DNA from: Actinomycetota bacterium
GTDB lineage: Bacteria; Actinomycetota; Acidimicrobiia; Acidimicrobiales; CADCSY01
Reading direction: 5' to 3'
Assembly: GCA_019347915.1 (NCBI GenBank)
Contig: JAHWKL010000010.1
Location: forward strand, 1 to 40,248
Length of the DNA: 40,248 nucleotides
Shown: positions 1-40,248 of the stretch, one piece after another
How positions within the stretch are numbered: position 1 is the first letter of the stretch
Layout: each line of letters begins with the position of its first letter
Notes under the pieces: model-generated
What the model saw: only the letters and a program-made list of their open reading frames with translations
Databases searched by the model: none
What the model was told of the DNA's origin: nothing
Position numbers and translations under genes: made by a program

Positions 1-2
1 CC

Positions 3-92
3 GACGCCGAGGGTGAGGTCAGGGCGTCGTTCGTGGGCCAGCCCAGCGCCACCGAGCTGTGGACCACTCTCGCCGAACTGCGGGACCAATGA
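3..92 (+). CDS. C-terminal end of a redoxin-like protein (partial)
   Basis: This open frame runs in from the left edge and stops with TGA at 90-92, so only 29 residues are visible and no start can be given. The visible end (…DAEGEVRASFVGQPSATELW…) resembles the tail of TlpA/thioredoxin-like proteins, where a 'dG.v...fvG' strand is followed by a terminal helix that starts 'eL...l..L'. No catalytic cysteines are in view. The next minus-strand gene also looks thioredoxin-like, which makes a redoxin neighbourhood plausible. The family call is inference from a short tail. Confidence 0.45.
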   Translation, partial: DAEGEVRASFVGQPSATELWTTLAELRDQ

Positions 93-363
93 TCGCCCTC
101 GTTCGCTCGCTGCGCTCGCTCCACTCGGGCGAGTTCGATCGTGCTCCGGGCGCCGGCGGAGCCGGCACCCTCCGCGCTGTTCTTTCCTGGCCGCCATCCA
201 GGAGGGGGCCGCCTTCGGCGGCGAGCGTGGCCGGCGGCATTGCGCCGGCCGGACTTTCGTGACGCTGCGGAGCCGCCAGGCGGAGCAGCCTCGGACGCTG
301 GTCCAGCTCCGTGCAACGGGCGCCGGCGGATTATCGCCGGCGAAAAGTGATCGCCGGCGAAGA
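93..363. other. Gene-free stretch with palindromes and one dispersed repeat copy
   Basis: No convincing gene lies here. The frames that stay open do so because of GC bias and translate to Arg/Pro/Ala-rich strings without domain character. The left part holds short self-complementary runs of the type GCTCGCTGCGCTCGC and GCCGCCTTCGGCGGC, also found in the repeat island at 14787-15163. The right part carries one copy of the 83-bp element that forms a tandem array at 3242-3573. The region lies between two converging genes, so a transcription-termination role for the palindromes is possible but unproven. Confidence 0.6.
263..343. repeat. Single dispersed copy of the 83-bp repeat
   Basis: This 81-base copy matches the unit of the array at 3242-3573 with two single-base deletions and a few substitutions. 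It starts CGCTGCGGAG and ends with the dyad CGCCGGCG...CGCCGGCG followed by AAAAG, as does the last unit of the array. It sits about 3 kb from the array, in another intergenic gap, so the element is dispersed as well as tandem. Confidence 0.8.
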
Positions 364-846
364 TCACACAGGCGTGCCGTCGTACGGCGCCGGGTCCCGG
401 GGGGCGGGGATGGTGGGCTGCGACCAGCTCATGGCTCGTGACAGCTCCTCGGTGAGGGCCCGCCACTCGGCCGGGTGCCAGCCCTCGGCCACGCCGGCCA
501 GGCTGAGATCGTGGCGAATGTGGACCAGCGCCGGCAGGCGCTCGAGGCCCAGGCCCTTGACCGCCTCCCGCTCCGGGTCCGGGAAGGTCAGGAACTCCCG
601 GGCGTAGGGGCCGAGGAACTGCCGAGCCTCCTCGTCGGTGCATGTCACGAGGAGGGCGACGCGGCAGTCGGCCTGGTCGTAGACCCGGAAGATGCGGGCG
701 ACCGTCGGGAGCAGCCAGGCGCTCTCCGAGGTGAAGGGATCGAGGGCGGCGACCACCAGGTGGAAGGTGGTCAGCCACTGGGCCAGCGTGTGCGGTGATC
801 CGTTGATCGGGGTGAGCGCCAGGTCCCCGGGGGCGTCGGTCGGCAC
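364..846 (-). CDS. Thioredoxin-fold-like hypothetical protein
   Basis: The 160-residue product has the alternating strand/helix pattern of a thioredoxin-like protein: an early strand 'HLVVAALDPFTSESAWLLP', a strand 'CRVALLVTC', and a late 'LPALVHIRHD' strand where thioredoxins have their cis-proline. It lacks a CxxC at the usual N-terminal helix position, so redox activity is doubtful. GTG at 846 is chosen as start because a TACGTT box lies at 854-859 on this strand, 7 bases away, which suggests a leaderless message. A longer frame from GTG 906 is possible but would enter the promoter region of the divergent gene at 943. The function is unknown. Confidence 0.6.
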   Translation of the reverse strand: MPTDAPGDLALTPINGSPHTLAQWLTTFHLVVAALDPFTSESAWLLPTVARIFRVYDQADCRVALLVTCTDEEARQFLGPYAREFLTFPDPEREAVKGLGLERLPALVHIRHDLSLAGVAEGWHPAEWRALTEELSRAMSWSQPTIPAPRDPAPYDGTPV

Positions 847-942
847 CGGGGGGAACGTAGCAAGGCCGCCTGGCTCCCGACGAACCAACGGCAGGAGGTT
901 CCGCACCCGGTGGCGGGCCGGCTGCCCGTTAGCGTTCGGCCC

Positions 943-1725
943 GTGCACCCCATGGAGCGGCTGCGCTACGTCGCCGGCGCCGGCCCCCTCGAGCACGCGG
1001 TGCTGGTGCAGGAGAGCGCGGGGTCCCTCGCCGCCCTGGCCGGTGACGCCGCCGCCCTGCTGCTGTCGTGCAAGCGGCTCCTCCAGCGCCATCCGTCCTC
1101 TGGCCCCTTGTGGTGGCTGTGCGCCCGGATGCTGTGCAGCGACGACCCGCGCCGGGAGGGCCGGCGCTGCGTCCGGGAGCTGAACGGTGACGAGACTCCC
1201 CGGCACCTCGATGCGGAGCTGTCTGACGCCGGCGGCGTGACCGTCCTCGGCTGGCCGGAGCTGGCGGCCCCGGCCTTGGCCCGCCGTGGCGACCTGCGGG
1301 TGCTGGTGGTCGACGCCGGGGGCGAGGGCGGGGAGCTGGCGTCCCGGCTCCGGCTTCTCGACGTCGACGCGGTGACGGTGAGCGATCGAGCGATGTCCGC
1401 CGCCGTTCTGGCGAGCGACGCCGTGGTGCTGGAAGCCGGGGCGGTGGGCGCCGGCGCCTTCGTGGCCGTGGCCGGCTCTCGGGCGGCAGCGGCGGTGGCC
1501 CGTCACGCCGGGGTGCCGGTGTGGGTGGTCGCCGGCGTGGGGCGGGTGGTGCCCGCCGGGGCGTGGGCGGCGCTGGCCGGTCGCCTCGCCGGCGCCGAGC
1601 CGTGGTCCGCCCACGAGGAGCTGGTGCCCCTCGACCTGGCCGACGTGGTGCTGCGGCCGGCCGGCCGGCTGGCCCTGCCCGGGCGCGTGGTCCCGGATTT
1701 CCCCGAGGTCCCCGAGCTCCTGTAG
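943..1725 (+). CDS. eIF2B alpha/beta/delta-like protein
   Basis: The 260-residue product resembles the initiation factor 2B/MtnA/ribose-1,5-bisphosphate isomerase superfamily. The best evidence is the C-terminal half, where 'SDAVVLEAGAVGAGAFVAVAGS' precedes 'ARHAGVPVWVVAGVGRVVP', the arrangement of the sugar-phosphate binding region in that family. The N-terminal half is helical and poorly matched. It could be a sugar-phosphate isomerase or a non-catalytic homologue; nothing nearby fixes a substrate. GTG 943 is preferred because a TAGCGT box lies at 930-935, 7 bases upstream. ATG 952 is in frame and is the alternative. Confidence 0.6.
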   Translation: MHPMERLRYVAGAGPLEHAVLVQESAGSLAALAGDAAALLLSCKRLLQRHPSSGPLWWLCARMLCSDDPRREGRRCVRELNGDETPRHLDAELSDAGGVTVLGWPELAAPALARRGDLRVLVVDAGGEGGELASRLRLLDVDAVTVSDRAMSAAVLASDAVVLEAGAVGAGAFVAVAGSRAAAAVARHAGVPVWVVAGVGRVVPAGAWAALAGRLAGAEPWSAHEELVPLDLADVVLRPAGRLALPGRVVPDFPEVPELL

Positions 1726-1755
1726 CGGGACGCCCTCGTGGGTAGGCCCGGCGGC

Positions 1756-2439
1756 ATGGGTGACGTCATCGAGCTGTCCGGCAACGGCACGACGGACCGG
1801 GGGTACCTGGCCACCCCGGAGCAGGGCGCCGGCCCCGGCCTGGTCGTGATCCAGGAGTGCTGGGGCCTGGTGCCCCACATCCAGGACCTGTGCGACCGGC
1901 TGGCCGGCGAGGGCTTCACCTCCCTGGCCCCCGATCTGTTCCACGGCGCCACCGCCAGCGGGCCGGACGAGGCCGGCAGGCTGATGATGGAGTTGAACCT
2001 GGAGCAGGCGGCCAGGGACATGGGAGCGGCGGTCGACCATCTCGTTGCCAGCGAGGCGGTGCGGGGCGCCGGCGTGGGCGTGATCGGCTTCTGCATGGGC
2101 GGTGGGCTCGCCCTCATGCTCGCCACCCAGCGACCGGACGACGTCCGTGCCTGCGTCACGTTCTACGGGGTCATCCCGTGGGAGTCCGCCCATCCCGACT
2201 GGTCTCGGCTGGAGGCCGCGGTGCAGGGCCACTTCGCCGAGGAGGACGACCTCTCGCCAGAGCAGGCCCGGCACCTGGAACAGACGCTGCGGGACCTGGG
2301 CAAGGACGTGGAGATGTTCCTCTATCCGGGCGTGGGCCACGGCTTCTTCAACGACACCCGCCCGGACGTGTACGACGCGTCGGCGGCCAGCACCGCGTGG
2401 ACGCGGTCCCTGGAGTTCCTCCGGGCCAAGCTCGGATAG
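1756..2439 (+). CDS. Dienelactone hydrolase family protein
   Basis: The 227-residue product has the complete dienelactone-hydrolase pattern: Glu34 in 'VIQECWGL', the nucleophile Cys113 in 'GFCMGGG', and the catalytic His in 'YPGVGHGFFND'. Length and order match the cytosolic alpha/beta-hydrolase DLH family, which hydrolyses lactone or ester bonds, classically in aromatic degradation. No catechol-pathway genes are nearby, so the substrate is unknown. ATG 1756 is chosen over the in-frame GTG 1738, which would add only a Gly/Pro-rich stub. Confidence 0.9.
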   Translation: MGDVIELSGNGTTDRGYLATPEQGAGPGLVVIQECWGLVPHIQDLCDRLAGEGFTSLAPDLFHGATASGPDEAGRLMMELNLEQAARDMGAAVDHLVASEAVRGAGVGVIGFCMGGGLALMLATQRPDDVRACVTFYGVIPWESAHPDWSRLEAAVQGHFAEEDDLSPEQARHLEQTLRDLGKDVEMFLYPGVGHGFFNDTRPDVYDASAASTAWTRSLEFLRAKLG

Positions 2440-2542
2440 GCACAGCTCCTCAGGGCGGGGGCGTCGTCCCGGCCGACCGGGTGGGGGCCTCCTTCCGGTC
2501 GTACCATCCCAACCCATCGCAGCACCGGAGGGGACAGACGAG

Positions 2543-3241
2543 GTGGGCGACGGGACGGTCATCGACGTCGTCATCCCCGCCCGCAACGAGGCGGCCACGG
2601 TGGTGGCCAACGTCGCCGCCGCCCGCGGCTGTCGCTTCTCCCGTCAGGTCGTCGTCGTCGACGACGGCTCATCCGACGACACCGCCGAGCGGGCCGGCGC
2701 CGCCGGCGCCAGGGTCCTCCGACGCCACGGGCCGAGCGGCTCGAAGGCCCTGGCCATGGCCGCCGGCGTGGCCGCCACCGACGCCCAGGCCATCCTGTTC
2801 GTCGACGCCGACTGCACCGGTCTCACCGCTGACCATCTGGACGACATCTGCAAGCCGTTCGTCGAGGGCCGGGCCACCATGTCGATCGGCATGTTCGACT
2901 ACGGCCGCTTCTGGAACCCCGTGGTCCTGCGCTGCCCCCCGCTGAGCGGCGAGCGCATCGTTCCCCGTTGGGTGTTCGAGGCCGTGCCGCCGGACAAGCT
3001 GGCGGGATACACGATCGAGATCCGGCTGAACGAGGTGGTGTGCGAGCGTCGTCTCACGACCAGCGTGCGCACCATGGCCGGCGTCCAGCACCGGACCAAG
3101 CGGGACAAGCTCGGGGCCCGCGACGGCTTCCTCCAGACGTGGTCGATGTACAAGGCGCTGTTCTCGCAGATGAGGCCGGTGGGCGACATCCGCTGGCGGA
3201 CCTACTGGTTCTACCTCCGCGGCCTCACCATCGAGGAGTAG
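2543..3241 (+). CDS. Family 2 glycosyltransferase
   Basis: The 232-residue product is a GT-A fold glycosyltransferase. It shows 'VIPARNEAATV' at residues 10-20, the nucleotide-binding 'VDDGSSDD' at about 39-45 and a DxD-type 'VDADCTG' at about 87-93 for metal-bound NDP-sugar. The C-terminal part has a basic stretch (QHRTKRDK) and no clear membrane segment, so it is probably cytosolic. The GTG start is preceded by a GGAGGGG ribosome site. A TACCAT box at 2503-2508 may be the -10, giving a 5' UTR of roughly 28 bases. The acceptor is unknown; proximity to the debranching enzyme and the GT4 gene suggests glucan or glycolipid metabolism by inference only. Confidence 0.85.
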   Translation: MGDGTVIDVVIPARNEAATVVANVAAARGCRFSRQVVVVDDGSSDDTAERAGAAGARVLRRHGPSGSKALAMAAGVAATDAQAILFVDADCTGLTADHLDDICKPFVEGRATMSIGMFDYGRFWNPVVLRCPPLSGERIVPRWVFEAVPPDKLAGYTIEIRLNEVVCERRLTTSVRTMAGVQHRTKRDKLGARDGFLQTWSMYKALFSQMRPVGDIRWRTYWFYLRGLTIEE

Positions 3242-3573
3242 CGCTGCGGAGTCCGCCAGGCGGAGCAGCATCGGACGCTGGTGCAGCTCCGTGCCAACGG
3301 GCGCCGTCGGATCATCGCCGGGGACGCTGCGGAGTCCGCCAGGCGGAGCAGCATCGGACGCTGGTGCAGCTCCGTGCCAACGGGCGCCGTCGGATCATCG
3401 CCGGGGACGCTGCGGAGTCCGCCAGGCGGAGCAGCATCGGACGCTGGTGCAGCTCCGTGCCAACGGGCGCCGGCGGATCATCGCCGGGGACGCTGCGGAG
3501 TCCGCCAGGCGGAGCAGCATCGGACGCTGGTGCAGCTCCGTGCCAACGGGCGCCGGCGGATTATCGCCGGCGA
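3242..3573. repeat. Tandem array of four 83-bp units
   Basis: Four head-to-tail units start at 3242, 3325, 3408 and 3491, exactly 83 bases apart. Units 1 and 2 are the same where compared by eye (GCGCCGTCGG in the dyad region), unit 3 carries GCGCCGGCGG, and unit 4 ends in a perfect dyad CGCCGGCG-GATTAT-CGCCGGCG followed by AAAAG. Each unit also begins with a hairpin-forming block in which TCCGC and GCGGA surround a CAG loop inside GCTGC/GCAGC. Since 83 is not a multiple of three, the array cannot encode a repeated peptide. It starts at the base after the GT2 stop codon and ends 14 bases before the putative -10 of the next gene. Confidence 0.95.
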
Positions 3574-3587
3574 AAAGCGATTGCCGT

Positions 3588-3593
3588 TACCAT
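3588..3593 (+). promoter_or_regulatory. Putative -10 box (TACCAT) for the debranching-type gene
   Basis: TACCAT lies 9 bases before the GTG start at 3603 and just after the last 83-bp unit. The match to TANNNT is good. The -35 region would fall inside the final repeat unit, so the array may affect this promoter. Confidence 0.4.
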
Positions 3594-3602
3594 GCACAAC
3601 CC

Positions 3603-5756
3603 GTGGCTGAGCCGTGGACGTTTGCCGGGGAACCGCCTGCCGTGGGTCAGGCGGGCGCCATCGTGACGCTCGTCGAAGGATCGACGTTCTGCATCTCCGG
3701 AGGCGCCGGCGACATCGAACCGGGCCTGACCCACGGCCTGTTCTTCCGCGACACACGTTTCATCTCCGGTTTCGAGCTGCGTCTCAACGACCTTCCCCTC
3801 GAGCCGCTGTCCTCGTACGTGGCCGAGCCCTTCAGTGGCACCTTCGTGTCCCGCGCCCGGCCCCGGCCGGGGCGGGCCGACAGCACGCTCGTGGCCTTCC
3901 GGTCCCGGTACGTGGGCCGAGGCATGCGCGAGGACGTGACCGTGCGCAACTTCGGCCACGAGCCGGCGATGTGCACCGTCGAGATCACCGTCGACGTCGA
4001 CTTCGCCGATCTCTTCGAGGTCAAGGAGGGCCGCGTCGATCTGGTCGGTGAGCGCAGCCTGAGGACCGACGGCGACCGGCTCCTGTTCGGCTTCCGTCAC
4101 GGTGACGCCCGGCGGGGGACGGCGCTGGCCTTCCACGGCTTCTCGGTGATGGAGCACCACCGGGCCATGGCCGAGGTGGTGATCGAGGCCCAGGGGACGT
4201 GGAAGGGCTGCGTCGAGGTGGCGCCCGTCATCGAGGACGAGCAACTGTCCCCGCTGTACCGCTGCGGCCGACCGGTCGCCCGGGCCACCCCCAGCGAGCG
4301 GTTCCAGCGCTGGCGCCGCCAGGTGCCCACCGTGTCGTCCGACCACGCCGGGCTGGAGGCGGTGGTGGCCCGCAGCCAGGGTGATCTCGGGGCGCTGCGC
4401 ATCTTCGATCCCGACTTCCCGGAGCGGGCGGTGATCGCCGCCGGGGCGCCGTGGTTCATGACCCTGTTCGGGCGCGACTCACTGCTGACGTCGTGGATGG
4501 CGTTGCTGGTCGACCCCGAGCTGGCGCTCGGTGTGGTGCAGACGTTGGCCCGTTTCCAGGGAGAGAAGGTCGATCCCGAGACCGAGGAGGAGCCGGGCCG
4601 GATCCTGCACGAGATGCGTTTCGGCACGGCGGCGTCGCTGTCACTCGGCGGCGGGCAGATCTACTACGGAACGGCGGACGCCACCCCGCTGTTCGTGATG
4701 TTGCTGGGCGAGCTCCGACGGTGGGGGTTGGGGGCCGAGCAGGTCGACCAGCTGCTTCCCCACGTCGACCGGGCCCTGGAGTGGATCACCGAGTACGGCG
4801 ACGTCGACGGTGACGGCTTCGTCGAGTACGAGCGGTCGAGCGAGAAGGGCCTGCGCAACCAGGGCTGGAAGGATTCCTGGGACGGCGTGCGAGCGGCCGA
4901 CGGCCGGCTGGGCACGGGCCCCATCGCCCTGGCCGAGGTGCAGGGCTACACCTACGCCGCCTACGTGGCCCGGGCCCACTTCGCCCACGAGGCCGGCGAC
5001 GAGGACGTGGCCGCCACCTACCGCAAGCGCGCCGCCGAGCTGAAGACGGCGTTCAACCGTGACTTCTGGGTCGAAGATCGGGAGTGGTTCGCCCTCGGGC
5101 TCGACGGCGACAACCGCCGGCTCGATGCCCTGGCATCCAACATGGGCCACTGCCTGTGGACCGGGATCGTCGATGCTGACAAGGCGGCGGCGGTGGCCCG
5201 CCACCTCCTGTCACCGGCCATGTTCAACGGCTGGGGGATCCGCACGCTCGCCACCAACATGGTGGGCTACAACCCCATCAGCTACCACAACGGTTCGGTG
5301 TGGCCCCACGACACCGCCATCGTCACCGCCGGCCTGATGCGCTACGGCTTCGTGGAGGAGGCCCATCGGGTGGTGCTCGGGCTCATCGACGCCGCCATGG
5401 CCGTGGGCGGCCGTCTGCCCGAGCTGTTCGGGGGCCTCGACCGCAGCGAGCTGCCCATCCCGCTCGGGTACCCGGCGTCGTGCTCGCCGCAGGCGTGGGC
5501 CGCGGCCGCGCCCCTGCTGCTCCTGCGGCTGATGCTGCGGTTCGACCCGTGGCTGCCCCACGGCAAGCTGTGGCTGGCGCCGGTCGTGCCGCCGTCCATC
5601 GGTCGCCTGCGGGTCGGTCACATCCCCCTGGGCGGTGGCCGCATGGCGGTGAGCGTCGACGGCCACGACGTGGAGGTCGAGGGGCTGCCTCCGGGCGTCG
5701 AGCTGGTCAGGGAAGCTCGGAAGCCGCTGTCGGGCGAGGTGCCGCCGACGAGCTGA
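3603..5756 (+). CDS. Glycogen-debranching-type enzyme (amylo-alpha-1,6-glucosidase family)
   Basis: The 717-residue product has an N-terminal beta-rich 'glycogen debranching N-terminal' region (about residues 15-210, starting 'VTLVEGSTF…GLFFRDTRF') and a C-terminal (alpha/alpha)6 barrel. Barrel landmarks are 'FMTLFGRDSLLTSW', 'GLRNQGWKDSWDG' and 'YHNGSVWPHDTAIV', seen in bacterial homologues that hydrolyse alpha-1,6 or related glucan linkages. No signal peptide is seen, so a cytosolic role is inferred. Any start before the repeat array would have to read through non-coding repeats; GTG 3603 gives the natural N-terminus 'VAEPWTF'. Its 3' end overlaps the convergent GT4 gene by 50 bases. Confidence 0.88.
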   Translation: MAEPWTFAGEPPAVGQAGAIVTLVEGSTFCISGGAGDIEPGLTHGLFFRDTRFISGFELRLNDLPLEPLSSYVAEPFSGTFVSRARPRPGRADSTLVAFRSRYVGRGMREDVTVRNFGHEPAMCTVEITVDVDFADLFEVKEGRVDLVGERSLRTDGDRLLFGFRHGDARRGTALAFHGFSVMEHHRAMAEVVIEAQGTWKGCVEVAPVIEDEQLSPLYRCGRPVARATPSERFQRWRRQVPTVSSDHAGLEAVVARSQGDLGALRIFDPDFPERAVIAAGAPWFMTLFGRDSLLTSWMALLVDPELALGVVQTLARFQGEKVDPETEEEPGRILHEMRFGTAASLSLGGGQIYYGTADATPLFVMLLGELRRWGLGAEQVDQLLPHVDRALEWITEYGDVDGDGFVEYERSSEKGLRNQGWKDSWDGVRAADGRLGTGPIALAEVQGYTYAAYVARAHFAHEAGDEDVAATYRKRAAELKTAFNRDFWVEDREWFALGLDGDNRRLDALASNMGHCLWTGIVDADKAAAVARHLLSPAMFNGWGIRTLATNMVGYNPISYHNGSVWPHDTAIVTAGLMRYGFVEEAHRVVLGLIDAAMAVGGRLPELFGGLDRSELPIPLGYPASCSPQAWAAAAPLLLLRLMLRFDPWLPHGKLWLAPVVPPSIGRLRVGHIPLGGGRMAVSVDGHDVEVEGLPPGVELVREARKPLSGEVPPTS

Positions 5757-6762
5757 CGAGCGACTCGAACAGGTCCAGGTGCTCGGCCACCATGCGGGAG
5801 GTCGAGAACCGCTCCTCCACCGCCGCCCGGCACTTGCGCCGGTCGATCTCGCCGATCCTGGCCACGGCCTCCACCATCTCCCGGCGGTTGTCGCACAGGA
5901 AGCCGGTCACGCCGTCGTCCACGATCTCCGGAGCGGCGCCCTCGGGGAAGGTCAACACCGGAGTGCCACAGGCCAGCGCCTCGATCATGACCAGGCCGAA
6001 GGGCTCGGCCCAGCGGATGGGGTTGAGCAGGCCGGCGGCCCCGGCGATCAGCTCGTACTTGTCGGAGCCCCCGACCTCACCGACGTACTCGATGTCGCCG
6101 CCGAGGAGCGGGCGTACCTGTTCCTCGAAGTACTCGTGCTCGAGGGGCTCGCGCATCTTGGCGGCGATGCACAGGGGCACGCCGGCCTCCTGGGCGATTC
6201 GCGCCGCCCGGCGGGCGCCCTTGTCGGGGGCCATGCGGCCGAGGAAGAGGAAGTAGCCACCGTCGCCGGCTCCGAAGGGCAGCTCCTCGACGTCGATGCC
6301 GTGGTGGATGACCTTGGCGATGGGCACGCCTTCGGCGAAGCTGGCCTGCGACTCGGAGATGGCGATGACCGACACCCCGGGGCCCACCGCCCGGTAGATG
6401 TCGAGCAGCTCGTCGTTGAACGGGCCGTGGTTGGTCGTCACGATCTGGACGTCCGGGAAGCGAGGGCCATAGGCGGGGCCGGCCATGGTGTGGTCGTGGA
6501 CGACGTCGAAGCCCTGGAGCACGTCGTAGCCCCGTACCACGTGGCGGAGCTCGGAGACCACCGAGCCGATGCGTACCTGCTCAGAGCGCTCGAACACCCA
6601 CTGCTTGGGGACAGGGCAGGTGGAGTCGCCGGTGGTGAACAGCAGCACCTCGTGGCCGGCGGCCTGGAACCCACGGGCCAGGCGGTCGACGATGGTCTCC
6701 GTGCCGCCGTAGGTGGGCGGAGGGACGGGGACCCAGGGCGGAGCGAGCATGCCGATGCGCAT
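5707..6762 (-). CDS. Family 4 glycosyltransferase
   Basis: The 351-residue GT-B enzyme starts 'MRIGMLAPPWVPVPP…GGTE', the N-terminal Rossmann motif of GT4 enzymes. Its C-terminal domain opens with 'YFLFLGRMAPDKG' and contains the 'EPFGLVMIEALACGTPV' E-x7-E motif that binds the NDP-sugar. It is likely cytosolic or peripheral on the membrane. It is the last gene of a minus-strand run after two P-loop ATPases, 41 bases downstream of the preceding stop, so it may be co-transcribed. The acceptor is unknown. Facing the debranching-type gene, it could belong to glucan or trehalose-like metabolism, but this is only contextual. Confidence 0.88.
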   Translation of the reverse strand: MRIGMLAPPWVPVPPPTYGGTETIVDRLARGFQAAGHEVLLFTTGDSTCPVPKQWVFERSEQVRIGSVVSELRHVVRGYDVLQGFDVVHDHTMAGPAYGPRFPDVQIVTTNHGPFNDELLDIYRAVGPGVSVIAISESQASFAEGVPIAKVIHHGIDVEELPFGAGDGGYFLFLGRMAPDKGARRAARIAQEAGVPLCIAAKMREPLEHEYFEEQVRPLLGGDIEYVGEVGGSDKYELIAGAAGLLNPIRWAEPFGLVMIEALACGTPVLTFPEGAAPEIVDDGVTGFLCDNRREMVEAVARIGEIDRRKCRAAVEERFSTSRMVAEHLDLFESLVSSSAAPRPTAASELP

Positions 6763-6803
6763 TCCGTGCCGTTACCCACTCGGCGTGGGGCTGAAAGCCC
6801 GGT

Positions 6804-7553
6804 TCAGGCGGGGGCGATCAGCCGTTCGGCCAGGCTGGCGACGGCCGCCATGGCCGGCGACGCGGGGTCGAGGTCGTACGGAGCCCGCCCGAGGTGGCTC
6901 GCCCGCTCGACGGCGGCGTCCTCCGGCACGGCGACGACCTCGCACCCGGGGAGCGCCTGAGCCAGTCGGACCATGTCGCCCTCGCCGGCGGAGCGGTTGC
7001 ACACGCCGACCACTCGCCGCACCCCCAGCTCGTCGGCCATCTGACCGGCGCGCCGGGCCACCTCCAGCGACTTGGCGCTCGACTCGGCCACGACCAGGAC
7101 CACGTCGTCGGGCCCCGGTGCCGCCCACAGGAGGTCGTTCAGGCCCGCCTCGAGGTCGGCGACCGCAGTGCGGCCGTCAGTCCGCAGGTCACCGAAGAAG
7201 CTCCGGGTGGTGGTGTGCGAGCCACAGCACAAGCAGGCGTCGGTGGGCCGCTCGATCTTCCCGGTGGCCACCAACACGACGCCCTCGGCGGCGGGGACGC
7301 CGAAGCGGGACAGGAGGTCCTCGGGGTCGGGCGTGGGGTCGTCGTGGGTGTGGCCGCTGGCGAGCAGAGCGTTGAGGATGGGTTGGAGGTTCTCGACCGA
7401 CTCGGGCGGCATCCCCAGCGAGACGCCGAGGTTGGGGTTGGGGTCGGCGTCGATGGCCACCACCTCGGTGCCGCGGCGGGCCAGGTGACGGCACAGGGCT
7501 CCCGACACGGTGGTCTTTCCCGATCCGCCCTTGCCGGTCACGGCGATCTTCAC
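6804..7553 (-). CDS. CooC/MinD-like P-loop ATPase with a CxCC motif
   Basis: The 249-residue protein opens with a deviant Walker A 'TGKGGSGKTT' (residues 6-15) and has 'AIDADPNPNLG' as switch/Walker A' region. At residues 107-110 it carries C-L-C-C followed by GSH, the position where CooC-type nickel-insertion ATPases place a dimer-interface CxC. This indicates an ATP-driven metallochaperone or maturation factor, although no CO dehydrogenase or hydrogenase gene is in the window. Its GTG overlaps the upstream TGA by three bases (GTGA), implying translational coupling with the paralogue at 7550-8608. Client protein and metal are unknown. Confidence 0.8.
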   Translation of the reverse strand: MKIAVTGKGGSGKTTVSGALCRHLARRGTEVVAIDADPNPNLGVSLGMPPESVENLQPILNALLASGHTHDDPTPDPEDLLSRFGVPAAEGVVLVATGKIERPTDACLCCGSHTTTRSFFGDLRTDGRTAVADLEAGLNDLLWAAPGPDDVVLVVAESSAKSLEVARRAGQMADELGVRRVVGVCNRSAGEGDMVRLAQALPGCEVVAVPEDAAVERASHLGRAPYDLDPASPAMAAVASLAERLIAPA

Positions 7554-8608
7554 GCCGCCACCGCCTGTCCGCTCAGCAGGTCGGCGAGCCGGGACACGGC
7601 GCCGATTGCTGGCGATGTCGGGCAGGCGTCGAGTGGCGCCAGGCCCTGGCGCTCGGCCTCGAGGACCTCGGGGTCGAAGGGGACCCGGACCACACCGGGC
7701 AAACCGGGGTGGTCGGGCTCGTCCCGGAAGCGGTTGGTCACGATCGTGGTCGGCGCATCGCCGACCAGCGGCAGCAGCCGGCGGGCGGTCATGGCCGAGA
7801 CCCACGCCGGTCCGACGACGACCAGGACCCGGTCGGCGAAGTCGTGGTAGCCCTCGAACGGGGTGGTGGGGCCCGCCTCCAGGTCCCCGACCACGTCCCA
7901 GCCGGGGTCGCCGAAGCCGAGGAGGAGCTCGCGCATGGCCGCCACGCTCCGCTTGGGGGCCTGCTTCTCGGGGCCCTCGATCTTGCCCACCGACAAGAAC
8001 CGGACCTCGTCGGGGGCGGGCATGGCCCAGCGCTCGACGGCCTCGGCCGGGACGATGTCGGACCGGAGGCGCCAGCCGTAGGGCGCCCCGGGGTGGGGCT
8101 CGACCGCCTCGGCCGGGAGCATGCCCGCCGCCGGCGGGAACCCCAGGCTGTAAGCGAGGCCAGGGTTGGTGTCGAGGTCAGCGGCCAGCACCCGGTGGCC
8201 CTGACGGGCCAGCAGCCGGGCCAGGGTGGCCGAGATGGTGGACTTGCCCGCTCCTCCCTTGCCCATCACCGCCACCCGCACGCCGGCGGTGCGGGCGGCG
8301 TCGCTCACCGCGGCGCGGTCGAGGCCGGTGAGCACCGCCTGCGCCTGGGTGCGCACGGCCTCGAGGTGGGCGACGTGGGCTTCGACCTCCTGGGCGCATC
8401 GCCGTGCGGGCCGCCGGCGGAAGCCGCGCAGGAAGCGGTTGGCTTGGCGCTCGGCCGCCAACCAGTGCCGCGCCGTCTCTGTGTGGTCACCGGCGGCCGA
8501 GGCGCGGGCTCCCTTGACCAGTTGCGCCATCGCCGCCGCCTGGCGAGCCAGCGAGTCCAGCAGCCAGTCGTCGCGGCCGGACCGCTCGTTGGTTCCCCTC
8601 GCACCCAT
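7550..8608 (-). CDS. MinD/ParA-like ATPase with N-terminal helical extension
   Basis: The 352-residue product has a roughly 105-residue helical, Arg/Ala/Glu-rich N-terminal part, then a CooC/MinD ATPase domain with deviant Walker A 'MGKGGAGKST' (residues 115-124), 'AADLDTNPGLAYSLG' and 'GDLEAG'. The domain aligns with its downstream neighbour: 'SVGKIEGPEKQAPKRS' here matches 'ATGKIERPTDACLCCG' there, so the metal-binding cysteines are absent from this copy. The pair reads as a divergent duplication, possibly forming a heterodimer in which one member binds metal. A TAGCGT box at 8619-8624 overlaps the stop of the DedA-like gene and could give an internal promoter. Confidence 0.78.
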   Translation of the reverse strand: MGARGTNERSGRDDWLLDSLARQAAAMAQLVKGARASAAGDHTETARHWLAAERQANRFLRGFRRRPARRCAQEVEAHVAHLEAVRTQAQAVLTGLDRAAVSDAARTAGVRVAVMGKGGAGKSTISATLARLLARQGHRVLAADLDTNPGLAYSLGFPPAAGMLPAEAVEPHPGAPYGWRLRSDIVPAEAVERWAMPAPDEVRFLSVGKIEGPEKQAPKRSVAAMRELLLGFGDPGWDVVGDLEAGPTTPFEGYHDFADRVLVVVGPAWVSAMTARRLLPLVGDAPTTIVTNRFRDEPDHPGLPGVVRVPFDPEVLEAERQGLAPLDACPTSPAIGAVSRLADLLSGQAVAA

Positions 8609-8621
8609 GTTGACGGGGACG

Positions 8622-9281
8622 CTAGTGGGGCTCTTTCCCTTCGGGCAACGGCACCCCGGGGCGCCGTTGCCGCCAGACGAGCCACAGCGCGGTGAACCCG
8701 AGGGACAGGGCCGTGAGGGGGACCACGTTGTCGGCCGAGAAGGCGAGCAGGAGCTCGATGGGACCGGCGAAGGTGTCCCCGAACCGGCGGAGCACCACGA
8801 TGGTGCCCAGCGTGCCGAGGATGTTCAGGGTCAGGAAGACCGCTGTGCGCATGCGGGAGATGCCGGCGAGCACGCACACCACGCCGCCGGGCGCCACCGC
8901 CACCAGCAGCCATCCCACACGGTGGAAGTGTCGCTGCACGGCCCGCAGGTAGGCGCCTCCTCCCACCTTGTCGTCGACCCAGGCGATGGCGTGGTCGCCG
9001 TACCAGCGGCCGAGGAGGAACAAGAACGGGTCCTCGAGCAGCCTGCGGCCCAGCCCCACCACGACGTAGGGCACCACGTCGATGGTGGTGGAGGTCAGGA
9101 CCAGGTGGCGGGTGGTGGCGTTGAGGGCGAGCAGCAGCAGGGGATGGCGCACCAGCAGCGTGGGTGCGAGGGCGTTGCCCACCACGGCCGAGGTGGCGAT
9201 CACGGCGAGACAGGCCCCCACCAACAGGAGCCGGCGCCGGTCCGGCCGCTCACGGGCGCCGGCCCCGGGGCGAGCTTCCAT
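8622..9281 (-). CDS. DedA/VTT-like membrane protein
   Basis: The 219-residue integral membrane protein has hydrophobic segments near residues 20-40, 46-75, 125-145, 150-170 and 180-205. The order '[19 protein letters not shown]', then a helix rich in basic and His residues ([12 protein letters not shown]), then '[16 protein letters not shown]' resembles DedA/SNARE-associated (VTT) proteins, a family linked to lipid-carrier flipping. ATG 9281 is chosen because a TACCGT box lies 7 bases upstream at 9289-9294; GTG 9287 is a weaker choice. It ends 13 bases before the ATPase gene, suggesting a four-gene operon running to the GT4 gene. Confidence 0.68.
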
Positions 9282-9308
9282 CGCCACGACGGTACCGACG
9301 GCGCCGCC

Positions 9309-9337
9309 TTGTCATCGCCGTCGATCGGTGCCAGACT
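9309..9337 (+). promoter_or_regulatory. Promoter of the ilvB leader
   Basis: TTGTCA at 9309-9314 and CAGACT at 9332-9337 are separated by 17 bases. The predicted start point falls on or just before the leader ATG at 9345, so the leader would be translated from a leaderless message. The promoter is back to back with that of the DedA-like gene. Confidence 0.55.
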
Positions 9338-9344
9338 TGCGCCG

Positions 9345-9380
9345 ATGTCCGTCCGCCGCTCCCTCGTAGCCATCACGTAG
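9345..9380 (+). CDS. ilvB leader peptide (11 residues)
   Basis: ATG at 9345 opens an 11-codon frame, [11 protein letters not shown], closed by TAG at 9378-9380. The residues just before the stop are Leu-Val-Ala-Ile-Thr, i.e. the end products of the pathway plus the isoleucine precursor. The base after the stop begins a GC hairpin, and a terminator follows. This is the layout of a transcription attenuator, as established for ilvBNC in Corynebacterium glutamicum. Its role as a ribosome-stalling peptide is inferred from sequence; it is too short to have another likely function. Confidence 0.75.
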
Positions 9381-9442
9381 CGCACGCCGCGATCTCCGCG
9401 CGTGCGCCCACGACCTCCCGGCCGGGAGGTCGTTCCAGTTTT
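9381..9442 (+). promoter_or_regulatory. ilvB attenuator: hairpin plus intrinsic terminator
   Basis: The first hairpin pairs CGCACGC (9381-9387) with GCGTGCG (9400-9406) and starts at the base after the leader stop codon. A perfect 24-base palindrome follows at 9410-9433 (12 bp per arm, from ACGACCTCC to GGAGGTCGT), then a short T run (GTTTTC at 9438-9443). CGTG (9401-9404) could instead pair with CACG (9409-9412), which would disturb both hairpins and might act as a weak antiterminator. The ilvB ribosome site follows at about 9467-9472. Confidence 0.75.
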
Positions 9443-9475
9443 CCGCCACCGTCCACCCGAGAGCCCAGGAGCACC

Positions 9476-11215
9476 ATGAAGCTGACCGGAGCCCAAGCCC
9501 TGATCAAGAGCCTGGAGATGGAAGGGGTCGAGGTCATGTTCGGCCTGCCCGGCGGGGCGATCCTCCCCGTCTACGACCCCATCATCGACAGCTCCATCCG
9601 CCACGTCCTGGTTCGCCACGAGCAAGGTGCCGGTCACATGGCCGAGGGTTACGCCCACGTGACCGGGCGCCCCGGCGTGGCCATGGTCACCAGCGGTCCT
9701 GCCGCCACCAACATCGTCACGCCGCTGGCCGACGCGTACATGGACTCGATCCCGCTGGTGGTCATCACCGGGCAGGTGCCGTACTCGTCCATCGGCTCGG
9801 ACGCCTTCCAGGAGGCCGACACCACGGGGATCACCATGTCGGTGACCAAGCACAACTGGCTGGTCACCAAGGCCGCCGACATCCCTGAGATCGTCAAGGA
9901 GGCGTTCCACATCGCCAGCACCGGGCGGCCCGGGCCCGTCCTGATCGACGTGCCCAAGGACGTCAGCAACCAGATGATGGACTGGTACTGGCCCGAGTCG
10001 GTCGACCTCCCCGGCTACAAGCCCAGCTCCAAGGGCCACCCCCGGATGATCAAGGAGGCGGCCCGGTACCTGCTCGAGGCACGCCGGCCGGTCATCTACG
10101 CCGGCGGCGGCATCCTCAAGGCTCGGGCCGCCGAGACCCTGCGGGAGCTGGCCGAGCTCACCGGGATCCACGTGGTCACCACCCTCATGGCCCGCGGCGC
10201 CTTCCCCGACGACCACCCGTTGTGCCTGGGCATGCCGGGCATGCACGGCAACTACACCGCTGTCACCGCCATGCAGGAGGCCGACCTGCTCGTCGCCCTG
10301 GGCTCCCGCTTCGACGACCGGGTGACCGGCAAGGTGGACGGCTTCGCCCCGGAGGCCAAGATCGTCCACGTCGACATCGACCCCGCCGAGCTGGGCAAGG
10401 TCCGCCGTGCGGACGTGCCCATCGTGGGCGACTGCCGGCTGGTCATCGAGGAGCTGGTCCAAGCGGTGCGGGCCCTCATGAGCGGGGGCGTCCAGCCTCC
10501 CGATCGCAGCCCGTGGGACGCCACCATCCGAGGTTGGCAGGAGCGGTACCCCCTTGCCTACGAACCCTCGGCCGAGGGCAACGCCCTCAAGCCGCAGATG
10601 GTGCTCGAGCACCTGCGCGACTCCACCCCCGACGACACCATCGTGGTCTCCGGGGTGGGTCAGCACCAGATGTGGGCGAGCCAGTACTGGCGCTTCAACC
10701 ATCCCTACACGTGGGTCAACTCCGGCGGCCTCGGCACCATGGGCTTCGCCGTGCCGGCGGCCATCGGCGCCAAGGTGGGTCGTCCCGACCGGATGGTGTG
10801 GGCGGTCGACGGCGACGGGTGCTTCCAGATGACGGCCCAGGAGCTGGTCACCGCCACCGCCGAGCGCATCCCGATCAAGGTGGCCATCCTCAACAACGCC
10901 TACTTGGGCATGGTCCGCCAGTGGCAGGAGATGTTCTACGACGAGCGCTATTCCGAGGTGTACCTCTCGCCCGATCTGCCCGACTACGTGAAGTGGGCCG
11001 AGGCCATGGGATGCGTGGGGCTGCGGGCCGAGACGCCCGAGGACATCCAGCCGGTGATCGACAAGGCCAACGCCATCAACGACCGGCCGGTGGTGATCGA
11101 CTTCCGCACCGACAGCCAGGAGAAGGTCTATCCGATGGTGCCGGCCGGGCAGTCCAACGACGCCATCGTGGTGCCTCCCTTCCAGGAGGGCCGGCACGGC
11201 GAGGGCGGGCACTGA
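9476..11215 (+). CDS. ilvB: Acetolactate synthase large (catalytic) subunit
   Basis: The 579-residue ThDP enzyme condenses two pyruvates to acetolactate, or pyruvate with 2-oxobutyrate to acetohydroxybutyrate: the first common step of valine/leucine and isoleucine synthesis. The N-terminal Pyr domain has '[14 protein letters not shown]' and the catalytic Glu in '[14 protein letters not shown]'. The central FAD-related domain spans roughly residues 195-335. The C-terminal PP domain has the ThDP motif from '[13 protein letters not shown]' to 'ILNN'. ATG 9476 follows an AGGAG site. The stop overlaps the ilvN start by one base (TGATG). Expression is probably controlled by the leader and attenuator at 9345-9442. 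Confidence 0.97.
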
Positions 11216-11733
11216 TGGGCGGCAAGCAGCACATCCTCTCCGTCCTGGTCGAGAACAAGGCCGGCGTGCTCGCCCGCGTGGCCAGCCTCTTCGCCCGCCG
11301 CGGCTTCAACATCTACTCCCTGGCGGTGGCGCCCACCGACGACGAGCGCTTCAGTCGCATCACCGTGGTCGTCGACGTGGAGGCCACGCCGCTCGAGCAG
11401 ATCACCAAGCAGCTGTTCAAGCTGGTGAACGTGGTGAAGATCAGCGAGCTCGAACCTGCGGCCTCGGTCGAGCGGGAGCTGCTGCTGTGCACGGTCCGGG
11501 CCGATCCGGCCGTGCGCGGGCAGGTCATCGAGCTGGTGCAGATCTTCGAGGGTCGCATCCTGGCTGTGGGCACCGACGTGCTCACGGTGTCGCTCGAAGG
11601 CCACCCCGGCAAGGTCGACGATTTCGAGGAGCTGATCCGCACCTATGGCATCGTCGACCTCCAGCGCACGGGGCGGGTGGCCCTCCCCAAGCTGGTCCGC
11701 CGCCCGCCGACCAAGGCGTTGCGGGTGAGCTGA
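11215..11733 (+). CDS. ilvN: Acetolactate synthase small (regulatory) subunit
   Basis: The 172-residue protein begins with an ACT domain (about residues 5-80) with 'VENKAGVLARVASLFARRGFNI', the valine-sensing site of this family, followed by the C-terminal acetolactate-synthase small-subunit domain. It binds IlvB, raises its activity and gives feedback inhibition by branched-chain amino acids. Length fits the family (about 160-175). Its ATG shares one base with the ilvB stop, so the two subunits should be made in coupled amounts. ilvC follows 36 bases downstream. Confidence 0.97.
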   Translation: MGGKQHILSVLVENKAGVLARVASLFARRGFNIYSLAVAPTDDERFSRITVVVDVEATPLEQITKQLFKLVNVVKISELEPAASVERELLLCTVRADPAVRGQVIELVQIFEGRILAVGTDVLTVSLEGHPGKVDDFEELIRTYGIVDLQRTGRVALPKLVRRPPTKALRVS

Positions 11734-11769
11734 ACGCTCCCCACCACCACGATCTGAAAGGACGCCCCC

Positions 11770-12798
11770 ATGGCAGCAAAGGTCTTCTACGACGCCGACG
11801 CGGATCCGGAGCTCATCCGCGCCCGGCGGGTCGCGGTGATCGGCTACGGCTCGCAGGGCCACGCCCACGCCCTCAACCTGGCCGACGCCGGCGTCGACGT
11901 GCGGGTGGGCCTGCGCCCGGACTCGTCCTCGCGGGCCAAGGCGGAGGCGGCGGGACTGCCCGTGGCCGACGTCGACGCCGCGGTGGCCGAGGCCGACGTG
12001 GTCATGATGCTGTTGCCCGACACCGAGCAACGAGCGGTGTACGAGGCGTCCGTCGCCCCCCACCTGGCCGAGGGCGACGCCCTGCTCTTCGCCCACGGCT
12101 TCAACATCCGCTTCGACCAGATCACTCCGCCCGCCGGCGTCGACGTGGCCATGGTGGCGCCCAAGGGCCCCGGCCACTTGGTCCGGCGCACCTACACCGA
12201 GGGAGGCGGGGTGCCGTGCCTGATCGCTGTGGCCCAGGACGCCTCGGGGCGTGCCCGCGACCTGGCGCTGTCCTACGCCTCGGCCATCGGCGGCGGCCGG
12301 GCGGGCGTGTTGGAGACGACCTTCGAGGAGGAGACCGAGACCGACCTGTTCGGCGAGCAGGTCGTGCTGTGCGGGGGGCTCACCGCCCTCGTCCAGGCCA
12401 GCTTCGAGACCCTCGTCGAGGCCGGGTACCAGCCGGAGTCGGCGTACTTCGAGTGCCTCCACGAGCTCAAGCTCATCGTCGACCTCATGTACGAGCAGGG
12501 CATCACCGGGATGCGCTACTCGATCTCCGACACCGCCGAGTACGGCGACCTGACTCGGGGGCCACGCATCGTCGACGAACGAGCCAAGGAGGAGATGCGC
12601 CGGGTGCTCGGCGAGATCCGTGACGGATCGTTCGCCGAGGAGTGGATCGCCGAGAGCCGCGGCGGCCGGCAGCGGTTCAACCAGCTGCGGGAGCAGGGTG
12701 CCAGCCACCAGATCGAACGGGTGGGAGAGCGGCTCCGCGACATGATGCCGTTCGTGTCCGGCGGTCGGCAGCGGGTCCAGGACGTCTCCGGGGGCTGA
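11770..12798 (+). CDS. ilvC: Ketol-acid reductoisomerase (class I)
   Basis: The 342-residue enzyme isomerises and reduces acetolactate (or acetohydroxybutyrate) with NADPH and Mg2+ to the dihydroxy acids of valine and isoleucine synthesis. The Rossmann motif '[15 protein letters not shown]' starts near residue 19. Metal ligands lie in '[12 protein letters not shown]' and in the later '[19 protein letters not shown]' helix. Length matches the short class I form. ATG 11770 is preceded by GAAAGGA. It is the third gene of ilvBNC; dihydroxy-acid dehydratase (ilvD) is not in the window. Confidence 0.97.
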
Positions 12799-12833
12799 TT
12801 CCCGGGCGAGCGAGGCGGCATCGACGCGAGCGG

Positions 12834-12839
12834 TAGCCT
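12834..12839 (+). promoter_or_regulatory. -10 box (TAGCCT) of the phosphatase/kinase gene
   Basis: TAGCCT lies 7 bases before the ATG at 12847, with no ribosome-site sequence between them, so a leaderless message is likely. It indicates that the signalling pair has its own promoter downstream of ilvC. Confidence 0.5.
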
Positions 12840-12846
12840 CAGCCCG

Positions 12847-14463
12847 ATGAGGGCGAGGCGACGGCGACGCCCGGATGTCGCCGACCGGGGGCACTGGTCC
12901 GCGGCCGCGCTCGACGCCGCCGCCGACGGGATCCTCGCCATTGACGAGCACGGGCGCATCACTCGGGCCAACGCCGCTGCCGGACGGCTCCTCGGTCGTC
13001 CGGTCGACGAGCTGGTGGGCGCCGACGCCCATGAGGCGTTGCCGTTGCTCGGCGGCGACGGCGAGCTGTACCCGCGCTCGCGATCACCCGTCCGAGGCTG
13101 CTTCGACGCGGATGCCGCTCCTCGCACGCAGCCGGAGCTGATCCTCCGTCCCGGAGGGCCTGCTCTCGGGGTCGAGCTGTTCACCGCGCCGGTGCGCGAC
13201 GGGCGGCGGACGGTCGGTGGGCTGGTCTCGTTCCGCCCGGTGACGTCGCCGGCCGGCCACGACTACAGCGACGAGGTGCTGCGCATCACCGAGCGCGAGC
13301 GGGCCCAGCGCGAGTTCCTCCAGCAGCTGCAGGAAGCGGTGAGGCCGCGGGAGCCGGTGGTCGACAACGTCGACCTCGGTGTGCATTACCTCCCTGCCGA
13401 TCCCAACGCCCCTTCCGGCGGTGACCTCTACGACTGGCAGCTGCTGCCCGACGGTGACCTGCACATCGTGGTGGTCGACGTGATCGGCAGTGGCGTGAGC
13501 GCCACCAAGGACGCCTTGGCCGTCGTGCACGCCGTACGGGTGCTGGCGCTCGAGGGATGCCCGATCGACCAACTCGTGGCTCGGGCCGACACGCTGCTCG
13601 TCGGAGGCCATCCCGGACTGGTCGCCACCCTGCTGATCGCCCGCTACACGCCGTCGACGGGGCGGATGGTGGTGGCGGGGGGCGGCCATCCCCCGATGCT
13701 CGTCGTCTCTGCCGACGGTGAGGTGCGGGAGGTGGTGGCGCCCGGCATCGCCGTGGGCTGGCCGGGGGCGGGCAGCTTCGAGGTGGCCGAGATCGAGCTC
13801 GACCGCTCCGAGATGGCCCTGTTCTACACCGACGGCCTCATCGAGGCCCGCAGGGACATCCTGGCCGGCCTGTCCGACCTCAAGGCGGCGGTGGCCGAGA
13901 CGGCGACCTACCCGGCCCGCCACCTGCCGCGTGTGCTCGTGGAGCGAGCGCTCGAGGGCGCCGAGCGGCGGGACGACACGCTGGCGCTCGTCCTGCGCCG
14001 ACGGGCGGCGCCGGCGGGCCCTCCTGCCCGGCTGCTCGACCGTTTCGATCACCGCTTCTCGCCCCACCTGGCGGCGGTGCCGGTGGCCCGCCACCTGTTC
14101 GACGAATGGCTCAGCCAGCAGGGTGTCGAGGACGTCGAGCGGCAGGACCTGCAGGTGGTGGTGTCCGAGCTGTGCACCAACGCCGTGCGCAGCGCCGGCG
14201 GCAGGCGGAGCAGCCTGCGCCTGCGGGCCCGACCGGACGCCGACGCCCTCGTCATCGAGGTGGACGACGACGGGGCCGGCTTCGACGTGGCCCTGCCCTC
14301 GGTCGACGACGTGCCACCGGTCGAGAAGCTCTCGGGGCGGGGGCTGTTCATCGTGCAGTCACTCGTCGACCAGTTCGACGTCTCGCACACCGAGACGGGC
14401 ACCACCGTCCGCTGCACCAAGCGCCACCTGTTCGCCACCCCGGTGGCACGGGCGGCCCGGTGA
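12847..14463 (+). CDS. PAS - PP2C (SpoIIE-type) phosphatase - HATPase fusion
   Basis: The 538-residue protein has three parts. A PAS-like sensor (about residues 17-130) begins 'ALDAAADGILAIDEHGRI'. A SpoIIE/RsbU-type PP2C phosphatase (about 165-385) shows 'GGDLYDW', 'VVDVIGSGVSA', 'YTDGLIEARR' and 'RRDDTLALVL', which supply the metal-binding aspartates. An RsbW-type ATPase/kinase (about 395-530) has the N-box 'VVSELCTNAVRSAG' and 'DDGAGFD…GRGLFIVQSLVD'. Such proteins control STAS anti-anti-sigma factors by phosphorylation state; here both opposing activities sit on one chain. No signal peptide or membrane segment is seen. The stop overlaps the downstream STAS gene, its likely substrate. Confidence 0.9.
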   Translation: MRARRRRRPDVADRGHWSAAALDAAADGILAIDEHGRITRANAAAGRLLGRPVDELVGADAHEALPLLGGDGELYPRSRSPVRGCFDADAAPRTQPELILRPGGPALGVELFTAPVRDGRRTVGGLVSFRPVTSPAGHDYSDEVLRITERERAQREFLQQLQEAVRPREPVVDNVDLGVHYLPADPNAPSGGDLYDWQLLPDGDLHIVVVDVIGSGVSATKDALAVVHAVRVLALEGCPIDQLVARADTLLVGGHPGLVATLLIARYTPSTGRMVVAGGGHPPMLVVSADGEVREVVAPGIAVGWPGAGSFEVAEIELDRSEMALFYTDGLIEARRDILAGLSDLKAAVAETATYPARHLPRVLVERALEGAERRDDTLALVLRRRAAPAGPPARLLDRFDHRFSPHLAAVPVARHLFDEWLSQQGVEDVERQDLQVVVSELCTNAVRSAGGRRSSLRLRARPDADALVIEVDDDGAGFDVALPSVDDVPPVEKLSGRGLFIVQSLVDQFDVSHTETGTTVRCTKRHLFATPVARAAR

Positions 14464-14786
14464 GCGGCCCCGCGGGCTCCAGCTTCTCGTTCGAGGCCAC
14501 CGCCGACGGCGCCCGGACGTTGGTGTCGCTGGAGGGCGAGATCGACGCCTACACCTCTCCCCGGCTGACCCAGGGGTTCGGTGAGCTCGGCGACGTGGCC
14601 GGGCGACACGTGGTCGTCGACCTGGCCGGAGTCGGCTTCGTCGACTCAGCCGGGTTGTCGGCGCTGGTCGCCAGCCTCCAGGCGTTGCGCGAGGACGGCG
14701 CCGCCGTGTCGCTCCGCTCCGCCAGTCGCCAGCTCGCCAAGCTGTTCGAGATCACCGGGCTGAGCCGGATGTTCTCGATGGAGTAA
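14460..14786 (+). CDS. STAS-domain anti-sigma factor antagonist
   Basis: The 108-residue single STAS domain contains 'DLAGVGFVDSAGLSALV', with Ser63 in the position that RsbV/SpoIIAA proteins use for reversible phosphorylation. The GTG start lies in a GTGA overlap with the preceding stop, so the two proteins are probably made together. The upstream fusion protein would both phosphorylate and dephosphorylate Ser63. No sigma factor gene lies nearby, so the final target is unknown. The next 377 bases hold no gene. Confidence 0.92.
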   Translation: MSGPAGSSFSFEATADGARTLVSLEGEIDAYTSPRLTQGFGELGDVAGRHVVVDLAGVGFVDSAGLSALVASLQALREDGAAVSLRSASRQLAKLFEITGLSRMFSME

Positions 14787-15163
14787 GCACAGGCTCGCTG
14801 CGCTCGCCGGAAAGGCAGGGTGCCGCCTTCGGCGGCGCTGTCCTCCGCTCCGTCAGGGCAAGCCTCGCTGCGCTCGGCGCCCTGGCGGGCCCGCTCGGCA
14901 TGCGCGTTGCGTTGTACGCGGTGGGTGCACCTCGTCGTCGCGAATGCTGAGCGGGCGGTTCCGCCTGCCCGTTGCTCGCCCCCAGGTGCCGCCGCCCTTG
15001 GCGGCGCAATGCGCCGTAGGCGCTGTCCGCCTTCGGCGGCGCTGTCCGCCTTCGGCGGCGCTGTCCTCCGCTCCGCCAGGGCAAGCCTCGCTGCGCTCGG
15101 CGCCCTGGCGCCGAAAATGCGCCGGAGGCGCTGCGCTTTTGCTCCGCCGAAGGCGGAGGGTGG
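14787..15163. repeat. Gene-free repeat island
   Basis: No supported gene lies in these 377 bases. A 48-base direct repeat with one mismatch occurs at 14840-14887 and 15063-15110. A 19-base unit, GCTGTCCGCCTTCGGCGGC, occurs in tandem at 15022-15040 and 15041-15059, with related sequence near 14821-14840. Many parts are self-complementary (GCCGCCTTCGGCGGC, CCTCGCTGCGCTCGG), and the right end has a large dyad around GCTCCGCCGAAGGCGGAG just beyond the serC stop. The genes on both sides converge here, so folded RNA ends or transcription termination are possible roles. Confidence 0.8.
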
Positions 15164-16306
15164 TCAGCCCGACAGGGCTGAGGCGATGTGGTCGATGCAG
15201 GCGGTGAGGGCCTCGACGTCGTCGGGGTCGACGGCGGGGTACATGCCCACTCGTACCTGGTTGCGGCCCAGCTTGCGGTAGCTGTCGGTGTCGACCACGC
15301 CGTTGGCCCGCAGGACGGCGCACACGGTGGTGGCGTCGACGGTCGGGTCGAGGTCGATGGTGCCCACGACGGTGCTGCGCTGGGCGGGGTCGGCCACGAA
15401 GGGCCGGGCGTAGTCGCTGGTGGCGGCCCACGAGTACAGGATCGTCGAGGAGCGCCGGCAGCGGTCGGCCGCCCAGTCCAGGCCCCCGTTGCCGTTCAGC
15501 CAGCGCAGCTGCTCGTCGAGCAGGAACAGCGTGGCCAGCGCCGGGGTGTTGAGGGTCTGGTCCTTGCGGCTGTTGTCGATGGCGGCGCCGAGGTCGAGCG
15601 TGGGGGGCGTCCACCGCCCGGAGGCGGCCACCTGCTCGACCCGCGCCAGGGCCGCCGGAGAGCAGGCGGCCAGCCACAGCCCCCCGTCGCTGGCCAGCGC
15701 CTTCTGCGGCGAGAAGTAGTACACGTCGACCTCGAGGGGATCGAACAGCACGGCCCCGGCCGCCGAGGTGGCGTCGACCGCCACCAGTCCCGTCTCCGGC
15801 GACACCCCGTCGGGCCGACGTGGCGTGGCGGCCACGCCGGTCGAGGTCTCGTTCTGGGTGAGGGCGTAGAGGTCGACGTCGGGGTCGGGCCTAACCTGGG
15901 GATGGGTCCCGAGGGGCGAGGTGATCACCTGCGGTGCCTCCAGGTGGGGGGCGTCGGTCACCGCGCTGGCGAACTTGGAGGAGAACTCCCCGAAGCTGAG
16001 GTGCTGGCTGCGCCGGGAGATGAGCCCGAACAGGGCCACGTCCCAGAAGACGGTGGCGCCGCCGTTGCCGAGCACGACCTCGTAGCCGTCCGGCAGTCGG
16101 AGAAGGTCGGCCAGGCCCCGGCGGACCGACGCCACCACCTGCTTCACCGGCGCCTGGCGGTGGCTGGTCCCCATCCAGGTGGTGCCCACCGAGGCGAGGG
16201 CGGCCAAGGCCTCCGGGCGGACCTTGGACGGTCCCGACCCGAAGCGTCCGTCGGAGGGCAGCAGGTCGGCGGGGATGCGGATGGCGGGCACGGTCGCGGA
16301 AGTCAC
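15164..16306 (-). CDS. serC: Phosphoserine aminotransferase
   Basis: The 380-residue PLP enzyme of the actinobacterial SerC type converts 3-phosphohydroxypyruvate to phosphoserine, the second serine step. It begins '[27 protein letters not shown]'-like, and its PLP-binding lysine is Lys202 in '[14 protein letters not shown]'. The C-terminal part has '[17 protein letters not shown]'. GTG 16306 is supported by a CATAGT box at 16313-16318, 6 bases upstream on this strand. It is divergent from the aminotransferase at 16403; serA lies 2.8 kb away on the other strand. No serB phosphatase is visible in the window. Confidence 0.95.
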
Positions 16307-16402
16307 GCCGCCACTATGGCCGCCGGCGCGAGGAATCCCGCCATCCGACGGCCTCGGGGAACGAGGCTGACAGTGGCCGCCGATGCGGTCAGTATGGCGA
16401 CC

Positions 16403-17596
16403 ATGCCCCGCCTCTCAGCCCGTGTCGCCGCCATCACCCCGTCGGCCACTCTCGCCGTCGACGCCCGGGCCAAGGCCCTGCGGGCTGCCGGCGAGCAGGT
16501 GGTGGTCTTCGCCGCCGGCGAGCCCGACTTCCCCAGCCCCGCTCACGTCGTCGAGGCTGCCGCCGAGGCGTGCCGCGACCCCCGCAACCACCGCTACACA
16601 CCGGCGGCGGGGCTGCCCGAGCTGCGTGAGGCGGTGGCGGCCAAGACCCGGCGTGACTCGGGGCTGGAGGTGGAGGCGTCACAGGTGTTGATCACCAACG
16701 GGGGCAAGCACGCCATCTACAACGCCTTGGCGGCCCTGCTCGACCCCGGCGACGAGGTGTTGCTGCCCGCCCCGTACTGGACCACCTATCCCGAGCCCAT
16801 CGCCCTGTTCGGCGCCACGCCGGTGGTCGTCCCCACCGACGCCTCCACCGGCTTCAAGGTGGGCGTGGACGCGCTGGAGGCGGCGACCACCCCGAGGACC
16901 AAGGCGTTGGTGTTCGTGTCCCCGTCCAACCCCAGCGGCGCCGTCTACCACCCCTCCCAGGTGGAGGCCATCGGCCGGTGGGCGGCCGAGAAGGGCATCT
17001 GGGTCCTCACCGACGAGATCTACGAGCACCTGACCTACGACGACCACCGTTTCTCGTCCATGCCCGCGCTCGTGCCCGAGCTGGTCGACCGCTGCATCGT
17101 GGTGAACGGCGTGGCCAAGACCTACGCCATGACCGGGTGGCGGGTGGGCTGGATGATCGGACCTCCGGACATGGTCCGGGGCGCCACTGCCCTGCAGTCG
17201 CACTCCACCTCCAACGTCGCCGACGTGTCCCAGCGGGCGGCCTTGGCGGCGGTGAGCGGGCCGTTGGACGAGGTGGTGCGCATGCGCCAGGCGTTCGACC
17301 GCCGGCGGCTGCGCATGTTCGAGCTGCTGTCGGCCCTGCCCGGCGTGACCTGCCTGCGTCCGGAGGGGGCGTTCTACGCCTTCCCCTCGTTCGAGGGCGT
17401 CCTCGGGCGGGAGCTGGCCGGGCGCCCGGTGCGCACGACGCTCGAGCTGGCCGAGGTCGTGCTCGACGAGGTGAAGGTGGCGATCGTGCCGGGGGAGGCC
17501 TTCGGCAGTCCGGGGTACGCCCGGTTCTCCTTCGCCCTGGGTGACGACGACCTCGAGGAGGGGCTGGCCCGCCTGGCCAAGCTGCTCGCCGGGTAG
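16403..17596 (+). CDS. aspB: Class I/II aminotransferase, aspartate-type
   Basis: The 397-residue fold-type I PLP enzyme starts '[19 protein letters not shown]', typical of the bacterial Ib aspartate aminotransferase group. Landmarks are '[10 protein letters not shown]', '[12 protein letters not shown]' and the PLP lysine in '[17 protein letters not shown]'. It probably moves amino groups between glutamate and oxaloacetate, although related enzymes also accept prephenate. A CAGTAT box at 16390-16395 lies 7 bases before ATG 16403 and includes part of the alternative ATG at 16394, so 16403 is preferred. The next gene starts 3 bases after the stop. Confidence 0.9.
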
Positions 17597-17599
17597 CCC

Positions 17600-19048
17600 G
17601 TGGACTGGCTCCAGGCCCCCGACTACTGGCTGGCCCGCTTCGTGTTCGAGCGGGCGCTGGCGGCCGTCTACCTGGTCGCCTTCCTGGTGGCGGTCAACCA
17701 GTTCCGCCCGTTGCTGGGCGAGCACGGCCTGCTGCCGGCGCCGCAGTTCCTCCAGCGCGTGCCCTTCCGCCGGGCTCCGAGCCTGTTCCACCTGCACTAC
17801 TCGGACCGCTTCTTCGGGGTGGTGGCGTGGACGGGCGTCGTGGTCGCCTTCCTGTGCCTGCTGGGGTGGCCCCAGGCCGGCCCCGCCTGGGCGCCCATGC
17901 TGGCGTGGGGACTGCTCTGGGCGCTCTACCTGTCGATCATCAACGTGGGCCAGGTCTTCTACGCCTTCGGCTGGGAGACGCTGCTGGTGGAAGCCGGGTT
18001 CCTGGCCATCTTCCTCGGGCCGGCCGAGGTCGCCCCCCCGGTGCTGGTGGTGCTGGCGCTGCGCTGGCTGCTGTTCCGCCTGGAGTTCGGCGCCGGCCTG
18101 ATCAAGCTCCGCGGCGATCGGTGCTGGCGGGACCTCACCTGCCTGCACCATCACCACGAGACCCAACCGCTGCCCAACCCGCTCAGCTGGTTCTTCCACC
18201 ATCTGCCGGGGCGGGTGCACAAGGCCGAGGTCCTCGGCAACCACGTCGCCCAGCTGGTGGCGCCGGTGCTGCTGTTCGCGCCCCAGCCGGTCGCCGGGGT
18301 GGCCGGCGCCGTCATCGTCGTCACCCAGGCGTGGCTGGTGCTCAGCGGGAACTTCTCCTGGCTGAACATCATGACCATCGCCCTCGCCGTGGTCGCCTTC
18401 GACGACGCCATGCTCGCCCCCCTCGTGCCCGTCGATCCGCCGGCGCTGGCCGGCGCGCCCGGCTGGCACCAGGTCGCCGTCGTGGGGGTGGCCGTGGCCG
18501 TGGTGGCGCTCAGCTGGCGTCCGGTGCGCAACATGGCGTCGCCCGGCCAGCTCATGAACTCGAGCTTCGACCCTCTCCGCCTGGTCAACACCTACGGCGC
18601 CTTCGGCAGCGTCACCAAGCAGCGCATGGAGGTGGTCCTCGAGGGGACCGACGACGCCCACCCGGGGCCCGGCACCGACTGGAGGGAGTACGAGTTCAAG
18701 GCCAAGCCCGGGGACCCCGCCCGGCGTCCACCCCAGGTGGCCCCGTATCACCTGCGTCTCGACTGGCTGATGTGGTTCGTCCCCCTCTCGCCTCGCTCCC
18801 ACCAGCGCTGGCTCGTCGCCCTGGTGGCCAAGCTGCTGGCCGACGACCGGCCGACGCTGCGCCTGCTGCGCCACAACCCGTTCCCCCACCAGCCGCCGGC
18901 CCTGGTGCGGGCCCGCCTGTACCGCTACCGCTTCACGACCGGCGAGGAGCGCCGGCGGAGCGGGGCGTGGTGGGTGCGCACGCCGGCGGGTGAGCTCCTG
19001 CCCGCCGTCGGCCTCGACCGCGGCGACGACGTGGCCGGCTCGGGCTGA
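17600..19048 (+). CDS. Lipase maturation factor (LMF1) family membrane protein
   Basis: The 482-residue polytopic membrane protein matches the lipase-maturation-factor family: 'IINVGQVFYAFGWETLLVEAGFL', 'RWLLFRLEFGAGLIKLRGD', 'CWRDLTCLHHHHETQPLPNP' and a soluble C-terminal domain beginning near 'VNTYGAFGSVTKQRMEVVLEG'. In vertebrates LMF1 helps lipases fold in the endoplasmic reticulum. Bacterial homologues are widespread, but no function can be assigned from sequence. Its GTG start lies 3 bases after the aminotransferase stop, so co-transcription is likely. No lipase gene is adjacent. Confidence 0.88.
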   Translation: MDWLQAPDYWLARFVFERALAAVYLVAFLVAVNQFRPLLGEHGLLPAPQFLQRVPFRRAPSLFHLHYSDRFFGVVAWTGVVVAFLCLLGWPQAGPAWAPMLAWGLLWALYLSIINVGQVFYAFGWETLLVEAGFLAIFLGPAEVAPPVLVVLALRWLLFRLEFGAGLIKLRGDRCWRDLTCLHHHHETQPLPNPLSWFFHHLPGRVHKAEVLGNHVAQLVAPVLLFAPQPVAGVAGAVIVVTQAWLVLSGNFSWLNIMTIALAVVAFDDAMLAPLVPVDPPALAGAPGWHQVAVVGVAVAVVALSWRPVRNMASPGQLMNSSFDPLRLVNTYGAFGSVTKQRMEVVLEGTDDAHPGPGTDWREYEFKAKPGDPARRPPQVAPYHLRLDWLMWFVPLSPRSHQRWLVALVAKLLADDRPTLRLLRHNPFPHQPPALVRARLYRYRFTTGEERRRSGAWWVRTPAGELLPAVGLDRGDDVAGSG

Positions 19049-19059
19049 GGGGCTCCCGT

Positions 19060-19088
19060 TTGGCGGAAGCGCCCGGGTCCGCCACGAT
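19060..19088 (+). promoter_or_regulatory. serA promoter
   Basis: TTGGCG (19060-19065) and CACGAT (19083-19088) are 17 bases apart, and ATG 19095 follows 6 bases later. No ribosome-site sequence intervenes, suggesting a leaderless serA message. No leader peptide or attenuator is visible here, unlike at ilvB, leuA and leuB. Confidence 0.5.
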
Positions 19089-19094
19089 GGGGGC

Positions 19095-20657
19095 ATGGCC
19101 CGCGTCCTCGTCACCGAGAAGCTCGCCGATGCCGGGCTCCGGCGCCTGGCCGATCAGGGTCACGAGGTCGACGTTCGCCTCGGGCTCTCCCCTGACGAGC
19201 TCGTGGAGGCGGTGGCGGGAGCGGCGGCGCTGATCGTGCGCTCGGCCACCACGGTGACGCCCGAGGTGCTGGACGCCGGCCAGGAACTGGTCGTGGTCGG
19301 CCGGGCCGGCATCGGGCTCGACAACGTCGACGTGGTTGCCGCCACCCGCCGAGGGGTGATGGTGGTGAACGCGCCGCAGTCCAACGTGCTGTCCGCCGCC
19401 GAGCACACCCTGGCCCTCCTGCTGGCCCAGGCCCGGAACGTCCCCCAGGCCCACACCGCCCTCAAGGCGGGGAAGTGGGAGCGCTCCCGCTGGGAGGGCG
19501 TGGAGCTGCACGGCAAGACCCTCGGCGTCGTCGGGCTGGGACGGATCGGCTCGCTGGTCGCCCAGCGGGCCTCGGCCTTCGGGATGCGCCTGCTCGGCCA
19601 CGACCCCTACGTCTCCACCGAGCGGGCGCGTCAGATGGGGATGGAGCTCGTCCCGCTCGACGATCTGGTCGCCCGCTCCGACTTCCTGACCCTCCACGTG
19701 GCCCGGACCCCCGAGACCATCGGTCTGGTGGGCAAGGAGCTGCTGAGCAAGGCCAAGCCGGGCCTGCGGGTGCTCAACACCTCACGGGGCGGCATCGTCG
19801 ACGAGGACGCTCTCCGGTGGGCGCTGGACGAGGGCATCGTGGCGGGTGCCGCCCTCGACGTGTTCTCTGCCGAACCGCTGACCGCCTCGCCGCTGTTCGA
19901 GGTCGACTCCGTGGTCGTGACCCCCCACCTCGGGGCCAGCACCGCCGAGGCCCAGGACAAGGCGGGGATGACCATCGCCGAGCAGGTCGCCCTGGCCCTG
20001 GCCGGGGACTTCGTGCCCTTCGCCGTGAACGTGAGCGCCAGCGAGGCCTCCGAGACCGTCCGGCCCTTCCTGCCCCTGGCCGAGCGCCTGGGCTCGCTGT
20101 TCGCCCGCCTGAGCGAAGGGGTGCCCTCGGTGCTCGAGGTCACCTACGAGGGCCAGCTGGCCGACTACGACGTGCGCATCCTCACCCTGTCGGTGCTGAA
20201 GGGGCTCTTCAGCGGGGTGGTCGACGAGCCGGTGTCGTACGTGAACGCCCCCCAGCTGGCCGAGGAGCGGGGCGTCGAGGTGCGCGAGACCACCACCTCG
20301 GCCGTGCACGACTACGTGAACCTCATCGCCTTGCGGGGCGACTCCCACTCCATCGGCGGCACCCTGGCCGGTCTGCGGGGGGAGCCGCGGATCGTCATGC
20401 TCGACGACCACACCGTCGAGGTGCCTCCCGCTCAGCACATGCTCGTGGTCCGCAACGACGACCGTCCGGGGATGATCGGGCTGGTGACCACCGCTCTCGG
20501 TGACGCCGGGGTGAACATCTCCGACATCCACGTGGGCCGCTCCCCCCAGGGTGACGCCGCCCTCATGATCCTGGCCACCGACCAGGCCCTGCCGGACGAG
20601 GTGCTGACCCGGCTGCGCACCGCACCGGGGATCGTCTCGGCCCACCCCCTCTCGTAA
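19095..20657 (+). CDS. serA: D-3-phosphoglycerate dehydrogenase, long (ASB + ACT) form
   Basis: The 520-residue enzyme oxidises 3-phosphoglycerate with NAD+ to 3-phosphohydroxypyruvate, the committed serine step. The NAD-binding motif is 'VVGLGRIGSLVAQRA', followed by the catalytic-site sequences 'NTSRGGIVDEDAL' and 'TPHLGASTAEAQ'. After the catalytic part come an allosteric substrate-binding (ASB) domain (about residues 320-445) and a C-terminal ACT domain (about 450-520, 'HMLVVRNDDRPGMIGLV') that usually binds serine for feedback. This is the long form found in Mycobacterium. It faces the minus-strand ferredoxin gene, with 28 bases between the two stops. Confidence 0.96.
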   Translation: MARVLVTEKLADAGLRRLADQGHEVDVRLGLSPDELVEAVAGAAALIVRSATTVTPEVLDAGQELVVVGRAGIGLDNVDVVAATRRGVMVVNAPQSNVLSAAEHTLALLLAQARNVPQAHTALKAGKWERSRWEGVELHGKTLGVVGLGRIGSLVAQRASAFGMRLLGHDPYVSTERARQMGMELVPLDDLVARSDFLTLHVARTPETIGLVGKELLSKAKPGLRVLNTSRGGIVDEDALRWALDEGIVAGAALDVFSAEPLTASPLFEVDSVVVTPHLGASTAEAQDKAGMTIAEQVALALAGDFVPFAVNVSASEASETVRPFLPLAERLGSLFARLSEGVPSVLEVTYEGQLADYDVRILTLSVLKGLFSGVVDEPVSYVNAPQLAEERGVEVRETTTSAVHDYVNLIALRGDSHSIGGTLAGLRGEPRIVMLDDHTVEVPPAQHMLVVRNDDRPGMIGLVTTALGDAGVNISDIHVGRSPQGDAALMILATDQALPDEVLTRLRTAPGIVSAHPLS

Positions 20658-20685
20658 CCGCTCGCTTCGCACGCGGGGCGTGGGC

Positions 20686-20877
20686 TCAGCCCTCGACGGT
20701 GATGGCCCCGGTCGGGCAGTACTCGGCGGCTTCCTCGACCTGGTCTCGGTGGGACTCGCCGGGCTCCTCCTGGAGCAGGCGAAGGGTGCCGTCGGAGGCC
20801 AGCTGGAACACCGCTGGCGCCGCCCGGGTGCACGACCCGGCGCCGATGCAGCGCCGGTAGTCGACCACGACCCGCAC
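20686..20877 (-). CDS. Small ferredoxin (3Fe-4S/4Fe-4S type)
   Basis: The 63-residue protein is of the type that commonly serves actinobacterial cytochromes P450. It begins 'VRVVVDYRRCIGAGSCTRAAPAVF' in pattern: Cys10 and Cys16 frame the first cluster segment, and 'AAEYCPTGAITV' provides the last cysteine. Only three cysteines are placed as cluster ligands and the middle position is not Cys, which favours a 3Fe-4S cluster. GTG 20877 is chosen because it gives the family's usual N-terminus, 5 bases after the upstream stop. It acts in the cytosol as an electron carrier. No P450 or reductase is nearby, so the partner is unknown. Confidence 0.85.
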   Translation of the reverse strand: MRVVVDYRRCIGAGSCTRAAPAVFQLASDGTLRLLQEEPGESHRDQVEEAAEYCPTGAITVEG

Positions 20878-20882
20878 CCGGC

Positions 20883-21383
20883 TCAGCGCTTGGCCTGCCG
20901 GAAGCCGTCGCCCTCGGCGGCGGCGCCGTCCCGATAGCAACGGTCGGCGTTGGTGCGGTCGTAGTGGACCATCCCCGGGAGATGGAAGACGCGGCTGCGG
21001 AGCTTGACCTTCACCGGGTGCGACGACGGGCAGGCGCCGTCGTCAGGGTCGACCCAGGTTGCACCGGCCGGTGCCGTCTCCGTGTGGATCGCCCCCTCGA
21101 TGGGGGCGGTGGCCAGCCGCTGTTGCAGCTCGGCCGCCTCGTGCTCGGTCGCTCGGGCCGCCTCGGCGACCTCCTCCCCGGTGGCGCTGAGGCTGAACTC
21201 CTCGGTCGCCGGCGTCGAGGCCGGCGACCGTTGCTCGCCGTCGACGTCGAGGGGCGGCCACGACGGCGGCGGAGGCGGCCGGCGCCGAGCGTTGTCACGT
21301 CGCTGGAGGGCCTGGACGGCGAGGGCGACCACCCCCGCCACGAACCCGAGCTTCAGCCCAATGGTCATCATCCGACGCAGCAC
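20883..21383 (-). CDS. Membrane-anchored protein with a sunset-like C-terminal domain
   Basis: The 166-residue product has one N-terminal hydrophobic segment (about residues 6-24) that would act as a signal anchor, a Pro-rich linker, an Ala/Glu-rich helix and a C-terminal block of about 50 residues. The block runs from 'GACPSSHPVKVKLRSRVFHLPG' through 'YDRTNADRCY' to 'GFRQAKR' and resembles the small sunset domain found at the end of many bacterial surface or nuclease-associated proteins. GTG 21383 is preceded at 6 bases by a TAGGGT box (21390-21395). It is probably co-transcribed with the ferredoxin gene. The function is unknown. Confidence 0.65.
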   Translation of the reverse strand: MLRRMMTIGLKLGFVAGVVALAVQALQRRDNARRRPPPPPSWPPLDVDGEQRSPASTPATEEFSLSATGEEVAEAARATEHEAAELQQRLATAPIEGAIHTETAPAGATWVDPDDGACPSSHPVKVKLRSRVFHLPGMVHYDRTNADRCYRDGAAAEGDGFRQAKR

Positions 21384-21416
21384 CCCGGGACCCTACCCTC
21401 GCCCGCCCGATACAAG

Positions 21417-21445
21417 TTGACGAATCGGGCGCGGCCTGGTTCCCT
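21417..21445 (+). promoter_or_regulatory. Promoter of the leuA leader
   Basis: TTGACG (21417-21422) is followed after 17 bases by TTCCCT (21440-21445), a weak -10, and the leader ATG comes 8 bases later. The geometry equals that of the ilvB and leuB leader promoters, which is the main argument for it. It is divergent from the TAGGGT box at 21390-21395. Confidence 0.45.
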
Positions 21446-21453
21446 TGACCGTG

Positions 21454-21495
21454 ATGCTGCGTCACCTCCGCTCCTGCATCCTCCTGCTTATTTGA
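21454..21495 (+). CDS. leuA leader peptide (13 residues)
   Basis: ATG 21454 opens a 13-codon frame, MLRHLRSCILLLI, ending with TGA at 21493-21495. Five of 13 residues are leucine and two are isoleucine, with Ile-Leu-Leu-Leu-Ile directly before the stop. Such enrichment in front of leuA is the hallmark of leucine-sensing attenuation. A hairpin starts at the next base, and a strong terminator follows. An in-frame GTG directly before the ATG (21451) is an alternative start. Confidence 0.85.
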   Translation: MLRHLRSCILLLI

Positions 21496-21557
21496 GGCGA
21501 GCGCCTCCCGGTGCTCGCCGCCACCTCCTGCGCCTCCGGGCCAGGAGGTTTTCTTTT
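21496..21557 (+). promoter_or_regulatory. leuA attenuator: hairpin plus intrinsic terminator
   Basis: GGCGAGC (21496-21502) pairs with GCTCGCC (21513-21519), immediately after the leader stop. The terminator pairs CCTCCTG (21524-21530) with CAGGAGG (21542-21548), followed by TTTTCTTTT (21549-21557), the clearest intrinsic terminator in the window. GGTG (21510-21513) can pair with CACC (21522-21525), a possible antiterminator that breaks both stems. The leader's own leucine codons at 21480-21486 repeat the terminator's left arm (CCTCCTG). Confidence 0.85.
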
Positions 21558-21588
21558 GCCCCCGCAGATCTTCGGGAAAGGGACCGAC

Positions 21589-23136
21589 ATGGCCGATCGG
21601 GTCGTCATCTTCGACACCACGCTGCGAGACGGTGAGCAGTCACCGGGGATCTCCCTCGACGCTGCCGAGAAGCTCGAGATCGCCGAGCAGCTTTCCCGCC
21701 TGGGCGTCGACGTGCTCGAGGCCGGCTTCCCCGTGGCCAGCCCCGGGGACTTCGAAGCGGTGCGGGCCATCGCCCGCTCGGTCGAGGGCCCCGTCATCTG
21801 CGGGCTCTCCCGCACCCACCTGGGCGACGTGGACCGGTGCTGGGAGGCGGTGGGCGACGCCGACCGGGCTCGGATCCACGTGTTCATCTCCACCAGCCCC
21901 AGCCACATGGAGCACATGCTGAAGATGAACGAGGCCCAGGTGCTGGCGGCGACCCGGGCAGGAGTGGCTCGGGCGCGCGAGCACACCGACGACGTCGAGT
22001 TCAGCCCCCAGGACGCCACCCGCACCCCCCTCGAGTTCATGCTCGAGGTGCTCCAAGCGGCGGTCGACGCCGGCGCCACCACGTTGAACATCCCCGACAC
22101 CGTCGGATGGGGCATCCCCTGGGACTTCGGCGCGCTGATCCAGTACGTGCGGCGTGAGGTCAAGGGCGACTACGTCACCTCCACCCACTGCCACAACGAC
22201 CTGGGGCTGGCCACGGCCAACTCGCTGGCCGGCATCCAGGCCGGCGCCCGCCAGGTCGAGGTGTGCGTCAACGGGCTGGGGGAGCGGGCCGGCAACGCTG
22301 CTCTGGAAGAGGTCGTCATGGCCCTGAACATCAGGGCCGACCAGTTCCCCGGCGTGGAGATCGGCGTCCGCACCGAGGAGCTGGCCCGGACCAGCCGTCT
22401 CGTCGCCCGGCTGACCGGCTACCCCGTCCAGTACAACAAGGCGGTGGTGGGCCGGAACGCCTTCGCCCACGAGTCGGGGATCCACCAGCACGGGGTGCTG
22501 GCCGACAGCAGCACCTACGAGATCATCGACGCCGCCACCGTGGGCCAGACCGGCCGCCAGATCGTGCTGGGCAAGCACTCCGGCCGTCACGCCTTCGCCG
22601 ACACCCTCGAGCGCATGGGCCTGCGCGTCCAGGGTGACGCCTTCAACGCCGCCTTCGCCCGGTTCAAGGAGCTGGCCGACCGCAAGGTGAGCCTCACCGA
22701 CGCCGACCTGGAGGCGATCGTGGCCGAGGAGATCGGTGGCCATGTCGACGACGCCTTCCAGCTCGAGTCACTCGAGGTACGAGGGGGGACCGTGGGCACC
22801 CCGGTGGCCCTGGTGGTGTTGCTGCGCGCCGGGGACAAGCTCGAGGCCAGTGCCGAGGGCGACGGCATGATCGACGCCGCCTGCAAGGCCATCCGGGCCG
22901 CCACGGGCGTGGACGGCGTGCTCACCGACTTCAACGTGTCGTCGGTCACAGGGGGTGTCGACGCCCTGGGCGACGTCATCGTCCAGCTCGACGCCGGCGG
23001 CGTCCGCGTGTCGGGCCGCGGCGTGTCCACCGACGTGGTCGAGGCCTCGGCCCGGGCCTTCCTGAGCGCGGTCAACAAGGTCGTCCGGGTGCGCCGGCGC
23101 CAGCAGGTCGTCCGCCAGCCCGAGGTCACTCCGTGA
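21589..23136 (+). CDS. leuA: 2-isopropylmalate synthase
   Basis: The 515-residue enzyme condenses acetyl-CoA with 2-oxoisovalerate, the first leucine-specific step. The TIM barrel starts '[19 protein letters not shown]' and carries the metal-binding '[13 protein letters not shown]' and '[19 protein letters not shown]'. The C-terminal regulatory domain (about residues 390-515) is the leucine-feedback LeuA dimer domain. Length matches the LeuA class of E. coli rather than the longer mycobacterial form. The start is ATG 21589 with GAAAGGGA upstream. A longer frame from 21511 would translate the attenuator and is rejected. Leucine control is expected at both attenuator and enzyme. Confidence 0.96.
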
Positions 23137-23168
23137 GGCCCGGCGGCTGACGTAGTCACATCCGGCGA

Positions 23169-23174
23169 TACCAT
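23169..23174 (+). promoter_or_regulatory. -10 box (TACCAT) of the toxin-antitoxin pair
   Basis: TACCAT lies 6 bases before ATG 23181; CTGACG at 23147-23152 may be the -35. The other possible antitoxin start, ATG 23173, overlaps this box, so that ATG would not be on the transcript if the promoter is real. Confidence 0.5.
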
Positions 23175-23439
23175 GACTACATGGAGGTCGCCGTCCGGCG
23201 AGCTCAAGGCCAAGCTCTCTGCGTACCTGCAGCGGGCGGCAGCCGGGGAGGTCATCACGGTGACCGACAGGGGTCGCCCGATCGCCACGCTGGGCCCGGC
23301 CTTCGACGCCGTCGATCTCTCGGACGCGGTGTCGGCCGGGTGGGTCACGCCGGCCTCGACGACCGGGCTTCGGCCGGTCCGTCGCCACCGGCCGGCGACG
23401 AGTGTCCAGCGATCCTTGGACGAGGATCGCGCCGAGTGA
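23173..23439 (+). CDS. Phd/YefM-type antitoxin, probably frameshifted near its start
   Basis: The open frame gives 88 residues with a good Phd/YefM core: 'ELKAKLSAYLQRAAAGEVITVTDRGRPIATL'-type sequence, then a disordered toxin-binding tail. The N-terminus in this frame (MTTWRSPSG) is unlike the family. The ATG at 23181 in another frame reads MEVAVR, the usual family N-terminus, and removing one base near 23197-23199 would join MEVAVR to ELKAKL. The DNA-binding N-terminus is therefore probably broken by a one-base insertion or a sequencing error. The product would normally bind the PIN toxin encoded next and repress the operon. Confidence 0.75.
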   Translation: MTTWRSPSGELKAKLSAYLQRAAAGEVITVTDRGRPIATLGPAFDAVDLSDAVSAGWVTPASTTGLRPVRRHRPATSVQRSLDEDRAE

Positions 23440-23449
23440 CCGACGTCGA

Positions 23450-23851
23450 GTGACGCTCTACGCCGACACCAGCGCCCTGCTGGAGCGGTACGTCGACGAG
23501 GTCGATTCGGGGTTCGCGGTCGAGTTCCTCGGCAGTGATCCCGCCCTGGTGACCGGGCGGCACGCCGTGGTGGAGGTGCGCCGGAACCTCGCCCGGCTGC
23601 TGTCGGGAACGGCGCTGACCGAGAGTCGCAAGGCGTTCGCCACCGATCTCGACGCCTTCTCCATCGTGGAGCTCGATGCGGCGACCTGTGAGCTGGCGGC
23701 GGCCATCGCCGAGCAGACGGGTGTCCGCACGTTGGATGCGCTGCACCTGGGCGCTGCCCGACGTCTGGGCACCGCCGTCACCTTCCTGACCTTCGACCTC
23801 CGTCAGCGTCAGGCGGCCCAGGCGCTCGGCTTTCGAGTGGTGGGCGGGTGA
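23450..23851 (+). CDS. PIN-domain (VapC-like) ribonuclease toxin
   Basis: The 133-residue single PIN domain has the expected acidic residues: Asp6 in 'LYADTSALLERY', Glu42 in 'HAVVEVRRNL', Asp96 in 'VRTLDALHLGAA' and Asp116 in 'TFDLRQ'. VapC-type toxins cleave tRNA or rRNA in the cytosol when the antitoxin is lost. The GTG start lies 11 bases after the antitoxin stop, a normal toxin-antitoxin spacing. The catalytic set looks intact, so the apparent frameshift in the antitoxin deserves attention. A longer frame from 23402 overlaps the antitoxin and is less likely. Confidence 0.88.
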   Translation: MTLYADTSALLERYVDEVDSGFAVEFLGSDPALVTGRHAVVEVRRNLARLLSGTALTESRKAFATDLDAFSIVELDAATCELAAAIAEQTGVRTLDALHLGAARRLGTAVTFLTFDLRQRQAAQALGFRVVGG

Positions 23852-23953
23852 CGCCGGCGACCACCGGTGCCCACGGTGACCTCGAACCGATGGCAGGCGG
23901 CCCAGGGCCCGAGCGTCCGCGTTCGTGTCACATCCCGGTGGGAGGATGCGGCC

Positions 23954-25354
23954 ATGGGCAGGCGCAACCGGGATCGACGGCGGGCGAAGCGATGCAGGGC
24001 GGCCGACAGCTCGTCGGCGAGGTCCCGCACCGAAGGTGACGGTACGCGCGGGCCGACCGGCGCCCGGTCGTCCGGGAGGCCGGCCACCGGCCCGCCCCGG
24101 CCCAAAGCGGTGGCCGTCGAGGCCAACCTGTTGGCTGCCACCATGGCGTACCGGATGGGCGACGCCGAGGCCTATGCCGAACTCCTGGGCCGGCTCGGCA
24201 TCGGACCCGCCGTCGGCCATGGCGCGACGCAGACGGCGCAGGTGCTCGGCGTCCTGGTGGAGCGGGCGCTGGGCGAGGCGTGGCGCCGCGGGTGGCAGCC
24301 GGCCGACGTCGAGCGGGTGGTGCGGCGCCGGCTCGGCGCCGACCACGCCGCCACCGCCGTGGCGGCGATCACATCGGAGCATCGTCGCTACGCCGCGGTC
24401 ACGGTCTCGCCGGCGTGGAGAGCGCAGCTGCGGGCCATGGGCGCCGAGCCGTGGGGCCCCGCCCCCGGGGAGCCGCCGGGCGGTGCGGCTTTCGCCGGCA
24501 GGCGGTTGGCCGGCATCGCCGGGCGGTGGCTCGCCGACCTCCGCCGGCAGCTCGAGGTGTTGTCGGTCCTGCTGGTGCTGCCGGCGCTGCCCCAGCTGGG
24601 GCCGCTCCCGGGCCACGCGCCAGTCGGGGGGTCGACCGGGGGTGGAGCGCAGGTCGACGGTCGGATCCTCGAACGAGTGCGGGCGCTGCTCGCCAAGGCC
24701 GAGTCCACCACCTTCGCCGTGGAGGCCGAGGCCTTCACGGCCAAGGCCCAGGAGCTGATGGCTCGCCACGCCCTCGACCGGGCCATGCTCGACGAAGCGG
24801 AGGGCGCCGGCGGCCCGGGTGGGCGCCGCATCGGCACCGACGATCCCTACGCCCAGAGCAAGGCCCTCCTCCTCGACGAGGTGGCGACCGCCAATCGCTG
24901 CCGGACCGTGTGGTCGGCCTCGCTGGGCTTCGCCACCGTCTTCGGCCATGAGGCCGACATCGACGGTGTCGAGATCCTCTACACGTCGCTGCTGGTGCAG
25001 GCCACCCGTGCCATCGCCGCCGCCGGCTCCCAGACCGACCACCGGGGCCGGTCGACCACCCGCTCGTTCCGCAAGTCGTTCTACGTGGCCTACGCCACCC
25101 GGATCGGCCAGCGGCTGCGGCAGAGCCGGGCCGCCGCCGAGGCCGCCGGCACCGAGGCCCACGGCGCCGGCCTGCTGCCGGTGCTGGCGGCCCGCGACCG
25201 GGCGGTCGACGAGGCGTTCCAGCAGGCCTTCCCGACCATCAAGCGGTCCTCGGTCTCGGCCACCAACGGCGCCGGCTGGCTGGCCGGCACGACCGCCGCC
25301 GACCAGGCTCGCCTCAACCCGTCCCCGGAGGTCGGGCCGCCGGCTTCCGCCTGA
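23954..25354 (+). CDS. DUF2786-containing protein
   Basis: The 466-residue protein has a basic, low-complexity N-terminus, a helical region of about 50-210, a Gly-rich linker and then a DUF2786 motif at about 237-276 ('ILERVRALLAKAEST…FTAKAQELMARHALD'). A conserved helical C-terminal part follows, including 'DEVATANRCRTVW' and 'RSFRKSFYVAYATRIGQRL'. DUF2786 proteins occur in actinobacteria and phages; the biochemical role is not known to me. ATG 23954 follows a GGAGG site. The 3' end overlaps the convergent leuD by 41 bases. No signal peptide or transmembrane segment is evident. Confidence 0.75.
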   Translation: MGRRNRDRRRAKRCRAADSSSARSRTEGDGTRGPTGARSSGRPATGPPRPKAVAVEANLLAATMAYRMGDAEAYAELLGRLGIGPAVGHGATQTAQVLGVLVERALGEAWRRGWQPADVERVVRRRLGADHAATAVAAITSEHRRYAAVTVSPAWRAQLRAMGAEPWGPAPGEPPGGAAFAGRRLAGIAGRWLADLRRQLEVLSVLLVLPALPQLGPLPGHAPVGGSTGGGAQVDGRILERVRALLAKAESTTFAVEAEAFTAKAQELMARHALDRAMLDEAEGAGGPGGRRIGTDDPYAQSKALLLDEVATANRCRTVWSASLGFATVFGHEADIDGVEILYTSLLVQATRAIAAAGSQTDHRGRSTTRSFRKSFYVAYATRIGQRLRQSRAAAEAAGTEAHGAGLLPVLAARDRAVDEAFQQAFPTIKRSSVSATNGAGWLAGTTAADQARLNPSPEVGPPASA

Positions 25355-25991
25355 GGAGCACCGGCGTCTCCCGAGCGCCCGCTCCGCCATCGGTCCCCAG
25401 CGGCGCCGAGGGCAGCCAGCCGGGGCGCCGTCCTTCGTAGTCGTCGATGGCGTCACCGTGGCGCAGGGTCAGGTCGACGTCGTCGAGCCCCTCGATGAGG
25501 CGGTGACGGGTGAAGTCGTCGAGCGGGAAGGCGGTTTCGATCCCCGCTGCCGGCGCCGCCAGCGTCCGCCGCTCGACGTCCACGGTGACCACCAGCGCCG
25601 GGTCGGCCTCCACCGCCCGCAGCAGCCGCTCCCCGGTGGCCTCGTCGACCTGCACGGGGACGAGCCCCACCTTGGTGCAGTTGCTGCGGAAGATGTCGGC
25701 GAAGCGGGGGGAGACCACCGCCTCGAACCCGTAGTCCTCCAGGGCCCAGACCGCATGCTCCCGCGACGAGCCGGTGCCGAAGTTGGCGCCGGCGACGAGG
25801 ATGCAGGCGCCTGCGTGCTCGGGCCGGTTGAGCACGAAGTCGGGGTCGTCGCGCCAGGCGGCGAACAGGCCGGCGCCGAAGCCGGTGCGCTCCACCCGCT
25901 TGAGCCACTGGGCCGGGATGATCTGGTCGGTGTCGACGTCGCTGCGGTCGAGGGGCAGGGCCGTGCCCGACACCCGGCGGCGGGGGCGCAT
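25314..25991 (-). CDS. leuD: 3-isopropylmalate dehydratase small subunit
   Basis: The 225-residue swivelling-domain subunit pairs with LeuC to isomerise 2- to 3-isopropylmalate. It contains 'PLDRSDVDTDQIIPAQWLK' and 'GANFGTGSSREHAVWAL', the substrate-recognition loop of the family. The C-terminus extends about 20 residues beyond the usual end with a Pro/Arg/Gly-rich tail (…LLRRKPAARPPGTG), which overlaps the DUF2786 gene antisense. Its ATG overlaps the leuC stop by one base, ensuring coupled synthesis. LeuCD also handles the citramalate isomerisation in the CimA route. Confidence 0.96.
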   Translation of the reverse strand: MRPRRRVSGTALPLDRSDVDTDQIIPAQWLKRVERTGFGAGLFAAWRDDPDFVLNRPEHAGACILVAGANFGTGSSREHAVWALEDYGFEAVVSPRFADIFRSNCTKVGLVPVQVDEATGERLLRAVEADPALVVTVDVERRTLAAPAAGIETAFPLDDFTRHRLIEGLDDVDLTLRHGDAIDDYEGRRPGWLPSAPLGTDGGAGARETPVLLRRKPAARPPGTG

Positions 25992-27409
25992 CAGCCCTGC
26001 TCCCCGAGCTCGCCCGGCATGGCGAAGTGCCCGGCCACGGCGGTGGCGGCGGCGACGGCGGGCGACACCAGGTGGGTGCGCCCACCACGGCCCTGGCGGC
26101 CCTCGAAGTTGCGGTTGCTGGTGGAGGCGCAGCGCTCGCCGGGAGCGAGCTTGTCGGGGTTCATGGCCAGGCACATGGAGCAGCCCGGCTCCCGCCAGTC
26201 GAAGCCGGCGGCGGTGAAGACCCGGTCGAGCCCCTCGGCCTCGGCCTGCTGCTTGACCCGGAACGACCCCGGAACGACCAGGGCTCGCACCCCCGGATCG
26301 ACCCGCCGGCCGGCGACGACGGCCGCCGCCGCCCGGAGGTCCTCGATGCGGCTGTTGGTGCACGAGCCCACGAACACCGTGTCCACCCGGACGTCGCGCA
26401 TGGACGTGCCCGGGGTCAGTCCCATGTAGGTCAGCGCCCGCCGGGCGGCGTCGCGGTCACCCGGCTCGAGGAAGGTGTCGGGGTCGGGCACGGCGGCGTC
26501 GAGGGGCACCACCTGGGCCGGGTTGGTCCCCCAGGAGACGTGGGGCACGAGCGACGGGGCGTCGAGCACCACCTCCTTGTCGAAGGTGGCGCCCTCGTCG
26601 GTGGCCAGCGTGCGCCAGTCGTCGAGGGCCCGCTCCCAGTCGGCGCCGGCGGGGGCGTGTGGCCGCCCTTCGAGGTAGGCGAAGGTGGTGTCGTCGGGAG
26701 CGACCATGCCGGCGCGGGCGCCGGCCTCGATCGACATGTTGCACACGGTCATGCGCCCCTCGACCGACAGGGAGCGGATGGCCGATCCGCGGTACTCGAT
26801 GACGGAGCCGATGCCGCCACCGGTGCCGATGCGGGCGATGACGGCGAGGATGAGGTCCTTGGCGGTGACGCCGGCGGGCAGGTCGCCCTCGACGGTGACG
26901 GCCATGGTGCCGGGGCGGACCTGGGGCAGCGTCTGGGTGGCCAGCACGTGCTCGATCTCGGTCGTGCCGATGCCGAAGGCGAGGGCGCCGAGGGCGCCGT
27001 GGGTGGAGGTGTGGCTGTCGCCGCAGACGATGGTCATGCCCGGTTGGGTGAGGCCCTGCTCGGGGCCGATGACGTGGACGATGCCCTGCCCGGGGTCGCC
27101 CATGGGGTACAGGCGGATCCCGAACTCCTCGCAGTTGCGGGCCAGCGTCGACATCTGGGTGGCCGACACCGGGTCGGCCACCGGCTGGTCGAGCCCGGTG
27201 GTGGGCACGTTGTGGTCCATGGTGGCCACGGTGAGGTCGGGCCGGCGCACGGTGCGCCCGGCCATGCGCAGGCCGTCGAACGCCTGGGGCGAGGTGACCT
27301 CGTGGATCAGGTGGAGGTCGATGTAGAGCAGTTCGGGCTCGTCCGGTGCGGCCCGGACCACGTGGCGGTCCCAGACCTTCTCGCTCAGCGTCCTCGGCCT
27401 GGTGCCCAT
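25991..27409 (-). CDS. leuC: 3-isopropylmalate dehydratase large subunit
   Basis: The 472-residue aconitase-family subunit carries the catalytic 4Fe-4S cluster. Ligand cysteines are in '[15 protein letters not shown]' and in '[13 protein letters not shown]'. Early landmarks are '[20 protein letters not shown]' and 'MDHNVPTTG'. Length is normal for bacterial LeuC. Transcription starts in the 73-base gap shared with the divergent IclR-type gene, as for the LtbR-leuCD pair of Corynebacterium glutamicum, so repression by that regulator is likely. No leader peptide is visible upstream of leuC, in contrast to the other leu and ilv operons here. Confidence 0.97.
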
Positions 27410-27447
27410 GGCTGTCCTCGGCTCTCTCTCGCTTCCCGAAGCGGGGA

Positions 27448-27482
27448 GGGCGTCTCGAATAGTGAGACACTAGTCTTGTGTC
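27448..27482. promoter_or_regulatory. leuC/iclR divergent promoter and operator dyads
   Basis: GTCTC (27452-27456) and GAGAC (27464-27468) form an inverted repeat with a 7-base spacer. AGAC (27465-27468) and GTCT (27473-27476) form a second, overlapping dyad. TAGTCT at 27471-27476 is a good -10 for the IclR-type gene, whose GTG start is 6 bases on. The dyads therefore overlap that promoter, consistent with autoregulation and control of leuCD. This is inferred from position and symmetry. Confidence 0.6.
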
Positions 27483-28148
27483 GTGGACACCAGTGTAAGC
27501 GGAGTGGGTGTGCTCGACAAGGCGGTCGGGGTTCTGGCCGCCCTGGAAGAGGGCCCGCGCTCGTTGGGCGCCCTGGTGGCGGCCACCGGGCTCTCCCGTC
27601 CCACCGCCCACCGCTTGGCCGTGGCCCTGGAGACCCACGGACTGGTGCGCCGCGATGGTGAGGGCCGCTTCGCCCTGGGGCTGCGCCTGGTGGCCCTGGG
27701 CCGGGCGGCCCGCGACGGGCTGCGACTGGTCGACGCCGCCGGCCCGGCCCTGGAGGCGCTGCGGGTCGAGACGGGGGAGAGCGTGCAGCTGTACGTGCGC
27801 GAGGGCGACCGGCGGGTGTGCGTCGCCGCCCTGGAGTCGCCCCACGGCCTGCGGACCATCGTGCGGGTCGGGGCCTCGCTGCCGCTGGAGCTGGGCTCGG
27901 CGGGCAGGGTCCTGCGGGAGGAGCCGGGGGTGGTCGAGCGCGGGTGGGCGGAGAGCGTGGGGGAGCGGGAGGCGGGGGTGGCCTCGGTGAGCGCCCCGGT
28001 GCTCGATCCCGCCGGCCGGGTGCGGGCGGCGGTCAGCGTGTCCGGCCCCATCGAGCGCACCGGCCGCTCGCCGGGGCGGCGTTACGGGGCGGCGGTGGCC
28101 CGGGCGGCCCGGGGGGTGGAGGCGGCGGTGGGCGACGGCGGTTCCTGA
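27483..28148 (+). CDS. IclR-family regulator, LtbR-like
   Basis: The 221-residue protein has an N-terminal winged helix-turn-helix (about residues 8-70, 'VLDKAVGVLAALEEG…LVAATGLSRPTAHRLAVAL…GLVRR') and a C-terminal IclR effector domain (about 80-210). It sits divergent to leuC exactly as LtbR does in Corynebacterium and the IclR gene in mycobacteria, where the product represses leuCD and leuB. It is slightly shorter than typical because the effector-domain middle is compact. GTG 27483 follows a TAGTCT box by 6 bases. The assignment as LtbR rests on synteny. Confidence 0.9.
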   Translation: MDTSVSGVGVLDKAVGVLAALEEGPRSLGALVAATGLSRPTAHRLAVALETHGLVRRDGEGRFALGLRLVALGRAARDGLRLVDAAGPALEALRVETGESVQLYVREGDRRVCVAALESPHGLRTIVRVGASLPLELGSAGRVLREEPGVVERGWAESVGEREAGVASVSAPVLDPAGRVRAAVSVSGPIERTGRSPGRRYGAAVARAARGVEAAVGDGGS

Positions 28149-28202
28149 CGAGTTGCCGCCGGCCCAGAGGGCCACGGCCGGCCGACGGGTAAGAGCGGCG
28201 CC

Positions 28203-28988
28203 ATGGCAGACGAGCAGCGAACGGCACGGGTGGCGATCGTCACGGGAAGCGATTCGGGGATCGGGCGGGCCACGGCGGTGGCCCTGGCCGAGGCGGGCTG
28301 TGACGTGGGCGTCACCTGGAACACCGACGAGCCCGGCGCCCGTCAGACGGCGGGAGAGGTGGCCGCCACCGGGCAGCGAGCCGAGGTGCGTCATCTCGAC
28401 CTGACCGACCCCTCCCGGGGGGCCGAGGTGGTCGACGAGCTGGCCGAGGCGATGGGTGGGCTCGACGTGCTGGTGAACAACGCCGGCACCGGCAGCGCCA
28501 CTCCCTTCCTCGATCTGTCGCTCCACGAGTGGCGCCAGGTCCTGACCATCGATCTGGATGGCGCCTTCACCTGCGCTCAGGCCGCCGCCCGACGCATGGT
28601 GGCCGCCGGCAGGGGCGGGCGCATCGTCAACATCACGTCGATCCACGAGCACGTGCCGCTCGCGGGCGCCGCTCCGTACTGCGCGGCCAAGGGCGGGCTG
28701 GGCCTGCTCACCAAGGTGATGGCGCTGGAGCTGGCCTCCCACGGGATCACCGTCAACTCGGTGGCGCCGGGCGAGATCTCCACCCCCATGACCGGCATGG
28801 ACGACGTGGCGCCGGCGTCGGTCGAGCGGCCGGGCATTCCCGCCGGCCGCCCCGGCGACGCCCGGGAGATCGCCGCCGCCGTCGCCTTCCTGGCCTCGCC
28901 GGAGGCCTCCTACGTGACGGGCTCCTCGATGGTGATCGACGGCGGCCTGCTCCTCATGGCCGCGGTTCGCAACGCGGAGTCCTCGTAG
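28203..28988 (+). CDS. Short-chain dehydrogenase/reductase
   Basis: The 261-residue classical SDR has the cofactor motif 'VTGSDSGIG' (about residues 13-21), 'NNAG', a catalytic Ser in 'NITSIHEH' and 'YCAAKGG' with the catalytic Tyr and Lys, and ends with 'VTGSSMVIDGGLLL'. It catalyses an NAD(P)-dependent alcohol/ketone interconversion in the cytosol. The substrate cannot be told from sequence; similarity to glucose-1-dehydrogenase-like and 3-oxoacyl-ACP reductase-like SDRs is expected. It starts 54 bases after the regulator and ends just before a large hairpin. Confidence 0.9.
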   Translation: MADEQRTARVAIVTGSDSGIGRATAVALAEAGCDVGVTWNTDEPGARQTAGEVAATGQRAEVRHLDLTDPSRGAEVVDELAEAMGGLDVLVNNAGTGSATPFLDLSLHEWRQVLTIDLDGAFTCAQAAARRMVAAGRGGRIVNITSIHEHVPLAGAAPYCAAKGGLGLLTKVMALELASHGITVNSVAPGEISTPMTGMDDVAPASVERPGIPAGRPGDAREIAAAVAFLASPEASYVTGSSMVIDGGLLLMAAVRNAESS

Positions 28989-29002
28989 CCCACCGCCCGT
29001 TC

Positions 29003-29053
29003 CGTTCTTTGTCGGATGAGCCACCGCCATGGTGGGAAATCCGACAGAGAACG
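29003..29053. terminator. Large symmetric hairpin between convergent genes
   Basis: A 15-base arm (CGTTCTTTGTCGGAT, 29003-29017) pairs fully with 29039-29053, with one G-U pair in the RNA. A second stem, CCACC/GGTGG (29021-29025 with 29031-29035), closes a GCCAT loop inside. There is no T run on either side. Because it sits between the SDR gene and the convergent hydrolase gene, a bidirectional terminator or RNA-stabilising end is likely. The arms are less GC-rich than the surroundings, which could also suggest an inserted small element. Confidence 0.6.
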
Positions 29054-29075
29054 AGGGGTCGGGGGCCCTGCCAGG

Positions 29076-29939
29076 TCAGCCGGGGGCCGGGGCCGGGGCC
29101 GGGCGGGGCTGAGCCGCCGCCCGGCAGGCCTCGACCAGCACGGGAACGAACCGGTCCGGGTCGACGACGCACGAGTGGTGGCCGCCGTCGACACGGTGCA
29201 CCGTCGCCCCCGGGATCGAGTCGGCCAGGGCGAGCTGGCGGCGGGGGAGCACCGAGCGGTCGTCGGTGGTCACCACCACCGAGGTGGGCACGTCGATCTC
29301 ACCGGTCCACGGGCTCGAGTCGAACCGGCCGAGGGCGGCTGCGGCCTCGAGCACAGCGGTCCAGTCGTTGCGGTGCAGCTCCTCGGCCAACCAGGCGTCG
29401 AGCGAGCAGTCGTCGGCGGGCCGCCGGTCGAGCCGGCTCACCGCCCATCGGCGCACCGGCGCCGGCGCAGCACGCGACACCAGCGCCAGGGCACCAAGGG
29501 CCGAGAAGTAGCGCCGCTCGCCCTTGGCCTCGGCGAAGACCCGGCTGGTGGCGCACAGCACCAGGCCGGCGACCGACCCGGGATGGCGGAGCCAGAGCAG
29601 CTGGGCCAAGGCCCCTCCCATGGAGTAGCCGACGGCGACCACGGGACCGAGGCCGAGCACCTCGACGAGGGCGGCGGCGTCGTCGGCGCAGTCATCGAGC
29701 CTGAACCGGCGGCTGCGGATGCCTCGCCCGTGCCCCCGGAAGTCCATGGCCACCACTCGGAAGTGGCGGCTGAGGGCGGTGAACGACGAGAACCAGTTGA
29801 TGTCGGCATTGACCGTCCAGCCGTGGAGCAGCAGCAGCGCCGGCGCCCCCGGTGGCCCGTTCGCCTCCCGCACGAAGGTCCGTCCCCGGCCGCGGAGCTC
29901 GACGTGGCGCCCGGGAGGCAGCGGCGGGCTCGCCACCAC
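29076..29939 (-). CDS. Alpha/beta-fold hydrolase
   Basis: The 287-residue alpha/beta hydrolase has 'LLLHGWTVNAD' as oxyanion region, the nucleophile Ser in 'AVGYSMGGALAQ', a likely Asp in 'VVVTTDDRSVLP' and the catalytic His in 'RVDGGHHSCVVD'. The lid region is helical. A C-terminal Pro/Ala tail (PRPAPAPAPG) adds about 12 residues. The substrate is unknown. GTG 29939 (or the adjacent GTG 29936) starts 7 bases after the greA stop, so the gene is co-transcribed with greA. A longer antisense frame covering greA is rejected. Confidence 0.88.
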   Translation of the reverse strand: MVASPPLPPGRHVELRGRGRTFVREANGPPGAPALLLLHGWTVNADINWFSSFTALSRHFRVVAMDFRGHGRGIRSRRFRLDDCADDAAALVEVLGLGPVVAVGYSMGGALAQLLWLRHPGSVAGLVLCATSRVFAEAKGERRYFSALGALALVSRAAPAPVRRWAVSRLDRRPADDCSLDAWLAEELHRNDWTAVLEAAAALGRFDSSPWTGEIDVPTSVVVTTDDRSVLPRRQLALADSIPGATVHRVDGGHHSCVVDPDRFVPVLVEACRAAAQPRPAPAPAPG

Positions 29940-29946
29940 GGTGGCG

Positions 29947-30420
29947 CTATTCCCCGATGGAGACGATCTCGACCTCGAGCGCCCGGCCGTTGACCTCGTA
30001 GGTCCGCCGGTCACCCGGGGCAGCTCCCAGCACGGCCCGGCCGAGTGGCGACCCCGGGGACAGGACCTCGAGGTCGTCGTGCCGCTCCTCGATGGAGCCG
30101 ACGAGGAAGCGCTCGACGTCGTCATCACCCGCGAATCGGAGGTGGACCACGGTGCCCACAGTGACGCAGTCGCCGCTGCGGCTGCGGCCGTCGACCACCA
30201 CCGCATCGGCCAGCACCGCGCTGATCTGGCGGATGCGGGCCTCCATCTTTCCCTGCTCTTCCTTGGCGGCGTGGTAGTCGCCGTTCTCGCTCAGGTCACC
30301 GAGCGCCCGGGCCGTCTCGATCTTGCGGGCGATCTCGACGCGACCCTCGGTCGTCATCTGCTCGAGCTCCCGCTGGAGACGCTCGTACGCGGTCCGCGAG
30401 AGTTCCTGCACTTCAGCCAT
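29947..30420 (-). CDS. greA: Transcription elongation factor GreA
   Basis: The 157-residue protein has the N-terminal antiparallel coiled coil (about residues 8-78) with the tip 'GDLSENGDYHAAKEEQG', whose acidic residues stimulate transcript cleavage in the RNA polymerase secondary channel, and a C-terminal FKBP-like domain (about 83-157, 'SPGSPLGRAVLGAAPGD'). Length is standard. ATG 30420 follows a TAGCCT box (30427-30432 on this strand) at 6 bases, suggesting a leaderless message. The gene is divergent from the leuB leader. Confidence 0.96.
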   Translation of the reverse strand: MAEVQELSRTAYERLQRELEQMTTEGRVEIARKIETARALGDLSENGDYHAAKEEQGKMEARIRQISAVLADAVVVDGRSRSGDCVTVGTVVHLRFAGDDDVERFLVGSIEERHDDLEVLSPGSPLGRAVLGAAPGDRRTYEVNGRALEVEIVSIGE

Positions 30421-30481
30421 ACCGCGAGGCTAACGGCTCGCTTCCTCGGCCCGTCCCCACTCCGCCGTCAGCTTCCCGGGG

Positions 30482-30510
30482 TTGACGGGGGCGCCGACCG
30501 GTGGCCACAC
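30482..30510 (+). promoter_or_regulatory. Promoter of the leuB leader
   Basis: TTGACG (30482-30487) and CACACT (30505-30510) are separated by 17 bases; the leader ATG follows 8 bases later. Sequence around the -10 resembles that of the ilvB leader (GGTG, then CCA-N-ACT and CG just before ATG). Confidence 0.55.
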
Positions 30511-30518
30511 TGAACGCG

Positions 30519-30557
30519 ATGCCCCGCACCATCTCCGCGGTCGCCTTCATCACCTAG
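30519..30557 (+). CDS. leuB operon leader peptide (12 residues)
   Basis: ATG 30519 opens MPRTISAVAFIT, ending with TAG at 30555-30557. Isoleucine, valine and threonine codons are frequent; leucine is absent. This fits control of an operon that makes isoleucine via citramalate (leuB-ilvE-cimA) rather than leucine alone. The final bases and stop, ATCACCTAGCGCACGCCG, match the ilvB leader end at 9372-9389 in all but one base. A hairpin and a terminator follow. Function is inferred from layout. Confidence 0.75.
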   Translation: MPRTISAVAFIT

Positions 30558-30613
30558 CGCACGCCGTTCCTCGGCGTGCGCTCCTCGACCGTCCACTCCG
30601 GTGGGCGGTTTCT
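30558..30613 (+). promoter_or_regulatory. leuB operon attenuator: hairpin plus terminator
   Basis: CGCACGCCG (30558-30566) pairs perfectly with CGGCGTGCG (30572-30580), starting at the base after the leader stop. CCGTCCAC (30589-30596) pairs with GTGGGCGG (30601-30608) around a TCCG loop, followed by TTTCTTCGTT. The leuB ribosome site (AGGGAG, about 30621-30626) is outside both stems, so control would be at transcription, not at ribosome access. Confidence 0.75.
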
Positions 30614-30632
30614 TCGTTCCAGGGAGCAGACA

Positions 30633-31614
30633 GTGACGACAAGCCACAGGGTCGGTGTCATCGCCGGCGACGGGATCGGCCCCGAGGTGGTGGCCGAGGC
30701 CCTCAAGGTGGTCGACGCCGCCGGCGTCAGTCTCGACACCGTCGCCTACGACCTGGGCGCCCGGCGTTACCTGGCCACCGGGGAGGTGTTGCCCGACGCC
30801 GTGCTCGACGAGCTGCGGGGGCTCGACGCCATCCTCCTCGGTGCCGTCGGCAGCCCCGAGGTCCCGCCCGGGGTGCTCGAGCGGGGCCTGTTGCTGCGGC
30901 TGCGCTTCGAGCTCGACCTCTACGTCAACCTGCGGCCCTTCACCGGCGCCGGCCTCGACTTCGTGGTCGTGCGGGAGAACACCGAGGGCAGCTACGCCGG
31001 CGAGGGTGGGCACCCTCCGCCGTGGCGGGCCCCACGAGGTGGCCACGCAGGGCTCGGTCAACACCCGCATGGGCGTCGAGCGTTGCGTGCGGTACGCCTT
31101 CGAGCTGGCCGCCACCCGTCCCCGGCGCCACGTGACCCTGGTGCACAAGACCAACGTGCTGACCTTCGCCGGTGACCTGTGGCAGCGCACGGTCGACGAC
31201 GTGGCCGCCGACCACCCCGAGGTCGGTACCGCCTACTGCCACGTCGACGCCGCCTGCATCCATCTGGTGGAGGCGCCCGAGCGCTTCGACGTGGTCGTCA
31301 CCGACAACCTGTTCGGCGACATCCTCACCGACCTGGCCGGGGCGGTGGCGGGGGGCATCGGGGTGGCCGCCTCGGCCAACCTCAATCCCGCCGGCGCCGG
31401 CCCGTCGCTGTTCGAGCCGGTGCACGGGTCGGCACCCGACCTGGTGGGTACGGGGCGGGCAAATCCGGTTGCCGCCGTGCGCAGCGCCGCCATGATGCTG
31501 GAGTTCCTGGGCGAGGTGGACGCCGCCGCCCGCATCGACAAGGCACTCTCCGATCCCGGCGAGCTCACCGGCTCGACGGTCGAGATCGGCGACGCCATCG
31601 CAGAAAGGGTCTAG
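30633..31614 (+). CDS. leuB: 3-isopropylmalate dehydrogenase, frameshifted as sequenced
   Basis: The gene encodes an NAD+-dependent beta-decarboxylating dehydrogenase for leucine synthesis, also used for 3-methylmalate in the citramalate route. From GTG 30633 the reading gives '[13 protein letters not shown]' through '[16 protein letters not shown]' (126 codons), then loses similarity. The following base frame resumes with '[30 protein letters not shown]' and continues to 31614 with '[16 protein letters not shown]' and '[19 protein letters not shown]'. One extra base in the GGTGGG run at 31005-31010 explains it; a corrected protein would be about 326 residues, normal for LeuB. Uncorrected translation stops at 31175. 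Either a sequencing error or a real mutation is possible. ilvE starts 3 bases downstream. Confidence 0.9.
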
Positions 31615-31616
31615 AG

Positions 31617-32534
31617 GTGCCCATCACCAAGAGCGAGAAGATCTGGATGGACGGCGAGCTCGTCGACTGGGACGACGCCACCATCCACGTCCTGACCCAC
31701 ACCCTGCACTACGGCAGCGGCGTGTTCGAGGGCGTGCGGGCCTACCAGACCCCGTCGGGTCCGGCGGCGTTCCGCCTCACCGACCACATCAGCCGGCTGT
31801 TCGACAGCGCCAAGATCTTCCTGATCGACATCCCCTACACCGCCGAAGAGCTGGTCGAGGCGACCAAGCTGGTGGTGCGGGCCAACGGGCTGCAGAGCTG
31901 CTACATCCGTCCGCTGGTGTACCTGGGGTACGGCGAGATGGGCCTCAACCCCCTCCCGTGCCCGGTCAACGTGTCCATCTCGGCGTGGCCGTGGGGAACC
32001 TACCTGGGCGACGAGGGGGTCAAGCACGGGGTGCGCACCAAGATCTCCTCGTTCACCCGCCACGGCCCCAACGCCATCCCGCCGGCGGCCAAGGGCACCG
32101 GCATGTACATCAACTCCTCCCTGGCCAAGGTCGAGGCGCTCAAGGCGGGCTACGACGAGGCCATCCTGCTCAGCCCCGCGGGTCACGTCAGCGAGTGCAC
32201 GGGGGAGAACGTCTTCGTGGTCCGCGACGGGCACATCGTCACCCCGCCGGTCACCGCCGGGGCCCTCGAGGGCATCACGCAGCACACGGTGCTGACCATC
32301 GCCGCCGACCTCGGGATCGAGTGCGTGGTGGGCAACCTCTTGCGCAGCGACCTCTATCTCGCCGACGAGGCGTTCCTCACCGGCACCGCCGCCGAGGTGG
32401 TTCCCATCCGCTCGGTCGACGACCGCGAGCTGGGCGAACCCGGCACGATCACCCGCAAGATCCAAGAGACGTACTTCGCCGTGGTGCGGGGTGAGGTCGA
32501 CCGCTACAAGGACTGGTGCGAGCATGTCGGCTGA
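31617..32534 (+). CDS. ilvE: Branched-chain amino acid aminotransferase
   Basis: The 305-residue fold-type IV PLP enzyme catalyses the last step of valine, leucine and isoleucine synthesis using glutamate. It shows 'KIWMDGELVDWDDATIHVLTHTLHYGSGVFEGVRAY' in pattern near the N-terminus, the likely PLP lysine Lys159 in 'IPPAAKGTGMYINSSLAK', and 'VSECTGENVFVVRDG', typical of the short IlvE class. GTG 31617 follows the leuB stop by 2 bases, with GAAAGGG just upstream. Its 3' end overlaps the cimA start by 11 bases, so the two are coupled. Confidence 0.95.
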   Translation: MPITKSEKIWMDGELVDWDDATIHVLTHTLHYGSGVFEGVRAYQTPSGPAAFRLTDHISRLFDSAKIFLIDIPYTAEELVEATKLVVRANGLQSCYIRPLVYLGYGEMGLNPLPCPVNVSISAWPWGTYLGDEGVKHGVRTKISSFTRHGPNAIPPAAKGTGMYINSSLAKVEALKAGYDEAILLSPAGHVSECTGENVFVVRDGHIVTPPVTAGALEGITQHTVLTIAADLGIECVVGNLLRSDLYLADEAFLTGTAAEVVPIRSVDDRELGEPGTITRKIQETYFAVVRGEVDRYKDWCEHVG

Positions 32535-34152
32535 ACCGGTGCACCTGCACGATCACCCGCTGCCCCGGCCGCTGGAGATGCCGGCGTCGGTCGAGGTCTA
32601 CGACACGACGCTGCGCGACGGCAGTCAGCAGGAGGGGTTGTCGCTCACCGTCGACGACAAGCTCCGGGTGGCGGAGCAGCTCGACCACCTGGGCGTGGCC
32701 TACATCGAGGGTGGCTGGCCCGGCGCCAACCCCAAGGACGAGGAGTTCTTCGCCCGCGCCCCGAGCGAGTTGCGCCTGGACACGTCGACCCTGGTGGCGT
32801 TCGGCTCCACCCGCCGCCCGGGCGGCCAGGCCGACACCGACGAGACCCTGCGCCAGCTGGTCAAGGCCAACACCAGCACGGTGTGCATCGTGGCCAAGGC
32901 GTGGGACTACCACGTGACCCAGGCCCTGCGCTGCGACCTCGACGAGGCGGTGCGCATGGCCGGCGACTCGGTGGAGTTCCTCCACCACGCCGGCCTGAGG
33001 GTGTTCCTCGACGCCGAGCACTTCTTCGACGGCTACAAGGCCAACCCGGAGTTCAGCCTCCGCGTCCTGCGGGCGGCAGAAGAGGCGGGGGCCGAGGCCT
33101 TGGTGCTGTGCGACACCAACGGCGGCACGCTGCCCTACGAGGTCGAGCACATCCTCTCCGAGGTGATCCCCGCCACCTCTGCCTCGATCGGGGTGCACTT
33201 CCACAACGACGGCGGCTGCGCCGTGGCCAACAGCCTGGCGGCGGTGCGCCTGGGGGCCACCCACGTCCAGGGCTGCGTCAACGGCTACGGCGAGCGGACG
33301 GGCAACGCCGACCTGTGCGCCGCCGTCCCCAACCTCAGCCTCAAGATGGGGGTGCGGACGATCCCGGCCGAGCGGCTGGAGCGGCTCACCCCGGTGGCCC
33401 ACCACATCGCCGAGCTGGTCAACATCGCCCCTGACCCCAAGCAGCCCTACGTGGGGGCCTCGGCGTTCGCCCACAAGGCCGGGCTGCACACCAGCGCCAT
33501 CGCCCGGGCCCCCGACGCCTACGAGCACATCGTCCCCGACTGGGTCGGCAACGGCACGCGGTTCGTGGTCAGCGAGCTGTCGGGTCGGTCCACGCTTCAG
33601 CTCAAGGCCAACGAGCTCGGGCTCGACATGGACGCCCCTGCGCTCACCGACGTCCTGGCCCGGCTGAAGGACCTCGAGCACCGCGGCTTCCACTTCGAGG
33701 TGGCTGACGGCTCCCTCGAGCTGCTCATGCGCGACGCCGGCGGGTGGAGCCAGCCGTTCTTCGCCCTGGAGTCGTTCCGGGTGTCGGTCGAGCACCGGGC
33801 CAACGGTGAGTTCACCACCGAGGCCACGGTCAAGATCCACGTCGACGGCGAGCGTGTCATCCGCACCGCCGAGGGCAACGGTCCGGTCAACGCCCTCGAC
33901 GCCGCCGTCCGCCAGGCCATCGGGTCGAGGTTCCCGGCGCTGGCCGACCTCCACCTGACCGACTACAAGGTCAGGGTGCTCGACACCGACAAGGGGACCG
34001 GGGCGGTGACCCGGGTCCTGCTCGACACCACCGACGGGAGCAAGACGTGGTCGACCATCGGCGTGTCCACCAACATCATCGAGGCGTCGTGGCAGGCGCT
34101 GAGCGACTCGCTCGTCTACGGCTTGTTGCACTCGCCCGACGAGGAGAGCTGA
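32524..34152 (+). CDS. cimA: Citramalate synthase
   Basis: The 542-residue LeuA-family enzyme matches the CimA group: 'SVEVYDTTLRDGSQQEGLSLTVDDKLRVAEQLD' in pattern, 'EGGWPGANPKD', the metal site in 'VHFHNDGGCAVAN' and 'VNGYGERTGNADL', and a C-terminal regulatory domain from about residue 405. CimA condenses pyruvate with acetyl-CoA to citramalate, giving a threonine-independent route to 2-oxobutyrate and isoleucine. It would need LeuCD and LeuB for the next steps, and leuB is in the same operon. ATG 32524 overlaps ilvE by 11 bases. Specificity against isopropylmalate or homocitrate is judged from overall similarity. Confidence 0.93.
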   Translation: MSAEPVHLHDHPLPRPLEMPASVEVYDTTLRDGSQQEGLSLTVDDKLRVAEQLDHLGVAYIEGGWPGANPKDEEFFARAPSELRLDTSTLVAFGSTRRPGGQADTDETLRQLVKANTSTVCIVAKAWDYHVTQALRCDLDEAVRMAGDSVEFLHHAGLRVFLDAEHFFDGYKANPEFSLRVLRAAEEAGAEALVLCDTNGGTLPYEVEHILSEVIPATSASIGVHFHNDGGCAVANSLAAVRLGATHVQGCVNGYGERTGNADLCAAVPNLSLKMGVRTIPAERLERLTPVAHHIAELVNIAPDPKQPYVGASAFAHKAGLHTSAIARAPDAYEHIVPDWVGNGTRFVVSELSGRSTLQLKANELGLDMDAPALTDVLARLKDLEHRGFHFEVADGSLELLMRDAGGWSQPFFALESFRVSVEHRANGEFTTEATVKIHVDGERVIRTAEGNGPVNALDAAVRQAIGSRFPALADLHLTDYKVRVLDTDKGTGAVTRVLLDTTDGSKTWSTIGVSTNIIEASWQALSDSLVYGLLHSPDEES

Positions 34153-34154
34153 CC

Positions 34155-34673
34155 GTGCCCACGCCCGAGTTCGTCCCCTCCACCCCCGGACAGCAGCCCC
34201 GCCGGGGGCTCCCGTTGCCTCCGGCCCGGGCGTGGACCGCCGACCGGCCCGCCGACCTCGGGCCCCGCCAGCCCACCGGCACCACCCTGGGGCACCCCGG
34301 CCCCGACCAGGGCTACGCCCTGACGCTGGTCACCCACTTCCGCGACCGGCTGGTGCTGGCCGAGGGCGAGCACGCCGAGGACGCCGTCGCCGGCTGCGTG
34401 GGCGTGGCTCTCAAGCGGGCGTCGCTGTTCGGGCGGGCGCCGGTGATCCACGACCTCGACATGGCCTTCACCCTGTGGGGCTTTCTCGGTGACGCCCCGC
34501 CCGAGTTGATAGAGCTCCGCCGGCCGTTGTTCCAGGCGGCGTCCCACGAGTACTGGGAACAACGGGCCATCGTCGACCGCGTGCCCGAGGCCACCCTGCG
34601 CCTCACCCTGCCCCAGCTGAAGCAGCGGTGGCCGGGTGAGTGGCGCCAGCTGCTGTCCGTCGACGACCTGTAG
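34155..34673 (+). CDS. Conserved-looking hypothetical protein after cimA
   Basis: I do not recognise this 172-residue protein. It has a Pro-rich N-terminus (about 1-50), then a mixed region with 'YALTLVTHFRDRLVLAEGEHAEDAVAGCVGVALKRASLFGRAP' followed by 'DLDMAFTLWGFLGDAP' and 'EYWEQRAIVDRVPEATLRLTLPQLKQRWP'. It appears soluble, without signal peptide or cysteine motif. Codon use and the GTG start 2 bases after the cimA stop indicate a real last gene of the leuB-ilvE-cimA operon. A link with branched-chain synthesis is inferred only from position. Confidence 0.75.
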   Translation: MPTPEFVPSTPGQQPRRGLPLPPARAWTADRPADLGPRQPTGTTLGHPGPDQGYALTLVTHFRDRLVLAEGEHAEDAVAGCVGVALKRASLFGRAPVIHDLDMAFTLWGFLGDAPPELIELRRPLFQAASHEYWEQRAIVDRVPEATLRLTLPQLKQRWPGEWRQLLSVDDL

Positions 34674-34736
34674 CCGGCCCAGGCGGCACGCCACCGGTCA
34701 GTCATCCGGCGCTCGGGCGCCGTTAGCGTCGTGACG

Positions 34737-35600
34737 GTGGTGGTCGAGCACGTGCACATCCCGGTGGGGGTCGAGACGTTCGACGCCCGGGTGTCGGGGC
34801 CCGGGGACGGGCCCCTGGTCCTGCTGCTGCACGGCTTCCCGCAGACGTCGGCCATGTGGCGCCGCCAGCTCGAGACGCTGGGCGCGGCCGGCTTCCGGGC
34901 GGTGGCGCCCGACCAGCGGGGGTACTCGCCGGGAGCGCGCCCGGACGACGACGAGCGGTACGTGCTCGACCGCCTGGTGGCCGACGTGGTGGCCATGGCC
35001 GACGAGATGGGCGGGCACAGCTTCCACCTGGTCGGTCACGACTGGGGCGGGATGGTCGCGTGGCGGTTGGCGGCCCGTCACCCGCAACGGCTGCGTACCC
35101 TCACCGTGCTGTCCACGCCCCACCCCGCCGCCCTGAGCCGGGCCCTCGCCGGCGAGGACGGCAGCGACCAGCGCCGGCGCTCGGCCTACATCGCCCTGTT
35201 CCGGGCGCCCGGGGCCGCCCAGGCGCTGGCGGCGGCCGACGGCGCCGGCCTGCGCCGGCTGTACTCCTCCACCGGCCTGCCCGCCGGAGAGGAGCAACCT
35301 CACCTGGAGGCGCTGACCCAGCCCGGAGCGCTCTCGGCGGCGCTGGCGTGGTACCGGGCGAACCAGGCCGGCATGCTCACCTCTACGGGCCCGGTCACCA
35401 CGCCCACCCTCTTCGTGTGGGGCAACGACGACCCTGCCCTCGGCCCCGAGGCGGCACGCTTCACCGCCGACCACGTCGAGGGGCCGTACCGCTTCGAGGT
35501 GCTCGACGGGGTGGGCCACTGGATCGCCGAGACGGCGCCCGAACGGCTCGAGCAACTCCTGATGGAGCACCTCGGCGGCCCGCCGGCGCCGCCCGGCTGA
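34737..35600 (+). CDS. Alpha/beta hydrolase, epoxide-hydrolase-like
   Basis: The 287-residue hydrolase has 'LLLHGFPQTSAMWRRQL', the nucleophile in 'LVGHDWGGMVAWRLAA' (Asp, as in epoxide hydrolases and haloalkane dehalogenases), and the His in 'LDGVGHWIAETAPERL'. This pattern favours epoxide or ester hydrolysis in the cytosol; the substrate is unknown. A TAGCGT box at 34724-34729 lies 7 bases before GTG 34737, so that start is preferred to GTG 34731. The M48 protease gene begins 16 bases after the stop and may be co-transcribed. Confidence 0.88.
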   Translation: MVVEHVHIPVGVETFDARVSGPGDGPLVLLLHGFPQTSAMWRRQLETLGAAGFRAVAPDQRGYSPGARPDDDERYVLDRLVADVVAMADEMGGHSFHLVGHDWGGMVAWRLAARHPQRLRTLTVLSTPHPAALSRALAGEDGSDQRRRSAYIALFRAPGAAQALAAADGAGLRRLYSSTGLPAGEEQPHLEALTQPGALSAALAWYRANQAGMLTSTGPVTTPTLFVWGNDDPALGPEAARFTADHVEGPYRFEVLDGVGHWIAETAPERLEQLLMEHLGGPPAPPG

Positions 35601-35616
35601 GCGACGGCCCAGGCCC

Positions 35617-36786
35617 ATGTCCCCGAGCCACTGGCGCCGCCTGCCCGCCGACGCCGCCGAGTGGTTCGACGCCGCCGAGATCGACCGGGGCCGGCGCTAC
35701 AACCGGCCCCTGGAGCGGTTGGGACGGGTCCGTCTGGCCGCGTCCGTGACCGTGGTGGCGGCCTTCGTGGCCGGGCGGGTCGGGCCCCGCCTGCTCGACG
35801 CCCTGCCGGTGCGGAGCTGGGCGGTGCAGGTGGTGGTGGTGGCCCTGGCCCTGCAGGCCACCTCGCTGGTGTACTCACCCTGGTTCGCCGCCCACCGGGC
35901 GCTGGTCTACGACAAGCGGTGGGGGCTGAGCACCCAGACACTCCCCGGCTTTCTGCGGGACCAGCTCACCCAGCTGGCCCTCGGCGCGGTGGCCACGGTG
36001 GTGCTGGTGATCCCCCTCTACGCCGTGATCCGCACCACCGAGTGGTGGTGGCTGTTCGGATGGACGGTCGTGGCCGGCCTCACCGTGGGCCTGGGCTTCG
36101 TCTACCCGGTGCTCGTGGCCCCGCTGTTCAACCGGTTCCGTCCGCTCGACGACGAGGCGCTGGCCGAGCGACTGCGGGCGGTGGCCCGTCGTGCCGGGCT
36201 CGATGTCGACGAGGTGCTCGTCGCCGACGCCAGCCGGCGTTCCCGGGCGGGCAACGCCTACGTGGCCGGTCTCGGCCGCACCCGCCGCGTGGTGGTCTTC
36301 GACACCATCCTCGACTGGCCTCCCGAGTTGATCGAGCAGGTGGTCGCCCACGAGCTGGGCCATTGGAGGCACGCCCACCTCCGGCGGAGGCTGCCCGTAG
36401 TGCTCGCCGCCCAGCTGCTGGCGTTCGGGCTGGCGTGGGGCCTGCTGCGCCAGCCGGAGGTGCTGCGGGTGGCCGGCGCCGAGGCAGCCGGCGACCCTGC
36501 ATCGCTCCCCCTGCTGGTCGTCCTGTTGTCCCTGGGACTCGGCGCCACCAGCCTGCTGAGGTCGTGGCTGAGCCGAGCCGACGAGCGTCAAGCCGACCTG
36601 TTCGCCCTGGAGGTGCTCCGCCGGCCCGACCGGCTGGCGGCGGTGCTGCGGCGGCTGGCCCGGCGCAACCGGGCTGACGTCGACCCCTCATGGTGGAAGC
36701 GGCTGTGGGCCTCGCACCCGCCGCTGGCCGAGCGCATGGCGCTGGCCCGGGCATGGGAGCACGCCCGGGTCCCCGGGAGCGGGTGA
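35617..36786 (+). CDS. M48 (Ste24-like) membrane metalloprotease
   Basis: The 389-residue integral membrane protein has hydrophobic segments near 38-60, 66-90, 118-138, 145-170, 258-278 and 293-312. The zinc site is 'HELGH' at 245-249, with a third ligand Glu in 'SRADERQADLFALEVL'. The order of segments and the N-terminal 'YNRPLERLGRVRL' fit the CAAX protease 1/Ste24 branch, which in bacteria takes part in membrane-protein quality control. It appears complete. ATG 35617 has no strong ribosome site; the gene follows the hydrolase by 16 bases. Confidence 0.92.
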   Translation: MSPSHWRRLPADAAEWFDAAEIDRGRRYNRPLERLGRVRLAASVTVVAAFVAGRVGPRLLDALPVRSWAVQVVVVALALQATSLVYSPWFAAHRALVYDKRWGLSTQTLPGFLRDQLTQLALGAVATVVLVIPLYAVIRTTEWWWLFGWTVVAGLTVGLGFVYPVLVAPLFNRFRPLDDEALAERLRAVARRAGLDVDEVLVADASRRSRAGNAYVAGLGRTRRVVVFDTILDWPPELIEQVVAHELGHWRHAHLRRRLPVVLAAQLLAFGLAWGLLRQPEVLRVAGAEAAGDPASLPLLVVLLSLGLGATSLLRSWLSRADERQADLFALEVLRRPDRLAAVLRRLARRNRADVDPSWWKRLWASHPPLAERMALARAWEHARVPGSG

Positions 36787-36795
36787 GCGCCCCGG

Positions 36796-36801
36796 TACCC
36801 T
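36796..36801 (+). promoter_or_regulatory. -10 box (TACCCT) of gltX
   Basis: TACCCT lies 6 bases before GTG 36808, within the 21-base gap after the protease gene. This implies a gltX promoter of its own and a leaderless message. Confidence 0.5.
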
Positions 36802-36807
36802 CGCAAG

Positions 36808-38205
36808 GTGGTCGAACCGAGCCCGCGAGTGCGTTTCTCCCCGGCACCGACCGGTTACCTCCACGTCGGCGGCGCCCGCACCGCGCTGTTCAACTGGCTG
36901 TTCGCCCGCCACACCGGGGGAACCTTCCTCCTGCGCATCGAGGACACCGACCTCGAACGCAGCCGGCCAGAGTTGACCGAAGCCATTCTCGAGTCATTGC
37001 GGTGGCTCGGCCTCGACTGGGACGAGCCACCGGTGCACCAGTCCGACCGGGTCGACCTGCACCTGAAGGCCATCGAGGAGCTGCTGGCGTCGGGTCACGC
37101 CTACCGCTGCGACTGCAGCCAGGACGACGTCCGGGAGCGGTCCCGAGCCCGCGGTGGTCCGCCGGGCTACGACGGCCACTGCCGCGACCGCGACGTTCGT
37201 CCCGGTGACGACGTGGTGGTCCGGTTCCGCACGCCCGACGAGGGGCGGACCATCTTCGACGACGTGATCCGCGGTGAGGTGAGCTTCGAGCACGCCAGCC
37301 TGGAGGACTTCGTCGTCCAGCGATCGAGCGGGGCCCCGATGTTCGTGCTCGCCAACGCCGTGGACGACGCCGACATGGGCATCACCCACGTCGTCCGGGG
37401 AGAGGACCTTCTCAACGCCACCCCCAAGGTCCTGCTCGTGCGCCAGGCGCTGGGGCTGGCCGGACGGCCGGTGTTCGCCCACCTGCCGATGCTGGTCAAC
37501 GAGCAGCGCCAGAAGCTCTCGAAGCGCCGCGACGACGTGGCCGTGGGTGTCTACCGGGAGCAGGGATATCTGGCCGAGGCCATGGTCAACTACCTCGCCC
37601 TCCTGGGGTGGGGCCCACCCGACGGCGTGGAGATCCGTCCGTTGGCAGAGATCGTCGAGCTCTTCCGCCTGGAGGACGTCAACCGCTCCCCGGCGTTCTT
37701 CGACCTGGACAAGCTCCGCCACATCAACGGCGTCTACCTCCGGGACCTGTCGACGTCGGAGTTCATCGGGGCGGCAGGGCGGTTCCTGGAGCAGGGCCCG
37801 TGGGCTGCGGGTGACTTCGACTTCGAGGCGTTCGAACGCATGGCGCCGCTGGTCCAAGAGCGGGCCACCACGCTGGCCGAGGTGCCGGCCATGGTCGACT
37901 TCCTGTTCCTGGAGGAGCCGGCGATCGACCCGGAGTCGTGGGACAAGGCCATGTCCAACCAGGCGGCCGCCGTGCTCGATGCTGCCATTGCCGCCTACGA
38001 GCACACCTCGTGGACCAGCGACGACCTCATGGCGGCGCTGCGGTCGGTGGGCGAGGACCTCGGCCTCAACCTGCGCAAGGCGCAGGCGCCGGTGCGGGTG
38101 GCGGTCACGGGCCGCTCGGTCGGGCCGCCGCTGTTCGAGTCGCTCGAGGTGCTGGGACGCGACCGGACCCTGGCTCGGCTGCGCGCCGCCCGGTCCCGCC
38201 TCTGA
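36808..38205 (+). CDS. gltX: Glutamyl-tRNA synthetase
   Basis: The 465-residue class I synthetase has the HIGH-type motif in 'FSPAPTGYLHVGGARTALFNW', the glutamate-binding 'LLRIEDTDLERSRPE' and the KMSKS-type 'KLSKRRDD' near residue 237. The C-terminal alpha-helical anticodon-binding part is complete. It charges tRNA-Glu in the cytosol. In most actinobacteria a single enzyme also glutamylates tRNA-Gln, which GatCAB then amidates; the genes for tRNA-Gln and tRNA-Glu lie just downstream. The non-discriminating behaviour is inference. The DUF218 gene begins 2 bases after the stop. Confidence 0.97.
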   Translation: MVEPSPRVRFSPAPTGYLHVGGARTALFNWLFARHTGGTFLLRIEDTDLERSRPELTEAILESLRWLGLDWDEPPVHQSDRVDLHLKAIEELLASGHAYRCDCSQDDVRERSRARGGPPGYDGHCRDRDVRPGDDVVVRFRTPDEGRTIFDDVIRGEVSFEHASLEDFVVQRSSGAPMFVLANAVDDADMGITHVVRGEDLLNATPKVLLVRQALGLAGRPVFAHLPMLVNEQRQKLSKRRDDVAVGVYREQGYLAEAMVNYLALLGWGPPDGVEIRPLAEIVELFRLEDVNRSPAFFDLDKLRHINGVYLRDLSTSEFIGAAGRFLEQGPWAAGDFDFEAFERMAPLVQERATTLAEVPAMVDFLFLEEPAIDPESWDKAMSNQAAAVLDAAIAAYEHTSWTSDDLMAALRSVGEDLGLNLRKAQAPVRVAVTGRSVGPPLFESLEVLGRDRTLARLRAARSRL

Positions 38206-38207
38206 CC

Positions 38208-38861
38208 GTGGTCCGCCTGCTGCGCCTCGGCGTGAAGGTGGCCCTGCTGGTCGTCGGTGCCGTCGTGCTGTACCTGGGCGTGACCTTCGTCCAGGTGTGG
38301 CAGGCGTCCCGGAATGATCACGTCCATCCCGCCCAGGCCATCGTCGTGCTCGGCGCCGCCCAGTACGACGGAACGCCCTCACCGGTGTTACGGGCCCGGC
38401 TGGACCACGCCATCGACCTGTTCGAACGCAAGGTGGCGCCCGTGGTGGCGGTCACCGGCGGGCGGCGCCCCGGCGACCGGGCCACCGAGGCTTCGGCGGC
38501 GGCGGGTTACCTGATCAGCCGCGGCATACCGGAGTCGTCCCTCCGCCTGGAGACCGCTGGCCTGAACTCTTGGGAGAGCCTGGCCTCGACGGCCCGGTTC
38601 CTCCAGGAGGAAGGCATCGAGGAGGTGGTGCTGGTGTCCAGCCCCTACCACGCCTTCCGCACCGAGCGGATCGCCGCGGAGGTGGGCCTCGAAGGCCACG
38701 CCTCCCCTGCGCCGGGCACCTCCGAGGGCGGGACCACCGAGCTCGTCCGGATGGGACGTGAGACCGTGGCCGTGGCGGCGGGCCGCATCATCGGCCACCG
38801 TCGGCTGGTTGACCTCGACGAGCGCGTCACTCGGGTGCGCACGGAGGTCCGGGACCGGTAG
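38208..38861 (+). CDS. DUF218 (YdcF/ElyC-like) membrane-anchored protein
   Basis: The 217-residue protein has one N-terminal transmembrane segment (about residues 7-28) and an extracytoplasmic DUF218 domain with 'AIVVLGAAQYDGTPSPVLRARLDHAIDLF', 'VVAVTGGRRPGDRATEASAAAGYLISRGIP', 'NSWESLAST' and 'VVLVSSPYHAFRTERIAAEVG' in pattern. Members such as SanA and ElyC affect envelope integrity and peptidoglycan or lipid-carrier metabolism; the reaction is not established. The GTG start is 2 bases after gltX, so the genes are co-transcribed. A TAGTCT sequence at its stop codon may serve the tRNA genes. Confidence 0.9.
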   Translation: MVRLLRLGVKVALLVVGAVVLYLGVTFVQVWQASRNDHVHPAQAIVVLGAAQYDGTPSPVLRARLDHAIDLFERKVAPVVAVTGGRRPGDRATEASAAAGYLISRGIPESSLRLETAGLNSWESLASTARFLQEEGIEEVVLVSSPYHAFRTERIAAEVGLEGHASPAPGTSEGGTTELVRMGRETVAVAAGRIIGHRRLVDLDERVTRVRTEVRDR

Positions 38862-38865
38862 TCTG
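38860..38865 (+). promoter_or_regulatory. Possible -10 (TAGTCT) of the tRNA genes
   Basis: TAGTCT overlaps the DUF218 stop codon and lies 13 bases before tRNA-Gln. It is the only TANNNT match in a suitable position. Confidence 0.35.
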
Positions 38866-38878
38866 GCCGTCCACCCGT

Positions 38879-38950
38879 TCGGGGGTGGTGTAATCGGCAA
38901 CACATCTGGTTCTGGTCCAGACATTGGGGGTTCGAGTCCTCCCCCCCGAG
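38879..38950 (+). tRNA. tRNA-Gln (anticodon CTG)
   Basis: All arms fold. The acceptor stem TCGGGGG (38879-38885) pairs with CCCCCGA (38943-38949). The D stem is GTGT/ACAC. The anticodon stem TCTGG/CCAGA carries loop TTCTGGT with anticodon CTG at 38912-38914. The T arm has GGGGG and the TTCGAGT loop. The discriminator is G at 38950, and CCA is not encoded. It lies between gltX and tRNA-Glu. Confidence 0.95.
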
Positions 38951-38986
38951 CTCCGTGCCTGAGGCCTCGCCCCCGGGCACCGGTAC

Positions 38987-39059
38987 GGCCCCATCGTCTA
39001 GTGGCCTAGGACACCACCCTCTCAAGGTGGAGACACGGGTTCGAATCCCGTTGGGGCTG
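38987..39059 (+). tRNA. tRNA-Glu (anticodon CTC)
   Basis: The acceptor GGCCCCA (38987-38993) pairs with TGGGGCT (39052-39058, first pair G-U). The anticodon stem CCACC/GGTGG holds loop CTCTCAA with anticodon CTC. The T arm contains TTCGAAT. The discriminator is G at 39059; CCA is not encoded. The 3' end is followed directly by integrase-like sequence, so the gene is a probable attachment site. Confidence 0.95.
39040..39059. other. Probable attachment site in the tRNA-Glu 3' end
   Basis: Tyrosine integrases commonly recombine at tRNA 3' ends, restoring the gene. Here the T-arm/acceptor end abuts foreign-looking DNA with an integrase remnant 60 bases further on. Only this junction is in the window; the second copy needed for proof would lie beyond 40248. 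Confidence 0.45.
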
Positions 39060-39120
39060 CTCTTAAAGTACCTGGTCAAAGCCACTATCCGTCCAGGCAT
39101 CGGCCCCACCCTCCCCGGGT

Positions 39121-39534
39121 CTGCTACTGGATGCTACTGAAAGGCCCGCTCTCGGCCTGGGCCGCGACCCCGTCACGCGGCGGGACTGCTACAGGACCAA
39201 GACGTTCAAGGGTGGCAAGCGGGCAGCCCAGGAGGCACTGGCCGGGTTCGTGGCGCAGTGTGGCGCCGGCACCGCGAGCGAAGAGACGTTCGGCGCGCTT
39301 GTGGAGCGATGGTTCACCGTCGCCTCGGTGTCGAAGGACTGGTCCCCAAAGACGATCGACAGACGCGACGAATCATCGACACCAAAACTTGGCCCACTTC
39401 TCCCGGTATCGCTCGCCAAGCTCCGCACCTCCGTCCTGGACACGTTCTACAGCCGAGGAGACGACGCTGACGGATCGGGCGAGGACGAGTTGAGCGTTCT
39501 GCTCGGCGCCGCCCCGGCTCGAGAGGGGCGTTGA
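39121..39534 (+). pseudogene. Decayed tyrosine-recombinase (integrase) N-terminal part
   Basis: The frame from 39121 reads 'LGLGRDPVTRRDCYRTKTF' then 'KGGKRAAQEALAGFV', the arm-binding N-terminal domain of actinophage integrases, and 'TFGALVERWFTVASVSKDWSPKTI', the start of the core-binding domain. No ATG, GTG or TTG start precedes this region in frame. After 'SPKTI' the next frame encodes 'RQTRRIIDTK', and the first frame resumes with 'LGPLLPVSLAKLRTSVLDTFYSR', so two compensating one-base changes flank about 30 bases. The frame ends at 39534 without the catalytic domain (no R…HxxR…Y). This is a truncated, non-functional remnant. Confidence 0.75.
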
Positions 39535-39691
39535 GAGGGAACTTGATGCTTTCCTTCCCGACGCCACGGTAAGCCGGTCTCGTCCCAGAGGCCGTGCCGC
39601 TATCGACGGGCCGGCCTGGAGCCCTCGATCGACCCGAGCTTGGATCACCCAGCGGCGCAAGCTCTCGGGCGAGGTGATTGGCTCACAACCT
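39535..39691. other. Non-coding remnant after the integrase fragment
   Basis: No supported gene. A plus-strand stretch just beyond this interval (about 39690-39770) can be read as 'NLYAKPTFDAVAEATARLD', but it has no start or context and overlaps the minus-strand frame at 39692-39973. Base composition is less extreme than in the chromosome to the left. Confidence 0.4.
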
Positions 39692-39973
39692 CTATGCCAA
39701 GCCCACCTTCGACGCCGTGGCCGAGGCCACGGCCCGCTTGGACCCTGTCCGGCGCCGAGGAGCGCCCCGCTGACCGGGCGCTTCGACATCGCCGGTCGCC
39801 TCTGGCGTCGTCACGTAGGTCCACACCGCGCCGGTCGCCTCCACGTCGGTGGCCACGTTGCGGCCAGGAGCCAGGGCACGCTCGACCTTCTTGCGAGCGG
39901 ACGCTTCGTCGAAAGCAAGCACGCTCAGCTTCGCCTCGATCTCGACCTGGAATGGGCGCTTCTGCTTAGGCAT
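39692..39973 (-). CDS. Small hypothetical protein of the integrated element
   Basis: I do not recognise this 93-residue product. It begins 'MPKQKRPFQVEIEAKLSVLAFDEASARKKVERALAPG' in pattern, with alternating hydrophobic residues that suggest a beta-alpha-beta fold, then 'NVATDVEATGAVWTYVTTPEATGDV' and a basic C-terminal tail. The first 60 residues look like genuine protein; the tail may be read-through of decayed DNA. There is no clear ribosome site. It lies in the accessory segment after tRNA-Glu and points toward the integrase remnant. Confidence 0.45.
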   Translation of the reverse strand: MPKQKRPFQVEIEAKLSVLAFDEASARKKVERALAPGRNVATDVEATGAVWTYVTTPEATGDVEAPGQRGAPRRRTGSKRAVASATASKVGLA

Positions 39974-40248
39974 GTCATGAGGCTACGGAAGTGAACCGCG
40001 TCCGGAGGCGCGGCGTAGCACCGTGGACGGCCTTTCTCACCCACCTCGCGCCGCAATCGCCACCTTCCGGACGACACGGCACCGCCTAGGATCGCCGTAG
40101 AGGCCCTCAGGGGAAGGCGGTGGGGGGTTGGTAGCGGCGATTCCACCGACGCGGCGGTTCCAGGGCGCTGGATCCTCAGGACCGTCTTGTGGTGGGGGCC
40201 GGGCCGGCTTTCTGGCGGCCGGAGGGTTCCCCCAATGTGCGTCGCCCC
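39974..40248. other. Right edge without a recognisable gene
   Basis: I see no coding frame with protein character in these 275 bases. Short GC-rich inverted motifs and a G-rich run (about 40120-40132) are present. The sequence continues beyond the window, so a gene start here cannot be excluded. Confidence 0.4.

Follow-up and report, generated by a model that had tools for sequence, protein, structure and literature searches.

The window, as we call the whole 40,248-nt stretch of DNA analysed here, is an entire contig of a 2.70-Mb assembly (244 contigs, 86% complete), and at positions 3242-3573 it carries four nearly identical units of exactly 83 nt each, set end to end between two genes. What kind of element is this array made of, and how did it come to hold four units? 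Our preferred answer, to which we give a probability of about 70%, is that the units represent a non-autonomous mobile element of the REPIN or MITE kind, whose ends would be constrained by a mobiliser acting in trans, whose spacer would be free to drift, and which expanded in tandem at this site.

The array and the anatomy of its units

All four units lie on the plus strand, unit 1 at 3242-3324, unit 2 at 3325-3407, unit 3 at 3408-3490 and unit 4 at 3491-3573. Tandem Repeats Finder, which together with the sequence delimits them, returned period 83, 4.0 copies, 99% matches, 0 indels and a score of 637; units 1 and 2 show no difference and unit 4 departs from unit 1 at 3 of 83 positions, so that the four exact-length units of the preliminary description stand. 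The first base of the array is directly 3' of the TAG stop codon (3239-3241) of a glycosyltransferase family 2 gene (2543-3241, plus strand, PF00535), as had been noted, and its last base is about 30 nt upstream of the GTG (3603) of a gene for a glycogen-debranching-type enzyme (3603-5756, plus strand, GDE_N_bis and GDE_C); the array thus occupies most of the gap and not, as was thought, the whole of it. Just downstream of the array (window 3587-3605), about 10 nt upstream of this GTG, a TACCAT that reads TAGCAT in relatives was seen by eye and resembles the -10 box of a leaderless transcript.

A CRISPR array was rejected, as in the preliminary description, because the 83-nt units abut without unique spacers and hold the same internal segment in all four; a coding repeat was likewise rejected, as the period is indeed no multiple of three and the position is intergenic. 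Mycobacterial MIRU/VNTR loci consist of dispersed tandem intergenic units under 100 bp, variable in number, and by description alone they resemble the present array in layout.

Short copies of the element measure about 83-92 nt, contain several hairpins and follow one order: a nearly invariant 5' hairpin (GCTGCGGAGTCCGCCAGGCGGAGCAGC), 8 variable nt, 8 less variable nt, and a conserved 3' half (GCTCCGTGC...CGCCGGCGGATTATCGCCGGCG) that includes the terminal hairpin. The mean pairwise difference among paralogues is 0.007 in the 17-nt part of the 5' module, 0.584 in the 8-mer, 0.253 in the 8 nt after it and 0.007 in the following 9-nt module; copies were chosen with at most one mismatch per module, so the module conservation in these differences and in the entropies is partly selected. 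The two conserved ends would probably be the recognition sites of the mobilising enzyme, and the 8 nt between the halves, variable in sequence and constant in length, would serve as a spacer that drifts and in doing so marks lineages of copies.

In the array the 8-nt variable segment ATCGGACG (3270-3277 in unit 1, plus strand) is common to all four units, which also have an identical 16-nt segment found at no other locus; the four units therefore most likely arose by duplication in place and not by four insertions. Unit 4 is the sole array unit whose 3' hairpin is intact as in dispersed copies (CGCCGGCG-GATTAT-CGCCGGCG, 3551-3572, plus strand, conserved in the alignment of 39 of 42 reference copies, three long-form hits being left out), and in units 1-3 a shortened terminal hairpin is followed by the next unit without a gap. 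Because the units have the 16-nt segment and the junction in common and just one of them has an intact terminal hairpin, we propose that one inserted copy became four units by replication slippage or unequal recombination. An effect on the two flanking genes, if there is any, would be secondary, through spacing or readthrough.

Unit 4 and a dispersed fifth copy at 261-350 have in common the 3' dyad CGCCGGCGGATTATCGCCGGCG followed by AAAAG, which had been taken together as the defined end of the element. Most other copies keep the dyad but not the AAAAG, hence the defined end is the dyad.

A dispersed family with traceable copies

The fifth copy, placed earlier at 263-343, is indeed present (261-350, plus strand, 95% identical by BLAST). 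A genome-wide count had been named beforehand as a test, with a lack of other genomic copies speaking against mobility; BLAST of one unit against the 2.70-Mb genome returned 81 matches at E ≤ 10 (best E 1.3e-42), 45 of which, as counted from the table, span at least 63 of the 92 query bases, and this is far above what chance would give. The fetched loci of this genome (G000) held 45 short copies at 31 loci, with at least two short copies at 10 of the 31, and the four-unit array is the longest among them. Sequence comparison identifies the array as one member of a dispersed, extragenic family of palindromes that has been expanded in tandem at this site.

More G+C-rich palindromes (CGCTCGCTGCGCTCGCTC, GCCGCCTTCGGCGGCG and GCCGGCGGCATTGCGCCGGC) lie directly 5' of the dispersed copy, at window 100-262, and similar stretches also precede other copies (L007, L031). 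In addition to the short copies there is a long form, in which the 5' module and 3' hairpin are retained but separated by about 96 nt of different palindromes; a search with the core of this form returned 35 genomic matches at E ≤ 1e-5. Similarity matches place a relative of this palindromic core at 14790-14888 and a partial one at 15046-15105, both on the plus strand. Two intergenic 65-nt palindromic copies related to the long-form core, 98% identical, were observed within window 14814-15110.

The variable 8-mers make it possible to trace copies. Excluding copies with the 17-nt segment and keeping one copy per locus and 8-mer (34 of 45), we found five pairs of unlinked loci with the same 8-mer, compared to 0.39 expected and reached in none of 2000 shuffles; sharing thus exceeds chance, which fits a descent of some copies from others. 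In the four orthologous pairs where both congeners have a short element, 3 of 32 8-mer positions differ (0, 1, 2 and 0), whereas paralogues are 58% different, indicating that the 8-mer is inherited rather than hypermutable. The possibility that the 8-mer is an antisense or a copy of its local flanks was rejected, since complementarity was found at 23 of 34 loci compared to 19.7 expected, and 67 of 500 shuffles were as high.

Sister families and a possible role as RNA

Within the bacterial family, matches at E ≤ 1e-6 were confined, among 12 genomes, to the window's own genome, its congener G009 and, as two partial matches, G005. A search of the GTDB species collection, which may omit the records closest to the window's own, located the exact 24-nt pattern of the 5' module in 15 stretches, all of them from three MAGs, 0711_bin2, YX2bin34 (Acidimicrobiales) and 0707_bin13. 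YX2bin34 (G012) harbours a sister family that has the same 5' module followed by 8 variable nt, whereas its second half is different, with the hairpins CGGCGAAGCCG or CCGCGAAGCGG or GGGCGAAGCCC, and GCTCCGCC-GGA-GGCGGAGC plus variants; the fetched stretches contain 69 pattern matches, a few of which are due to chance. Two G012 copies, in L098 (1501-1690) and L142 (2438-2620), are mosaics, with other palindromic modules in place of the second half, as though an exchange of modules had occurred.

Covariance models extended the search to 148 genomes of the order. The window-type model matched in 2, both in the window's genus, and the G012-type model in 8, including the other-family genomes G019 (20 matches) and G030 (6). 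By eye, the copies of these last two have a palindrome whose last bases are AGC; 8 variable nt come next, then a short linker containing GGAT or AGAT and, in most copies, a GCGAAGC hairpin, so that in sister families the 8-nt slot keeps its place and its fixed length. In a sample of the phylum 2 of 296 genomes matched, the window's own and G432; the latter has a single near-window-type copy (L214, around 1501-1583) located 218-300 nt from a contig end, in a genome that has the phylum alone in common with ours, and this copy may reflect horizontal transfer or contamination. The phage and plasmid collections that were searched gave no match, and a phage or plasmid origin was rejected on this ground.

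The explanation that survives best next to a mobile element, and which we nevertheless consider unlikely, is that a structured RNA has been selected at many transcripts, whether as processing or stability hairpins or as small RNAs, the 8-mer being an exposed loop or seed. It draws on the tight placement of copies between genes and above all on compensatory changes in the G012 sister family: in an alignment of 48 of 51 copies (one duplicate place and two further copies of loci already included were left out), 91.6% of positions in the structure are paired and 46 two-sided changes are seen, with a covariation score of 0.135 compared to 0.048 for shuffled alignments (0 of 500 as high) and at most 0.058 for slid structures. 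Against this, the window's own set shows a two-sided change in only 2 of 19 pairs, two such changes across 39 copies, and template switching within palindromes can also produce compensatory changes. Nor does the complementarity of the 8-mer to its flanks, no higher than in shuffles, favour a seed.

Gene context, obtained with a home-made codon-usage gene finder, bears on the same explanation. Both neighbours were called for 31 of 39 clusters in G000 (one cluster, L051:700, is probably a chance pattern match) and for 36 of 40 in G012; in the former, 18 were co-directional (8 along, 10 against), 7 convergent and 6 divergent, and in the latter the figures were 23 (13 along, 10 against), 10 and 3. 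Copies thus occur about equally often in both orientations relative to their neighbours, and this lack of strand bias argues against a strand-specific RNA role. Rfam had no family in the window except two tRNAs and no match in ten copy-bearing loci, and a known RNA family was rejected accordingly; an intrinsic terminator (a G+C-rich hairpin and a T run) was rejected as well, with none on either strand in 3100-3800. Strand context and terminator scan together gave no sign of a strand-specific regulator. The other suggestion of the preliminary description, a regulatory spacer of variable copy number, may apply in so far as a different array has three elements in one congener and one in the other (L052/L074).

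Gain, loss and a proposed mobilisation

Orthologous sites can be compared between the window's genome and G009. Some sites are alike: the elements of L036/L099 are identical, the window copy at 261-350 and its counterpart in L075 are the same element with few differences, and L045/L082 has the long form in both congeners. At other sites the two differ, with three elements vs one (L052/L074), long vs short form (L050/L081), a full element in G009 of which the 3' hairpin alone is left in G000 (L067/L180), an element that is inverted between the same genes while keeping the 8-mer CTCGGAGG in both (L010/L063), and a site that holds an element in G000 but none in G009 (L041/L208). In other genera the site of L008 is empty in both genomes that could be aligned (G005 and G004) and that of L040 is empty in G005. 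At the array site itself the gaps between the matched gene parts are element-free in the sister genera, about 88 nt in G005 and about 42 nt in G006, and the G009 contig starts 48 nt past the position of the G000 array end. The empty sites are not base-exact, as the flanks differ too, and local DNA loss could mimic some of them; target-site duplications or excised intermediates were not seen at the sites compared.

The best-known REP-like repeats are those of Proteobacteria, which occur along with RAYT transposases. We found no match to PF01797 (Y1/RAYT) in G000, G009 (= G013), G012 or G005 (= G014), all of them drafts, by a search that was positive in 5 of 14 known control genomes; mobilisation by a RAYT was rejected on this result from the four copy-bearing genomes, with an absence that, at 86-87% completeness of G000 and G009, falls short of proof.

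This missing transposase is what would be expected if the repeats were an old fixed set multiplied and deleted solely by homologous recombination and slippage, without transposition, and arrays, exchange of forms and inversion at shared sites could all result from recombination between copies. Such a set would not readily account for a copy where the congener has none (L041/L208), nor for 8-mers common to unlinked loci beyond chance, and we regard it as quite improbable, behind the structured RNA.

The mobile REP-like element, locally expanded, that the preliminary description had put forward is borne out by the dispersed extragenic copies, the filled and empty sites, the differences in copy number and the shared 16-nt segment. 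Membership in the classical REPs is not: a search for their GT(A/G)G head and for a RAYT-type transposase encoded in the genome found neither. The element is intergenic, present in high copy number and has a GC-rich imperfect palindrome that can form a stem-loop, and the consensus before the 5' palindrome is ACGC in place of a conserved GT(A/G)G. As with REPINs, in the excerpted account of Bertels and Rainey (2011; PMC3116915), it is short, extragenic and dispersed; its ends are conserved, the spacer between them is less so but constant in length, and compensatory changes and tandem arrays occur. Unlike in that account, its ends are not inverted copies of one REP around a spacer, the halves pairing in the RNAalifold consensus over 7 bp only (GCGGAGC/GCTCCGT), and it comes without a detected RAYT. 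The CGTC-tagged REPs, as presented in part of Di Nocera et al. (2013; PMC3733652), are palindromic and extragenic too and "apparently lack a dedicated transposase", but there a single stem of 8-9 bp carries the tag, whereas here several hairpins are found and there is no conserved tag (18 of 45 copies have GACG). With the BIMEs and classical RAYT-associated REPs, as outlined in the excerpt of Nunvar et al. (2010; PMC2817692), it has in common a mosaic of palindromic modules in intergenic space and differs in the head and the RAYT already mentioned. We conclude that the element works like a REPIN but is not to be filed as one. The open-licence literature on REP-like repeats in Actinobacteria and Acidimicrobiales yielded no description of the present family.

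Families in at least four genomes have the 8-nt slot in the same position, although they share little other sequence. It is conceivable, as an outside chance more doubtful than either explanation above, that these families form a superfamily of short extragenic elements spanning the order Acidimicrobiales and moved by a non-RAYT enzyme, in which the slot would be a functional address or recombination core and not a passive spacer. Least probable of all is a reading of the 8-mer as the middle part of a site for a site-specific recombinase, flanked by imperfect inverted arms (GCGGAGCAGC-N8-GCTGGTCCAG). In its favour, lox-type sites have an 8-bp spacer, the 8-nt length is fixed in sister families, the arms match by eye as inverted repeats at 8 of 10 consensus positions, and one element has changed orientation at its site between congeners. 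Against it, G012 lacks the right arm, G000 copies conserve it poorly, and that inversion is the single one seen.

Taken as a mobile element, the family is one of uncultivated Actinomycetota that is dynamic between congeners with no RAYT detected; its variable 8-nt slot makes lineages of copies traceable, and it offers a well-defined case in which to ask how REPs that have no tag or no RAYT are mobilised.

Five G009 contigs (C127, C159, C189, C269 and C297) end at or near element sites. The element repeats appear to break short-read assemblies, and we offer them as an explanation of some of the contig breaks in assemblies of this kind.

Follow-up and report, generated by a model that had tools for sequence, protein, structure and literature searches.

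A putative leader-peptide attenuator tuned to isoleucine and valine in front of leuB-ilvE-cimA in Acidimicrobiia

The window (the whole 40,248-nucleotide stretch of Actinomycetota DNA that was analysed) carries leuB, ilvE and cimA one after another on the plus strand. The leuB fragment (30633..31614, GTG start) matches best to NF002898, 3-isopropylmalate dehydrogenase; ilvE (31617..32534) encodes a branched-chain aminotransferase (TIGR01122, 416.7 bits, cut-off 245.55) and cimA (32524..34152) a citramalate synthase (TIGR00977, 675.8 bits, cut-off 450). By the latter, curated model CimA is a true citramalate synthase and not a second LeuA. A search of the same genome, which is 85.7% complete, with the single model TIGR01127 gave no ilvA match above the cut-off. 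The leuB frame of the window contains one extra base near 31005-31030; since the frame is intact in a sister species (G001), the break would reflect either a genuine frameshift or an error in the assembly.

Upstream of leuB, also on the plus strand, a promoter-like pair (TTGACG 30482-30487 and CACACT 30506-30511, spacer 18 nt) can be read from the sequence. It is followed by a leader ORF of 12 codons, MPRTISAVAFIT (30519..30557, ATG at 30519, TAG at 30555-30557). A perfect hairpin, P1 (30556..30582), begins within the leader stop codon: it has 9 bp if counted from the base after UAG and 11 bp if AG of the stop is included (30556-30566 with 30572-30582). Next comes a predicted intrinsic terminator, P2, with a T-rich tail (30587..30618; GACCGTCCAC-TCCG-GTGGGCGGTT), so placed that it separates the leader from the first gene, as in an attenuator. 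According to the terminator scan the P2 stem (30587-30610) consists of 10 pairs with a 4-nt loop ahead of the T-rich tail, the U-tract being interrupted (TTTCTTCGTT). Over the 301 bases covered, the same scan found two terminator-like sites, where shuffles gave 0.1, and the fold of 30500-30640 reaches -62.1 kcal/mol (z = -3.2; 1 of 200 shuffles equally good). A sequence-only reading of this DNA had described just such a set (a promoter-like pair, a 12-residue leader, a perfect hairpin after the stop and a terminator with a T-rich tail) before genes of the citramalate route, and had proposed folding of this interval as a check. All of these elements are present, the fold is better than expected and the identity of CimA agrees with the proposed route; only the terminator stem had been described differently, as 8 bp long. 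Rfam 15 at the gathering score returned only two tRNAs for the window and nothing meaningful at 30400-30700, and a relaxed E-value revealed nothing relevant at the leader region either. A possible pairing of the linker GCTCC with the leuB ribosome site GGAGC exists in the window but is not conserved in relatives.

We searched for leuB in 118 relative genomes and extracted the upstream regions. In 52 of them the same anatomy is found, alignable end to end. All nine modelled P1 pairs vary in this alignment, and eight of the nine are changed on both sides; 94.9% of the cells in P1 and 98.9% of those in P2 are paired. The whole structure scored above all 500 shuffles on every measure (0/500). In a mutual-information scan the P1 pairs were the strongest, one P2 pair was among the next, and no third helix appeared. 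Within the class, 254 of 395 genomes are matched by a covariance model built from the leuB leaders (R1); outside the class it matches only a few members of the phylum, mostly before ilvB. The leader is not universal, as several relatives, including the same-family genome G006, have leuB without it. Chance is ruled out, since the leader is conserved in many families of the class. P2 as a generic, genome-wide terminator was also considered and rejected, because CGTCCAC..GTGGGCGGT is a pattern that hardly occurs outside the DNA upstream of leuB.

The position of the promoter is a further conserved feature. A strict sigma-70 consensus scan gave no matches, the promoter-like pair of the window falling below its threshold. 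Of 111 leuB leaders, 69 have the looser pattern TTGAC-(17..20)-NANNNT-(4..11)-start, with the start in frame with the leader, compared with 0.15 expected from shuffled upstream DNA. In these 69 the promoter pair lies upstream of the leader ORF, as an attenuator demands, and ends 4-11 nt (mode 9) before an in-frame ATG, GTG or CTG; leaders so defined mostly have 10-13 codons. In the window, the leader ATG is 7 nt past the putative -10 element. Since this spacing puts the start codon just past the -10 element, the leader is probably translated in a leaderless fashion.

Codon statistics were obtained for 108 distinct leaders of the leuB type. The frame, its end position and the Ile/Val codons are kept in these leaders, and 101 of them terminate with UAG. 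Over the four codons that precede the last one, Ile accounts for 52%, Val for 32%, Thr for 3% and Leu for 0%. Positions -5 to -2 read Val/Ile, Ile/Val/Ala, Val/Ile and Ile, the penultimate codon being Ile in 103 leaders; codons -9 to -7 of the same leaders are without such bias. The last codon, Thr in the window, differs from leader to leader (P 27, R 17, S 15, V 11, T 8). Thus, codons for the pathway product are found in the ORF, as is typical of ribosome-mediated attenuators. The leader of the window itself is a slightly degraded case: Ala and Phe occupy two of the four usual Ile/Val positions (Val-Ala-Phe-Ile), and the sister species has Val-Ala-Val-Ile there. The sequence-only reading had taken the region for a leader-peptide attenuator tuned to Ile, Val and Thr rather than Leu, and had suggested aligning relatives. 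The attenuator is now supported by leader conservation, codons and covariation, with both the leader frame and the paired stems conserved in relatives. Preference for Ile and Val over Leu also holds; tuning to Thr is not supported, given the variation at the last codon. Features beyond that reading are the probable leaderless initiation, the paralogous leaders before ilvB and leuA, and the class-wide conservation.

These paralogous leaders lie in the same window, on the same strand. R1 matches 9351-9442 (E 3.4e-7), where an ORF of 11 residues (9345..9380) is followed by P1 (9380-9387 with 9400-9407) and a terminator (9412-9431), the two structures spanning 9380..9431; ilvB, its identity confirmed, starts with ATG at 9476. 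Reading upstream of leuA (ATG at 21589) uncovered the leader ORF MLRHLRSCILLLI (21454..21495, stop TGA) with P1 at 21496-21519 and a terminator at 21523-21549 (together 21496..21549). Its Leu-Leu-Leu end is conserved in the leuA leaders of relatives, which, where a leader is found, mostly end in (I/T/V)-Leu-Leu-Leu-Thr-stop. The ilvB leaders are rich in Val (.52), Leu (.32) and Ile (.12; n=29) and end in Leu-Val-Val-(Leu/Ile). Stand-alone cimA genes also have leaders, with Ile at.89 (n=32) and mostly three or four Ile before the last codon, and in the cimA and ilvB leaders, too, codons further upstream are free of such bias; loci with such Ile runs are, for the most part, L218, L224, L228, L283-L288, L290, L293-L296, L298, L299, L302-L304, L306-L309, L312 and L314. 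In a member of the phylum outside Acidimicrobiia (L244), a cimA-like gene is preceded by a related leader whose last residues are ATVIID. Inspection by eye of leuCD, on the other strand, showed no such leader. Between leuC and a divergent gene for an IclR-family regulator there is an inverted repeat at about 27440-27490 (GTCTC..GAGAC and GTGAGACACTAGTC), and the resemblance of this palindrome to a regulator site suggests protein control there. That codons match the pathway in four types of operon is the strongest evidence for sensing by the ribosome and an internal control against chance. It is not explained by sequence similarity alone, since neither the terminator nor P1 has the same sequence in the different types.

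Our analysis is less straightforward with respect to an antiterminator. When the 5' arm of P1 is masked, its 3' arm becomes available for pairing with the 5' arm of P2. The fraction of this pairing is 0.18 with the ribosome stalled on the penultimate codon and 0.44 with a ribosome at the stop; in the latter case it exceeds 0.4 in 34 of 52 sequences, which is not clearly above shuffled controls. The same outcome was obtained for pairing of the leader codons with either P2 arm, of the leader 5' end with either P2 arm and of the P1 5' arm with the P2 3' arm. Duplex energies of six candidate pairings were about equal to those of shuffled sequences, with no clear excess. With full masking, the P2 5' arm of leuB leaders is sequestered by upstream sequence at 0.50-0.52, against 0.40-0.45 with shuffled upstream sequence; in the other three types sequestering was no better than shuffled. 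In other words, none of the four leader types has a base-paired antiterminator clearly above shuffled controls. The modelled ribosome, with a footprint that extends 15 nt 3' of the first P-site base (maybe a few bases off), masks more of the P1 5' arm at UAG than at the penultimate Ile codon. In the model, this runs opposite to what the simplest antiterminator mechanism would need, unless release is fast. P1, once formed, keeps the terminator arm free (0.11 versus 0.41 shuffled), so that it acts like an anti-antiterminator.

Considering all these data, we propose that the region is a ribosome-mediated transcription attenuator sensing Ile and Val, a reading to which we assign a probability of about 0.85. 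Comparison of sequences speaks for the leader frame, its codon content, both hairpins, the promoter position and the operon, whereas leader translation, termination and the response to Ile and Val are the steps we infer. RNA polymerase would start at or beside the leader AUG, and a 70S ribosome would read the 12-codon leader without a Shine-Dalgarno site. With charged Ile- and Val-tRNA available, the ribosome would reach UAG and leave; P1 would then form, followed by P2, and transcription of leuB-ilvE-cimA would be halted. Shortage of Ile (or Val) would stall the ribosome at the Ile/Val codons that closely precede the stop, disturbing the 5' side of P1; termination would decrease and enzymes of the citramalate route would be made. 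The weakest step is how the stalled ribosome would prevent P2. It is tempting to speculate that ilvB, leuA, leuB-ilvE-cimA and stand-alone cimA form a four-operon regulon with a modular, codon-swapped leader, in which the stall acts without a conventional antiterminator, through P1 beside a sequence-constrained terminator; we regard this wider scheme as tentative and rather doubtful.

One alternative to ribosome sensing would be a conserved RNA bound by a protein or metabolite, as proposed for the LEU element, with the ORF incidental or an aid to expression. The terminator core of the leuB type (CCGUCCAC/GUGGGCGG) is nearly invariant and nearly leuB-specific, being conserved in sequence beyond the needs of pairing; its U.G wobble is kept in 94 of 109 cases although pairing permits change. 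Together with the missing antiterminator this would fit a bound ligand. Yet the architecture remains constant while the amino acids change with the operon (cimA four Ile, leuA three Leu, ilvB Leu/Val/Ile), and an RNA of that kind would not need operon-matched codons, which makes it unlikely. The S. coelicolor ilvB leader also has to be taken into account: codon mutations there, as cited in PMC1262725, were without effect, and this result would count against attenuation by the ribosome. The interrupted U-tract in the window and the Ala and Phe codons of its leader weigh against it as well. Translational control, by which reinitiation would raise leuB translation or stalling would act on RNA decay or Rho, seems quite unlikely. 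Reinitiation at leader peptides has been put forward in PMC4833913, and in the window 75 nt separate the leader stop from leuB; among relatives, however, this distance varies from about 70 to >200 nt, and the hairpin with its T-rich tail is kept in every aligned case with the leuB ribosome site outside it.

A sensor that responds to threonine as well is very improbable. The window leader does have Thr codons at positions 4 and 12, but the last codon is Thr in only 8 of 108 leaders, and upstream Thr amounts to 16-18% in leuB, cimA and ilvB leaders alike, that is, it is not operon-specific. Finally, the hairpins might represent a plain terminator or an unregulated leader, with the ORF there by chance, short ORFs being common and the stem being as GC-rich as the genome. 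As far as chance goes, this is refuted by covariation, promoter spacing and the frame, stop position and Ile/Val codons retained in 108 distinct leaders; we consider it scarcely credible. Attenuation sensing Ile and Val therefore remains our preferred reading.

If correct, this reading would add the citramalate pathway to isoleucine to the targets of attenuation and would place leuB, which is shared with leucine synthesis, under the supply of Ile and Val rather than Leu. Because four operons in one class have one design and different codons, they form a natural experiment that can show which codons are read when a leader senses through the ribosome. The leaders may also provide a control handle for the poorly studied, mostly uncultured Acidimicrobiia, and the missing antiterminator poses a testable question on how they work.

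As proposed for the region described here, operon-specific Ile, Val and Leu codons in the leaders of enterobacterial ilvGMEDA, ilvBN and leuABCD control intrinsic termination. Those attenuators differ in having Shine-Dalgarno-initiated, longer leaders and well-defined antiterminators, and in having no genes of the citramalate pathway. Among actinobacteria, Seliverstov 2005 described the leuA LEU element and candidate ilvB, leuS and trp leaders, likewise peptides with codons for the pathway product; leuB and cimA are absent from the operons described (PMC1262725). The LEU element differs in its run of Leu codons paired to the Shine-Dalgarno sequence of the gene downstream, in its pseudoknot touching the leuA ribosome site and the lack of an obvious terminator (PMC1262725), whereas the window leader before leuB has no Leu codons and has a predicted terminator instead of the ribosome-site stem. 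In M. tuberculosis, ilvB1NC likewise has branched-chain regulatory codons in a uORF (LVVI) followed by an intrinsic terminator, with a mapped terminated transcript; it differs in its Leu/Val/Ile set before ilvB, UGA stop and proposed antiterminator (PMC13236596). The ilvBNC attenuator of Corynebacterium (ilvB-II motif; leader MTIIRLVVVTARRLP) also combines a leaderless ORF rich in branched-chain codons, P1, P2 and genes for branched-chain amino acids (PMC10272879, PMC11857589). In C. glutamicum, transcription of ilvBNC starts one nucleotide from the leader start, leaderless initiation has been reported as well, and there is evidence for translation-dependent attenuation (PMC11857589). The target there is ilvB, not leuB or cimA, P1 contains the regulatory codons and an antiterminator was tested; in the window leader the codons end one before the stop, P1 starts inside the stop codon and no antiterminator is clearly above controls. 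Within the open-access literature, we found no paper that describes leader peptides of leuB or cimA for Actinobacteria. The proposed mechanism is a known one, resembling the actinobacterial ilvB attenuators, and leuB and cimA would be its new targets.
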